A DNA stretch of 32,083 nucleotides from a virus. Shown here one piece after another: positions 1-32,083 of this stretch (the stretch's first letter is position 1; each line of letters starts with the position of its first letter). The notes under the pieces were generated by a model. The model was given only the letters and a program-made list of their open reading frames with translations. It ran no database searches and was not told where the DNA came from. A program made the position numbers and the translations under genes. The stretch is taken from positions 1-32,083 of the IMG/VR virus record IMGVR_UViG_3300032271_000012. The stretch is one strand, 5' to 3'.

Positions 1-18
1 GGCAGAAGCCCAAAAAGA
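1..18. repeat. Direct terminal repeat, left copy
   Basis: These 18 bases are identical to the last 18 bases of the window. Removing one copy joins the two halves of the scaffolding-protein frame exactly, so this is most simply the overlap left when a circular (or circularly permuted) genome was assembled. A true physical terminus of this length is less likely, because it falls inside a coding region. Confidence 0.9.
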
Positions 19-646
19 ACGCGAAGCAAGGGAATCTTTAGAAGCCAAGGTCAGGGAATTAGAAAGCAGATCACAGCCCCAAAAGGCTCAATCTTCTGAA
101 GAACCCCGACCGGAGCAGTTCACTGATATGTACGAATATGCGAAAGCATTGACAGACTATAAAGTGGATCAGCGATTAGGTGAAGAAAAGCAAAAAGTAG
201 AACAGGCAAAGATTGAAGCGCAACGCCAAGAAGTGATTAACACTTGGACAAAGCGCGTTCAGTCTGCGAAATCTGAGATACCAGATTTTGAGGAAATGGT
301 TGGATCAGCTGACGTTACTGTCAGCAACGAAATTCGTGATGCAATCTTTGAATCAGATGTTGGGCCTCAACTCCTGTACCACCTTGCTGAGAACCCCGAA
401 ATTGCCGAAAAACTGCAAGGCATGACACTCACAACCGCATTAAGAACGATTGGGAAATTAGAGGCGCAGTTTGAAAAGACCGAGCCTCAGACAAAGACTG
501 TTGTTGGTAGAAGTAAAGCACCAGCGCCGATTAATCCTATCAGGTCGGCGGCAAACGGCAGGGATGTACCCCTTACCAGCGATGGTAAATTTGAAGGGTC
601 TTACCAAGCCTATAAAGCTGCTCGCATGGCAGGGCGAATCCGCTAA
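2..646 (+). CDS. Scaffolding protein, C-terminal part (gene wraps round the contig ends)
   Basis: The frame is open from base 2 and joins in frame to the segment starting at 31791, giving a protein of about 306 residues. That is close to the 303 residues of P22 scaffolding protein gp8. The visible part is highly charged and rich in Glu, Lys and Gln (coiled-coil-like) over the first 80 residues. A more ordered stretch follows, then a basic tail ending in MAGRIR. Scaffolding proteins direct procapsid assembly and bind coat protein through a basic helical C-terminus. Position between portal and coat gene is exactly that of P22 gene 8. The ATG at 128 is internal and should not be taken as the start. 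The family call rests mainly on position, length and composition. Confidence 0.72.
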   Translation, partial: AEAQKEREARESLEAKVRELESRSQPQKAQSSEEPRPEQFTDMYEYAKALTDYKVDQRLGEEKQKVEQAKIEAQRQEVINTWTKRVQSAKSEIPDFEEMVGSADVTVSNEIRDAIFESDVGPQLLYHLAENPEIAEKLQGMTLTTALRTIGKLEAQFEKTEPQTKTVVGRSKAPAPINPIRSAANGRDVPLTSDGKFEGSYQAYKAARMAGRIR

Positions 647-670
647 ACCCATTCTTTTTAAGGAAATAAA

Positions 671-1918
671 ATGAGCAATAACCTGCTTACCATCTCCATG
701 ATCACCAACGAAGCGTTGATGGTCTTGGAAAACGAGTTGACTTTTACATCCGAAGTCGAACGCAACTACGATGATCAGTTTGCTGTCAGTGGTGCGAAAA
801 TTGGTAATACTTTGAACGTCCGCCGCCCTGGTCGTTTCATCGGTACTACTGGCCCAGCGTTGAACGTGGAAGATTTTAACGAGACTTCTGTCCCCGTTAC
901 TTTGACCACTCAGTTCCACGTTGACACTCAGTTCACCACTTCTGACCTGACTTTGTCTCTTGACCAATTCTCTAATCGTGTGTTGAAGCCAGCTGTCGCA
1001 GCTGTTGCCAACAAGATCGATTTTGACGGTCTGACAATGGCTAAGAACAGCACCGCTAACATCGTTGGTACAGCTGGCTCGCCTCCTACATCCTTGCTCA
1101 CCTACTTGACTGCTGGTGCGTATCTGGATGCTGAAGGCGCACCCCGCGATGGTCGCCGTTCATGTATCGTTGAGCCTTTCACTGGCGCAACCATTGTGGA
1201 CAGCCTGAAGGGTTTGTTTGTTCCTTCCGATGTGATCGGCAAGCAATACCAAAAAGGCATGATGGGCCGTGACTCTGCTGGCATGAACTGGAAAATGGAT
1301 CAGAACGTTGTGAACCAAACATTTGGTTCCTACTCCACTGCTACATTGGCCTGCGCTACCACCACTGCTACTGGCTTCTTGGCAACTGGTTGGGCACAAA
1401 CCTCTACCATTGCATTGACTGCCACCACAGCAACCGCTGGTCTGAAGCAAGGTGACATCATCCAGATCGCTGGCATCTTCGCTGTTAACCCACAAAACCG
1501 TTCTGCATACGGTTCGGGCAAACTGCGTAACTTTGTTGTGACCGCCGATGTGACCGTTGCAACTTCTGGCACTACTTCCGTTGTTGTCAGCCCTGCTGTC
1601 ATCACTGGTGGTCAGTTTCAAAACGTGACTGTTACATCTACAAGCGCAACCGCTGTTGTGACTCCGTTCAACCAAACTGGCACTACTTCACCACAAAACA
1701 TCGTGATGCACAAAAATGCGTTTACGATGGCTTGTGCTGATCTTGAGCTGCCTGATGGGGTCGTGTTTGCTGGTCGTGCAAGCGACAAAGAGCTGGGCCT
1801 TTCCATGCGCGTGATTCGCCAATATACGATCAACAACGATTCAATTCCTACACGGGTTGATGTGTTGTACGGTTGGGCACCTCTTTACCCTGAACTCGCT
1901 TGCCGAGTTGCAGCTTAA
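671..1918 (+). CDS. Major capsid (coat) protein, P22 gp5-like
   Basis: The 415-residue protein has the P22 coat protein pattern: an N-terminal arm with TNEALMVLENELTF, then the HK97-fold part including NVRRPGRF and an SVPVTLTTQFHVDTQF-type strand. An inserted domain lies at about residues 215-340 (LKQGDIIQIAGI followed by beta-rich Thr/Val sequence), matching the P22 telokin-like I-domain. P22 gp5 is 430 residues. It forms the icosahedral shell round the scaffold. The start follows AAGGAAATAA closely, 24 bases after the scaffold stop. It is probably co-transcribed with the scaffold from the promoter at 31712. Codons look favourable and Thr/Ala-rich, as expected for an abundant protein. Confidence 0.9.
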   Translation: MSNNLLTISMITNEALMVLENELTFTSEVERNYDDQFAVSGAKIGNTLNVRRPGRFIGTTGPALNVEDFNETSVPVTLTTQFHVDTQFTTSDLTLSLDQFSNRVLKPAVAAVANKIDFDGLTMAKNSTANIVGTAGSPPTSLLTYLTAGAYLDAEGAPRDGRRSCIVEPFTGATIVDSLKGLFVPSDVIGKQYQKGMMGRDSAGMNWKMDQNVVNQTFGSYSTATLACATTTATGFLATGWAQTSTIALTATTATAGLKQGDIIQIAGIFAVNPQNRSAYGSGKLRNFVVTADVTVATSGTTSVVVSPAVITGGQFQNVTVTSTSATAVVTPFNQTGTTSPQNIVMHKNAFTMACADLELPDGVVFAGRASDKELGLSMRVIRQYTINNDSIPTRVDVLYGWAPLYPELACRVAA

Positions 1919-1941
1919 TTAACTAAGAAAGGAAACGCATC

Positions 1942-2364
1942 ATGGCTAATCCAGGCGCAGCAACCACCGTAACCAATCACCCTAGTCAATTGGCGACCAA
2001 TCAAGCCTTGCGCTTGATCGCCTCTGCACAAGGTGTAAACCTCAACTTAGTTGCCGACACTATTGCCCCAATTTTGGTGGCAGGCCGTGTCAGCGTACAA
2101 AGCATCATCGTGACCAACGCATCCATCAGCTTGGACACTGCTTATTTGGCAGTGTATACAGGCGCTGGCGCTACTGGCACAGCAGTTAAATCTCCTTATG
2201 CTTTGTCGGGTAACACCACAGCCGCTAAAGCTGTTGTGACTGCCGCAACATCTACCGATGCTATTACAGGCACACCACTTTACATTCGTAATACGACTGT
2301 TCAGGGTGCAGCTGCTACAGCAGATGTGTTCATCTACGGTTATGACCTGACTTTCTTGCCTTAA
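1942..2364 (+). CDS. Hypothetical virion-associated protein (possible capsid decoration)
   Basis: A 140-residue Ala/Thr/Val-rich protein with no cysteines and predicted all-beta character. It starts 23 bases after the coat stop behind AAGAAAGGAAACG. I do not recognise a named family. Its place directly after the coat gene, its low charge and its beta-rich composition fit a head decoration or accessory structural protein, as often found downstream of P22-type coat genes; this is inference. It is the last gene before a rho-independent terminator at 2387-2420, so it closes the scaffold-coat transcription unit and should be made in large amounts. Confidence 0.6.
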   Translation: MANPGAATTVTNHPSQLATNQALRLIASAQGVNLNLVADTIAPILVAGRVSVQSIIVTNASISLDTAYLAVYTGAGATGTAVKSPYALSGNTTAAKAVVTAATSTDAITGTPLYIRNTTVQGAAATADVFIYGYDLTFLP

Positions 2365-2386
2365 AAATGGCTTGAAATAACAGAAA

Positions 2387-2420
2387 GGGCTGCCCTCAAA
2401 AGGGGTGGCTTTTTCTTTTT
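2387..2420 (+). terminator. Rho-independent terminator ending the head-gene unit
   Basis: An 8-bp stem with some G-T pairs (GCTGCCCT at 2389-2396 with GGGGTGGC at 2402-2409) closes a CAAAA loop. It is followed by TTTTTCTTTTT at 2410-2420. It sits 25 bases after a stop codon in a gene gap and points the same way as the genes. Confidence 0.8.
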
Positions 2421-2427
2421 ATGAGCC

Positions 2428-2433
2428 TATAAT
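2428..2433 (+). promoter_or_regulatory. Putative -10 element for the tail-gene unit
   Basis: A perfect TATAAT lies just after the terminator and 25 bases before the ATG at 2459. No good -35 is found at 16-18 bases upstream because that stretch is the terminator stem. If used, it would need an activator or is weak. It would restart transcription of spike and tail genes after the head unit ends. Confidence 0.45.
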
Positions 2434-2458
2434 TTGATGAACCTATCGAGGACTAAAA

Positions 2459-2791
2459 ATGTCAACTGTGAACGCATTTACCCCTAGAGGGCAGACTTAT
2501 CTTGTCACAACGTCTGATGTACAAATCAAGACACAAGATAACGCCAACGCTATTTCCTATCGCATCCGGAACTTGGCAACAACCACAGCTTACTTTGGCT
2601 ACAAGCCTGCCGATCCAACTGGTGCTGCTGTTGCTGTTGGCACTGTCACAACCCCTACAGCGGGAAGCCCATCACAAAACGTGATTGGGATGTTTCCTCA
2701 GTCAGTAGAGGTCTTCACTTTGCCTCCTAATATGTGGATTAAATCTGATACGGCTAACGCCTTTGAAGTCATTGCAGGTGTAGGCATATGA
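2459..2791 (+). CDS. Hypothetical virion-associated protein
   Basis: A 110-residue beta-rich protein, Thr/Ala/Pro-rich, without cysteine or a charged core. The start is preceded by GAGGACTAAAA. It is the first gene after the terminator and TATAAT box. Its stop overlaps the start of the next small gene (ATGA), which implies translational coupling. Sequence features such as FTLPPNMWIKSDTANAFEVIAG resemble small phage proteins that sit between the head and tail-spike genes. No function can be assigned from the sequence; a structural or fibre-attachment role is only suggested by position. Confidence 0.6.
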   Translation: MSTVNAFTPRGQTYLVTTSDVQIKTQDNANAISYRIRNLATTTAYFGYKPADPTGAAVAVGTVTTPTAGSPSQNVIGMFPQSVEVFTLPPNMWIKSDTANAFEVIAGVGI

Positions 2792-2922
2792 TTCGAGGTT
2801 TAGGCATTAGGGCGTATCGTTTCATGTGTACGTTTAGCGATGCCCGTGTGTTTGGCGTACTCTTGCAACAAGATGGATTCTCTCTTTTGCAAGAAAATAA
2901 CGGCAAAATTGTTTTGGAGTGA
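2788..2922 (+). CDS. Small hypothetical protein, 44 residues
   Basis: The ATG overlaps the previous stop by four bases (ATGA) and the frame ends five bases before the spike gene, so it fills the gap exactly. The product begins MIRGLGIRAYRF and ends NGKIVLE. It is mixed in charge, with no membrane segment and no motif I recognise. Coupling to both neighbours is the main reason to believe it. It may be a short structural or assembly factor of the spike unit. An alternative is that this is non-coding spacer, but a clean 44-codon fit between two genes makes translation more likely. Confidence 0.55.
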   Translation: MIRGLGIRAYRFMCTFSDARVFGVLLQQDGFSLLQENNGKIVLE

Positions 2923-2927
2923 TGTAA

Positions 2928-5039
2928 ATGGCTGTCAATCTCTCTCCTTTGGGTGGCGCTGCCGCACAGTTCTTTGACAATGACGCTAATGTTTTGTCAG
3001 GTGGCAAGATTTACACATATCTTGCTGGAACTTCTACGCCTTCTGCAACTTATACAACTTCTGCGGGTTCTATTGCTCATGCCAATCCAATCATTTTGGA
3101 TTCATCTGGTCGTGTTCCAGGTGGTGAAATTTGGTTGACTAATTTAATCCAATATAAATTTGTTATAAAAAATTCAAGTGACACCTTGATTGGTACATAT
3201 GACAACATCAGTGGCATCAATCAGACTGTAAATTCTGAAAATGTTGTTTATGACCCGCCTTTTAGTGGCGCTGTGCAAACAAACGTTGAGGCGAAATTAG
3301 CGCAAACTATTAGCATAAAAGATTTTGGTGCTTCTACATCAAATACAGCCGCACAAAATGCTACTGCGTTATTAGCTGCTGAAGCAACAGGTGCAAATGA
3401 CATTTATGTCCCACCTGGAACATACAACGTTACCGGAACAACTGTCTTAACAAAAAGATATAACGGGCCTGGAAATATTTCTTTTAGTGGATTGGGCGCT
3501 CAAACTTTTACGGGTTTGGGCCTTAACAACGCGACTTATACCGGAACATATAATGGCAACCGACCGTTGCAGGTTGTCGTAAAAATAAACTCTACTGGAA
3601 CACCAGACACTCTTGCATACAGTTTCAATGGTGGCGTAACATTTGTTACAACTCAGTCAGTTTACGATCCAGCTACAGATTCTTACATTGTTGGCCCAAT
3701 CAACATAGTTGCGGGGCCGATGCAAATTTTTGGCACCGGCATATATGTGACATTTGCGACCACAACTGGTCACGCTCTTAACAACGCTTGGTCTTTTACG
3801 CTGACGCCAAATTTGCAAACCGTCAACACTCAGGGAACAACATTCTCTGTGCAAGGTGCACCGTTTGCAGCCGCTTTTGGTGTTCAAAACACCCAACTTG
3901 GTATTGATAGTTTTGGCAACCTTAATTCAGTTGGCTCTGGAAATACCGCGCTCGGATACAAAACGCTTTATGCCAATACGGTTGGCTTTGCAAATACAGC
4001 CATCGGTGCGTTGGCGCTTGAAAGCAACACAAGCGGTGGCTACAACCAAGCCATAGGAAATGCTACTCTAGTACATTGCACGACTGGCTCTCAGAATACG
4101 GCAATTGGTGTTTTCTCTTGTTACGACTTGACTGATGGTATTGCCAATACAAGCGTTGGTGTTGATACCAACAGATCAGTGGTTGGGGGTGATCGAAATA
4201 CGGCGGTGGGCGTACAGTCGATCTACCAAAACCAAACCGGCGATGACAATACGGCAGTCGGTGTATTTGCGCTGCGTGGCGGGTCGTCATCAACCCCAAT
4301 CGGCAGATCGTGCAACTACAACACTGCAATGGGTGTTCGCGCTCAATACGAGGGTATTGGTATATACAACTCAGCATTTGGTCACGAAGCTGCATTTACC
4401 ATTACTGGCAATTACAATTGCTCGTTTGGTGCTGGCGCAGGCGCAAGTGTTTTGGCTGGTGACCGTAACGTGTTTATTGGTTATCTTGCAGGCTATAACG
4501 CTTCGCAAGCAACATTGGCAACCAGCACCATTGCCATTGGTGACGGAAGTTACACTACTGGCAACAACGCCGTAGCAATTGGTTCTGGTGTGTTTTCACC
4601 AGCCAACATCTTTACAGTTTGCAACTCGGCCCATACGTTTTTCCGTCCATCAACAGACAACGTGACAGCAATGGGTGGCCCAGCAAACCGCTGGTCTGTT
4701 GTCTATGCCGCAACTGGTGCAATCAATACGTCTGACGAGCGCCAAAAGCAGCAGATTAAGCCAATTGACTCTGCCGCACTTCGCGCATGGGCCAAAGTTG
4801 AATACTGCCAGTACAAATTCAACGATGCTGTGGCGAAAAAGGGCGATAGCGCACGTTGGCATTTTGGTTTAATCGCGCAACGAGTCAAAGAAGCATTTGA
4901 ATCAGAGGACTTGAACGCTTTTGAATATGGCGTTCTCTGCTATGACAATGCAGAGGGCGAAGATAGATACGGTATTCGTTACGAAGAAGCACTCGCTCTT
5001 GAGTGCGCGTATTTGCGTAGTCAATTGAGCAAAGGATAA
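2928..5039 (+). CDS. Tail spike/fibre with P22-like head-binding domain and C-terminal S74 chaperone
   Basis: 703 residues in three parts. Residues 1-100 resemble the P22 tailspike head-binding domain (GGKIYTYLAGT, then NPIILDSSGRVPGGEIW). A short linker has ISIKDFGA, the phrase that normally opens a beta-helix. Residues about 335-548 contain irregular repeats of roughly 23 residues around NTA(I/V/L)G, like the YadA-type head or other trimeric beta-solenoids. Residues about 600-703 are an intramolecular chaperone of the endosialidase type (peptidase S74), with the TSDERQKQQI cleavage-site motif at S602 and later WHFGLIAQ. Such chaperones trimerise the spike and then cut themselves off. The middle part carries no visible hydrolase motif, so it may only bind the cell surface. 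Confidence 0.85.
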   Translation: MAVNLSPLGGAAAQFFDNDANVLSGGKIYTYLAGTSTPSATYTTSAGSIAHANPIILDSSGRVPGGEIWLTNLIQYKFVIKNSSDTLIGTYDNISGINQTVNSENVVYDPPFSGAVQTNVEAKLAQTISIKDFGASTSNTAAQNATALLAAEATGANDIYVPPGTYNVTGTTVLTKRYNGPGNISFSGLGAQTFTGLGLNNATYTGTYNGNRPLQVVVKINSTGTPDTLAYSFNGGVTFVTTQSVYDPATDSYIVGPINIVAGPMQIFGTGIYVTFATTTGHALNNAWSFTLTPNLQTVNTQGTTFSVQGAPFAAAFGVQNTQLGIDSFGNLNSVGSGNTALGYKTLYANTVGFANTAIGALALESNTSGGYNQAIGNATLVHCTTGSQNTAIGVFSCYDLTDGIANTSVGVDTNRSVVGGDRNTAVGVQSIYQNQTGDDNTAVGVFALRGGSSSTPIGRSCNYNTAMGVRAQYEGIGIYNSAFGHEAAFTITGNYNCSFGAGAGASVLAGDRNVFIGYLAGYNASQATLATSTIAIGDGSYTTGNNAVAIGSGVFSPANIFTVCNSAHTFFRPSTDNVTAMGGPANRWSVVYAATGAINTSDERQKQQIKPIDSAALRAWAKVEYCQYKFNDAVAKKGDSARWHFGLIAQRVKEAFESEDLNAFEYGVLCYDNAEGEDRYGIRYEEALALECAYLRSQLSKG

Positions 5040-5042
5040 ATC

Positions 5043-5600
5043 ATGGCAGATTTGAAAATTTCCCAACTTACTGGCGTTACCACGCCAATGGATGGCACTG
5101 AGCAAGTGCCTGTCGTGCAAAGTGGAACAACTAAAAAAGCAACTGTTGCTGACTTTTTGTGCGGCCCATTGGCGCAGGCTTATCAGAGTTCTGCACAAAC
5201 TCTTACATCGTCAGTGTATACATTGATTAGCTATCAAACCGAGTTGTATGACACCAACGGATGTTTCAACAACACTGCCGGTTCTGTCACACTGAACGGA
5301 TTGACAGCACCGGCTTATTCCTTTACCCCTAACCGCGCAGGTTGGTATCAGGTCAGTGCTGGTTTAACGATGGGATCATTGGCTTCTGCCATAACAATAT
5401 CTATTTATAAAAATGGAGTTTCAGCAAAAATATTGTCACTTACAGAGCCGGGGACAACACTATACGGCCACTACGGGTCTGGACTTATTTATCTTAACGG
5501 CACTAGCGATTACATTCAAATTTACGGACGATTAAGTGTTGGGCAGGCTTTAGATGCTGTCGCTGCGAGTACATATTTTGACGTTGCACAAGTGAGATAA
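5043..5600 (+). CDS. Small fibre protein with C1q/TNF-like C-terminal domain
   Basis: 185 residues. The first 40 residues (MADLKISQLTG, then MDGTEQVPVVQSGTTKKATVADFL) match a very common phage fibre N-terminus. From about residue 75 the sequence has a jelly-roll pattern: NRAGWYQVSAGLTM, ISIYKNG, GLIYLNGTSDYIQIYGR, and a closing YFDVAQVR. This resembles C1q/TNF-like trimeric lectin domains at fibre tips. It follows the S74 spike by three bases and is probably co-translated. A receptor-binding or spike-accessory role is inferred. No catalytic residues are seen. Confidence 0.65.
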   Translation: MADLKISQLTGVTTPMDGTEQVPVVQSGTTKKATVADFLCGPLAQAYQSSAQTLTSSVYTLISYQTELYDTNGCFNNTAGSVTLNGLTAPAYSFTPNRAGWYQVSAGLTMGSLASAITISIYKNGVSAKILSLTEPGTTLYGHYGSGLIYLNGTSDYIQIYGRLSVGQALDAVAASTYFDVAQVR

Positions 5601-5602
5601 AC

Positions 5603-5773
5603 ATGAACCTTTATGAAAAAATTGTAACCTTGTACCCCGAACTAAAATCAGAAGATTTTGGGCTTCGTGGTGTCATTCAACTACAAAATGACGGTGAAGG
5701 TGACTACATCAAAGAGTGGAATCATCTTACGTTGACAAAGCCAAATGTTGAACAACTTGAAAATTTAATTTAA
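5603..5773 (+). CDS. Small hypothetical protein, 56 residues (XkdX-like)
   Basis: It starts two bases after the previous stop. The acidic 56-residue product ([19 protein letters not shown], then [20 protein letters not shown]) resembles short proteins found beside phage fibre genes that carry a W-x-H-P/L-T-L-x-K-P-T/N motif. Their role is unknown; they may help fibre folding or simply be small structural partners. There is no signal peptide or membrane helix. Placement inside the tail operon and a well-formed frame support it being real. Confidence 0.6.
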
Positions 5774-5792
5774 AAAATTAGTTGAGGCAAAA

Positions 5793-6767
5793 ATGACCAA
5801 GCCAATTGACATTATTACCAGAGCAATGAAGGATATTGGCGCTGTTGCCGCTGGTGAAGTGCCAACAGCTGATGAAGCGCAAGATGCTTTAGATATGCTG
5901 AACGATATGTGCGCTCAATGGTCAAACGAAAACATGATGGTCTTTTATAGATCAGAAATCATTTTTCAGACAACACAAAATCAAGTTCAATACACCATTG
6001 GCCCAAGTGGTCAAATGGGCGCAACCTTCACTGGCTCAATTGCGGGATCAACTCTTACAGTACCCGCTAATGGAGTGACTGCTGGCGGCATCAACATTGG
6101 CATGACTTTGAGTGGCACAGGCATTACTGCGGGAACACGCATTGTGGCGTTCCAAACGGGCGCTGGAGGCAACGTTAATGAGGGTGGCACATACACTATA
6201 AGTCCTAGCCAAACGGCCTCTAACACAACAATTACAGCCTACTATGAGCGTCCTCTAACGATTGAATCAGGTTTTGTTCGTGTGGCTACGATGCAAGGCG
6301 GCTCAAACATTGCAGGCGGTTACTTAGACTATCCTTTGACGATCTTTAGCCTTGAAGAATACGAATCTATTGGCATCAAGCAATTGAACGGGCCTTGGGC
6401 AAAAGGTATCTACTATCAGCCTTCAGAGTTGTTGGGGACGATCTATGTTTACCCAAACCCTTCTCAGGGTGAACTGCATCTGTTCACTCAGACAATCTTT
6501 AGGGAATTCCAAAGCCTGAATGACACCATCCAGCTTCCCCAAGGCTACAACATGGCTTTGCGGTGGTGCTTGGCTGAAAGACTCTTGCCAATGTTTGGCA
6601 AGGTCAATCCTGTTCAGATTGGCATGATTAACGCTTATGCCGCACAAGGCAAGGCAACAATCAAACGCACCAATATGAAGCCAGTGCAAGTCGCTCGATA
6701 CCCTGACAGTCTTATGACGGGTCGGGCAAGGGATGCTGGATTCATTATGGACGGGGGATTCCGATAA
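5793..6767 (+). CDS. Tail accessory factor, P22 gp4-like, with an inserted domain
   Basis: 324 residues. The N-terminus ([39 protein letters not shown]) is typical of P22 gp4-like head-completion proteins, which attach to the portal after packaging and carry the rest of the tail. Between YTIGPSG and [14 protein letters not shown], at about residues 77-150, lies a Gly/Thr-rich insert ([10 protein letters not shown], then [11 protein letters not shown], then [13 protein letters not shown]) of a kind usually met in fibres. The family core resumes after it, with [13 protein letters not shown] and a basic C-terminus. P22 gp4 has 166 residues, so this protein is long even without the insert. The stop overlaps the next start by one base (TAATG). 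Confidence 0.75.
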
Positions 6768-8245
6768 TGGCAGACTTTGGATTTGTCGGAACTTCATACA
6801 CTACCCCATCGATCTATCAAAACGATCAGGAGTGCATTAATTTCTTTGCTGAAATTGATCCTACTAAGCAAGCTGGTGAGCGTGGGATTGTGGCGCTGTA
6901 TCCGACTCCAGGCTTGTTGTTGAAAACACAACTTGCATCTGCTGAAGTTCGTGGACTTCACACTTTATCGGGTGGACAGATTCTGATTGCAGTTTCTGGG
7001 TCAAGTGTGTACTCAGTCAATACCAGCATGGTAGCGACATTGATTGGAACATTGTTTAGTTCGTCTGGGCAAGTATCTATAAGCGACAACATCACAACAA
7101 ATAATGGTTTAACTGCTTACATTGTTGACGGTGCAAATCGTTACACATGGGTTTTTGCAACAAACACTTTTGCGGTATTGCCAAGCACTGATGGCCCTTG
7201 GCAAGGGGCTAGCGTTACAGAGCAAGTTGACAATTATTTCTTGTACAACGAGCCAGGCACACAAAATTGGGCTTGCACTGACTTGGGACTTGCTTCATCA
7301 TCTTTGGCCCTCTACGGCACTGCTGATGGTTACAGTGACCTTTTGGTCAGCATGATCGTTAACCAACGTCAAGTTTATTTATTGGGCGAGACAACTACCG
7401 AAGTCTGGACAGATGTTGGAAACACTATCGCTGGAATTACAACTTTTCCATTTCAACGGGTTCCTGGTACATCTTCCCAGAAGGGGCTTGGCGCACAATT
7501 TTCAGTGGCGCGGTTAGATGGAAGTTTTGTTTGCGTAACGCGAGACAATCGCGGAGATGGCACGATTGAAATGATGCAGGGCTACACTTGGGTGCGTATT
7601 TCTACCCATGCTGTTGAGCAATCATTGATTGATCAATACACTGGTGATGCAATTGCTTACAGCTACCAAATTGAAGGCCATGAAATGTATGTCTGTACTT
7701 TCCCATCGGTGGGGGAGCATGGTCTAACATGGGTTTATGACCTATCCACAAAATCGTGGCATAAATGGCTTTATTGGGATGCAGACAACGCTGTTTATAA
7801 GCGCCATCGTTCTAACTGTGGTGCTTTTTTCAACAATATGTACATTGTTGGAGACTACGAAAACGGAAAACTCTACAGTTTAGAGAATGAATATTACACA
7901 GACGATGGTGCAACCATTAGGCGTTTGCGTAGAGCGCCGCATCTGACCACTGACTTACAGCGTCAGTATTTTGAAGAATTTCAAATTCAATTTCAACCTG
8001 GTGTAGGTTTGAATACTGGTCAAGGCGATGATCCGCAAGCAATGTTGAGATGGTCAAACGATGGCGGTTCTACATTTTCAAATGAACATTGGGTAAGTAT
8101 TGGCAAGATCGGGCGATATTTGAATCGAGCCATTTGGCGGCGCTTGGGTTGGTCTAGAGACAGAATCTTTGAAGTTGTGGTTACCGACCCCATCAAAGCG
8201 GTTATTGTGTCTGCAAATTTGAAAGCAAGCGCAGGGGATAACTGA
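6767..8245 (+). CDS. Packaged-DNA stabilisation protein, P22 gp10-like
   Basis: 492 residues against 472 in P22 gp10. The N-terminus (GTSYTTPSIYQNDQECINFFAE, then ALYPTPGL) is characteristic of the phage stabilisation family. Later blocks include VTEQVDNYFLYNEPGTQNW, QVYLLGETTTEVW, VSMIVNQ and a WVYDLSTKSWHKW stretch, all consistent with a beta-propeller-like hub. In P22 the protein binds below gp4, seals packaged DNA and anchors spikes and needle. It follows the gp4-like gene as in P22, overlapping it by one base, and itself overlaps the next fibre gene by one base (TGATG). Function is assigned by family and order. Confidence 0.85.
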   Translation: MADFGFVGTSYTTPSIYQNDQECINFFAEIDPTKQAGERGIVALYPTPGLLLKTQLASAEVRGLHTLSGGQILIAVSGSSVYSVNTSMVATLIGTLFSSSGQVSISDNITTNNGLTAYIVDGANRYTWVFATNTFAVLPSTDGPWQGASVTEQVDNYFLYNEPGTQNWACTDLGLASSSLALYGTADGYSDLLVSMIVNQRQVYLLGETTTEVWTDVGNTIAGITTFPFQRVPGTSSQKGLGAQFSVARLDGSFVCVTRDNRGDGTIEMMQGYTWVRISTHAVEQSLIDQYTGDAIAYSYQIEGHEMYVCTFPSVGEHGLTWVYDLSTKSWHKWLYWDADNAVYKRHRSNCGAFFNNMYIVGDYENGKLYSLENEYYTDDGATIRRLRRAPHLTTDLQRQYFEEFQIQFQPGVGLNTGQGDDPQAMLRWSNDGGSTFSNEHWVSIGKIGRYLNRAIWRRLGWSRDRIFEVVVTDPIKAVIVSANLKASAGDN

Positions 8246-10956
8246 TGGCTACGGCATTACCGAATACAAACATAAACATACCGTATTCGGCTTTTCTTGA
8301 TCCGACTACTGGACGGCCTTCTCAGCCTTGGCTTCAGTGGCTGATGAATCCATCGGTGATGTCTATAAATATTGGTAGTGCTATAGGCGTTACATCTGGT
8401 GGAACTGGCCTCAGTACTATTCCAACAAATGGGCAATTACTGATTGGTAACGGTACAGGTTATACGCTTAACACTTTAGGTTTTGGTGCGGGTATATCGG
8501 TTACTAATGGTTCAGGAACAATCACGGTTGCAAATACGGGTGTTTTAAGTTTTTCCGCTGGCACAACAGGGTTAACACCAAGCACGGCGACAACTGGTGT
8601 AGTTTCTTTGGCGGGGACTTTGATAGCCGTAAATGGCGGGACAGGGTTTTCTTCTTACGCTGTGGGCGACTTGCTTTATGCCAACACCACAACTACTTTA
8701 GCCAAATTGCCTGACGTTGCTACGGGTAACGCTTTAATTTCAGGCGGTGTCAGCACTGCGCCAACGTGGGGAAAGATTGGCTTAACAACTCATGTAAGCG
8801 GCATTTTGCCCATTGCAAATGGTGGCACAAACAGCACAGCTACACCAACGGCTTACGGTATTTCTTACGGTACAGGGACAGCTTACGCTTTTACTGCGGC
8901 TGGATCAGATAAACAAGTACTGAAAGCAAACACGGGTGCAGCACCAACTTGGACAACTTTAACCACAGGAACGTCAATTCTTTATGGAGACAACACTGGT
9001 GGGTTTAGCAACGTCACCATTGGTTCGGGCGTTAGTTTTGTAGCTGGCACATTGTCAGCCGCTGGTTCGGGCGGCACAGTCACAAGTGTAAGCGGCACAG
9101 GCACTGTCTCAGGAATTAGCTTGTCAGGCACTGTCACAAGCTCTGGCAGTTTGACCCTGGGCGGCACACTTGATCTGTCTAGCCCACCTGCCATTGGCTC
9201 TACGGCGGCAAACACAGGTGCGTTTACAACTCTTAGCGCATCATCTACGATCAGCGGCACAGGGTTTAGCACATACCTTGCAAGCCCACCAGCTATTGGC
9301 GGCACGACTGCATCAACGGGCCGATTTACAACCGTTACATCAACTGTAGCTACGGGAACAGCTCCTTTTACGGTTGCCTCAACTACTGCCGTTGCCAACT
9401 TGTCTATTGGTGGTAATGCGGGTACTGTAACCAACGGTGTATATACAACTGATACAGGAACTGTTACCAACACAATGTTGGCGGGTTCTATAACCAATGC
9501 CAAACTGGTTAACTCATCAATTACGTTTGGTTCTACTGCTCAAGCTCTTGGCTCTACAGTAAGTGCAATAAGCGGTGTAACGATTGATAACGGTGTTATT
9601 GGCGGCACTATTGCTGCTGCGGGTACGTTTACTACGCTAATCGGAGGTAGTGGTTCTGCTAACTACGAACAGATTACTGGCGGCGCAACAGGTAAAGCAG
9701 TTCAGTTTCAATCGCTTGGAAGTGATGCAGCGGTTTCCCTAGCCATTCAATCCAAAGGCACAGGAGCCATTGACCTTGCTGCTGGCTCTAGCGGTGTGAA
9801 CATCAGTAACGGTGGTACTGTTACTGCTATTACTAGGACAAACGGCGGCACAGGGTATACGGTTGCACCTACAGTTGTCATTTCTGCTCCTACTACGGCT
9901 GGGGGTGTTCAAGCTACGGCAACTTGTACTGTTACGGCTGGTGTTGTTGACACAGCGTTTACGATTACAAATGCTGGTTCTGGATATGTTGAACAACCGA
10001 CAATTACATTTACACCCGTAAGCGGTGGCAGCGGTGCTGCTGCTTATGCTACGGTGGGGTCGGGAACTGTTGTTAAAAGCCTTGGCTCTACGATGTCGTT
10101 TTACACTCCCGGCGGCGAATCATTCCGTGTTGTAGATAACGGTTCAACAATCGCAAACTTTTATGCTGTTTATGGGAAAGTTGCCGGTCAATCACCTACT
10201 TTAGTTCCTATTGGTTCTGATGCTGCAATTAATGCAACGATTGCAAGCAAATCAACTGGTTCAGTTTTATTCAGGACTGATGCGTTTTCTTCTAACGCAA
10301 TACAAATGTCTGTCTCTAATACAGCCTCTGCTGTTAACTATGTAAACGTAACGGGTGGTGCTACTGGTGTAAGTGCTTCTATTTCTTCTCAAGGAAGTGA
10401 TGCTTCTGTCGGTTTAATCATTCAATCAAAGTCAGCTTCTATTTTGTTTTTAACGCGCGCAGCGCAAGCTCGTTCTTTTAACATTTTAGATAGTGCTTCT
10501 CCTGTTAATTATTTGCAAGTTCAAGGTTCGCTAACAACTGTTGCGCCAATTTTATCTGCCCAAGGCACAGACGCAGATGTATCACTGTCTTTAGTACCCA
10601 AAGGTCTTGGCATTGTTTTGATGAACCAACAGACCCCAGCAGCAGTAACTGCAACGGGAACACTGACAATCGCCAACTTGCTGACTCAGATTATTACGTC
10701 CACATCGGCAATAGCAGTAGCACTGACCTTGCCAACAGGAACATTGTCTGATGCTGGCGTATCTGGCGGCACAAGCGCGGTAAACACCAGCTTTGAGTAT
10801 TCAATCATCAATTTAGGTTCTGCGGTCGGTGATGTAACTATGGTAGCTGGAACGGCTCATACAATCGTAGGGTCTGCAACTGTCGCCGTGGGTACATCAG
10901 GTAGGTTTAGATGCAGAAAAACAGCAACCAACACATTTGTTTCTTACAGGGTATAA
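8245..10956 (+). CDS. Long repetitive tail fibre/appendage protein
   Basis: 903 residues, very low in Cys, Trp and charge. The N-terminus (NINIPYSAFLDPTTGRPSQPWLQWLMNP) is the typical attachment end of such fibres. Then come Gly/Thr-rich blocks (SGGTGLSTI, SPPAIGSTAANTGAFTTL and SPPAIGGTTASTGRFTTV). Four copies of a roughly 40-residue unit follow, starting near residues 473, 638, 698 and 755 (NYxxVTGGATG, then GSDAxVxLxIQSK). A separate GGTGYTVAPTV/GSGYVEQPTI module sits between copies one and two. The C-terminus ends FRCRKTATNTFVSYRV. It likely forms a trimeric fibre for adsorption. It occupies the place after gp10 where P22 has the needle gene, but it does not look like gp26. Confidence 0.75.
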   Translation: MATALPNTNINIPYSAFLDPTTGRPSQPWLQWLMNPSVMSINIGSAIGVTSGGTGLSTIPTNGQLLIGNGTGYTLNTLGFGAGISVTNGSGTITVANTGVLSFSAGTTGLTPSTATTGVVSLAGTLIAVNGGTGFSSYAVGDLLYANTTTTLAKLPDVATGNALISGGVSTAPTWGKIGLTTHVSGILPIANGGTNSTATPTAYGISYGTGTAYAFTAAGSDKQVLKANTGAAPTWTTLTTGTSILYGDNTGGFSNVTIGSGVSFVAGTLSAAGSGGTVTSVSGTGTVSGISLSGTVTSSGSLTLGGTLDLSSPPAIGSTAANTGAFTTLSASSTISGTGFSTYLASPPAIGGTTASTGRFTTVTSTVATGTAPFTVASTTAVANLSIGGNAGTVTNGVYTTDTGTVTNTMLAGSITNAKLVNSSITFGSTAQALGSTVSAISGVTIDNGVIGGTIAAAGTFTTLIGGSGSANYEQITGGATGKAVQFQSLGSDAAVSLAIQSKGTGAIDLAAGSSGVNISNGGTVTAITRTNGGTGYTVAPTVVISAPTTAGGVQATATCTVTAGVVDTAFTITNAGSGYVEQPTITFTPVSGGSGAAAYATVGSGTVVKSLGSTMSFYTPGGESFRVVDNGSTIANFYAVYGKVAGQSPTLVPIGSDAAINATIASKSTGSVLFRTDAFSSNAIQMSVSNTASAVNYVNVTGGATGVSASISSQGSDASVGLIIQSKSASILFLTRAAQARSFNILDSASPVNYLQVQGSLTTVAPILSAQGTDADVSLSLVPKGLGIVLMNQQTPAAVTATGTLTIANLLTQIITSTSAIAVALTLPTGTLSDAGVSGGTSAVNTSFEYSIINLGSAVGDVTMVAGTAHTIVGSATVAVGTSGRFRCRKTATNTFVSYRV

Positions 10957-10959
10957 ATC

Positions 10960-11229
10960 ATGGCACTCATCAAATCAGTAGATACAGACTACGGAATTCC
11001 AGCTCAATACTGGAACATTGGGGCAGTCCAAGAAGACTTCAAAGGCAAAGGCACTGAAGTGACCTTTTACGGCTACGCAAGCAAAGAAGCCCGTGATGCT
11101 GGCAAACAGCCACTGAGCGCAGGCAAGGTACAGATTGCTGGTGATGAATACGTTGCAGGTGCAGACCGTGCGGCACTTTACGCAATCATCAAGCAAAAGC
11201 CTGAATTTGACGGTGCACAGGACGCATAA
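10960..11229 (+). CDS. Hypothetical tail-region protein, 89 residues
   Basis: It starts three bases after the fibre stop. The small soluble protein begins MALIKSVDTDYGIPAQYWNIGAV, a pattern I associate with short conserved proteins downstream of phage fibre genes. It has a beta-rich first half (EVTFYGYASKEARDAGKQPL) and a helical end (RAALYAIIKQKPEF). No catalytic motif, signal or membrane segment is present. A fibre-assembly or virion role is plausible from location but unproven. Confidence 0.65.
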   Translation: MALIKSVDTDYGIPAQYWNIGAVQEDFKGKGTEVTFYGYASKEARDAGKQPLSAGKVQIAGDEYVAGADRAALYAIIKQKPEFDGAQDA

Positions 11230-11273
11230 CGTGAACGATTTAAATTTGCCAATATATTTTTACTGGAAACGTA

Positions 11274-11624
11274 ATGGATTTATCTGAATTAAACGATCAA
11301 TTGCAAGGTCAATTTCAGTGTGATTTAGGCACTGTCCATCATTTTTCTGATGGCCTTTATGCCAAGGAAATGCACATTCCAAAAGGTTTTACCGCTGGCA
11401 CTCACGCGCATTCTTTTAGTCACTTGAGTATGCTGGCTAAAGGGCGTGTCAAAGTGACCACAGATGATTACAATTGCGAATACACAGCCCCCGCTTGTAT
11501 AGAGATCAAAGCGGGTATACATCACATGATCGAGGCTCTTGAGAACACTGTGTGGTTTTGTATCCATGCAACTGACGAAAAAGACCCCGAAAAAGTTGAT
11601 CAAGTTTTGATCGAAAGGAAATAA
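11274..11624 (+). CDS. Cupin-fold protein in the tail module
   Basis: 116 residues forming a single small cupin barrel. The first cupin motif is at about residues 41-60 (AGTHAHSFSHLSMLAKGRVKV, with H44, H46 and H50). The second is at about residues 78-95 (IKAGIHHMIEALENTVWF, with H83/H84). The histidines suggest a bound divalent metal. The start follows TGGAAACGTA. Small cupins of this kind recur between fibre and ejection genes of similar phages. Their substrate is unknown: they could modify a sugar or amino acid, or act as a structural barrel. A metabolic gene is possible, but its position inside the virion operon suggests a link to the particle. Confidence 0.7.
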   Translation: MDLSELNDQLQGQFQCDLGTVHHFSDGLYAKEMHIPKGFTAGTHAHSFSHLSMLAKGRVKVTTDDYNCEYTAPACIEIKAGIHHMIEALENTVWFCIHATDEKDPEKVDQVLIERK

Positions 11625-11625
11625 T

Positions 11626-12342
11626 ATGCCATTAGCATGGGCAGTCGGAGGCAGCGCCCTCCTTGGATTTATGGGGGCTAATCAACAAGCAAATGCTGCA
11701 AACCGTGGCGCACAGATGCAAGCTGATGCAGCTGCACGAGCTGCTGCGCTCCAAGAAAAGCAATACGCTGATTTGCAACCTTACCGTGAATCTGGTCAAC
11801 TTGGATTAAATAAAATCCAAGATATGCTACCTTACTTCACAAAAGAAGTAACGGCACAAGATTTGCGTAATATGCCAGGTTTTGAGTTTGGCCTTAACCA
11901 AGGAACTGGCGCAGCTGGTCAATCCATGAATGTTGGTGGCGGTGGGTCTAATGTAGATTTAGCAAGAACTAAATTTGCAACGGATTACGCCACTAACGTA
12001 GGTTTGCCTCAATACCTATCACAGCGAACTGGCATCTTTAATACGCTGGCAAGCATTGCGGGTATTGGTCAAAAAAGCCAAGAACAATCAGGCAACATTG
12101 CTTCTAACATTGGTCAGCTTGGCATTGGCGGTGCTTCTGCTTTGGGTGCGGGTCAGATCGGTGCGGCTAACGCAATGGCGGGTGGATACGGTCAAATTGG
12201 CAATGCTGCAACACTTGCTAGTTTGATCAGGCCACCAACGTCTGGTTATTCTTCATCACAAATTGCTGGTGCTAATGCAATGAATGTTCCAACGTCCGCA
12301 CCGGGATTAGGTTCAGACTTTGGACAATATTTGGTAGGGTAA
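11626..12342 (+). CDS. DNA ejection protein, P22 gp7-like
   Basis: 238 residues, close to P22 gp7 (229). The N-terminus has a hydrophobic Gly/Ala segment (AWAVGGSALLGFMGANQQANAA) followed by an Ala/Gln helix (AQMQADAAARAAALQEKQYADLQPYRESG) and an MPGFEFGLNQG block. The C-terminal half is Gly/Ala/Gln-rich and amphipathic. This is a common organisation of internal head proteins that leave the capsid with DNA and form a channel through the envelope. It is first in a run of three large overlapping or adjacent genes in the P22 order 7-20-16. Family assignment is good; direct membrane action is inferred. Confidence 0.75.
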   Translation: MPLAWAVGGSALLGFMGANQQANAANRGAQMQADAAARAAALQEKQYADLQPYRESGQLGLNKIQDMLPYFTKEVTAQDLRNMPGFEFGLNQGTGAAGQSMNVGGGGSNVDLARTKFATDYATNVGLPQYLSQRTGIFNTLASIAGIGQKSQEQSGNIASNIGQLGIGGASALGAGQIGAANAMAGGYGQIGNAATLASLIRPPTSGYSSSQIAGANAMNVPTSAPGLGSDFGQYLVG

Positions 12343-12345
12343 AAA

Positions 12346-13842
12346 ATGGCAGATTTTAATTTCAAACCCATTGGCACAGAAGTTCGGCCCGTTCAAGGTG
12401 CGTCCCTCGGTGACATGATAAATGTTGCCCGTGGCGCACAACAGTACCAACAAGCTCAACAGATCAATCCGTTAGAACTTCAGCAAAAACAGCAAGCTAC
12501 TAGAACTGGTGAAATTGCGTTAGGTCTTGAGGAGCAAAGAAATCAAGAACGCATGAACTTTCAGAATTTGATGTCAAAGCCTGATGAGATCATGACTGAG
12601 GGACGATTTGATCCTGCAAAATTTACCTCAATGATTCCTAAAATCATGCCTTTAACTGGTGTTCCAGCAATCAATGATTTGACCAATTTGGCTAAATCAC
12701 AGACCGAAGCGTTTTCAGCTAAACGCAACATGGATCAAAACACACGCCAGATCATTGCGTCAAAACTTGGATTAATGGGTCGTGCGGGTGTTAAAGACCC
12801 GTCTATTGTTGCTAGTGAACTTAACAATTTAATTGTTGAAAGCAACAACGACCCTGAAGTTAAAAGATTGGTACATGAAGCATATTTCCCAATTTTTTTA
12901 AAGATTCCAGCTGAAGGTTTGCCTGACGCATTGATCAAATCAGGTCAAAGTTTGTGGTCGCCTAAAGAACAACAGTCTACACTTGCCCCAACTATTACAA
13001 CAACGGAAAGCGGAAGAACTGTTACTACTACGCCTGGAATTGGCGCAGCTGCACCGACCGCAACTTTTGGTGTGGCAGGTGGTATGCAGCCGCCAGCTCC
13101 TAGTGGCAATGTTAGCTCTGTTGGTGCTGGTGCAGAAGTGGCTCCAGGTATGCGTGTGCCTTATCCTGTTCGCAAAGCAGATCAGCCTTACATGGCTGAA
13201 CCTACTGAAGTAAAAGACCAAACAGCTGGTCAAGAATACAGAAACAGATTGGTAAACGCACAGGGTGATTTGCCAACTGGTCGGAGGAACGTTGAAGAAG
13301 TAATTAAGCAAGCCAATCTTCTAAACGAAAACCTTTACGATATTGAAAAAGGTGGCGGCATCATAGGTCAAGTTGGGCGAAAAATTCGCATGGCGGTCAA
13401 CAGTGCAGACTATGATATTTTGGCTAAAGACCTTGCGCGATTGGCTTTGTCTAATGCTTCCGCTATGGGAGGTGCTGGCAATACTGTGTCAGGCTTGGAT
13501 ATGCAGCAAGTGGCTAATGGCACAATCAAAATGCCTCCTGAAAAGTTGGTGGAAATCGCTCGTAGGGTGCAATCTGATCAAACCAATCTTGATTTGCAAG
13601 CAAAAGGCGCACAGCAATTTGCACAACGATTTGGCGACAACAACATGAAGGCTTATCAGCAAGCATGGAATGCTAACGCTGACAGCAAAGTCTTTGAGGC
13701 AATGAACATTGTTCGTTATGTCACAGACCCCGCAAAACAAAAAGTTGAATTGAATCGTTTATTTCCTGACTCTAGCCAATACAAAGAATTCTTGACTAAA
13801 TATCAAAACATTAAGAAACTGTCTGACACTGGGAGTTTGTAA
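12346..13842 (+). CDS. DNA ejection protein, P22 gp20-like by position
   Basis: 498 residues (P22 gp20 has 471), mostly helical. It has a Gln-rich N-terminus (RGAQQYQQAQQINPLELQQKQQATR), a Pro/Ala/Thr linker near residues 205-270, and a helical C-terminal domain from about residue 295 (NRLVNAQGDLPTGRRNVEEVIKQ). That domain includes a conserved-looking LAKDLARLALSNASAMG stretch. It sits between the gp7-like and gp16-like genes with a one-base overlap downstream. The sequence itself does not show a specific motif, so the name depends on gene order and size. It likely contributes to the periplasmic tunnel made during genome delivery. Confidence 0.65.
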   Translation: MADFNFKPIGTEVRPVQGASLGDMINVARGAQQYQQAQQINPLELQQKQQATRTGEIALGLEEQRNQERMNFQNLMSKPDEIMTEGRFDPAKFTSMIPKIMPLTGVPAINDLTNLAKSQTEAFSAKRNMDQNTRQIIASKLGLMGRAGVKDPSIVASELNNLIVESNNDPEVKRLVHEAYFPIFLKIPAEGLPDALIKSGQSLWSPKEQQSTLAPTITTTESGRTVTTTPGIGAAAPTATFGVAGGMQPPAPSGNVSSVGAGAEVAPGMRVPYPVRKADQPYMAEPTEVKDQTAGQEYRNRLVNAQGDLPTGRRNVEEVIKQANLLNENLYDIEKGGGIIGQVGRKIRMAVNSADYDILAKDLARLALSNASAMGGAGNTVSGLDMQQVANGTIKMPPEKLVEIARRVQSDQTNLDLQAKGAQQFAQRFGDNNMKAYQQAWNANADSKVFEAMNIVRYVTDPAKQKVELNRLFPDSSQYKEFLTKYQNIKKLSDTGSL

Positions 13843-16526
13843 TGGCTGATGTCTTAGAACAATTTTTGGGCGGTGGTAAAACCACTACTTCATCTACACC
13901 ATCTTCTCCATCTGTTATCACCGATCAAATTCTTGATAATTTGAAAAGAGTTGAAAGCGGTGGTGATCGTTTTGCTTTGAACAAAGAAAGCAAAGCAATG
14001 GGTGCTTATCAATTTATGCCTGAAAGTGTGCAGACCATGCACAAACAAGGAATTGAATTTAACCCGTTCAACGAAAAAGAATCAAGAGCAGCTGCTAAAA
14101 GCTATCTTGAGAAATTGGTCAAAGAAAAAGGTAGCGTAGAAAAGGCTTTAGCAGCTTATGGTGGCTTTGTTACCAAAGACCCTACTGCCTATGTCAACAA
14201 GGTTTTGCAAACGCCTACAGCGCCCACAGCACCGCAGACTAAAGCGCCCCAAGCGGATCAATCTGGTGATCCGTTAGAGGCTTTCTTTTCTGGCAAAGCG
14301 CCTAAAGCCGCTGCTGCGGTTCCATCTGCACAGCCAACACAATCAAGCCCCGCAAGCGTTGAGCAACCTATTGAACAACCAAAAGAAAGTTCTGTTCGTG
14401 GAGTTGTTAATAAATTTCTTGGTCTAATTCCAAGTCCAAGTCAAGCGGCTGGTCAATTTCAAGAAGCTAAACGTGCTTTGGGTGAGCGAGTGGCTGGCGC
14501 AGCTGATGTTTTATATTCACCCGTCCCAGCTATTTATGGCTCAGGGGTTCAGGCTTTGGCAAGAACAGCCAACACTCCTGAACGTGCTGAACAAATTGGG
14601 CAAGCAGCTGCGGCATCAATTGACAAGCCTTTGGGCAAAGCCTTTGGCATCACTGGCAAGCCAACATACCAGCAACCTTTAGGCAGCATCACGGAGCCTG
14701 TTGCTAAAGAAATAAACAGAATGTTTAATGTGCTGGGAATGACTCCAGAGCAGATTTCTGAGAAAACAGGAATTCCGGCACAAGACATAAAAAACATGGT
14801 GGTGATTGGGTCTGTTGCATTGCCGCAGGCTTTAAAAGAAGTTGCCCCGACTGTCAAGCAAGCAGGGCAAGCTGTAACAAAGCCTATTCGGGAAGCCGCT
14901 GCGGAGTTGCAAGTTCAACGACCAGGCGCTACACCAGCAGAAGCACAAGCGAAGTTTCAGGCAATGCAAGCAAAGCCTGGCAGTGCTGGTGCGGCTAAAG
15001 TTGAGTTCAATCCTTATGCGGGTCAAATTACTGGCGAAGAAGGCGCAAGAGGCCAATTTCCACAAGTCAAATTGTCAAAGACTTCTGAGAATGTGCCTGT
15101 TAATGAACAAGCAACTAGAGCGCAGATTGCCAATGAGATTCTTGGTGATAGCGGTCAAGTCAGGCCAGGCGTTGTGACGGGTAATGAAAACACTTTGCGT
15201 AATGAACACACAAAAGCAAAGATGGCAAATCCAACGCCTGAAGGTGAGTTGTACAAACAACAGATTGCAAATGAACAAGTGGCGCTGTCTAACTATGCTC
15301 AAAAGCGTGTTGAGAACACAGGCGCAAGCGCATCTTTGGTGACACCTTATGAGCGTGGTCAACGAATCAATGACGCATTTGCGGGTGATGAAGGTTTGGC
15401 GGGTTTCTTCAAAGGCGAGAAGAAGAAGTTATATGACGATGTGACTTCTAAGGTTGGCGACAATCCAATTCAAACAAGCAATGTTGAGAATCTGTTTGCT
15501 GACAAACAATTCAAAGCGGGTCTTGGTTTGAAAGGCAACGAGGGCGTTGCAAGGTCTGCTGAAGAACTAATCAATTTAGCTAAGACAGTTGGCTTTAAAG
15601 ACGAAATGGGCAATATTTATTCGCCCAATAGTGTCAATGGATGGGTTGCAGTCCAAAAGGCTCTAAACAGTAATTGGACAAAAGACAACGCTGGCATCAT
15701 TCGTCAAATCAATCAAGCGATTGAGAGAGACATTGGCGCTGCGGGTGGTCTTGACTTATTGAAGAAAGCCGACAGTTTGCATCAAGCTGAAATGACTTTG
15801 TTTGGCTCTAAAGGAATTAAACAAATCTTTGGCGACATTGATCCTAATGGCGTTCAGACTGCCACAGCGTTTGATTCTATTCCTCAGAAGCTAAATAGTA
15901 TGCCTCTTGATCAGTGGAAGCACATTTACGACACGGCTGGAAAAGTTGCTAAAGGCACAATTGATGGCCCTATTGACAAAGCCACTGGTTTGCCAAAATG
16001 GACTGTGCAAGTTCCTGAAGAATTGCGTGTCTCAGCACAATCTGCCATGAATGAAATGCGTGGCAACATTGCCCGTGAGATTTACCAAGCGGGTGCTGCT
16101 AAAGCGGGTGAATGGAATCAAAACGCAGTCAATAAGATTTTGAACGCCAGAGCCGACAAGATCAAAGTGGCTTTCAGTCCTGAAGAACAAAAGGCTTTCC
16201 ACACATTGAATGTGGGTGGATATTTGATGCCAGGCGTTCATGGCTACGAAGGCGCTGGTCAGCAAATGCGTAGGGTTGGTTTAATTGAAAGCAATCTTGG
16301 CAAAATTGGCACAACTGCTGGCGCTAGTATAGGTGGGGCAATTGCAGGGCCTGGCGGTGCGGCTGTTGGCGGTTATTTAGGTGGCAAAGCTGGTGTGGCT
16401 GGTTCTGAAGCATTAGCAACAAACGCATTGCAAAAAGAAGCCATTAAATCTCAACAGGAAATGCAAAAAGCCGCACAATTAGGCAAGCAATCTGGTCAAA
16501 ACAAATTAAGCGATTTAGGCAAATAA
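13842..16526 (+). CDS. DNA ejection protein, P22 gp16-like, with N-terminal lytic transglycosylase
   Basis: 894 residues, much longer than P22 gp16 (609). Residues about 30-110 are a lysozyme-like transglycosylase domain. The likely catalytic glutamate is E38 in LKRVESGGDRF; GAYQFMPESV lies at 54-63 and ALAAYGGF near 103-110. An Ala/Pro/Gln linker follows, then a long helical body (residues about 180-800). Near the C-terminus are a glycine-zipper stretch (TAGASIGGAIAGPGGAAVGGYLGGKAG) and a Gln/Lys tail. The enzyme domain would open peptidoglycan locally while the zipper could insert into the inner membrane. It is last of the three ejection genes, and its stop overlaps the next start by one base. 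Confidence 0.8.
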   Translation: MADVLEQFLGGGKTTTSSTPSSPSVITDQILDNLKRVESGGDRFALNKESKAMGAYQFMPESVQTMHKQGIEFNPFNEKESRAAAKSYLEKLVKEKGSVEKALAAYGGFVTKDPTAYVNKVLQTPTAPTAPQTKAPQADQSGDPLEAFFSGKAPKAAAAVPSAQPTQSSPASVEQPIEQPKESSVRGVVNKFLGLIPSPSQAAGQFQEAKRALGERVAGAADVLYSPVPAIYGSGVQALARTANTPERAEQIGQAAAASIDKPLGKAFGITGKPTYQQPLGSITEPVAKEINRMFNVLGMTPEQISEKTGIPAQDIKNMVVIGSVALPQALKEVAPTVKQAGQAVTKPIREAAAELQVQRPGATPAEAQAKFQAMQAKPGSAGAAKVEFNPYAGQITGEEGARGQFPQVKLSKTSENVPVNEQATRAQIANEILGDSGQVRPGVVTGNENTLRNEHTKAKMANPTPEGELYKQQIANEQVALSNYAQKRVENTGASASLVTPYERGQRINDAFAGDEGLAGFFKGEKKKLYDDVTSKVGDNPIQTSNVENLFADKQFKAGLGLKGNEGVARSAEELINLAKTVGFKDEMGNIYSPNSVNGWVAVQKALNSNWTKDNAGIIRQINQAIERDIGAAGGLDLLKKADSLHQAEMTLFGSKGIKQIFGDIDPNGVQTATAFDSIPQKLNSMPLDQWKHIYDTAGKVAKGTIDGPIDKATGLPKWTVQVPEELRVSAQSAMNEMRGNIAREIYQAGAAKAGEWNQNAVNKILNARADKIKVAFSPEEQKAFHTLNVGGYLMPGVHGYEGAGQQMRRVGLIESNLGKIGTTAGASIGGAIAGPGGAAVGGYLGGKAGVAGSEALATNALQKEAIKSQQEMQKAAQLGKQSGQNKLSDLGK

Positions 16527-16747
16527 TGGAATCTCAACAGTTATTTAACATCGCTTTGGGTCTCGCTGCTTTTCTTGGCGGTTGGGTGCTAAACAACATT
16601 ACCAAGGCAATTGAGCGCCTTGATACGGACGTTAGGGCAATGCCAGCCACCTATGTATCAAAAGACGATTACAGGCGTGACATTGATGACATTAAAGAAA
16701 TGCTTGGCAAGATTTTTGACAAACTTGACGCAAAAGTAGATAAATGA
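16526..16747 (+). CDS. Small membrane protein, N-terminal TM plus coiled coil (holin-class candidate)
   Basis: 73 residues. One hydrophobic segment lies at about residues 7-24 (FNIALGLAAFLGGWVLNNI), followed by an amphipathic, charged helix (RRDIDDIKEMLGKIFDKLDAKVDK). The layout is that of short proteins near phage lysis genes, reminiscent of XhlA/holin-associated proteins but with the membrane segment first. It overlaps the ejection gene by one base and the next gene by four (ATGA). It may modulate lysis timing or help a second holin. It could also be an accessory membrane protein without lysis function. Confidence 0.65.
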   Translation: MESQQLFNIALGLAAFLGGWVLNNITKAIERLDTDVRAMPATYVSKDDYRRDIDDIKEMLGKIFDKLDAKVDK

Positions 16748-17232
16748 TCGACCCAATCACAATCAGTGCTGCGTTTGCTCTTGCAAAAAGCACGATTGCG
16801 GGGGTTCAAGAAGCGATCCAGATGGGTAAGGATTTGCAGGAATGCTCTGGCGACTTGATTAAGTTTTTTGAAATGCGTGATACCGTTGCAATTGCTGCGG
16901 CGCAAGATAATAAAAAAACTCGGTCGGATATGGGCCAAGCCCTTGATACCGTGATGCAGGCCAAGGCGCTCAGAGACGCCGAGAAGAAGCTCAAGGAGCA
17001 ACTGATCTACTCGGGCCAAGGTGATGTTTGGGAGTCCATTCAAGCTGAATACAATCAAATTCAAGCCAACCGGCGGCGTCAAGAACGTGAAGCCCAAGAC
17101 GCTAAAAAGAAACGTAATGAAAAACTTGCATCATTAGTTGAAACTTTGTTTATTGGGTTTGCTTCTTGCCTAGCGGCTGGTGCAGTTGGCTGGGGTACAT
17201 TTGAATTTATTATTTACAAGATGAGGCTTTGA
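16744..17232 (+). CDS. Hypothetical protein with long helix and C-terminal membrane segment (lysis region)
   Basis: 162 residues. The first part is soluble and helical (LAKSTIAGVQEAIQMGKDLQ, then a charged coiled-coil stretch rich in Lys, Glu and Gln at about 80-130). A single membrane segment lies near residues 132-155 (LVETLFIGFASCLAAGAVGWGTFEFII). It is coupled to the gene before it and sits one base before the three-TM holin. A C-terminal tail-anchored topology is seen for some phage lysis-control and spanin-like proteins. It has neither a lipobox nor a signal peptide, so it is not an ordinary spanin. Function unknown. Confidence 0.65.
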   Translation: MIDPITISAAFALAKSTIAGVQEAIQMGKDLQECSGDLIKFFEMRDTVAIAAAQDNKKTRSDMGQALDTVMQAKALRDAEKKLKEQLIYSGQGDVWESIQAEYNQIQANRRRQEREAQDAKKKRNEKLASLVETLFIGFASCLAAGAVGWGTFEFIIYKMRL

Positions 17233-17233
17233 C

Positions 17234-17695
17234 ATGGATGAACTACTTTCTCTCCTCAAGGGCGTTGCGCCTACTTTGGCTACCATTGTTGCCGGGCCTC
17301 TTGGTGGGGCTGCTGTTAGCGCTCTTGCTGGCAAATTTGGCGTTAGTGATAGCGTCGAGGCCGTAGCCAAAGCCATAGCGGGTGATCCCCAGGCCGCGCA
17401 AAAGCTGGCTGAGATGGAATTGGAGTATGCCAAGCTAGACTTGGCTGATCGTGACAGCGCCCGTAAGCGCGAGTCAGAAATCTCCACCAGCGCAGCAGCT
17501 CCTTGGTACAGCAAAGCAGTTACCCCGCTGATTGCTGTAGGCGTGTTTGTTGCTTGGAGTTTTGTGCAGTGGTTCTTGTTAAACCACATCATTGCCCCTG
17601 AAATGCGCGAGATTGTTTTGCGCCTTTTAGGTCAACTTGATGCTGCATTTATGCTAATTTTAACTTACTATTTTGGTGCAAGCCATAAACATTGA
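17234..17695 (+). CDS. Holin, three-TM gene-transfer-agent/phage type
   Basis: 153 residues. Hydrophobic segments are visible at about 11-32 (VAPTLATIVAGPLGGAAVSALAG), 94-115 (KAVTPLIAVGVFVAWSFVQWFLL) and 134-148 (QLDAAFMLILTYYFG). The middle is a charged helix (QKLAEMELEYAKLDLADRDSARKRE) with the LADRDSAR signature, which I associate with the 3TM holin family named from gene-transfer agents. Holins open the inner membrane at a set time and release the endolysin. The M15 endolysin starts one base after this stop, giving a compact lysis cassette. Confidence 0.8.
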   Translation: MDELLSLLKGVAPTLATIVAGPLGGAAVSALAGKFGVSDSVEAVAKAIAGDPQAAQKLAEMELEYAKLDLADRDSARKRESEISTSAAAPWYSKAVTPLIAVGVFVAWSFVQWFLLNHIIAPEMREIVLRLLGQLDAAFMLILTYYFGASHKH

Positions 17696-17696
17696 C

Positions 17697-18119
17697 ATGA
17701 CACCCCATTTCACCCTTGAAGAGCTGACTCACACCGACCACCGTGAGTTTGACAACACGCCAAATGAAGCAGAACTTGCAAATCTCAAACGCCTTGCGGC
17801 CTTTCTTGAAGAAGTCAAAACCGTCTTAAGCGGAAAACCCATCATGGTCAATTCAGCTTTCAGATCAAAGGCTGTCAATGATGCTGTGGGCAGCAAAGAT
17901 AGTAGTCAGCATCGCATCGGCTGTGCTGCTGACATTCGGATACCCGGTATGACCCCGGATGAGGTTGTCAGGGCGGTTATTTCAAGCAATCTAGGCTACG
18001 ACCAAGTAATCCGCGAGTTCGACCGTTGGACTCATATTAGCGTGCCTAACGTAGCTGGCGCTGTGCCGCGCAAGAGCAAGCTGATCATCGACAAATTGGG
18101 TGCACGTCCTTACGCATAA
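17697..18119 (+). CDS. Endolysin, peptidase M15-type D,D- or L,D-carboxypeptidase/endopeptidase
   Basis: 140 residues from the ATG at 17697; an in-frame TTG 24 bases upstream overlaps the holin and is less likely. The N-terminus (MTPHFTLEELTHTDH) is usual for phage M15_3 enzymes. Zinc ligands are H72 and D79 in SSQHRIGCAADI and H113 in WTHISV, with E107 as probable catalytic base. The enzyme cuts peptide bridges in peptidoglycan. It has no signal peptide, so it depends on the holin next to it. Its last ten bases overlap the 3' end of a minus-strand membrane-peptide gene. Confidence 0.88.
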   Translation: MTPHFTLEELTHTDHREFDNTPNEAELANLKRLAAFLEEVKTVLSGKPIMVNSAFRSKAVNDAVGSKDSSQHRIGCAADIRIPGMTPDEVVRAVISSNLGYDQVIREFDRWTHISVPNVAGAVPRKSKLIIDKLGARPYA

Positions 18120-18199
18120 GTGTGCAGCCACATCGCTAGCAGCACAAGCCACATCAGGCCCACGATGCCGGTAAATAGCCACCATAGAAAATTTATCAT
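18110..18199 (-). CDS. 29-residue single-TM peptide at the end of the leftward operon
   Basis: The start overlaps the stop of the preceding minus-strand gene (ATGA), with AAGG about seven bases upstream, so it would be translated by coupling. The peptide (MINFLWWLFTGIVGLMWLVL, then LAMWLHTYA) is almost wholly a Trp-rich transmembrane helix with no charged residue before the short tail. It runs tail to tail into the endolysin gene, overlapping it by ten bases. It could be a small inner-membrane effector, for example acting on host membrane proteins or on lysis timing. It could also be a chance ORF, but exact coupling, length and composition make a real micro-protein likely. Confidence 0.6.
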   Translation of the reverse strand: MINFLWWLFTGIVGLMWLVLLAMWLHTYA

Positions 18200-18429
18200 T
18201 TTTTTGGCCTTGGTGTGTTTTCTGGGACTAGTACGCAAACGTACACTGCTGCGTATTGACCTCTCTTCGGCGTGTTCCATCGGTCAATGTAGACACCGAA
18301 AGCGTTCCGTAGCGCCCTGCGTACTGCGTGGGGGTCAGCGTCCATCTTTGCAGCAATCTCATTGGCGTTCATGCCATCTTCAGTGGCAAGAAGCAAGTCA
18401 CGTATTTTGTTGTGTTTACTAGCGCTCAT
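18196..18429 (-). CDS. Small helix-turn-helix DNA-binding protein
   Basis: 77 residues. KHNKIRDLLLATEDGMNANEIAAKMDADPHAVRRALRNAFGVYIDRW has the pattern of a winged helix: helix, GMNANEIAAKM turn, recognition helix DPHAVRRALR, then a wing with YIDRW. It would bind DNA, but its target is unknown. It overlaps both neighbours by four bases (ATGA), so it is part of a tightly coupled string of small genes. The C-terminus is Pro/Lys-rich and probably disordered. It could be a late regulator or a host-takeover protein. Confidence 0.7.
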   Translation of the reverse strand: MSASKHNKIRDLLLATEDGMNANEIAAKMDADPHAVRRALRNAFGVYIDRWNTPKRGQYAAVYVCVLVPENTPRPKK

Positions 18430-18581
18430 TCTTGCTCTTTGTTAAGTGCTTCCCATTCTTCGTCCGTAATTAAAGGGATGGGGCTTGTTTCTTTTGCCTT
18501 CTTTATTGCATAGCGCACAGCCATCATGCGGACACGCGCTTCCATCTCAATGCGGTTGAACTCGTCGTCTTCGTCAGTCAT
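18426..18581 (-). CDS. Hypothetical acidic protein, 51 residues
   Basis: The start follows GGAGAAACGAT and overlaps the end of the upstream gene by eight bases; its stop overlaps the next start (ATGA). The product begins MTDEDDEFNRIEMEARVRMM and is helical and charged, with an acidic head and an LITDEEWEALNKEQE tail. No domain is recognised. Its length, ribosome-binding site and coupling support it. Charged helical micro-proteins of early phage operons often bind host proteins; nothing in the sequence identifies a partner. Confidence 0.65.
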   Translation of the reverse strand: MTDEDDEFNRIEMEARVRMMAVRYAIKKAKETSPIPLITDEEWEALNKEQE

Positions 18582-18792
18582 ATCGTTTCTCCAAAATAAT
18601 TAAATGTTTAGGTTCATACCAGCTACAGATTTTGGGCGTCTGTTTAAAAACGTACAGCTCCACGTTTACAAGCGGATACCGATCATCCAAGGCGGGCAAG
18701 CGGTGCGCCACTCGGGTGACAATAGCAAACAAGTCCTTGGGCAGCGGCCCAAAAGAATCATGGATGTAAACAAGATCGCCAACGTCAGGCAC
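18574..18792 (-). CDS. Hypothetical protein, 72 residues, GTG start, SH3-like strand pattern
   Basis: The frame is open further upstream to 18975, but that extension lies inside the previous gene and reads as a shadow. The GTG at 18792 overlaps the previous stop by eight bases, and GGAAAA lies upstream, so I choose it. The product starts MPDVGDLVYIHDSFGPLPKDLFAIVTRV and continues NVELYVFKQTPKICSWYEPKHLIIL. Its short strands with a leading VGD-V-I turn suggest a small barrel (SH3/KOW-like), often a nucleic-acid or protein-binding fold. Family not recognised. Confidence 0.6.
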   Translation of the reverse strand: MPDVGDLVYIHDSFGPLPKDLFAIVTRVAHRLPALDDRYPLVNVELYVFKQTPKICSWYEPKHLIILEKRYD

Positions 18793-19168
18793 AATTTTTT
18801 TCCACTTGATTGCAAACAGCGGGTGGGGTGGTTTTGATCCAGAACGGTGGCTGTTTGCCCTCCAGCAGATAGCGCACTTCAGCCAAAACCAGATCAACAT
18901 CAGCAGGGTCGGCGGGAATGCGGCGCGGTGCATGTCCGTCTTGAATGCGTCGCTCTGCCGCCTTGATGCGATCAATTAAACCCGCATGCCACGCCACAGG
19001 CTCTTGCTCTGGCTGTGCCAAGGCCATGCCACCAACAGGAATGGTTAATGTAATAAAGCGCACAGCAGTTTCGCCATCTTTAAGTAGCACTGTTATCGTT
19101 GCGGCCTGCAAGTCACTGCCGTATATCAGCATCAGTGCTTCCATAATTCTTTGCGTTTCGTTATTCAT
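18785..19168 (-). CDS. Hypothetical protein, 127 residues
   Basis: The start is preceded by AAAGGAGAACAC, a strong ribosome-binding site, and overlaps the previous stop by four bases. The N-terminus (MNNETQRIMEALMLIYGSDLQAATITVLLKDGETAVRFITLTI) looks like a small alpha/beta domain. The middle is Pro/Gln-rich (ALAQPEQEPVAWHAG), then a helix (LIDRIKAAERRIQDGH) and another (DVDLVLAEVRYLLEGK). The EPVAW phrase is common in small phage proteins. No enzyme motif is visible. Its job is unknown; it belongs to the distal leftward early operon driven by the promoter at 19978-20006. Confidence 0.65.
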   Translation of the reverse strand: MNNETQRIMEALMLIYGSDLQAATITVLLKDGETAVRFITLTIPVGGMALAQPEQEPVAWHAGLIDRIKAAERRIQDGHAPRRIPADPADVDLVLAEVRYLLEGKQPPFWIKTTPPAVCNQVEKNCA

Positions 19169-19524
19169 GTGTTCTCCTTTGTGTATTCAGCGCCGCATTT
19201 GATACAGCGCCACTGCGGTTTGAGTTTTGTGTCGTCTACCCATTCGTGATTACAAGTCGTCTGGTTTCTTGCTTGGATGCGTTCGATCATCTTCATTGCA
19301 CGTTGATACTCAGGCGTGTCGTGACCAGCTCGCGGCACATGCCACATGATGTCTGCGATGCACGCCTCTCGCTCGGCTTGTACAGCTTCCCGTACAGCTA
19401 CGCACAATGGTTGTGTGCAAAACTGGCTGCATGAATGAACTTCGTAGTCCAGCCCCAGTTCACGGGCGTTATCAGCCTTGACATCAAGGGCAATCTGGCG
19501 CTTGCGCCATCCTGAATCAGTCAT
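19165..19524 (-). CDS. Hypothetical protein with C-terminal zinc-ribbon-like CxxH/CxxC
   Basis: I start it at the ATG at 19524 (TTGGAGCAACGAC upstream); an in-frame ATG at 19563 lies well inside the previous gene. The 119-residue product begins MTDSGWRKRQIALD. It has a Cys-rich stretch (HSCSQFCTQPLC), a helix with EAVQAEREACIADIMW, and a C-terminal TTCNHEW followed by WRCIKCGAEY, which would make a small zinc-binding ribbon. Its stop overlaps the next start (ATGA). A nucleic-acid or protein-binding role is possible. No specific family recognised. Confidence 0.65.
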   Translation of the reverse strand: MTDSGWRKRQIALDVKADNARELGLDYEVHSCSQFCTQPLCVAVREAVQAEREACIADIMWHVPRAGHDTPEYQRAMKMIERIQARNQTTCNHEWVDDTKLKPQWRCIKCGAEYTKENT

Positions 19525-19777
19525 GTCGTTGCTCCAATGCTGTAGTGGTAATGTGATCAACAAGGCTTTGCATCAACAGGTGTCCAATGTCTATATCAGT
19601 GCCTGCAACGTAAGCATTGACCAAATCCATGCACTCGTCTTGATCTGGTTCATAAGCCAAGCCCATTGAATCCTTAGACCCAAATTCAGCGGGGTAGTAT
19701 TCCAAAAAGCAAACAAGGTCAACACCTTCAACCTCGCAAGCAAATTCAATAAGCCCATTAGGGCATTCCGGGGTCAT
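19517..19777 (-). CDS. Hypothetical acidic protein, 86 residues
   Basis: The true start is probably the ATG at 19777, which overlaps the stop of the upstream membrane protein as ATGA; longer versions of this frame run inside that gene. The product begins MTPECPNGLIEFACEVEGVDLVCFLEYYPAEFG and is acidic, with a helical C-terminus (DECMDLVNAYVAGTDIDIGHLL). It overlaps the next gene by eight bases. No domain recognised. It may be a small inhibitor or regulatory protein of the early operon, but there is no evidence for a particular target. Confidence 0.6.
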   Translation of the reverse strand: MTPECPNGLIEFACEVEGVDLVCFLEYYPAEFGSKDSMGLAYEPDQDECMDLVNAYVAGTDIDIGHLLMQSLVDHITTTALEQRHD

Positions 19778-19932
19778 ACTGACCACCATGCGACCAAAAG
19801 ACAAGCCATGCCTGCGCCAATAACAAAAGCCAGCACATAACCCGCCACTTGCTCCCAAAACGGCTCTGGCTGACCGTGGCCTTGCACATAAATGCACTCA
19901 GCGGATGTTCTAGGTGTTTGCAGATTTTTCAT
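19774..19932 (-). CDS. Small membrane protein, 52 residues, first gene behind internal promoter
   Basis: I choose the ATG at 19932 because AAGGAAATCAAA precedes it. An in-frame ATG at 19971 would translate the leader hairpin. The product begins MKNLQTPRTSAECIYVQGHG and has one membrane segment (VAGYVLAFVIGAGMACLLVAWW) at the C-terminal end. It is the first gene after the promoter at 19978-20006 and is followed by a coupled gene (ATGA). A tail-anchored early membrane protein could act in superinfection exclusion or host membrane change; this is speculation. Confidence 0.65.
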   Translation of the reverse strand: MKNLQTPRTSAECIYVQGHGQPEPFWEQVAGYVLAFVIGAGMACLLVAWWSV

Positions 19933-19944
19933 TTTGATTTCCTT

Positions 19945-19968
19945 AAAAAGACCCCAAAAGGTTCGGGG
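19945..19968 (-). promoter_or_regulatory. Leader hairpin with T-run (attenuator-like), copy 2
   Basis: Read on the minus strand, the bases from 19968 to 19952 form CCCCGAA-CCTT-TTGGGG, a short stem with one bulged G. They are followed by TCTTTTT and then the ribosome-binding site AAGGA. It lies between the promoter and the first codon. The same arrangement occurs in front of 21937. It could terminate transcription early unless antiterminated, or simply protect the RNA end. Confidence 0.5.
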
Positions 19969-19977
19969 CATGGCTGA

Positions 19978-20006
19978 ATAATATCACATTTGTGAAGTCT
20001 GCGCAA
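19978..20006 (-). promoter_or_regulatory. Internal early promoter with palindromic operator (copy 2)
   Basis: On the minus strand: -35 TTGCGC (20006-20001), 17-base spacer, -10 TATTAT (19983-19978) with TGA directly before it (extended -10). The palindrome ATCACA-TT-TGTGAA (plus-strand reading, 19983-19996) fills most of the spacer. It overlaps the last codons and the stop of the winged-helix gene. Two further promoters near 22000 have the same design, so a shared repressor is likely. Confidence 0.75.
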
Positions 20007-20211
20007 CTTTGTCCAATTTATAAAACCATTTGTCGGCTCTGCGCTGGCAGTCAATGTCAAAACCGTTCTGTCTCAATTCAGAAATGATGCTGTTTACGGC
20101 ACAGACGTTTGCCTGTTTGATGATGTCCAAGGTGGTAAATTCTCCACCCTGAGACAACAGTTCAAGCACACGGTTTAATCGGTCGCTGTTTTCAATGCTG
20201 GCTGCGTTCAT
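19984..20211 (-). CDS. Winged-helix DNA-binding protein, 75 residues
   Basis: The product (RLNRVLELLSQGGEFTTLDIIKQANVCAVNSIISELRQNGFDIDCQRRADKWFYKL) is a textbook winged helix: helix 1, TTLDIIKQANV turn, recognition helix AVNSIISELRQNG, then a beta wing ending in WFYKL. Similar small proteins occur beside phage recombination and replication genes. The start follows AAGGAGTCAAC. Its 3' end encodes the operator and promoter of the next unit, so transcription of the gene and use of that promoter could interfere. It could be a regulator of the internal promoter; that is inference. Confidence 0.75.
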   Translation of the reverse strand: MNAASIENSDRLNRVLELLSQGGEFTTLDIIKQANVCAVNSIISELRQNGFDIDCQRRADKWFYKLDKVAQTSQM

Positions 20212-20220
20212 GTTGACTCC

Positions 20221-20472
20221 TTAAAAAGGTAAATCGTCATCTTCAAATGATGCTGACTTGCGTTCTTGGCGCTCCTCTTGTGGTCTTGGGTCGTTGATGT
20301 ACGCCCAACCATCCCAACCGCCTTCACGCAGCGGAATGACATCTAGCTTTAGCATTGGGCCATTCTTAGTTTCAATGATTGATCCGATACGCTGATAACG
20401 CTTCTTTCGTTCACCAGCTGCGTTTGTGTACTCACCTGTGATGCACGAGATTTCTTTGCTAACTTTAGACAT
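20221..20472 (-). CDS. SSB-like single-strand DNA-binding protein with acidic tip
   Basis: 83 residues. A compact beta-rich body (EYTNAAGERKKRYQRIGSII, then GPMLKLDVIPLREGG, then GWAYINDP) is followed by a charged tail ending in DDDLPF. This matches the acidic C-terminal tip (DDDIPF) that bacterial SSB uses to bind partner proteins. It is shorter than a full SSB (about 170 residues) and looks like a reduced OB-fold. It sits directly after the exonuclease gene and two genes after the ERF protein, so it likely coats single strands during phage recombination. The start follows GGAGAATAAAAA. Confidence 0.72.
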   Translation of the reverse strand: MSKVSKEISCITGEYTNAAGERKKRYQRIGSIIETKNGPMLKLDVIPLREGGWDGWAYINDPRPQEERQERKSASFEDDDLPF

Positions 20473-20475
20473 TTT

Positions 20476-21108
20476 TTATTCTCCAATAATGGTTTTGAGG
20501 GATTTCACTTTGGCATCAACTTCAGCCAAAAACTTTAGGACTTCATCTTCTGCAATCTTGAGCCAATCGTTATTGCGCTCAACACGGAAAATAAACAATT
20601 GCGCTTTGCCTGGCATACGAGGATCAAAGACAACGTAATCACACCAGGCCCGATCAGCGCAGCGCATTTGCCACTGCATCTGTGCGTAATACTTAGCATC
20701 CACTGGATTGTTGCCTTGTGAATGGGTAAGCCAAACTTCAAGGGCTGTACTAGATGATGGGCATTTAATCTCTACCATGCCATCACCCACTAAGCCATCT
20801 GGAGAGGCTCCAGCGGCCTCAATCGTTGGGTGAGGCATGAACCCTACTTCCTCAACCATTTGCCCCATGTGTGCCTCATATGCTGCTCTGGCAAAGGGTT
20901 CTTGTTCAGTCCCCCAGGCCATTGCTGCATTAGAAAAAGACTCAGCGCGTGTCTGGGTGATGCGCTCCAGCACCAGCTGCGTCATGTAATTGGCTCGGCT
21001 TGCGCTGTAACCTGTTTTAGTCTTGGCAAGCACATCAGCCAATCGGCTGGCAGTGACCTTGCCTAAACGGTTTGCAAACCAGCTTTCAGTTCCTTGTTCT
21101 TCATTCAT
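20476..21108 (-). CDS. YqaJ/lambda-type 5'-3' exonuclease
   Basis: 210 residues, close to lambda exonuclease (226). Family signatures are: N-terminal QGTESWFANRLGKVTASRLADVLA; WGTEQEPFARAAYE near 65-77; the metal-binding SPDG at 102-105 (D104) with E113 and K115 in VEIKCP; and YYAQMQWQMRCADRAWCDYVVFDP. It digests the 5' strand of duplex ends and hands 3' overhangs to the annealing protein. The gene overlaps the end of the ERF gene by four bases (ATGA), giving a two-component recombination pair with an SSB-like gene three bases downstream. All key residues are present. Confidence 0.9.
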   Translation of the reverse strand: MNEEQGTESWFANRLGKVTASRLADVLAKTKTGYSASRANYMTQLVLERITQTRAESFSNAAMAWGTEQEPFARAAYEAHMGQMVEEVGFMPHPTIEAAGASPDGLVGDGMVEIKCPSSSTALEVWLTHSQGNNPVDAKYYAQMQWQMRCADRAWCDYVVFDPRMPGKAQLFIFRVERNNDWLKIAEDEVLKFLAEVDAKVKSLKTIIGE

Positions 21109-21662
21109 AATGTTTCCTTTTTTGCGCGGTCAATTCGTGCCTTCTTTGCTTGGATAACTTTGGCCTGTAATGCTTGGTTACCTTGACAGGCTTCCAGTGC
21201 ATCTTTGTAAACCTTTGCAAGTTCATCACTGTTACCGCTGGCCTCGATTGCAGCCAAGTGATCGGTTATGTCTGGTGTTGGGACGGCTTTGCGTGTGGCG
21301 GCATTTCCGTCATCGTCTTCAGGAGCAATACCGCAAGCTGCCATCAGGCTATAGCGCCTTGCATATGTCAGCGCAGAGCCGTATCCCTGCGGGTCTTGCT
21401 TAGATGCAGGAACATGAAGTTTGCCGCACTCAAGCATTTCGCCAGATTCATGGATAAATACAGTTTCCACCGTGACCCCCGTGGTGTCCTCGCTGGTGCG
21501 CTGAACAAGGGCAATGCCTGCACCGTTTAGACCTTCAATGACTGCCTCAACGCAAGCAGAAAGGTCTGCATAGCGTGATTTAAAGTGAGGATTGGTGCTG
21601 CTTTTTAGGGCAGGGCCAAAAGCCTTTTGTGCCTGGACTAAGGCAGTTGCTATCTGTTTCAT
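21105..21662 (-). CDS. ERF-family single-strand annealing protein
   Basis: 185 residues, similar in length to P22 Erf (204). The diagnostic N-terminal part is clear: IATALVQAQKAFGPALKSSTNPHFKSRYADLSACVEAVI, then ALVQRTSEDTTGVTVETVFIHESGEML, then QGYGSALTYARRYSLMAACGIAPEDDDGN. ERF proteins form rings on single-stranded DNA and anneal complementary strands; in P22 this circularises and recombines the genome. It is coupled to the gene before it and to the exonuclease after it. The C-terminus is helical and less conserved. Confidence 0.92.
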   Translation of the reverse strand: MKQIATALVQAQKAFGPALKSSTNPHFKSRYADLSACVEAVIEGLNGAGIALVQRTSEDTTGVTVETVFIHESGEMLECGKLHVPASKQDPQGYGSALTYARRYSLMAACGIAPEDDDGNAATRKAVPTPDITDHLAAIEASGNSDELAKVYKDALEACQGNQALQAKVIQAKKARIDRAKKETL

Positions 21663-21937
21663 TTTGTGTACTCCAGTGCTTGCAGTTTGCTGATTTGGTC
21701 GTTGATCTCTGTGACAGACTTTTGAAAGTCAGCCATCACCTTTTGCCTTTTTTCTTTTAGCGCAACAATCTGCTGTGCGCGTGGATCGTAGTTGTCAGGA
21801 ACTTCCAGCTCAATGTCTTGCTCACAGACAAAGGTGTAATGATCTGATTCATGCTGGTATGCAAAAGGCACAAACTTGCCTTCAGTTTCCCAGGTGTATT
21901 TGCAAAAATATATGTAGAGTTTGGTTGGGATTTTCAT
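21659..21937 (-). CDS. Hypothetical protein heading the recombination operon
   Basis: 92 residues from the ATG at 21937 (AGGAAAGCAAATC upstream); an earlier in-frame ATG at 21973 lies in the leader hairpin. The N-terminal half (MKIPTKLYIYFCKYTW, then ESDHYTFVCEQDIELEVPDNYDP) is beta-rich. The C-terminal half (VALKEKRQKVMADFQKSVTEINDQISKLQ) is a clear coiled coil. I know similar small proteins in front of ERF genes but no function for them. Its stop overlaps the ERF start (ATGA), so it is the first cistron made from the leftward promoter and possibly an accessory of the annealing protein. Confidence 0.68.
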   Translation of the reverse strand: MKIPTKLYIYFCKYTWETEGKFVPFAYQHESDHYTFVCEQDIELEVPDNYDPRAQQIVALKEKRQKVMADFQKSVTEINDQISKLQALEYTK

Positions 21938-21950
21938 GATTTGCTTTCCT

Positions 21951-21975
21951 AAAAAGACCCTGAAGAAGTTCAAGG
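21951..21975 (-). promoter_or_regulatory. Leader hairpin with T-run (attenuator-like), copy 1
   Basis: On the minus strand CCTTGAA-CTTC-TTCAGGG forms a 7-bp stem (one G-T pair) with a 4-base loop, followed by TCTTTTT and AGGAAA. A two-codon ORF (ATG CCT TGA) enters the stem. It lies between promoter and first gene exactly as at 19945-19968. Either an attenuator or a 5' protective stem. Confidence 0.5.
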
Positions 21976-21984
21976 CATGGCTAG

Positions 21985-22012
21985 ATCATATCACGTTTGT
22001 GAAGTCTGCAAG
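21985..22012 (-). promoter_or_regulatory. Leftward early promoter with palindromic operator (copy 1)
   Basis: On the minus strand: -35 CTTGCA (22012-22007), 16-base spacer, -10 TATGAT (21990-21985) preceded by TGA (extended -10). The operator ATCACG-TT-TGTGAA (plus-strand reading, 21990-22003) sits in the spacer. It drives the ERF/exonuclease/SSB operon. It forms a divergent control region with the regulator promoter at 22057-22075, about 55 bases away. Confidence 0.78.
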
Positions 22013-22056
22013 CCTTTTTTAAATTATTTTTATAGGTGCTTTCCCTAACCTTTACC

Positions 22057-22075
22057 ATCACAACTGTGATATAGT
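22057..22075 (+). promoter_or_regulatory. Regulator promoter with best palindromic operator (copy 3)
   Basis: The operator ATCACA-AC-TGTGAT (22057-22070) has perfect 6-base half-sites. The -10 TATAGT (22070-22075) is preceded by TGA (extended -10). No convincing -35 is seen 16-18 bases upstream. The -10 ends six bases before the ATG at 22082, so transcription should start at or next to the first codon. Self-regulation of the Cro-like gene is likely. Confidence 0.72.
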
Positions 22076-22081
22076 CCTTGG

Positions 22082-22261
22082 ATGGACATCTTAGAAATTG
22101 CAATCAAGGAAGCTGGCGGCACAGGTCGCCTGGCTTTTCTTTTAGACTTAAAGCAGAACGTGGTGAGCAACTGGCGGCAACGTGGTGTGCCTAAAGGTTG
22201 GGAACAAGTGCTGCGAATTAAATTTAAAAAGCAGATTGCATCAGCTGGGAAAGTGGTATAA
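22082..22261 (+). CDS. Cro-like/YdaS-type transcription regulator, 59 residues
   Basis: The product begins MDILEIAIKEAGGTGRLAFL and continues LDLKQNVVSNWRQRGVP, a helix-turn-helix with recognition helix QNVVSNWRQRG as in Cro and YdaS-type repressors; a basic tail follows (LRIKFKKQIASAGK). It is the only regulator in the divergent control region and presumably binds the palindromes at 21990, 22057 and 19983. No Shine-Dalgarno sequence precedes the ATG, and the -10 box ends six bases upstream, which points to a leaderless mRNA. No larger CI-like partner is seen. It is too short to be found by length-filtered ORF calling. Confidence 0.78.
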   Translation: MDILEIAIKEAGGTGRLAFLLDLKQNVVSNWRQRGVPKGWEQVLRIKFKKQIASAGKVV

Positions 22262-22294
22262 AATTTTTAACATCCCTTGGCGGGGAATTGCAAT

Positions 22295-22377
22295 AAGACT
22301 TAGATGGAACTCTGCTGGTATTGCCCAGTCCGCCAACAGCCTAAAAAGCTGAGAGTTCCACCTAAGTCTTTTTTTTT
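22295..22377 (+). terminator. Long-stem hairpin with T-run after the regulator gene
   Basis: The arms 22295-22313 and 22352-22370 pair over 19 positions with a single mismatch (A against C). The 38-base loop contains a small CTGG-TATTGC-CCAG hairpin at 22315-22328. Nine T (22369-22377) follow. It can terminate the regulator transcript. The unusually long stem and structured loop would also fit a small stable RNA or a regulated read-through point. The next gene starts nine bases after the T-run. The 125-base gap 22262-22386 holds no convincing ORF. Confidence 0.7.
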
Positions 22378-22386
22378 GGGCTTTTT

Positions 22387-22578
22387 ATGTTAATTTTTCC
22401 AAGAGAACTTGAGACTCACGTTTATGGACAAGAGGGTGTAATTTATTTTGAACAATTTGATGGAGATGGAAACAGGACTACAGTAATAAGATTAAGTATT
22501 CATCAATTTCAAGAAATTTTCAATAGAGAAAAATCAATTATTGCCGAGGCTGAAGATGAGCAAGAGGATGCTCAATGA
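22387..22578 (+). CDS. Hypothetical acidic protein, 63 residues
   Basis: MLIFPRELETHVYGQEGVIYFEQFDGDGNRTTVIRLSIHQFQEIF looks like a small alpha/beta fold: strands VIYFEQFD and TTVIRLS, then helix HQFQEIF. A very acidic tail (AEAEDEQEDAQ) ends it. Its stop overlaps the replication-initiator start (ATGA), so both are made together. Its own ribosome-binding site is weak (GGG at 22378-22380) and adjoins the T-run of the hairpin, so expression may depend on read-through. Function unknown; an accessory of the replication protein is possible from position. Confidence 0.62.
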   Translation: MLIFPRELETHVYGQEGVIYFEQFDGDGNRTTVIRLSIHQFQEIFNREKSIIAEAEDEQEDAQ

Positions 22579-23387
22579 AGCGCCCATCTTTTCAGTTTTA
22601 CCCAGCTGATTGGCTGCGAGACACGGCGCTTAGATCATGCTCAACAGGTGCAAGGGGATTGTGGATAGACATGATCTGTTTTATGCATGAAGGTAATCCA
22701 TATGGTCATCTTAAGGTTGGCAACAAGGTTATCCTTCCATCTAACCTTGCGGGTATGGTAGGGGCAACCTTGCAAGATGTTGAAGGTTGGTTAAATGAAC
22801 TACACCTTTCAGGCGTTTATGAATTGGGTGAAGGTGGAGAAATTTATTCCAAGCGAATGGTCAGAGACGAATGCCTTCGAAACAAGAGGGCAGAAGGTGG
22901 AAAGCTAGGTGGAAACCCTGCATTGAAGGTTAACCATGAGGATAACTCTAAGGTTGAAATTGAGGTTAAACAAAAACCAACCCCTTCATCTTCATCTTCA
23001 TCTTCATCTTCATCTTCAGATATTAAAGAAGGTAAACCTTCTTTGTCCACAGCAAAGCTGATGGCCTGTCCGCAAAAGGAAATTTTGAATCTTTGGGCAA
23101 AGCATCTACCTCACTTGGCACAGCCACGCAGTTGGGAAGGAACTCGCAGAGCCAACACAAAGCAACGGTGGAATCAAGCCAGCAAGCCAAGCGCATACAG
23201 CCCAGAGGGATACCAGACGGAGGAGGATGGAATCAAGTGGTGGGATAGTTTTTTTGGCTACATAGCAAAAGACACCAGCTTGTCAAATGGCTTTGAATCG
23301 CAAGGCCGAACATGGCGCCCCGACCTTGAGTGGGTAGTCAACGCAACTAACTTTCAAAAAATCATTGATGGGAAATATTCAAAATGA
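22575..23387 (+). CDS. Replication initiator-like protein (lambda O/DnaD-type N-terminus)
   Basis: 270 residues. The N-terminal domain (SFQFYPADWLRDTALRSCSTGARGLWIDMICFMHEGNPYGHL, then AGMVGATLQDVEGWLNELHLSGVYE) is a winged-helix fold of phage replisome organisers. A Ser-only linker starts at about residue 138, encoded by a TCTTCA repeat. The C-terminal part (RWNQ, then WWDSFFGYIAKDTSLSNG, then RTWRPDLEWVVNATNFQKIIDGKYSK) is typical of the partner-binding end in such proteins. Like lambda O, it may bind an origin inside its own gene and recruit helicase. No phage helicase or loader is seen nearby, so host proteins are presumably used. Confidence 0.75.
   Translation: MKRPSFQFYPADWLRDTALRSCSTGARGLWIDMICFMHEGNPYGHLKVGNKVILPSNLAGMVGATLQDVEGWLNELHLSGVYELGEGGEIYSKRMVRDECLRNKRAEGGKLGGNPALKVNHEDNSKVEIEVKQKPTPSSSSSSSSSSSDIKEGKPSLSTAKLMACPQKEILNLWAKHLPHLAQPRSWEGTRRANTKQRWNQASKPSAYSPEGYQTEEDGIKWWDSFFGYIAKDTSLSNGFESQGRTWRPDLEWVVNATNFQKIIDGKYSK
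22984..23018 (+). repeat. CTTCAT hexamer tandem repeat (5.8 copies)
   Basis: Nearly six perfect copies of a 6-base unit, encoding a run of Ser residues in the linker of the initiator gene. An AT-rich stretch follows. In lambda the origin iterons lie in the middle of gene O, so this could be part of an origin. A simple linker microsatellite prone to slippage (in-frame length change) is the plainer reading. Confidence 0.85.
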
Positions 23388-23614
23388 CATTTGCCAAACC
23401 AACCCAAAAACCTGAAGAAGAAAAAGTTTTCTCTAACTTTTGTTCAGTTCAAAACTGCGGAAGCATTTGGGCAGTTCATGTAAACGGAGACAAACCAAAA
23501 TGTAGTTATCACCAATGGCTAAACAGCGGCAAAGCAAAACCAGCGCCGATTTTGCCAAACTATCCAAAAAAAGTTAAAACGGTGAAAGCCTGGTATGACG
23601 AGGTGGAGTTTTGA
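23384..23614 (+). CDS. Small zinc-finger-like protein, 76 residues
   Basis: The start overlaps the previous stop by four bases (ATGA). The central part FCSVQNCGSIWAVHVNGDKPKCSYHQW has the spacing C-x4-C followed by C-x2-H, typical of short phage proteins with one zinc site. The termini are Lys/Pro-rich and likely flexible. Proteins of this type commonly sit between the replication initiator and nuclease genes in related phages; their role is unknown, possibly DNA or partner binding. The stop lies between two alternative downstream starts (TTG 23611 and ATG 23615). Confidence 0.68.
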   Translation: MTFAKPTQKPEEEKVFSNFCSVQNCGSIWAVHVNGDKPKCSYHQWLNSGKAKPAPILPNYPKKVKTVKAWYDEVEF

Positions 23615-24345
23615 ATGAGCTGGCTTTATTCGCAGGCGCTGGTGGAGGAATACTTGGTGGACACCTCCTTGGATGGAAAACAGTTTGCGCTGTTGAGTGG
23701 GAACCCTACCCAGCAAGCGTATTGTGCGCCCGACAAAATGACGGTTTTCTCCCCCCTTTCCCGATTTGGGATGACGTTCAAACCTTTGACGGAAACCCGT
23801 GGCAAGGAATTGTTGACATTGTATCTGGAGGATTTCCGTGTCAGGACATCTCGTCCGCAGGAAAAGGCGCAGGAATTAATGGGGAAAGATCAGGAATGTG
23901 GGGAGAAATGGCGCGGATCATTTGTGAAGTACGACCCAAATTCGTGTTTGTGGAAAACTCACCAATGCTTACTTCTCGGGGACTTGGAACCGTTCTTGGA
24001 GACTTGGCCTCAATGGGGTTTGATGCAAGATGGGGAGTGCTGGGAGCAAAAACCTTTAGTGGCCCACATTCAAGAAATAGAATCTGGATTGTTGCTAGGG
24101 ACTCCACTCAAATCAGATTCAATGAGGATCAAATTCAAAAAATCATCAACTTTAAAAGCAACCTTTGGAACTCATGTGAACTCACTCCCATATTGGACTT
24201 GTGCAAATCATGGAAAGATTCCGAGTCTGCAGCTGTATCACTGGGTGATGGCTTGGCCGAATGGGTGGGCGCAGTTCAAGCCCTTGGAAATGGACAAATT
24301 CCAATCGTGGCAGCAACAGCATGGAGATTGTTAAGTGACTTATGA
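23611..24345 (+). CDS. C5 cytosine DNA methyltransferase (compact)
   Basis: 244 residues with the C5 motifs in order: motif I LFAGAGGG (6-13), motif IV GGFPCQDIS with catalytic C77, motif VI FVENS (113-117; usually ENV), motif VIII RNRIWI (155-160) and motif X GNGQIP (226-231). Between VIII and X only about 65 residues remain for target recognition, less than in most family members, so specificity cannot be read. It transfers a methyl group from SAM to cytosine C5, probably protecting phage DNA; no restriction enzyme partner is seen. The start is a TTG overlapping the previous stop, only two bases after GGAG. A second ORF in another frame covers nearly the whole gene. Confidence 0.85.
   Translation: MNELALFAGAGGGILGGHLLGWKTVCAVEWEPYPASVLCARQNDGFLPPFPIWDDVQTFDGNPWQGIVDIVSGGFPCQDISSAGKGAGINGERSGMWGEMARIICEVRPKFVFVENSPMLTSRGLGTVLGDLASMGFDARWGVLGAKTFSGPHSRNRIWIVARDSTQIRFNEDQIQKIINFKSNLWNSCELTPILDLCKSWKDSESAAVSLGDGLAEWVGAVQALGNGQIPIVAATAWRLLSDL
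23615..24334 (+). CDS. Overlapping 239-residue ORF inside the methyltransferase gene (dual coding)
   Basis: The same strand is open in another frame for 239 codons. The ATG is placed directly after the upstream stop (TGAATG) and six bases behind GGAG, a better start context than that of the methyltransferase. The product (MSWLYSQALVEEYLVD, then SPLSRFGMTFKPLTETRG, then SLWKTHQCLLLGDLEPFLETWPQWGLM, ending LEMDKFQSWQQQHGDC) is Trp-rich and protein-like. From memory, similar sequences appear as hypothetical proteins in other phages. No domain or enzyme motif is visible. If translated, it might act with or against methylation. The alternative is a frame kept open by codon constraints of the methyltransferase. 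Confidence 0.55.
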   Translation: MSWLYSQALVEEYLVDTSLDGKQFALLSGNPTQQAYCAPDKMTVFSPLSRFGMTFKPLTETRGKELLTLYLEDFRVRTSRPQEKAQELMGKDQECGEKWRGSFVKYDPNSCLWKTHQCLLLGDLEPFLETWPQWGLMQDGECWEQKPLVAHIQEIESGLLLGTPLKSDSMRIKFKKSSTLKATFGTHVNSLPYWTCANHGKIPSLQLYHWVMAWPNGWAQFKPLEMDKFQSWQQQHGDC

Positions 24346-24559
24346 ACAAGCCAACCAAATCCTTGACCGAGCCAAAGAAGGCCAGCAATTTAGCTCTTTT
24401 GTCATCGACCGAGCTTTGTGCCTTACGGGAGACATTGATGCAAACCGAAGCCCAGGAATGGGTGAGGCGCTACAAGACGAAATTAAAGGAGGCTGGGAAA
24501 AAAGAAGCGTTTTACTGGTGGCAAACCACATTGGAAGACATAACCAAACAGCGGGGTGA
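24335..24559 (+). CDS. Possible overlapping small protein, 74 residues
   Basis: A GTG follows immediately after the stop of the overlapping 239-residue ORF and stays in its frame. The first half of the product (MTYEQANQILDRAKEGQQFS, then VIDRALCLTGDID) looks like a real helical phage micro-protein; the second half is less convincing. It overlaps the better supported gene at 24342 in another frame. It would be coupled to the inner ORF just as 24342 is coupled to the methyltransferase. Both may be used, or only the first 40 codons may be under selection. Confidence 0.4.
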   Translation: MTYEQANQILDRAKEGQQFSSFVIDRALCLTGDIDANRSPGMGEALQDEIKGGWEKRSVLLVANHIGRHNQTAG

Positions 24560-24611
24560 AGCTGCCGCAACCAATCTCACAATCAGAATGAACCTAGAAA
24601 GATCAAAATGA
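24342..24611 (+). CDS. Hypothetical protein, 89 residues, methyltransferase-coupled
   Basis: The ATG overlaps the methyltransferase stop (ATGA). The product is helical and basic. Its C-terminal half (EAQEWVRRYKTKLKEAGKKEAFYWWQTTLEDITKQRGEAAATNLTIRMN) matches a pattern I associate with short conserved proteins of betaproteobacterial phages: W-x-R, then WW, then I-x-K-x-RG, then RMN. Its role is unknown; the charged helical make-up suggests binding to protein or DNA. Its stop overlaps the next start (ATGA). Another ORF (24335-24559) shares most of this DNA in a different frame. Confidence 0.7.
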   Translation: MNKPTKSLTEPKKASNLALLSSTELCALRETLMQTEAQEWVRRYKTKLKEAGKKEAFYWWQTTLEDITKQRGEAAATNLTIRMNLERSK

Positions 24612-24718
24612 AAATTGATGTACAAAAAATGCACAGTGTTGGATTTGGAGTTTTGTTTTTTCCAAACCACGGCATTGGCATCCAGATTGGCAGACGTTGG
24701 TTTGGTATTAAAAAATGA
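24608..24718 (+). CDS. Small hypothetical basic protein, 36 residues
   Basis: It overlaps the neighbours on both sides by four bases (ATGA each time), which is strong evidence for a coupled small cistron. The product (MKIDVQKMHSVGFGVLFF, then PNHGIGIQIGRRWFGIKK) has a beta-strand character with an aromatic/Gly pattern and basic end. It resembles short phage peptides with an IGIQIGRRWFGI motif. No function known. There is no classic membrane helix. Confidence 0.6.
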   Translation: MKIDVQKMHSVGFGVLFFPNHGIGIQIGRRWFGIKK

Positions 24719-24981
24719 GATACGCTGCCCGAGTGGATGCTAACCAGGCTCAAATTGTTTCAGCACTGCGAGCTGCTGGCGCTTACGTCTGGATTATTGG
24801 CCTGCCTGTTGACCTTTTGGTCGGATTTAGGAACCACACCTTTCTTGTTGAGATCAAAGATGGCTCTAAAAAGCGTTTAACGCCCCTACAAGAAGACTTT
24901 TTTAAGTTTTGGTCTGGTAGTACGCTGGCAAGGGTTGATGGCCCTGAAGCGGCTTTAAGAATGATTGGGGTTATCAAGTGA
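24715..24981 (+). CDS. PD-(D/E)XK nuclease, VRR-NUC/Holliday-resolvase-like
   Basis: 88 residues, the minimal size for this fold. The active-site pattern is D33 in GLPVDLLVGF, then E46-x-K48 in FLVEIKDG, followed by KRLTPLQEDFFKFW, as in VRR-NUC domains of phage origin. An N-terminal helix (DANQAQIVSALRAAGAYVW) completes the fold. Such enzymes cut branched DNA structures and may resolve recombination or replication intermediates before packaging. It is coupled to both neighbours (ATGA upstream; GTG at 24978 downstream). Confidence 0.82.
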   Translation: MRYAARVDANQAQIVSALRAAGAYVWIIGLPVDLLVGFRNHTFLVEIKDGSKKRLTPLQEDFFKFWSGSTLARVDGPEAALRMIGVIK

Positions 24982-25226
24982 GCAGCCTTGATAAAGCCGT
25001 TGACTATTTGCGCGACCATGCGGGTGACTATGCTGTTGCCGAAGCGCAGCTGGTCTACATGACGGAAATGCGGAAAACTGTTAAAGCGCAATTAATGCGA
25101 GACTTTGAGATACAAGGCCACAAAACCACGGCCGCCCAAGAGCGTGAAGCCTACGCAGACCCAAAATATGTCCAACATTTAATAGCATTACAAGGCGCTG
25201 TAGAGCAAAGAGAACGAACCCGCTAA
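24978..25226 (+). CDS. Hypothetical helical protein, apparently cut short by an in-frame stop
   Basis: The GTG start overlaps the nuclease stop. The 82-residue product (SLDKAVDYLRDHAGDYAVAEAQLVYMTEMRKTVKAQLM, then AQEREAYADPKYVQHLIALQGAVEQRERTR) is all helical and matches a small phage protein family that I recall continuing with a helix such as LM-x-AAQARIEA. Here a TAA follows the last Arg, and after it the same frame reads LMIAAQARIEAEKANIY up to 25310. The full-length form would have 110 residues. Either the stop is a recent nonsense change, it is read through, or both parts work separately. Confidence 0.68.
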   Translation: MSSLDKAVDYLRDHAGDYAVAEAQLVYMTEMRKTVKAQLMRDFEIQGHKTTAAQEREAYADPKYVQHLIALQGAVEQRERTR

Positions 25227-25310
25227 CTAATGATTGCAGCCCAAGCCCGTATAGAAGCCGAAAAAGCCAATATTTACGCTGGCAACCGGACAGATCGGGC
25301 AATGCGGTGA
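25227..25310 (+). pseudogene. Detached C-terminal part of the 24978 gene
   Basis: In frame after the TAA at 25224-25226, the sequence encodes LMIAAQARIEAEKANIYAGNRTDRAMR and stops at 25310. The ATG at 25230 could start a 26-residue peptide, but the text reads as the missing last helix of the protein before it. The next gene starts within its stop (GTGA), the spacing expected if the intact gene were the norm. Confidence 0.55.
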
Positions 25311-25630
25311 ATTACCAAAAACATAAGTACATCAGAAGCAAGAAACTTTTAAAGCTGGTGGCAAGTCTTGACTGCCAACTTTGCGGGTCAGGCGTATGCG
25401 TCCAGGCGGCACACACAAATTGGGGCGGCGGTAAGGGCCGTGGCATAAAAGCTGACGATAATCTTACAGCTGCGCTGTGCATGAGTTGCCATCACGACAT
25501 TGACCAAGGCGCAAAGTGGTCAAAGGCCGAAAGACAACAGGCTTGGATCGTGGCACATTTTAAAACAGTCCAAATCCTTACCAATAATGGGCAATGGCCT
25601 GTTGACATTCCCGTCCCTGAATTGGTATAG
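25307..25630 (+). CDS. HNH-like/DUF1364-type protein
   Basis: 107 residues from a GTG coupled to the stop before it (GTGA). Cysteines and histidines are spaced as in phage recombination-associated HNH-like proteins: LDCQLCGSGVCVQAAHTNWGGGKGRG, then LCMSCHHDIDQG. These would bind zinc and form a beta-beta-alpha metal site. The basic N-terminus (KHKYIRSKKLLKLV) may contact DNA. NinG/DUF1364 relatives act in lambdoid recombination regions; a nuclease activity is possible but not shown. The 3' end contains the -35 and most of the promoter of the next gene. Confidence 0.75.
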   Translation: MNYQKHKYIRSKKLLKLVASLDCQLCGSGVCVQAAHTNWGGGKGRGIKADDNLTAALCMSCHHDIDQGAKWSKAERQQAWIVAHFKTVQILTNNGQWPVDIPVPELV

Positions 25631-25631
25631 T
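25602..25631 (+). promoter_or_regulatory. Strong sigma-70-type promoter for the Dps-like gene
   Basis: Consensus TTGACA at 25602-25607, 18-base spacer, TATAGT at 25626-25631. It lies within the end of the HNH gene. The -10 ends six bases before the ATG at 25638, so the transcript should begin at the start codon or within a base or two. Confidence 0.75.
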
Positions 25632-25637
25632 GCAGAA

Positions 25638-26006
25638 ATGGATAAAAATGCCGAAGTCGCTGAGTTCGTGGCTACTCTGTTTCACAGTGGCACGATTACT
25701 CATTTCCAACACTTGCAGACACGGGAATACGCTACCCATAAAGCATTGGGCAAGTTTTACCCTAAAATTGTTGACCTAGCAGATTCCTTAGCAGAAAGTT
25801 ATCAAGGCCGATACAACACCAGGATGAATAAGTTTCCTGACGAGCTGCATCAGCCAAAAGAAACACCCACTGAGTATCTGACACAACTTAAAGCGTTTGT
25901 TCAAGAAGCTCGTGTAGAAATCCCCCAAGATACAGAACTGCAAAACATCGTAGATGAAATTGCCGATCTGATCAATTCAACCTTGTATCTACTTACCCTT
26001 AAATAG
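25638..26006 (+). CDS. Dps/ferritin-like protein (DUF5856-type)
   Basis: 122 residues from the ATG at 25638. The helices VAEFVATLFHSGTITHFQHLQTREYATHKALGKFYPKIVDLADSLAESYQGR and EYLTQLKAFVQEAR, then NIVDEIADLINSTLYLLTL, form a four-helix pattern with H and E/D residues placed as in Dps-like proteins (THFQHLQ, HKALGKFY, DLADSLAE). I recall phage members under DUF5856. They may bind DNA or metal. It has its own strong promoter inside the previous gene and no Shine-Dalgarno sequence, suggesting leaderless translation. A longer frame starting at 25500 is a shadow inside the HNH gene. Confidence 0.72.
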   Translation: MDKNAEVAEFVATLFHSGTITHFQHLQTREYATHKALGKFYPKIVDLADSLAESYQGRYNTRMNKFPDELHQPKETPTEYLTQLKAFVQEARVEIPQDTELQNIVDEIADLINSTLYLLTLK

Positions 26007-26014
26007 GAATCATC

Positions 26015-26206
26015 ATGCAAAAATTGACTAAAGACATGGCTGGCTACGGCAACACCGCAAAAATGGCAGGCAACCCTGCCCCTGACATGAAAAAAGAATC
26101 CATGAAAGAAAAAATGCCTATGAAAAAAATGGGCATGGAAGAAAAATTCGAAGGTGGCAAGAAAGAACAGTCTTGCTACACTCACGACCGCAAATCTAGC
26201 CAGTAA
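26015..26206 (+). CDS. Lys/Met-rich hypothetical protein, 63 residues
   Basis: The start follows TAGGAATCATC. The product is strongly basic and low in complexity (MQKLTKDMAGYGNTAKMAG, then MKKESMKEKMPMKKMGMEEKFEGGKKEQSCYTHDRKSSQ), with no hydrophobic core, so it is probably disordered alone. Small Lys-rich proteins occur in a group here (also 26870, 27028 and 27726); they could bind DNA or RNA. Function unknown. A perfect hairpin at 26210-26244 follows its stop. Confidence 0.6.
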   Translation: MQKLTKDMAGYGNTAKMAGNPAPDMKKESMKEKMPMKKMGMEEKFEGGKKEQSCYTHDRKSSQ

Positions 26207-26209
26207 AGC

Positions 26210-26244
26210 GAAACGCCCTTAGAAGGTAAATCTAGGGGCGCTTC
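26210..26244 (+). terminator. Hairpin in gene gap, no T-run (weak terminator or processing site)
   Basis: CGCCCTTAGA (26214-26223) and TCTAGGGGCG (26231-26240) pair over 10 bp with one G-T pair, loop AGGTAAA. After one mismatch the stem extends with GAA/TTC. No run of T follows, so it is not a standard terminator. It may stabilise or separate the Dps-like and downstream messages. Confidence 0.5.
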
Positions 26245-26269
26245 TAACCAAACAATAGAAAGGTATTGA

Positions 26270-26500
26270 ATGGCTGAATCAGATTCTAATTGTGGAAACT
26301 GCAAATTCTTCAAGAATATGCAGATCATGGGCCTTTGTCGCCACAGTCCACAGCAGCAGAACAAGCACCAAAGTGATTGGTGCGGTCAACACCAGGCGCG
26401 TGAGGCAGACATCATCAAACTGCCCGTTTACGACATCATGACGGACAAAACCACCGAGGTTTCTGTTCGCAAAAAGCCTGGAAGACCAAAAAAATGTTAA
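26270..26500 (+). CDS. Small Cys-rich protein with AT-hook-like end
   Basis: 76 residues starting after AATAGAAAGGTATTGA. NCGNCKFFKNMQIMGLCRHSP, followed by SDWCGQH, is a known layout of four cysteines in small phage proteins (CxxCxFF, then GxCRxxP, then WCGxH) that probably hold a zinc or iron ion. The C-terminus (KKPGRPKKC) contains a GRP core like an AT-hook and may bind AT-rich DNA. It overlaps the GroES-like gene by seven bases. Function unknown; the motif points to DNA association. Confidence 0.7.
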   Translation: MAESDSNCGNCKFFKNMQIMGLCRHSPQQQNKHQSDWCGQHQAREADIIKLPVYDIMTDKTTEVSVRKKPGRPKKC

Positions 26501-26754
26501 GCCCACTGCATGATCGTGTTGTTGTAAAGCCACAAGTGCGAAATCTATCCGACATTATTTATGTCAACAACAAAGAAGCCTTTAACGAGGGGACTATTGT
26601 CGCCATCGGCCCAAAGGTTTACGATGTGAAGGTGGGCGACTTCATCAAGTATGGGAACGGGGACTACCTTAACTGGCCCACCCATAAAATTGAAGGTCAA
26701 GATTATCAAATCATTCAATTAGCCGACATCTGCGCGGTTGTGGAACCAACATGA
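26494..26754 (+). CDS. GroES-like co-chaperonin
   Basis: 86 residues, near the normal 95-100. The N-terminus SPLHDRVVVKP is the Cpn10 signature (PLxDRVxVKP). GTIVAIGPKVYDVKVGDFIKYG is the second strand pair (GxVVAVGxG, then VKVGDxVxYG), and DICAVVE closes the barrel. The mobile loop region (residues 16-30, QVRNLSDIIYVNNKE) is shortened and different from bacterial GroES, so its fit to host GroEL may be altered. Phages such as T4 supply their own co-chaperonin for capsid folding. It lies about 1.8 kb before the packaging genes, and the coat here is of P22 type, whose folding can need GroEL/ES. Confidence 0.78.
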   Translation: MLSPLHDRVVVKPQVRNLSDIIYVNNKEAFNEGTIVAIGPKVYDVKVGDFIKYGNGDYLNWPTHKIEGQDYQIIQLADICAVVEPT

Positions 26755-26873
26755 GCAAATTTTGTTGCCCTAAATGCAAGAAATTTGAATTGAAATTTGC
26801 TGATTCAGATGAAATGTATGTTTGCGATAATTGCTATTATTGGTGGTATTTAGATGAATTGGAACCAAAATGA
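26751..26873 (+). CDS. Zinc-ribbon micro-protein, 40 residues
   Basis: It overlaps both neighbours by four bases (ATGA). MSKFCCPKCKKFEL and YVCDNCYYWW give two CxxC knuckles about 20 residues apart, a minimal zinc ribbon, with an acidic/aromatic tail (YLDELEPK). Such proteins could bind nucleic acid or a polymerase. It is too short for a length-filtered ORF list but is strongly supported by coupling and by the cysteine pattern. Confidence 0.68.
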   Translation: MSKFCCPKCKKFELKFADSDEMYVCDNCYYWWYLDELEPK

Positions 26874-27031
26874 AAACTGGACTTTACGCTAACCTTCATG
26901 CGAAGCAAGAACGCATCAAGAGTGAAAAGGCAACTGGTAAACCTGTAGAGCGCATGAGGTCGCCAGGTGCAAAGGGCGCACCGACTGCTCAAGCCTTTAA
27001 GCAATCCGCAAAGACTGCGAAGAAGAAATGA
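26870..27031 (+). CDS. Small basic protein, 53 residues
   Basis: Coupled by ATGA to the gene before and after. MKTGLYANLHAKQERIKSEK, then RMRSPGAKGAPTAQAFKQSAKTAKKK, is a sequence type I recall from many phages of environmental Proteobacteria: a short helical N-terminus, then a Gly/Pro turn and a Lys-rich tail. Function unknown; the charge suggests nucleic-acid binding. Neighbours of the same kind follow. Confidence 0.65.
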   Translation: MKTGLYANLHAKQERIKSEKATGKPVERMRSPGAKGAPTAQAFKQSAKTAKKK

Positions 27032-27300
27032 CAAAGCACGACAAGCCTATTCCCCACAAAACCACAGGCAAGGGGAAAACATACAACCCGACTGAAAAAG
27101 GTGCGGGGATGACAGCCAAGGGTCGTGCCGAATACAATGCCAAGAATGGCTCAAATTTAAAGCCCCCTGCCCCAAATCCTAAGACAAAAGCAGATGCAGG
27201 CCGTAAAGCATCATTTTGCGCTAGGATGGAGGGTGTAGTAAAAAACGCCAAAGGCCCAGCAGAACGAGCCAAGGCATCCCTTAAAAACTGGAACTGTTAA
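27028..27300 (+). CDS. Basic protein, DUF6321-like, 90 residues
   Basis: MTKHDKPIPHKTTGKGKTYNPTEKGAGMTAKGRAEYNAKNGSNLKPPAP, then GRKASFCARMEGV, matches a pattern of small conserved proteins (TxKGRAxYN, NLKPPAP, SFCARMxGV) that I recall as DUF6321. The whole protein is basic and Gly/Pro-rich. Its start overlaps the previous stop (ATGA). A nucleic-acid-binding role is plausible, none is proven. It ends nine bases before the next start, which has its own AAAGGAACATC. Confidence 0.7.
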   Translation: MTKHDKPIPHKTTGKGKTYNPTEKGAGMTAKGRAEYNAKNGSNLKPPAPNPKTKADAGRKASFCARMEGVVKNAKGPAERAKASLKNWNC

Positions 27301-27309
27301 AGGAACATC

Positions 27310-27726
27310 ATGTCAAACTCAGTAGCAACAGGCGTAGCCTACCAAGACCCCGAATTTTCAACTTGTTACGCAACTGCCGAAATCGGTTACTCAGCAGCTG
27401 GACAAGGCGCTGTCACTCAATTGACAGATAAGTCTACAGGTGTGACTTTAAACAAGTCTGCTGGTCGCATCACAATGAATAACGCTGCTTTGGCTGGAGC
27501 CACTGCTGTGTCGTTTATCCTGACCAACAGCTTGATTTCAATCAACGATACGATCATTGTCTGTGTGTCTAGCAATACCACTGGCAGTGCTCTTGGCGCC
27601 TATACGACCTATGTTTCTTACTTGGCTGCTGGTTCTGCGCTGATCACATTGCGTAACTTGACTGCATCGACTTCTTATTCGGAAGCCGTGATCATTAACT
27701 ACGCAATCATTCACGGTGCATCGTAA
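27310..27726 (+). CDS. Putative minor structural protein, 138 residues
   Basis: A beta-rich, uncharged protein ([17 protein letters not shown], then [33 protein letters not shown], then NDTIIVCV, then [27 protein letters not shown]) of a type common in phage genomes between replication and packaging genes. The [10 protein letters not shown] and VSFILTNS phrases and the [11 protein letters not shown] end are features I recall as conserved. It has the look of an all-beta capsomer-binding or fibre protein. A decoration role is inference. The stop overlaps the next start (TAATG). Confidence 0.65.
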
Positions 27727-27881
27727 TGCCTTTAATTGCATCAATGACCCCAAAGGCATTGAAGGCCAACATTAAGGCAGAGATTGAAGCAGGCAAGCCG
27801 CCTAAACAAGCGGTTGCTATTGCTTACTCTGTAAAGCGTGAAGCCGAGAAAAAGGCTGAGAAGAAGCCTAAGAAGAAGTAA
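27726..27881 (+). CDS. Small Lys-rich protein, 51 residues
   Basis: It overlaps its neighbours on both sides by one base (TAATG). [42 protein letters not shown] is helical, with the common phage [12 protein letters not shown] motif. A Lys-only tail follows ([10 protein letters not shown]). It may bind DNA or the terminase next to it; the sequence gives no further hint. Coupling to TerS makes it certain to be transcribed with packaging genes. Confidence 0.65.
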
Positions 27882-28288
27882 TGACCGACACAACCGAAAA
27901 ACGCCCTGTAGGTCGTCCATCCCTCTACGATGCAAAGTATTGTGAGGAAGTGGTTGACTTGGGCAAGCTCGGTAAATCTAGCGAAGCAATTGGCGCTATT
28001 TTGGGTGTTGGCACTGCTACTTTGTACCGTTGGCGTGATCAATTTCCAGAATTTCGGGAAGCCTTGGAGTTAGCCAAAGAGTTTGAGCTGCATTGGTGGG
28101 AAGATATTGCCCAAACGCACATGATTGAGAACAAGGAAAGCGACAAAATCAACGCTTCCATCTGGTCAAGGTCAATGGCTGCACGATTCCCCAAGAAGTA
28201 CCGTGAGAGCGTCAAGCAAGAGATTACAGGCGCTGATGGCGCACCGTTGTTGTCAGGCATCCAAGTTAGCTTTGTGAAGCCAGAATGA
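27881..28288 (+). CDS. Small terminase subunit (TerS)
   Basis: 135 residues. An N-terminal helix-turn-helix (GRPSLYDAKYCEEVVDLGKLGKSSEAIGAILGVGTATLYRWRDQFPEF) recognises DNA. A central helical oligomerisation part (EALELAKEFELHWWEDIAQTHM) and a region with INASIWSRSMAARFPKKYRE follow, then a tail (SGIQVSFVKPE) that may contact TerL. This matches the Terminase_5-like/Nu1-like small subunits of P22-like podoviruses. It selects the packaging start site and feeds TerL. It overlaps TerL by four bases (ATGA). Confidence 0.85.
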   Translation: MTDTTEKRPVGRPSLYDAKYCEEVVDLGKLGKSSEAIGAILGVGTATLYRWRDQFPEFREALELAKEFELHWWEDIAQTHMIENKESDKINASIWSRSMAARFPKKYRESVKQEITGADGAPLLSGIQVSFVKPE

Positions 28289-29559
28289 GCAACTTAGCCA
28301 ATGCGATTGCAAAGGCAGAGTTTCCCGTCAAGCTGGAAGGTCTGTTCAAAAAGAGCCGTTATAAAGTGCTTTATGGTGGTCGAGGTGGAGCAAAGAGCTG
28401 GGGAATAGCCAGGGCATTACTGATCAAGGGTGCGAAAGACCCAATTCGCATCCTTTGCGCCCGTGAGTTCCAGACAAGCATAAGGGATTCAGTTCACAAG
28501 CTCTTGTGCGACCAGATTGAAAGCCTTGGCCTATTGAGTTTCTATGAGATCACTCAAACAAGCATCAAGGGCAGAAACGGAACTGAGTTCTCATTCGTTG
28601 GCCTGAAGAACAACGTAGCAAATATTAAATCCTACGAGGGTGTTGATATTTGTTGGGTTGAAGAAGCGCAGACAACTAGCCGACTTTCATGGAATGTATT
28701 GATCCCGACCATCCGAAAGCAAGACTCAGAAATCTGGATCAGCTTTAACCCAGAGCTTGAGACAGACGAGACCTACCAGCGGTTTGTAGCAATCCCTCCT
28801 GCTGACTGCATCACCATGAAGGTTAACTGGTACGACAACCCTTGGTTTCCAGAAACGCTCAAACTTGAGAAAGACTCCCTCAAGATCAGGGACGAGGAAG
28901 CCTATAACCAAGTCTGGGAAGGTTTATGCCGCCAAACAGTGGACGGGGCCATCTTTGCCAAAGAGATGCAGCAGGCCGAGAAGGAAGGGCGCATCTGCCG
29001 AGTGGCGTATGACGCTACAAAGCCCGTACACGCTGTTTTTGACTTAGGGTGGTCTGACAGTACAGCCATCTGGTTTTTGCAGTTTGTAGGCATGGAAACA
29101 AGGCTCATTCGGTACATTGAGGACAGCCAAAAGACGATCAGCTATTACCTAGCAACCATGCAGACCTTTGGGTATGTGTACGACACCATCTGGCTACCGC
29201 ACGATGCGGAGAACAAAACCCTGGCAGCAGCTGGTCGCACAATTGATGACATCGTAAGGGCGGCAGGCTACAAAACCAGAATCATGCCTAGAGTGCCAAT
29301 TCTTGATTCAATCAATGCTGCCAGGACAATCTTTCCGACCTGTTATTTTGATAGGGAACACACTGCGGATGGCTTGGCCTGTTTGAGGCACTATCGGTAC
29401 GAGGTTGACCCCGATACAGGGCAGTTCAGCCGTAATCCTCTGCACGACCACTATTCACATGGGGCAGACGCATTTAGATACATTGCCCTTATGATCAAAG
29501 AGCCACTCAAGCGCAAAAAATCAGCGCAGATTGCAATGGCAACGGGTTGGATGGGATAA
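28285..29559 (+). CDS. Large terminase subunit (TerL)
   Basis: 424 residues, a PBSX/Terminase_3-type enzyme (P22 gp2 has 499). ATPase part: Walker A GGRGGAKS at 31-38, Walker B VDICWVEE at 120-127 and a coupling-type SFNP at 153-156. Nuclease part (RNase H fold): acidic residues D253 in FDLGWSDS, D307 in LPHDAEN and D395 in SHGADAFRY. It pumps DNA into the procapsid and cuts the concatemer. It overlaps TerS upstream and is followed 25 bases later by portal. All catalytic positions are present. Confidence 0.93.
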   Translation: MSNLANAIAKAEFPVKLEGLFKKSRYKVLYGGRGGAKSWGIARALLIKGAKDPIRILCAREFQTSIRDSVHKLLCDQIESLGLLSFYEITQTSIKGRNGTEFSFVGLKNNVANIKSYEGVDICWVEEAQTTSRLSWNVLIPTIRKQDSEIWISFNPELETDETYQRFVAIPPADCITMKVNWYDNPWFPETLKLEKDSLKIRDEEAYNQVWEGLCRQTVDGAIFAKEMQQAEKEGRICRVAYDATKPVHAVFDLGWSDSTAIWFLQFVGMETRLIRYIEDSQKTISYYLATMQTFGYVYDTIWLPHDAENKTLAAAGRTIDDIVRAAGYKTRIMPRVPILDSINAARTIFPTCYFDREHTADGLACLRHYRYEVDPDTGQFSRNPLHDHYSHGADAFRYIALMIKEPLKRKKSAQIAMATGWMG

Positions 29560-29584
29560 TGACGCACGAAATAAAGGGCTGAAC

Positions 29585-31711
29585 ATGGCTTACCAAGACG
29601 AAACAGGCAATAAAGACAAGATCAACGATGCCATTAAATTCTGGCGCTTGGTCAACGATGCTGACTCCACCAATCGCGCCGAGGCGCTAAACGACATTAA
29701 GTTTGCCGCTGGTGACCAGTGGCCTGTCGAGATTCAGAACAGCCGAAACCTTGAATCGCGTCCATGCCTGACGATTAACAAGATTGATGCCTATATTCGC
29801 CAGGTGACCAACCAGCAGCGGATGCAGCGCCCTCGCATCAAGGTTCACCCTGTTAACAACCTGGCTGATTACAAGATTGCCCAAGTGATTGAGGGCATCA
29901 CTCGCCACATTGAGGTGAATTCAAACGCTGATACGGCTTATGACACCGCATTTGACTATGCCGTTCGCATGGGATGGGGTTACTGGCGCGTCAACACACG
30001 ATATGTAAGTGAGGATTCCTTTGATCAGGAAATCTTTATCGATACCATTGATAACCCCTTCACAGTCTATTTTGATCCTAACTCTCTTTTGCCCGATGGC
30101 TCAGACGCAGAACGCTGCCTAATCACTACGGTGATGGACAAGAAGATTTTTAAAGAATATTACCCAGACGCAGACGATGGGGCTAATTTTCAGCAACGCT
30201 CTACTGGTGATGACACAGCCGCATGGATCACCAAAGAGGACATTCGGGTTGCAGAATACTTCTATGTTGAGCGTGAGCGAGCCAAGCTGTATTTGTTGAG
30301 TGATGGCACTTCAGGCTTTGCCGATTCAGACAACTTTTTTGCCCGTGTAGAAGCATCAGGTCTGACCATAGTGGATGACCGTGACAGCTTCCGCAAGGTA
30401 GTCAAATGGATGAAATGCACCTCGCTGGAGATTCTTGAAGAAAAAACAATGGCGGGTAAATACATTCCCGTTGTGCCTTGTTATGGCGCTCAAGTGATCA
30501 TTGACGATAAGCGCAAGAAATATGGTTTGGTGCGGTTTGCCAAAGACCCGCAACGGATGTACAACTTCTGGCGCACCAGCATGACCGAAAGCGTTGCCTT
30601 GGCTCCAAAGGCCAAATGGTTGCTTGCTGAAGGTCAAGACGAAGGCCATGAAAACGAATGGGCGCAAGCCAACATCAAGTCAAGCCCTGTACTGCGATAC
30701 AAACAAAAAGACATTGAGGGTGTACCCGCACCAGCACCAGTGCGACTTCAGCCAGAGCCGCCGCCAATGGGCATCATGGAAGCCGCTGGCGCTATTTCTG
30801 CTGACTTGCAGATGGTTTTGGGTGTACTTGACCCTAACCAGTTGCCAAGCGGAAACATCTCTGGCAAGGCATTGCAAGGGCAACAAAATCAAGTTGACCT
30901 GTCAAACTTCCACTACTACGACAACTTAACCCGTTCCATCAGGCACACGGGCAAAATCATTCTGGATTTGATTCCCAAGATTTACGATACACAGCGAGTG
31001 ATGAGAATTATTGGTTCGGATGGTCAGCCCGACATGACCACGATCAACGAGCAAAACGAGATTGGCGAAGTGCTGAATGATGTGACCGTTGGTGAATACG
31101 ATGTGGTTATGGACACAGGCCCAGGCTTCCAAACAAAGCGTCAGCAGGCCGTTGAAAGCATGATGCCGCTAATGACGGGTAATCCTGAATTGTTTAACGT
31201 TGCTGGTGACTTGGTGTTCAGAAACATGGACTTCCCTGGCGCTGATGTAATTGCAGACCGTCTTGCAGCCATGAACCCATTGGCTAACATTGACGAAAAA
31301 TCAGAAATCCCACCGCAAGTTCAAATGCAGTTGGTTCAGTCTAAACAGGCCATTGAGCAGCTGCAACAGCAATTGCAAGCGGCTGGTTTAGAGATTAATA
31401 ACAGGGCGCAGGTGGCTCAGATTCGTGAAGAAGGCGCAACCAAACGCAAACTTTTAGAAGTTACTGCCAAGGCGCATAACACCGAGACAATGGCAGAAGT
31501 TAAAGTCAACGATCAAAACACCCGCAGCATTACCAGCCAGAATAAGACCGAGATTGATGCCTTGGTTAAAATGCTTATTGCAAGAATGTCGCCTAATCAG
31601 TTATTGGCTGAGATTGACCGACTCAATGCTGAACAGCAACAATATGCGATGGCGGCAGCGTCAGATATTAGCCAGGGTGCTAGTCCATTTACACAGCCAA
31701 TGCAACAATAA
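29585..31711 (+). CDS. Portal protein, P22 gp1-like
   Basis: I start at the ATG at 29585 (708 residues; P22 gp1 has 725). The frame is open to an ATG at 29531 inside terL, but that start adds a non-conserved peptide. Recognisable parts are ALNDIKFAAGDQWP, LTINKIDAYIRQVTNQQRMQRP, FDYAVRMGWGYWRV, DPFTVYFDPNS-like DNPFTVYFDPNS, and PDPQRMYNF-like KDPQRMYNFWR. The last 110 residues are a Gln-rich barrel/helix (QLQQQLQAAGLEI). Twelve copies form the DNA gateway and the base for gp4. The stop lies directly against the promoter at 31712. Confidence 0.88.
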   Translation: MAYQDETGNKDKINDAIKFWRLVNDADSTNRAEALNDIKFAAGDQWPVEIQNSRNLESRPCLTINKIDAYIRQVTNQQRMQRPRIKVHPVNNLADYKIAQVIEGITRHIEVNSNADTAYDTAFDYAVRMGWGYWRVNTRYVSEDSFDQEIFIDTIDNPFTVYFDPNSLLPDGSDAERCLITTVMDKKIFKEYYPDADDGANFQQRSTGDDTAAWITKEDIRVAEYFYVERERAKLYLLSDGTSGFADSDNFFARVEASGLTIVDDRDSFRKVVKWMKCTSLEILEEKTMAGKYIPVVPCYGAQVIIDDKRKKYGLVRFAKDPQRMYNFWRTSMTESVALAPKAKWLLAEGQDEGHENEWAQANIKSSPVLRYKQKDIEGVPAPAPVRLQPEPPPMGIMEAAGAISADLQMVLGVLDPNQLPSGNISGKALQGQQNQVDLSNFHYYDNLTRSIRHTGKIILDLIPKIYDTQRVMRIIGSDGQPDMTTINEQNEIGEVLNDVTVGEYDVVMDTGPGFQTKRQQAVESMMPLMTGNPELFNVAGDLVFRNMDFPGADVIADRLAAMNPLANIDEKSEIPPQVQMQLVQSKQAIEQLQQQLQAAGLEINNRAQVAQIREEGATKRKLLEVTAKAHNTETMAEVKVNDQNTRSITSQNKTEIDALVKMLIARMSPNQLLAEIDRLNAEQQQYAMAAASDISQGASPFTQPMQQ

Positions 31712-31745
31712 TTGACAAACTTAAAATTAGGGTAAATAATTACCC
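31712..31745 (+). promoter_or_regulatory. Scaffold/coat promoter with palindromic operator
   Basis: TTGACA at 31712-31717, 17-base spacer, AATAAT at 31735-31740. A perfect palindrome GGGTAA-ATAA-TTACCC (31730-31745) covers the -10. A third GGGTAA lies at 31782-31787, overlapping the ribosome-binding region. The layout suggests a regulated promoter for the abundant scaffold and coat proteins. Confidence 0.68.
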
Positions 31746-31753
31746 AAACCTTA

Positions 31754-31770
31754 CCAGTTGGGTCAACTGG
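31754..31770 (+). promoter_or_regulatory. 5' leader hairpin of scaffold mRNA
   Basis: CCAGTTG-GGT-CAACTGG is a perfect 7-bp stem with a 3-base loop, 20 bases before the scaffold ATG and a few bases after the predicted transcription start. It has no T-run. It may stabilise the mRNA or be bound by a protein that controls scaffold synthesis. Confidence 0.55.
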
Positions 31771-31790
31771 GAAAATTCTTAGGGTAACCT

Positions 31791-32083
31791 ATGTCAGAAG
31801 TTCAGGAAGCATCACAAGTGCAACCAAAGGTAGCCGCTAACGTGGTTACAAGTGAAAATTTAGCTGAATTTAACGCTAAAAGAATGGGTTTAGCTGATTC
31901 AACGCCTAGCGAGGCTGCACTAGTTGCAGAGCCGCCACAGGTTAATAATGAGCAGAGTGAACCAGTTGAAGCGTCAGAAGAAGCGACAACAACAGAGGAT
32001 AGAAAACGAAATCCCAAGTTGGAAATTCGGTTTGAGAAGATAACTAAGCAACGTGAAGAAGCTAGGGCAGAAGCCCAAAAAGA
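31791..32083 (+). CDS. Scaffolding protein, N-terminal part (continues at base 2)
   Basis: Starts MSEVQEASQVQPKVAANVV after AGGGTAACCT and remains open to the window end. It then carries on from base 19 (or 2, counting the repeat) to 646. This first part is acidic and Ala/Glu-rich (SEAALVAEPPQVNNEQSEPVEASEEATTTEDRK), disordered-looking, with a charged helix at the end (EIRFEKITKQREEARAEAQK). An acidic flexible N-terminus and basic C-terminus are the expected polarity for scaffolding proteins. It has its own promoter and operator, so scaffold and coat are controlled separately from packaging genes. Confidence 0.72.
   Translation, partial: MSEVQEASQVQPKVAANVVTSENLAEFNAKRMGLADSTPSEAALVAEPPQVNNEQSEPVEASEEATTTEDRKRNPKLEIRFEKITKQREEARAEAQK
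32066..32083. repeat. Direct terminal repeat, right copy
   Basis: Exact copy of bases 1-18. The reading frame across the join is uninterrupted, which supports a closed or circularly permuted genome rather than a chance match. Confidence 0.9.

Follow-up and report, generated by a model that had tools for sequence, protein, structure and literature searches.

In the phage described here, a 59-residue Cro protein very probably represses three early promoters, pR, pL and pL2, through one operator that overlaps the -10 box of each, and cro, predicted to be translated from a leaderless mRNA, would limit early transcription. The promoter anatomy, its conservation among relatives, the replacement of operator and Cro together and the accompanying statistics are described below, and it is from the DNA of this phage and its relatives that we infer Cro binding, repression and the leaderless start.

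According to the proposed mechanism, a Cro-type repressor would bind TCACA-N2-TGTGA at its own promoter, pR, and at the leftward early promoters pL and pL2. The operator would lie within the promoter spacer and overlap the -10 box, so that bound Cro dimers would exclude RNA polymerase, and the TGTGA half-site would do double duty as an extended -10 element. With a leaderless mRNA, the regulator would be made once the host polymerase engages, and Cro would then limit early transcription in both directions, rightward (replication) and leftward (recombination). The promoters pL and pR point apart across a spacer of A/T tracts, which would give both of them UP-like elements.

The control region and its operators

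The window, that is, the whole stretch of 32,083 bp that was analyzed, is the virus record of a P22-like podophage, in which genes for portal, terminase, coat, scaffold, head closure and DNA-ejection proteins were found. The cro-like gene (22082..22261, plus strand) opens the rightward early operon with an operator at its own promoter, as expected of the Cro family, and is followed by a replication gene (22575-23387). The leftward recombination operon begins with a gene of phrog_2479, of unknown function (21659..21937, minus strand), followed by an ERF recombinase (21105-21662) and a YqaJ exonuclease (20476-21108). The divergent neighbor of cro is this phrog_2479 gene and not CI, which sets the arrangement apart from a lambdoid CI/Cro switch; neither CI nor an integrase was found in a search of the main ORFs of the window and part of the small ones. 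Behind the second leftward promoter, pL2, the first gene is small and without family match (19774..19932, minus strand).

The operator at pR (22057..22070, plus strand; ATCACAACTGTGAT) has no mismatch to ATCACA-N2-TGTGAT, the one at pL2 (19983..19996, minus strand; ATCACATTTGTGAA) has one, and the one at pL (21990..22003, minus strand; ATCACGTTTGTGAA), 67 bp from the pR operator, has two. The corresponding -10 boxes are TATAGT at pR (22070..22075, plus strand, reading TGTGA-TATAGT, its TGA supplied by the operator half-site), TATTAT at pL2 (19978..19983, minus strand, reading TGTGA-TATTAT) and TATGAT at pL (21985..21990, minus strand, reading CGTGA-TATGAT). Palindrome and box have one base in common in all three cases: on the reading strand, the palindrome ends in the T with which the hexamer opens. 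The three palindromes, their one-base contact with the -10 box, the TGA ahead of it (TGn precedes every hexamer) and the perfect copy at the cro gene beside two copies off by one or two positions had all been proposed in a sequence-only reading, and they hold.

Taken by itself, the palindrome is not distinctive. With up to three mismatches it occurs 19 times in the window against 17 expected, which is chance level, and with up to two mismatches four times against 1.7, the only site besides the three operators lying at 30122, within the portal gene. It is the register with a TAnnnT hexamer that singles out the operators, with three such sites in the window, whereas 200 shuffles gave 0.125 on average and 2 at most.

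The operator in related phages

A search of IMG/VR with the regulator gave 60 loci, DNA-pattern scans added others, and removal of duplicates left 64 complete upstream regions, all from uncultured records. A final scan that started at pR and made no use of the distance to pL returned new loci only from two contigs that had already been sampled, which indicates that the sample is near exhaustion. In all 64 complete relatives with a close regulator homologue, both pR and the facing pL carry the site, and relative to the ATG of cro the pR copy always lies at -23 to -25. Exact copies of TCACANNTGTGA adjoin a -10 hexamer in 75 of 75 cases, with 0.36 copies expected altogether (44 loci, 341 kb), which argues for an operator dedicated to promoters; equal sites placed at random in coding DNA were looked for in the relatives, and none emerged. 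The whole records searched contain few sites besides the pL-pR pair, occasionally one at pL2. A second leftward promoter of the pL2 type is present in many relatives, and solitary pL-type promoters number 15, the pL2 of the window among them.

The three sites had also been read as an array of graded quality. The copies in the window do differ, by zero to two mismatches, but this grading is not conserved: 45 of the 64 relatives have two perfect sites, and in several it is at pR that the poorer copy stands, so that graded quality as a conserved design was rejected. On one contig of 33,392 bp, two different cro copies (L011 and L035) face opposite ways at a distance of about 6.6 kb; the contig either has two control regions or was assembled as a chimera.

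The regulator and its exchange together with the operator

The 59-residue regulator has five helices. It matches phrog_8008 (DNA binding; E 9.6e-10) and, over residues 1-37, the profile of Xfaso 1 Cro (3bd1; E 1.9e-9). Its AlphaFold model has a pLDDT of 91, and the top Foldseek matches of that model are XPH1 and Xfaso 1 Cro (TM 0.68-0.73), though with E values of only 0.05-0.08. By sequence profile and by fold, the nearest solved relatives are the Cro proteins of Xfaso 1 and Pfl 6 (3bd1, 5w8y), at about 33% identity, and homology to a proven Cro in both respects places the regulator in the Cro family. The nearest Pfam family is YdaS (PF15943), the Cro analogue of the CP-933P switch, at 25.4 bits and below the gathering cut-off of 30. 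Cultured phages yielded no match to the regulator, and the genome collection yielded no confirmed relative.

The sequence-only reading had attributed all three sites to one protein, most simply this regulator, and the comparison of relatives supports the attribution. A pair of CAC-N4-GTG sites, without any site of the AAGC type, is found in 62 of 62 distinct intergenic regions with a Cro of the window type (including L033 and L222, assigned by hand from proteins of the form MDILEV...SNWRQRG). Some ERF-bearing relatives retain the pL leader but encode another small HTH protein where cro would be, and several of those with another Cro retain the downstream RNA as well. Among 35 such sister-phage regions, in which the leader is kept and Cro is another, the paired sites occur in none; CAC-N4-GTG is absent altogether from 34, and the remaining one has a single degenerate copy distant from the -10 box. 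A palindrome resembling TAAGC-N2-GCTTA appears instead in 19 of the 35, and a scan with its consensus finds 54 sites in the sister regions compared with 14 in shuffles. Since the paired site is gone and a new palindrome stands in 19 of 35 regions where Cro differs, the operator appears to travel with its regulator. At a single locus, L059, where Cro is 54% identical, an altered site, TCACTATGGTGA, stands at the promoter's own -10 box.

The co-replacement also bears on whether a host regulator, such as a CRP/FNR-like protein, reads the palindrome in place of phage Cro. The half-sites of CRP have the letters TCACA and TGTGA, and the palindrome is made of the same letters. Their orientation and spacing, however, are unlike those of CRP (TGTGA-N6-TCACA), for which reason a CRP-type site was rejected, and the site vanishes once the phage's own cro is replaced; we consider a host regulator highly improbable, and phage Cro is retained as the predicted reader of the site.

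Two further features of L059, a distant relative, were observed at 2384-2808. Variant sites, TCACTATGGTGT and TCACTATGGTGA, stand there in tandem, 23 bp apart, and a CI-like HTH_3 gene is divergent from cro, the only place in which a CI-like gene was seen.

Promoters, leaders and the RNA behind cro

All three promoters are of the extended -10 type, with TGn before the hexamer and a weak -35. Among the relatives, a perfect TATAAT is found in 10 of 10 pR copies without the TGn register and in 6 of 54 with it; the counts are inflated by related sequences, and the offset is seen in several branches. The coincidence of TGn loss with a consensus TATAAT supports the use of the extended -10 element.

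The cro ATG lies 6 nt past the -10 box in the window and 5-8 nt past it in the 64 relatives (6 nt in 40 of them), and the operator occupies the usual place of a Shine-Dalgarno sequence. So short a distance suggests that transcription would start on the AUG or right beside it, no more than 1-2 nt away, which probably makes the cro mRNA leaderless. Elsewhere in the window, a near-consensus promoter, TTGACA-18-TATAGT (25602-25637), ends 6 nt before the ATG (25638) of a DUF5856 gene, which probably gives a second leaderless mRNA, from a promoter without operator.

The leftward transcripts would have leaders. A hairpin stands in the pL leader (21957 to 21976-21978, minus strand), followed by TCTTTTT and a ribosome-binding site, and another in the pL2 leader (19951 to 19969-19971, minus strand), also followed by TCTTTTT and adjoining the ribosome-binding site. 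Hairpin and TCTTTT recur in 72 of 73 leaders, the stems varying in a compensatory manner (for example CCAC/GTGG and CTC/GAG), and the element resembles either a short terminator or a 5' stabilizer. At the predicted start of the pL transcript, an AUG (CATGCC) is near-invariant across leaders, while its reading frame varies. Rfam has no family for the leader. Leader hairpin and TCTTTTT also stand before unrelated genes in many phages.

Directly 3' of cro, and in its transcript, lies a doubly pseudoknotted, terminator-like RNA of 107 nt (22271..22377, plus strand). It comprises a hairpin, the loop of which is engaged by base-pairing in a 17-bp terminator stem, as well as another pseudoknot helix, and ends in a T9 tail. 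Across 13 distinct relatives, 27 of its 41 pairs show compensatory changes and 98.3% of cells are paired, compared with at most 43% of cells and at most 8 compensatory pairs in slid controls. No family in Rfam 15 matches it. The RNA is a candidate attenuator, antiterminator or small RNA, and is perhaps more novel than the operator finding.

Other elements were seen at the same position. At least five other structured-looking blocks, seemingly unrelated, take the place of the RNA (in L006, L007, L014, L009, L017, L058, L052 and L057), for example those of the CGGCTA...GAAAAG...CTGCCG types, and the class of block differs even among close cro relatives. In L057 a tRNA (5385-5456) lies close behind cro. 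In L067 a small extra ORF, HNH-like by eye, stands between the cro-like gene and the RNA, and is possibly a homing endonuclease insertion.

Spacing of the pL and pR operators

Between the pL and pR operators of the window lies a spacer of A/T tracts (22004..22056), which gives the operator distance of 67 bp. Over the 64 regions, this distance takes the values 56-57 (4 regions), 67-68 (16), 78-79 (5), 87-89 (38) and 99 bp (1), with a best period of 10.4-10.5 bp (R 0.92-0.93). Pattern scans over 43-135 bp found no further distance before this cro, and pairs without cro scatter. Clustering the spacers at 20% edit distance leaves 21 clusters and R 0.92; at 30% there are only 6, with p about 0.0075. 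In the 88 class, lengths stay within 2 bp although the spacers diverge by 40-60% edit distance. The distance class switches about 20 times on the regulator tree, which implies free exchange between classes and that the same Cro works with several spacings; this exchange is surely owed in large part to recombination, and the independent large indels, counted by eye, are about five (10, 10, 11, 11 and 21 bp).

The A/T tracts themselves follow a 10.5-bp phase relative to each operator (|R| 0.49 and 0.51; maximum of 300 shuffles 0.22). Their centers lie near -42 and -54 of pR and near -40 and -52 of pL, and the 15 solitary pL-type promoters also have the -40 and -52 tracts. UP-like elements are likely, because the positions of the tracts fit UP subsites and the solitary pL-type promoters have the first two. 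It is quite possible, without being probable, that these tracts account for the phase as well, serving both divergent promoters as a shared UP element or planar bend, with Cro uninvolved in the phasing. Phasing to both operators far beyond shuffles and the equal tracts of the solitary promoters are consistent with this. Spacers of 87-99 bp, however, have room for separate UP elements and yet stay in phase, the spacer does not compensate where operator and -10 box are displaced relative to each other by 1-3 bp, and sister families have the leader and similar tracts without strict phase.

The second explanation turns to the operators. The phase from operator to operator (R 0.93) is tighter than that from -10 box to -10 box (R 0.80-0.88), a difference suggestive of a role for the regulator when bound. 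Dimers of Cro seated at pL and pR would make contact with each other, or with each other's polymerase, over a mini-loop of 57-99 bp, a suggestion that we make tentatively and regard as somewhat unlikely. Besides the tighter operator phase, it would account for distances quantized over 64 distinct regions and for a length kept in the 88 class despite the divergence of its spacers. Repression by Lac repressor is strongly phase-dependent at operator spacings of 57.5-155.5 bp (PMC1762422), a precedent at similar spacings. Against it stand the cost of stiff loops below 100 bp, the few truly independent spacer families (the 6 clusters at the 30% cut) and the weak phase of sister families with other Cros, and a tetramer interface is not known for the 59-residue Cro. 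The specific proposal that a CI-less Cro of this kind joins the two operators in a phased mini-loop of 5.4-9.4 turns, co-repressing both early operons, is more doubtful still; if true, loop lengths of 57 + 10.5n bp would form a natural series preserved by evolution in a CI-less phage group.

Finally, the distances may be a by-product of the way in which spacers change, the spacer being a degenerate array of A/T tracts of about 10.5 bp that gains or loses whole units. The 78 class resembles the 67 class plus one near-duplicated tract unit, as such slippage would produce. The phasing of the tracts would itself be left unexplained, and so would a length drift of 2 bp or less inside a class despite heavy divergence; we regard slippage as a rather unlikely explanation.

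Helical phase as a universal rule was rejected, being weak in the sister Cro families: their outermost sites lie 45, 47, 58, 64-66, 74-79 or 82-83 bp apart, with |R| 0.35 for outermost and 0.45 for adjacent sites. A second dyad, TAGG(G)-N-(C)CCTA, was noticed near -42 of pR (22034-22051 in the window; perfect, as TAGGGATTTCCCTA, in L020, L040 and L042). It is present in many members of the 57, 67 and 78 classes and in some of the 88 class, not in all, and may be an UP-like element or the site of another protein; in L014 the dyad between the operators is GCTATAG-N7-CTATAGC.

Relation to known systems and significance

The system is of a known kind, and what is new is a CI-less variant with quantized operator geometry. 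As in the lambdoid phages (lambda, P22, N15, PY54), where Cro acts at OR and OL, a small HTH repressor stands beside divergent early promoters and its operators overlap promoter elements. PY54 Cro likewise uses one palindrome (PMC4488713). Unlike the lambdoid arrangement, no cI gene was found here between pL and pR, pL faces pR directly, there is one operator per promoter, including an internal leftward promoter, and the operator half-site doubles as extended -10 element. In the YdaS/PaaR2 switch of CP-933P, the mRNA of the paaR2 regulator has been shown to be leaderless (PMC8630535); there the leaderless gene is the CI analogue, whereas here cro itself would be leaderless, and that switch, unlike this one, uses several 18-bp palindromes. 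Two operators of Lac repressor act phase-dependently through short loops at 57-156 bp (PMC1762422), but Lac repressor is a tetramer, and for the present Cro, without a known tetramer, looping is a candidate reading.

Cro is usually studied as one half of the CI/Cro lysogeny switch. In this group of uncultured phages, with dozens of records, it appears to act alone, as a brake on early genes. Operator and Cro are swapped as a cassette in a conserved frame of leader hairpin, A/T spacer and, in part, downstream RNA, and these swaps provide natural pairs for learning the recognition code of Cro. The quantized spacing, in turn, is a natural experiment on the helical phasing of divergent promoters.
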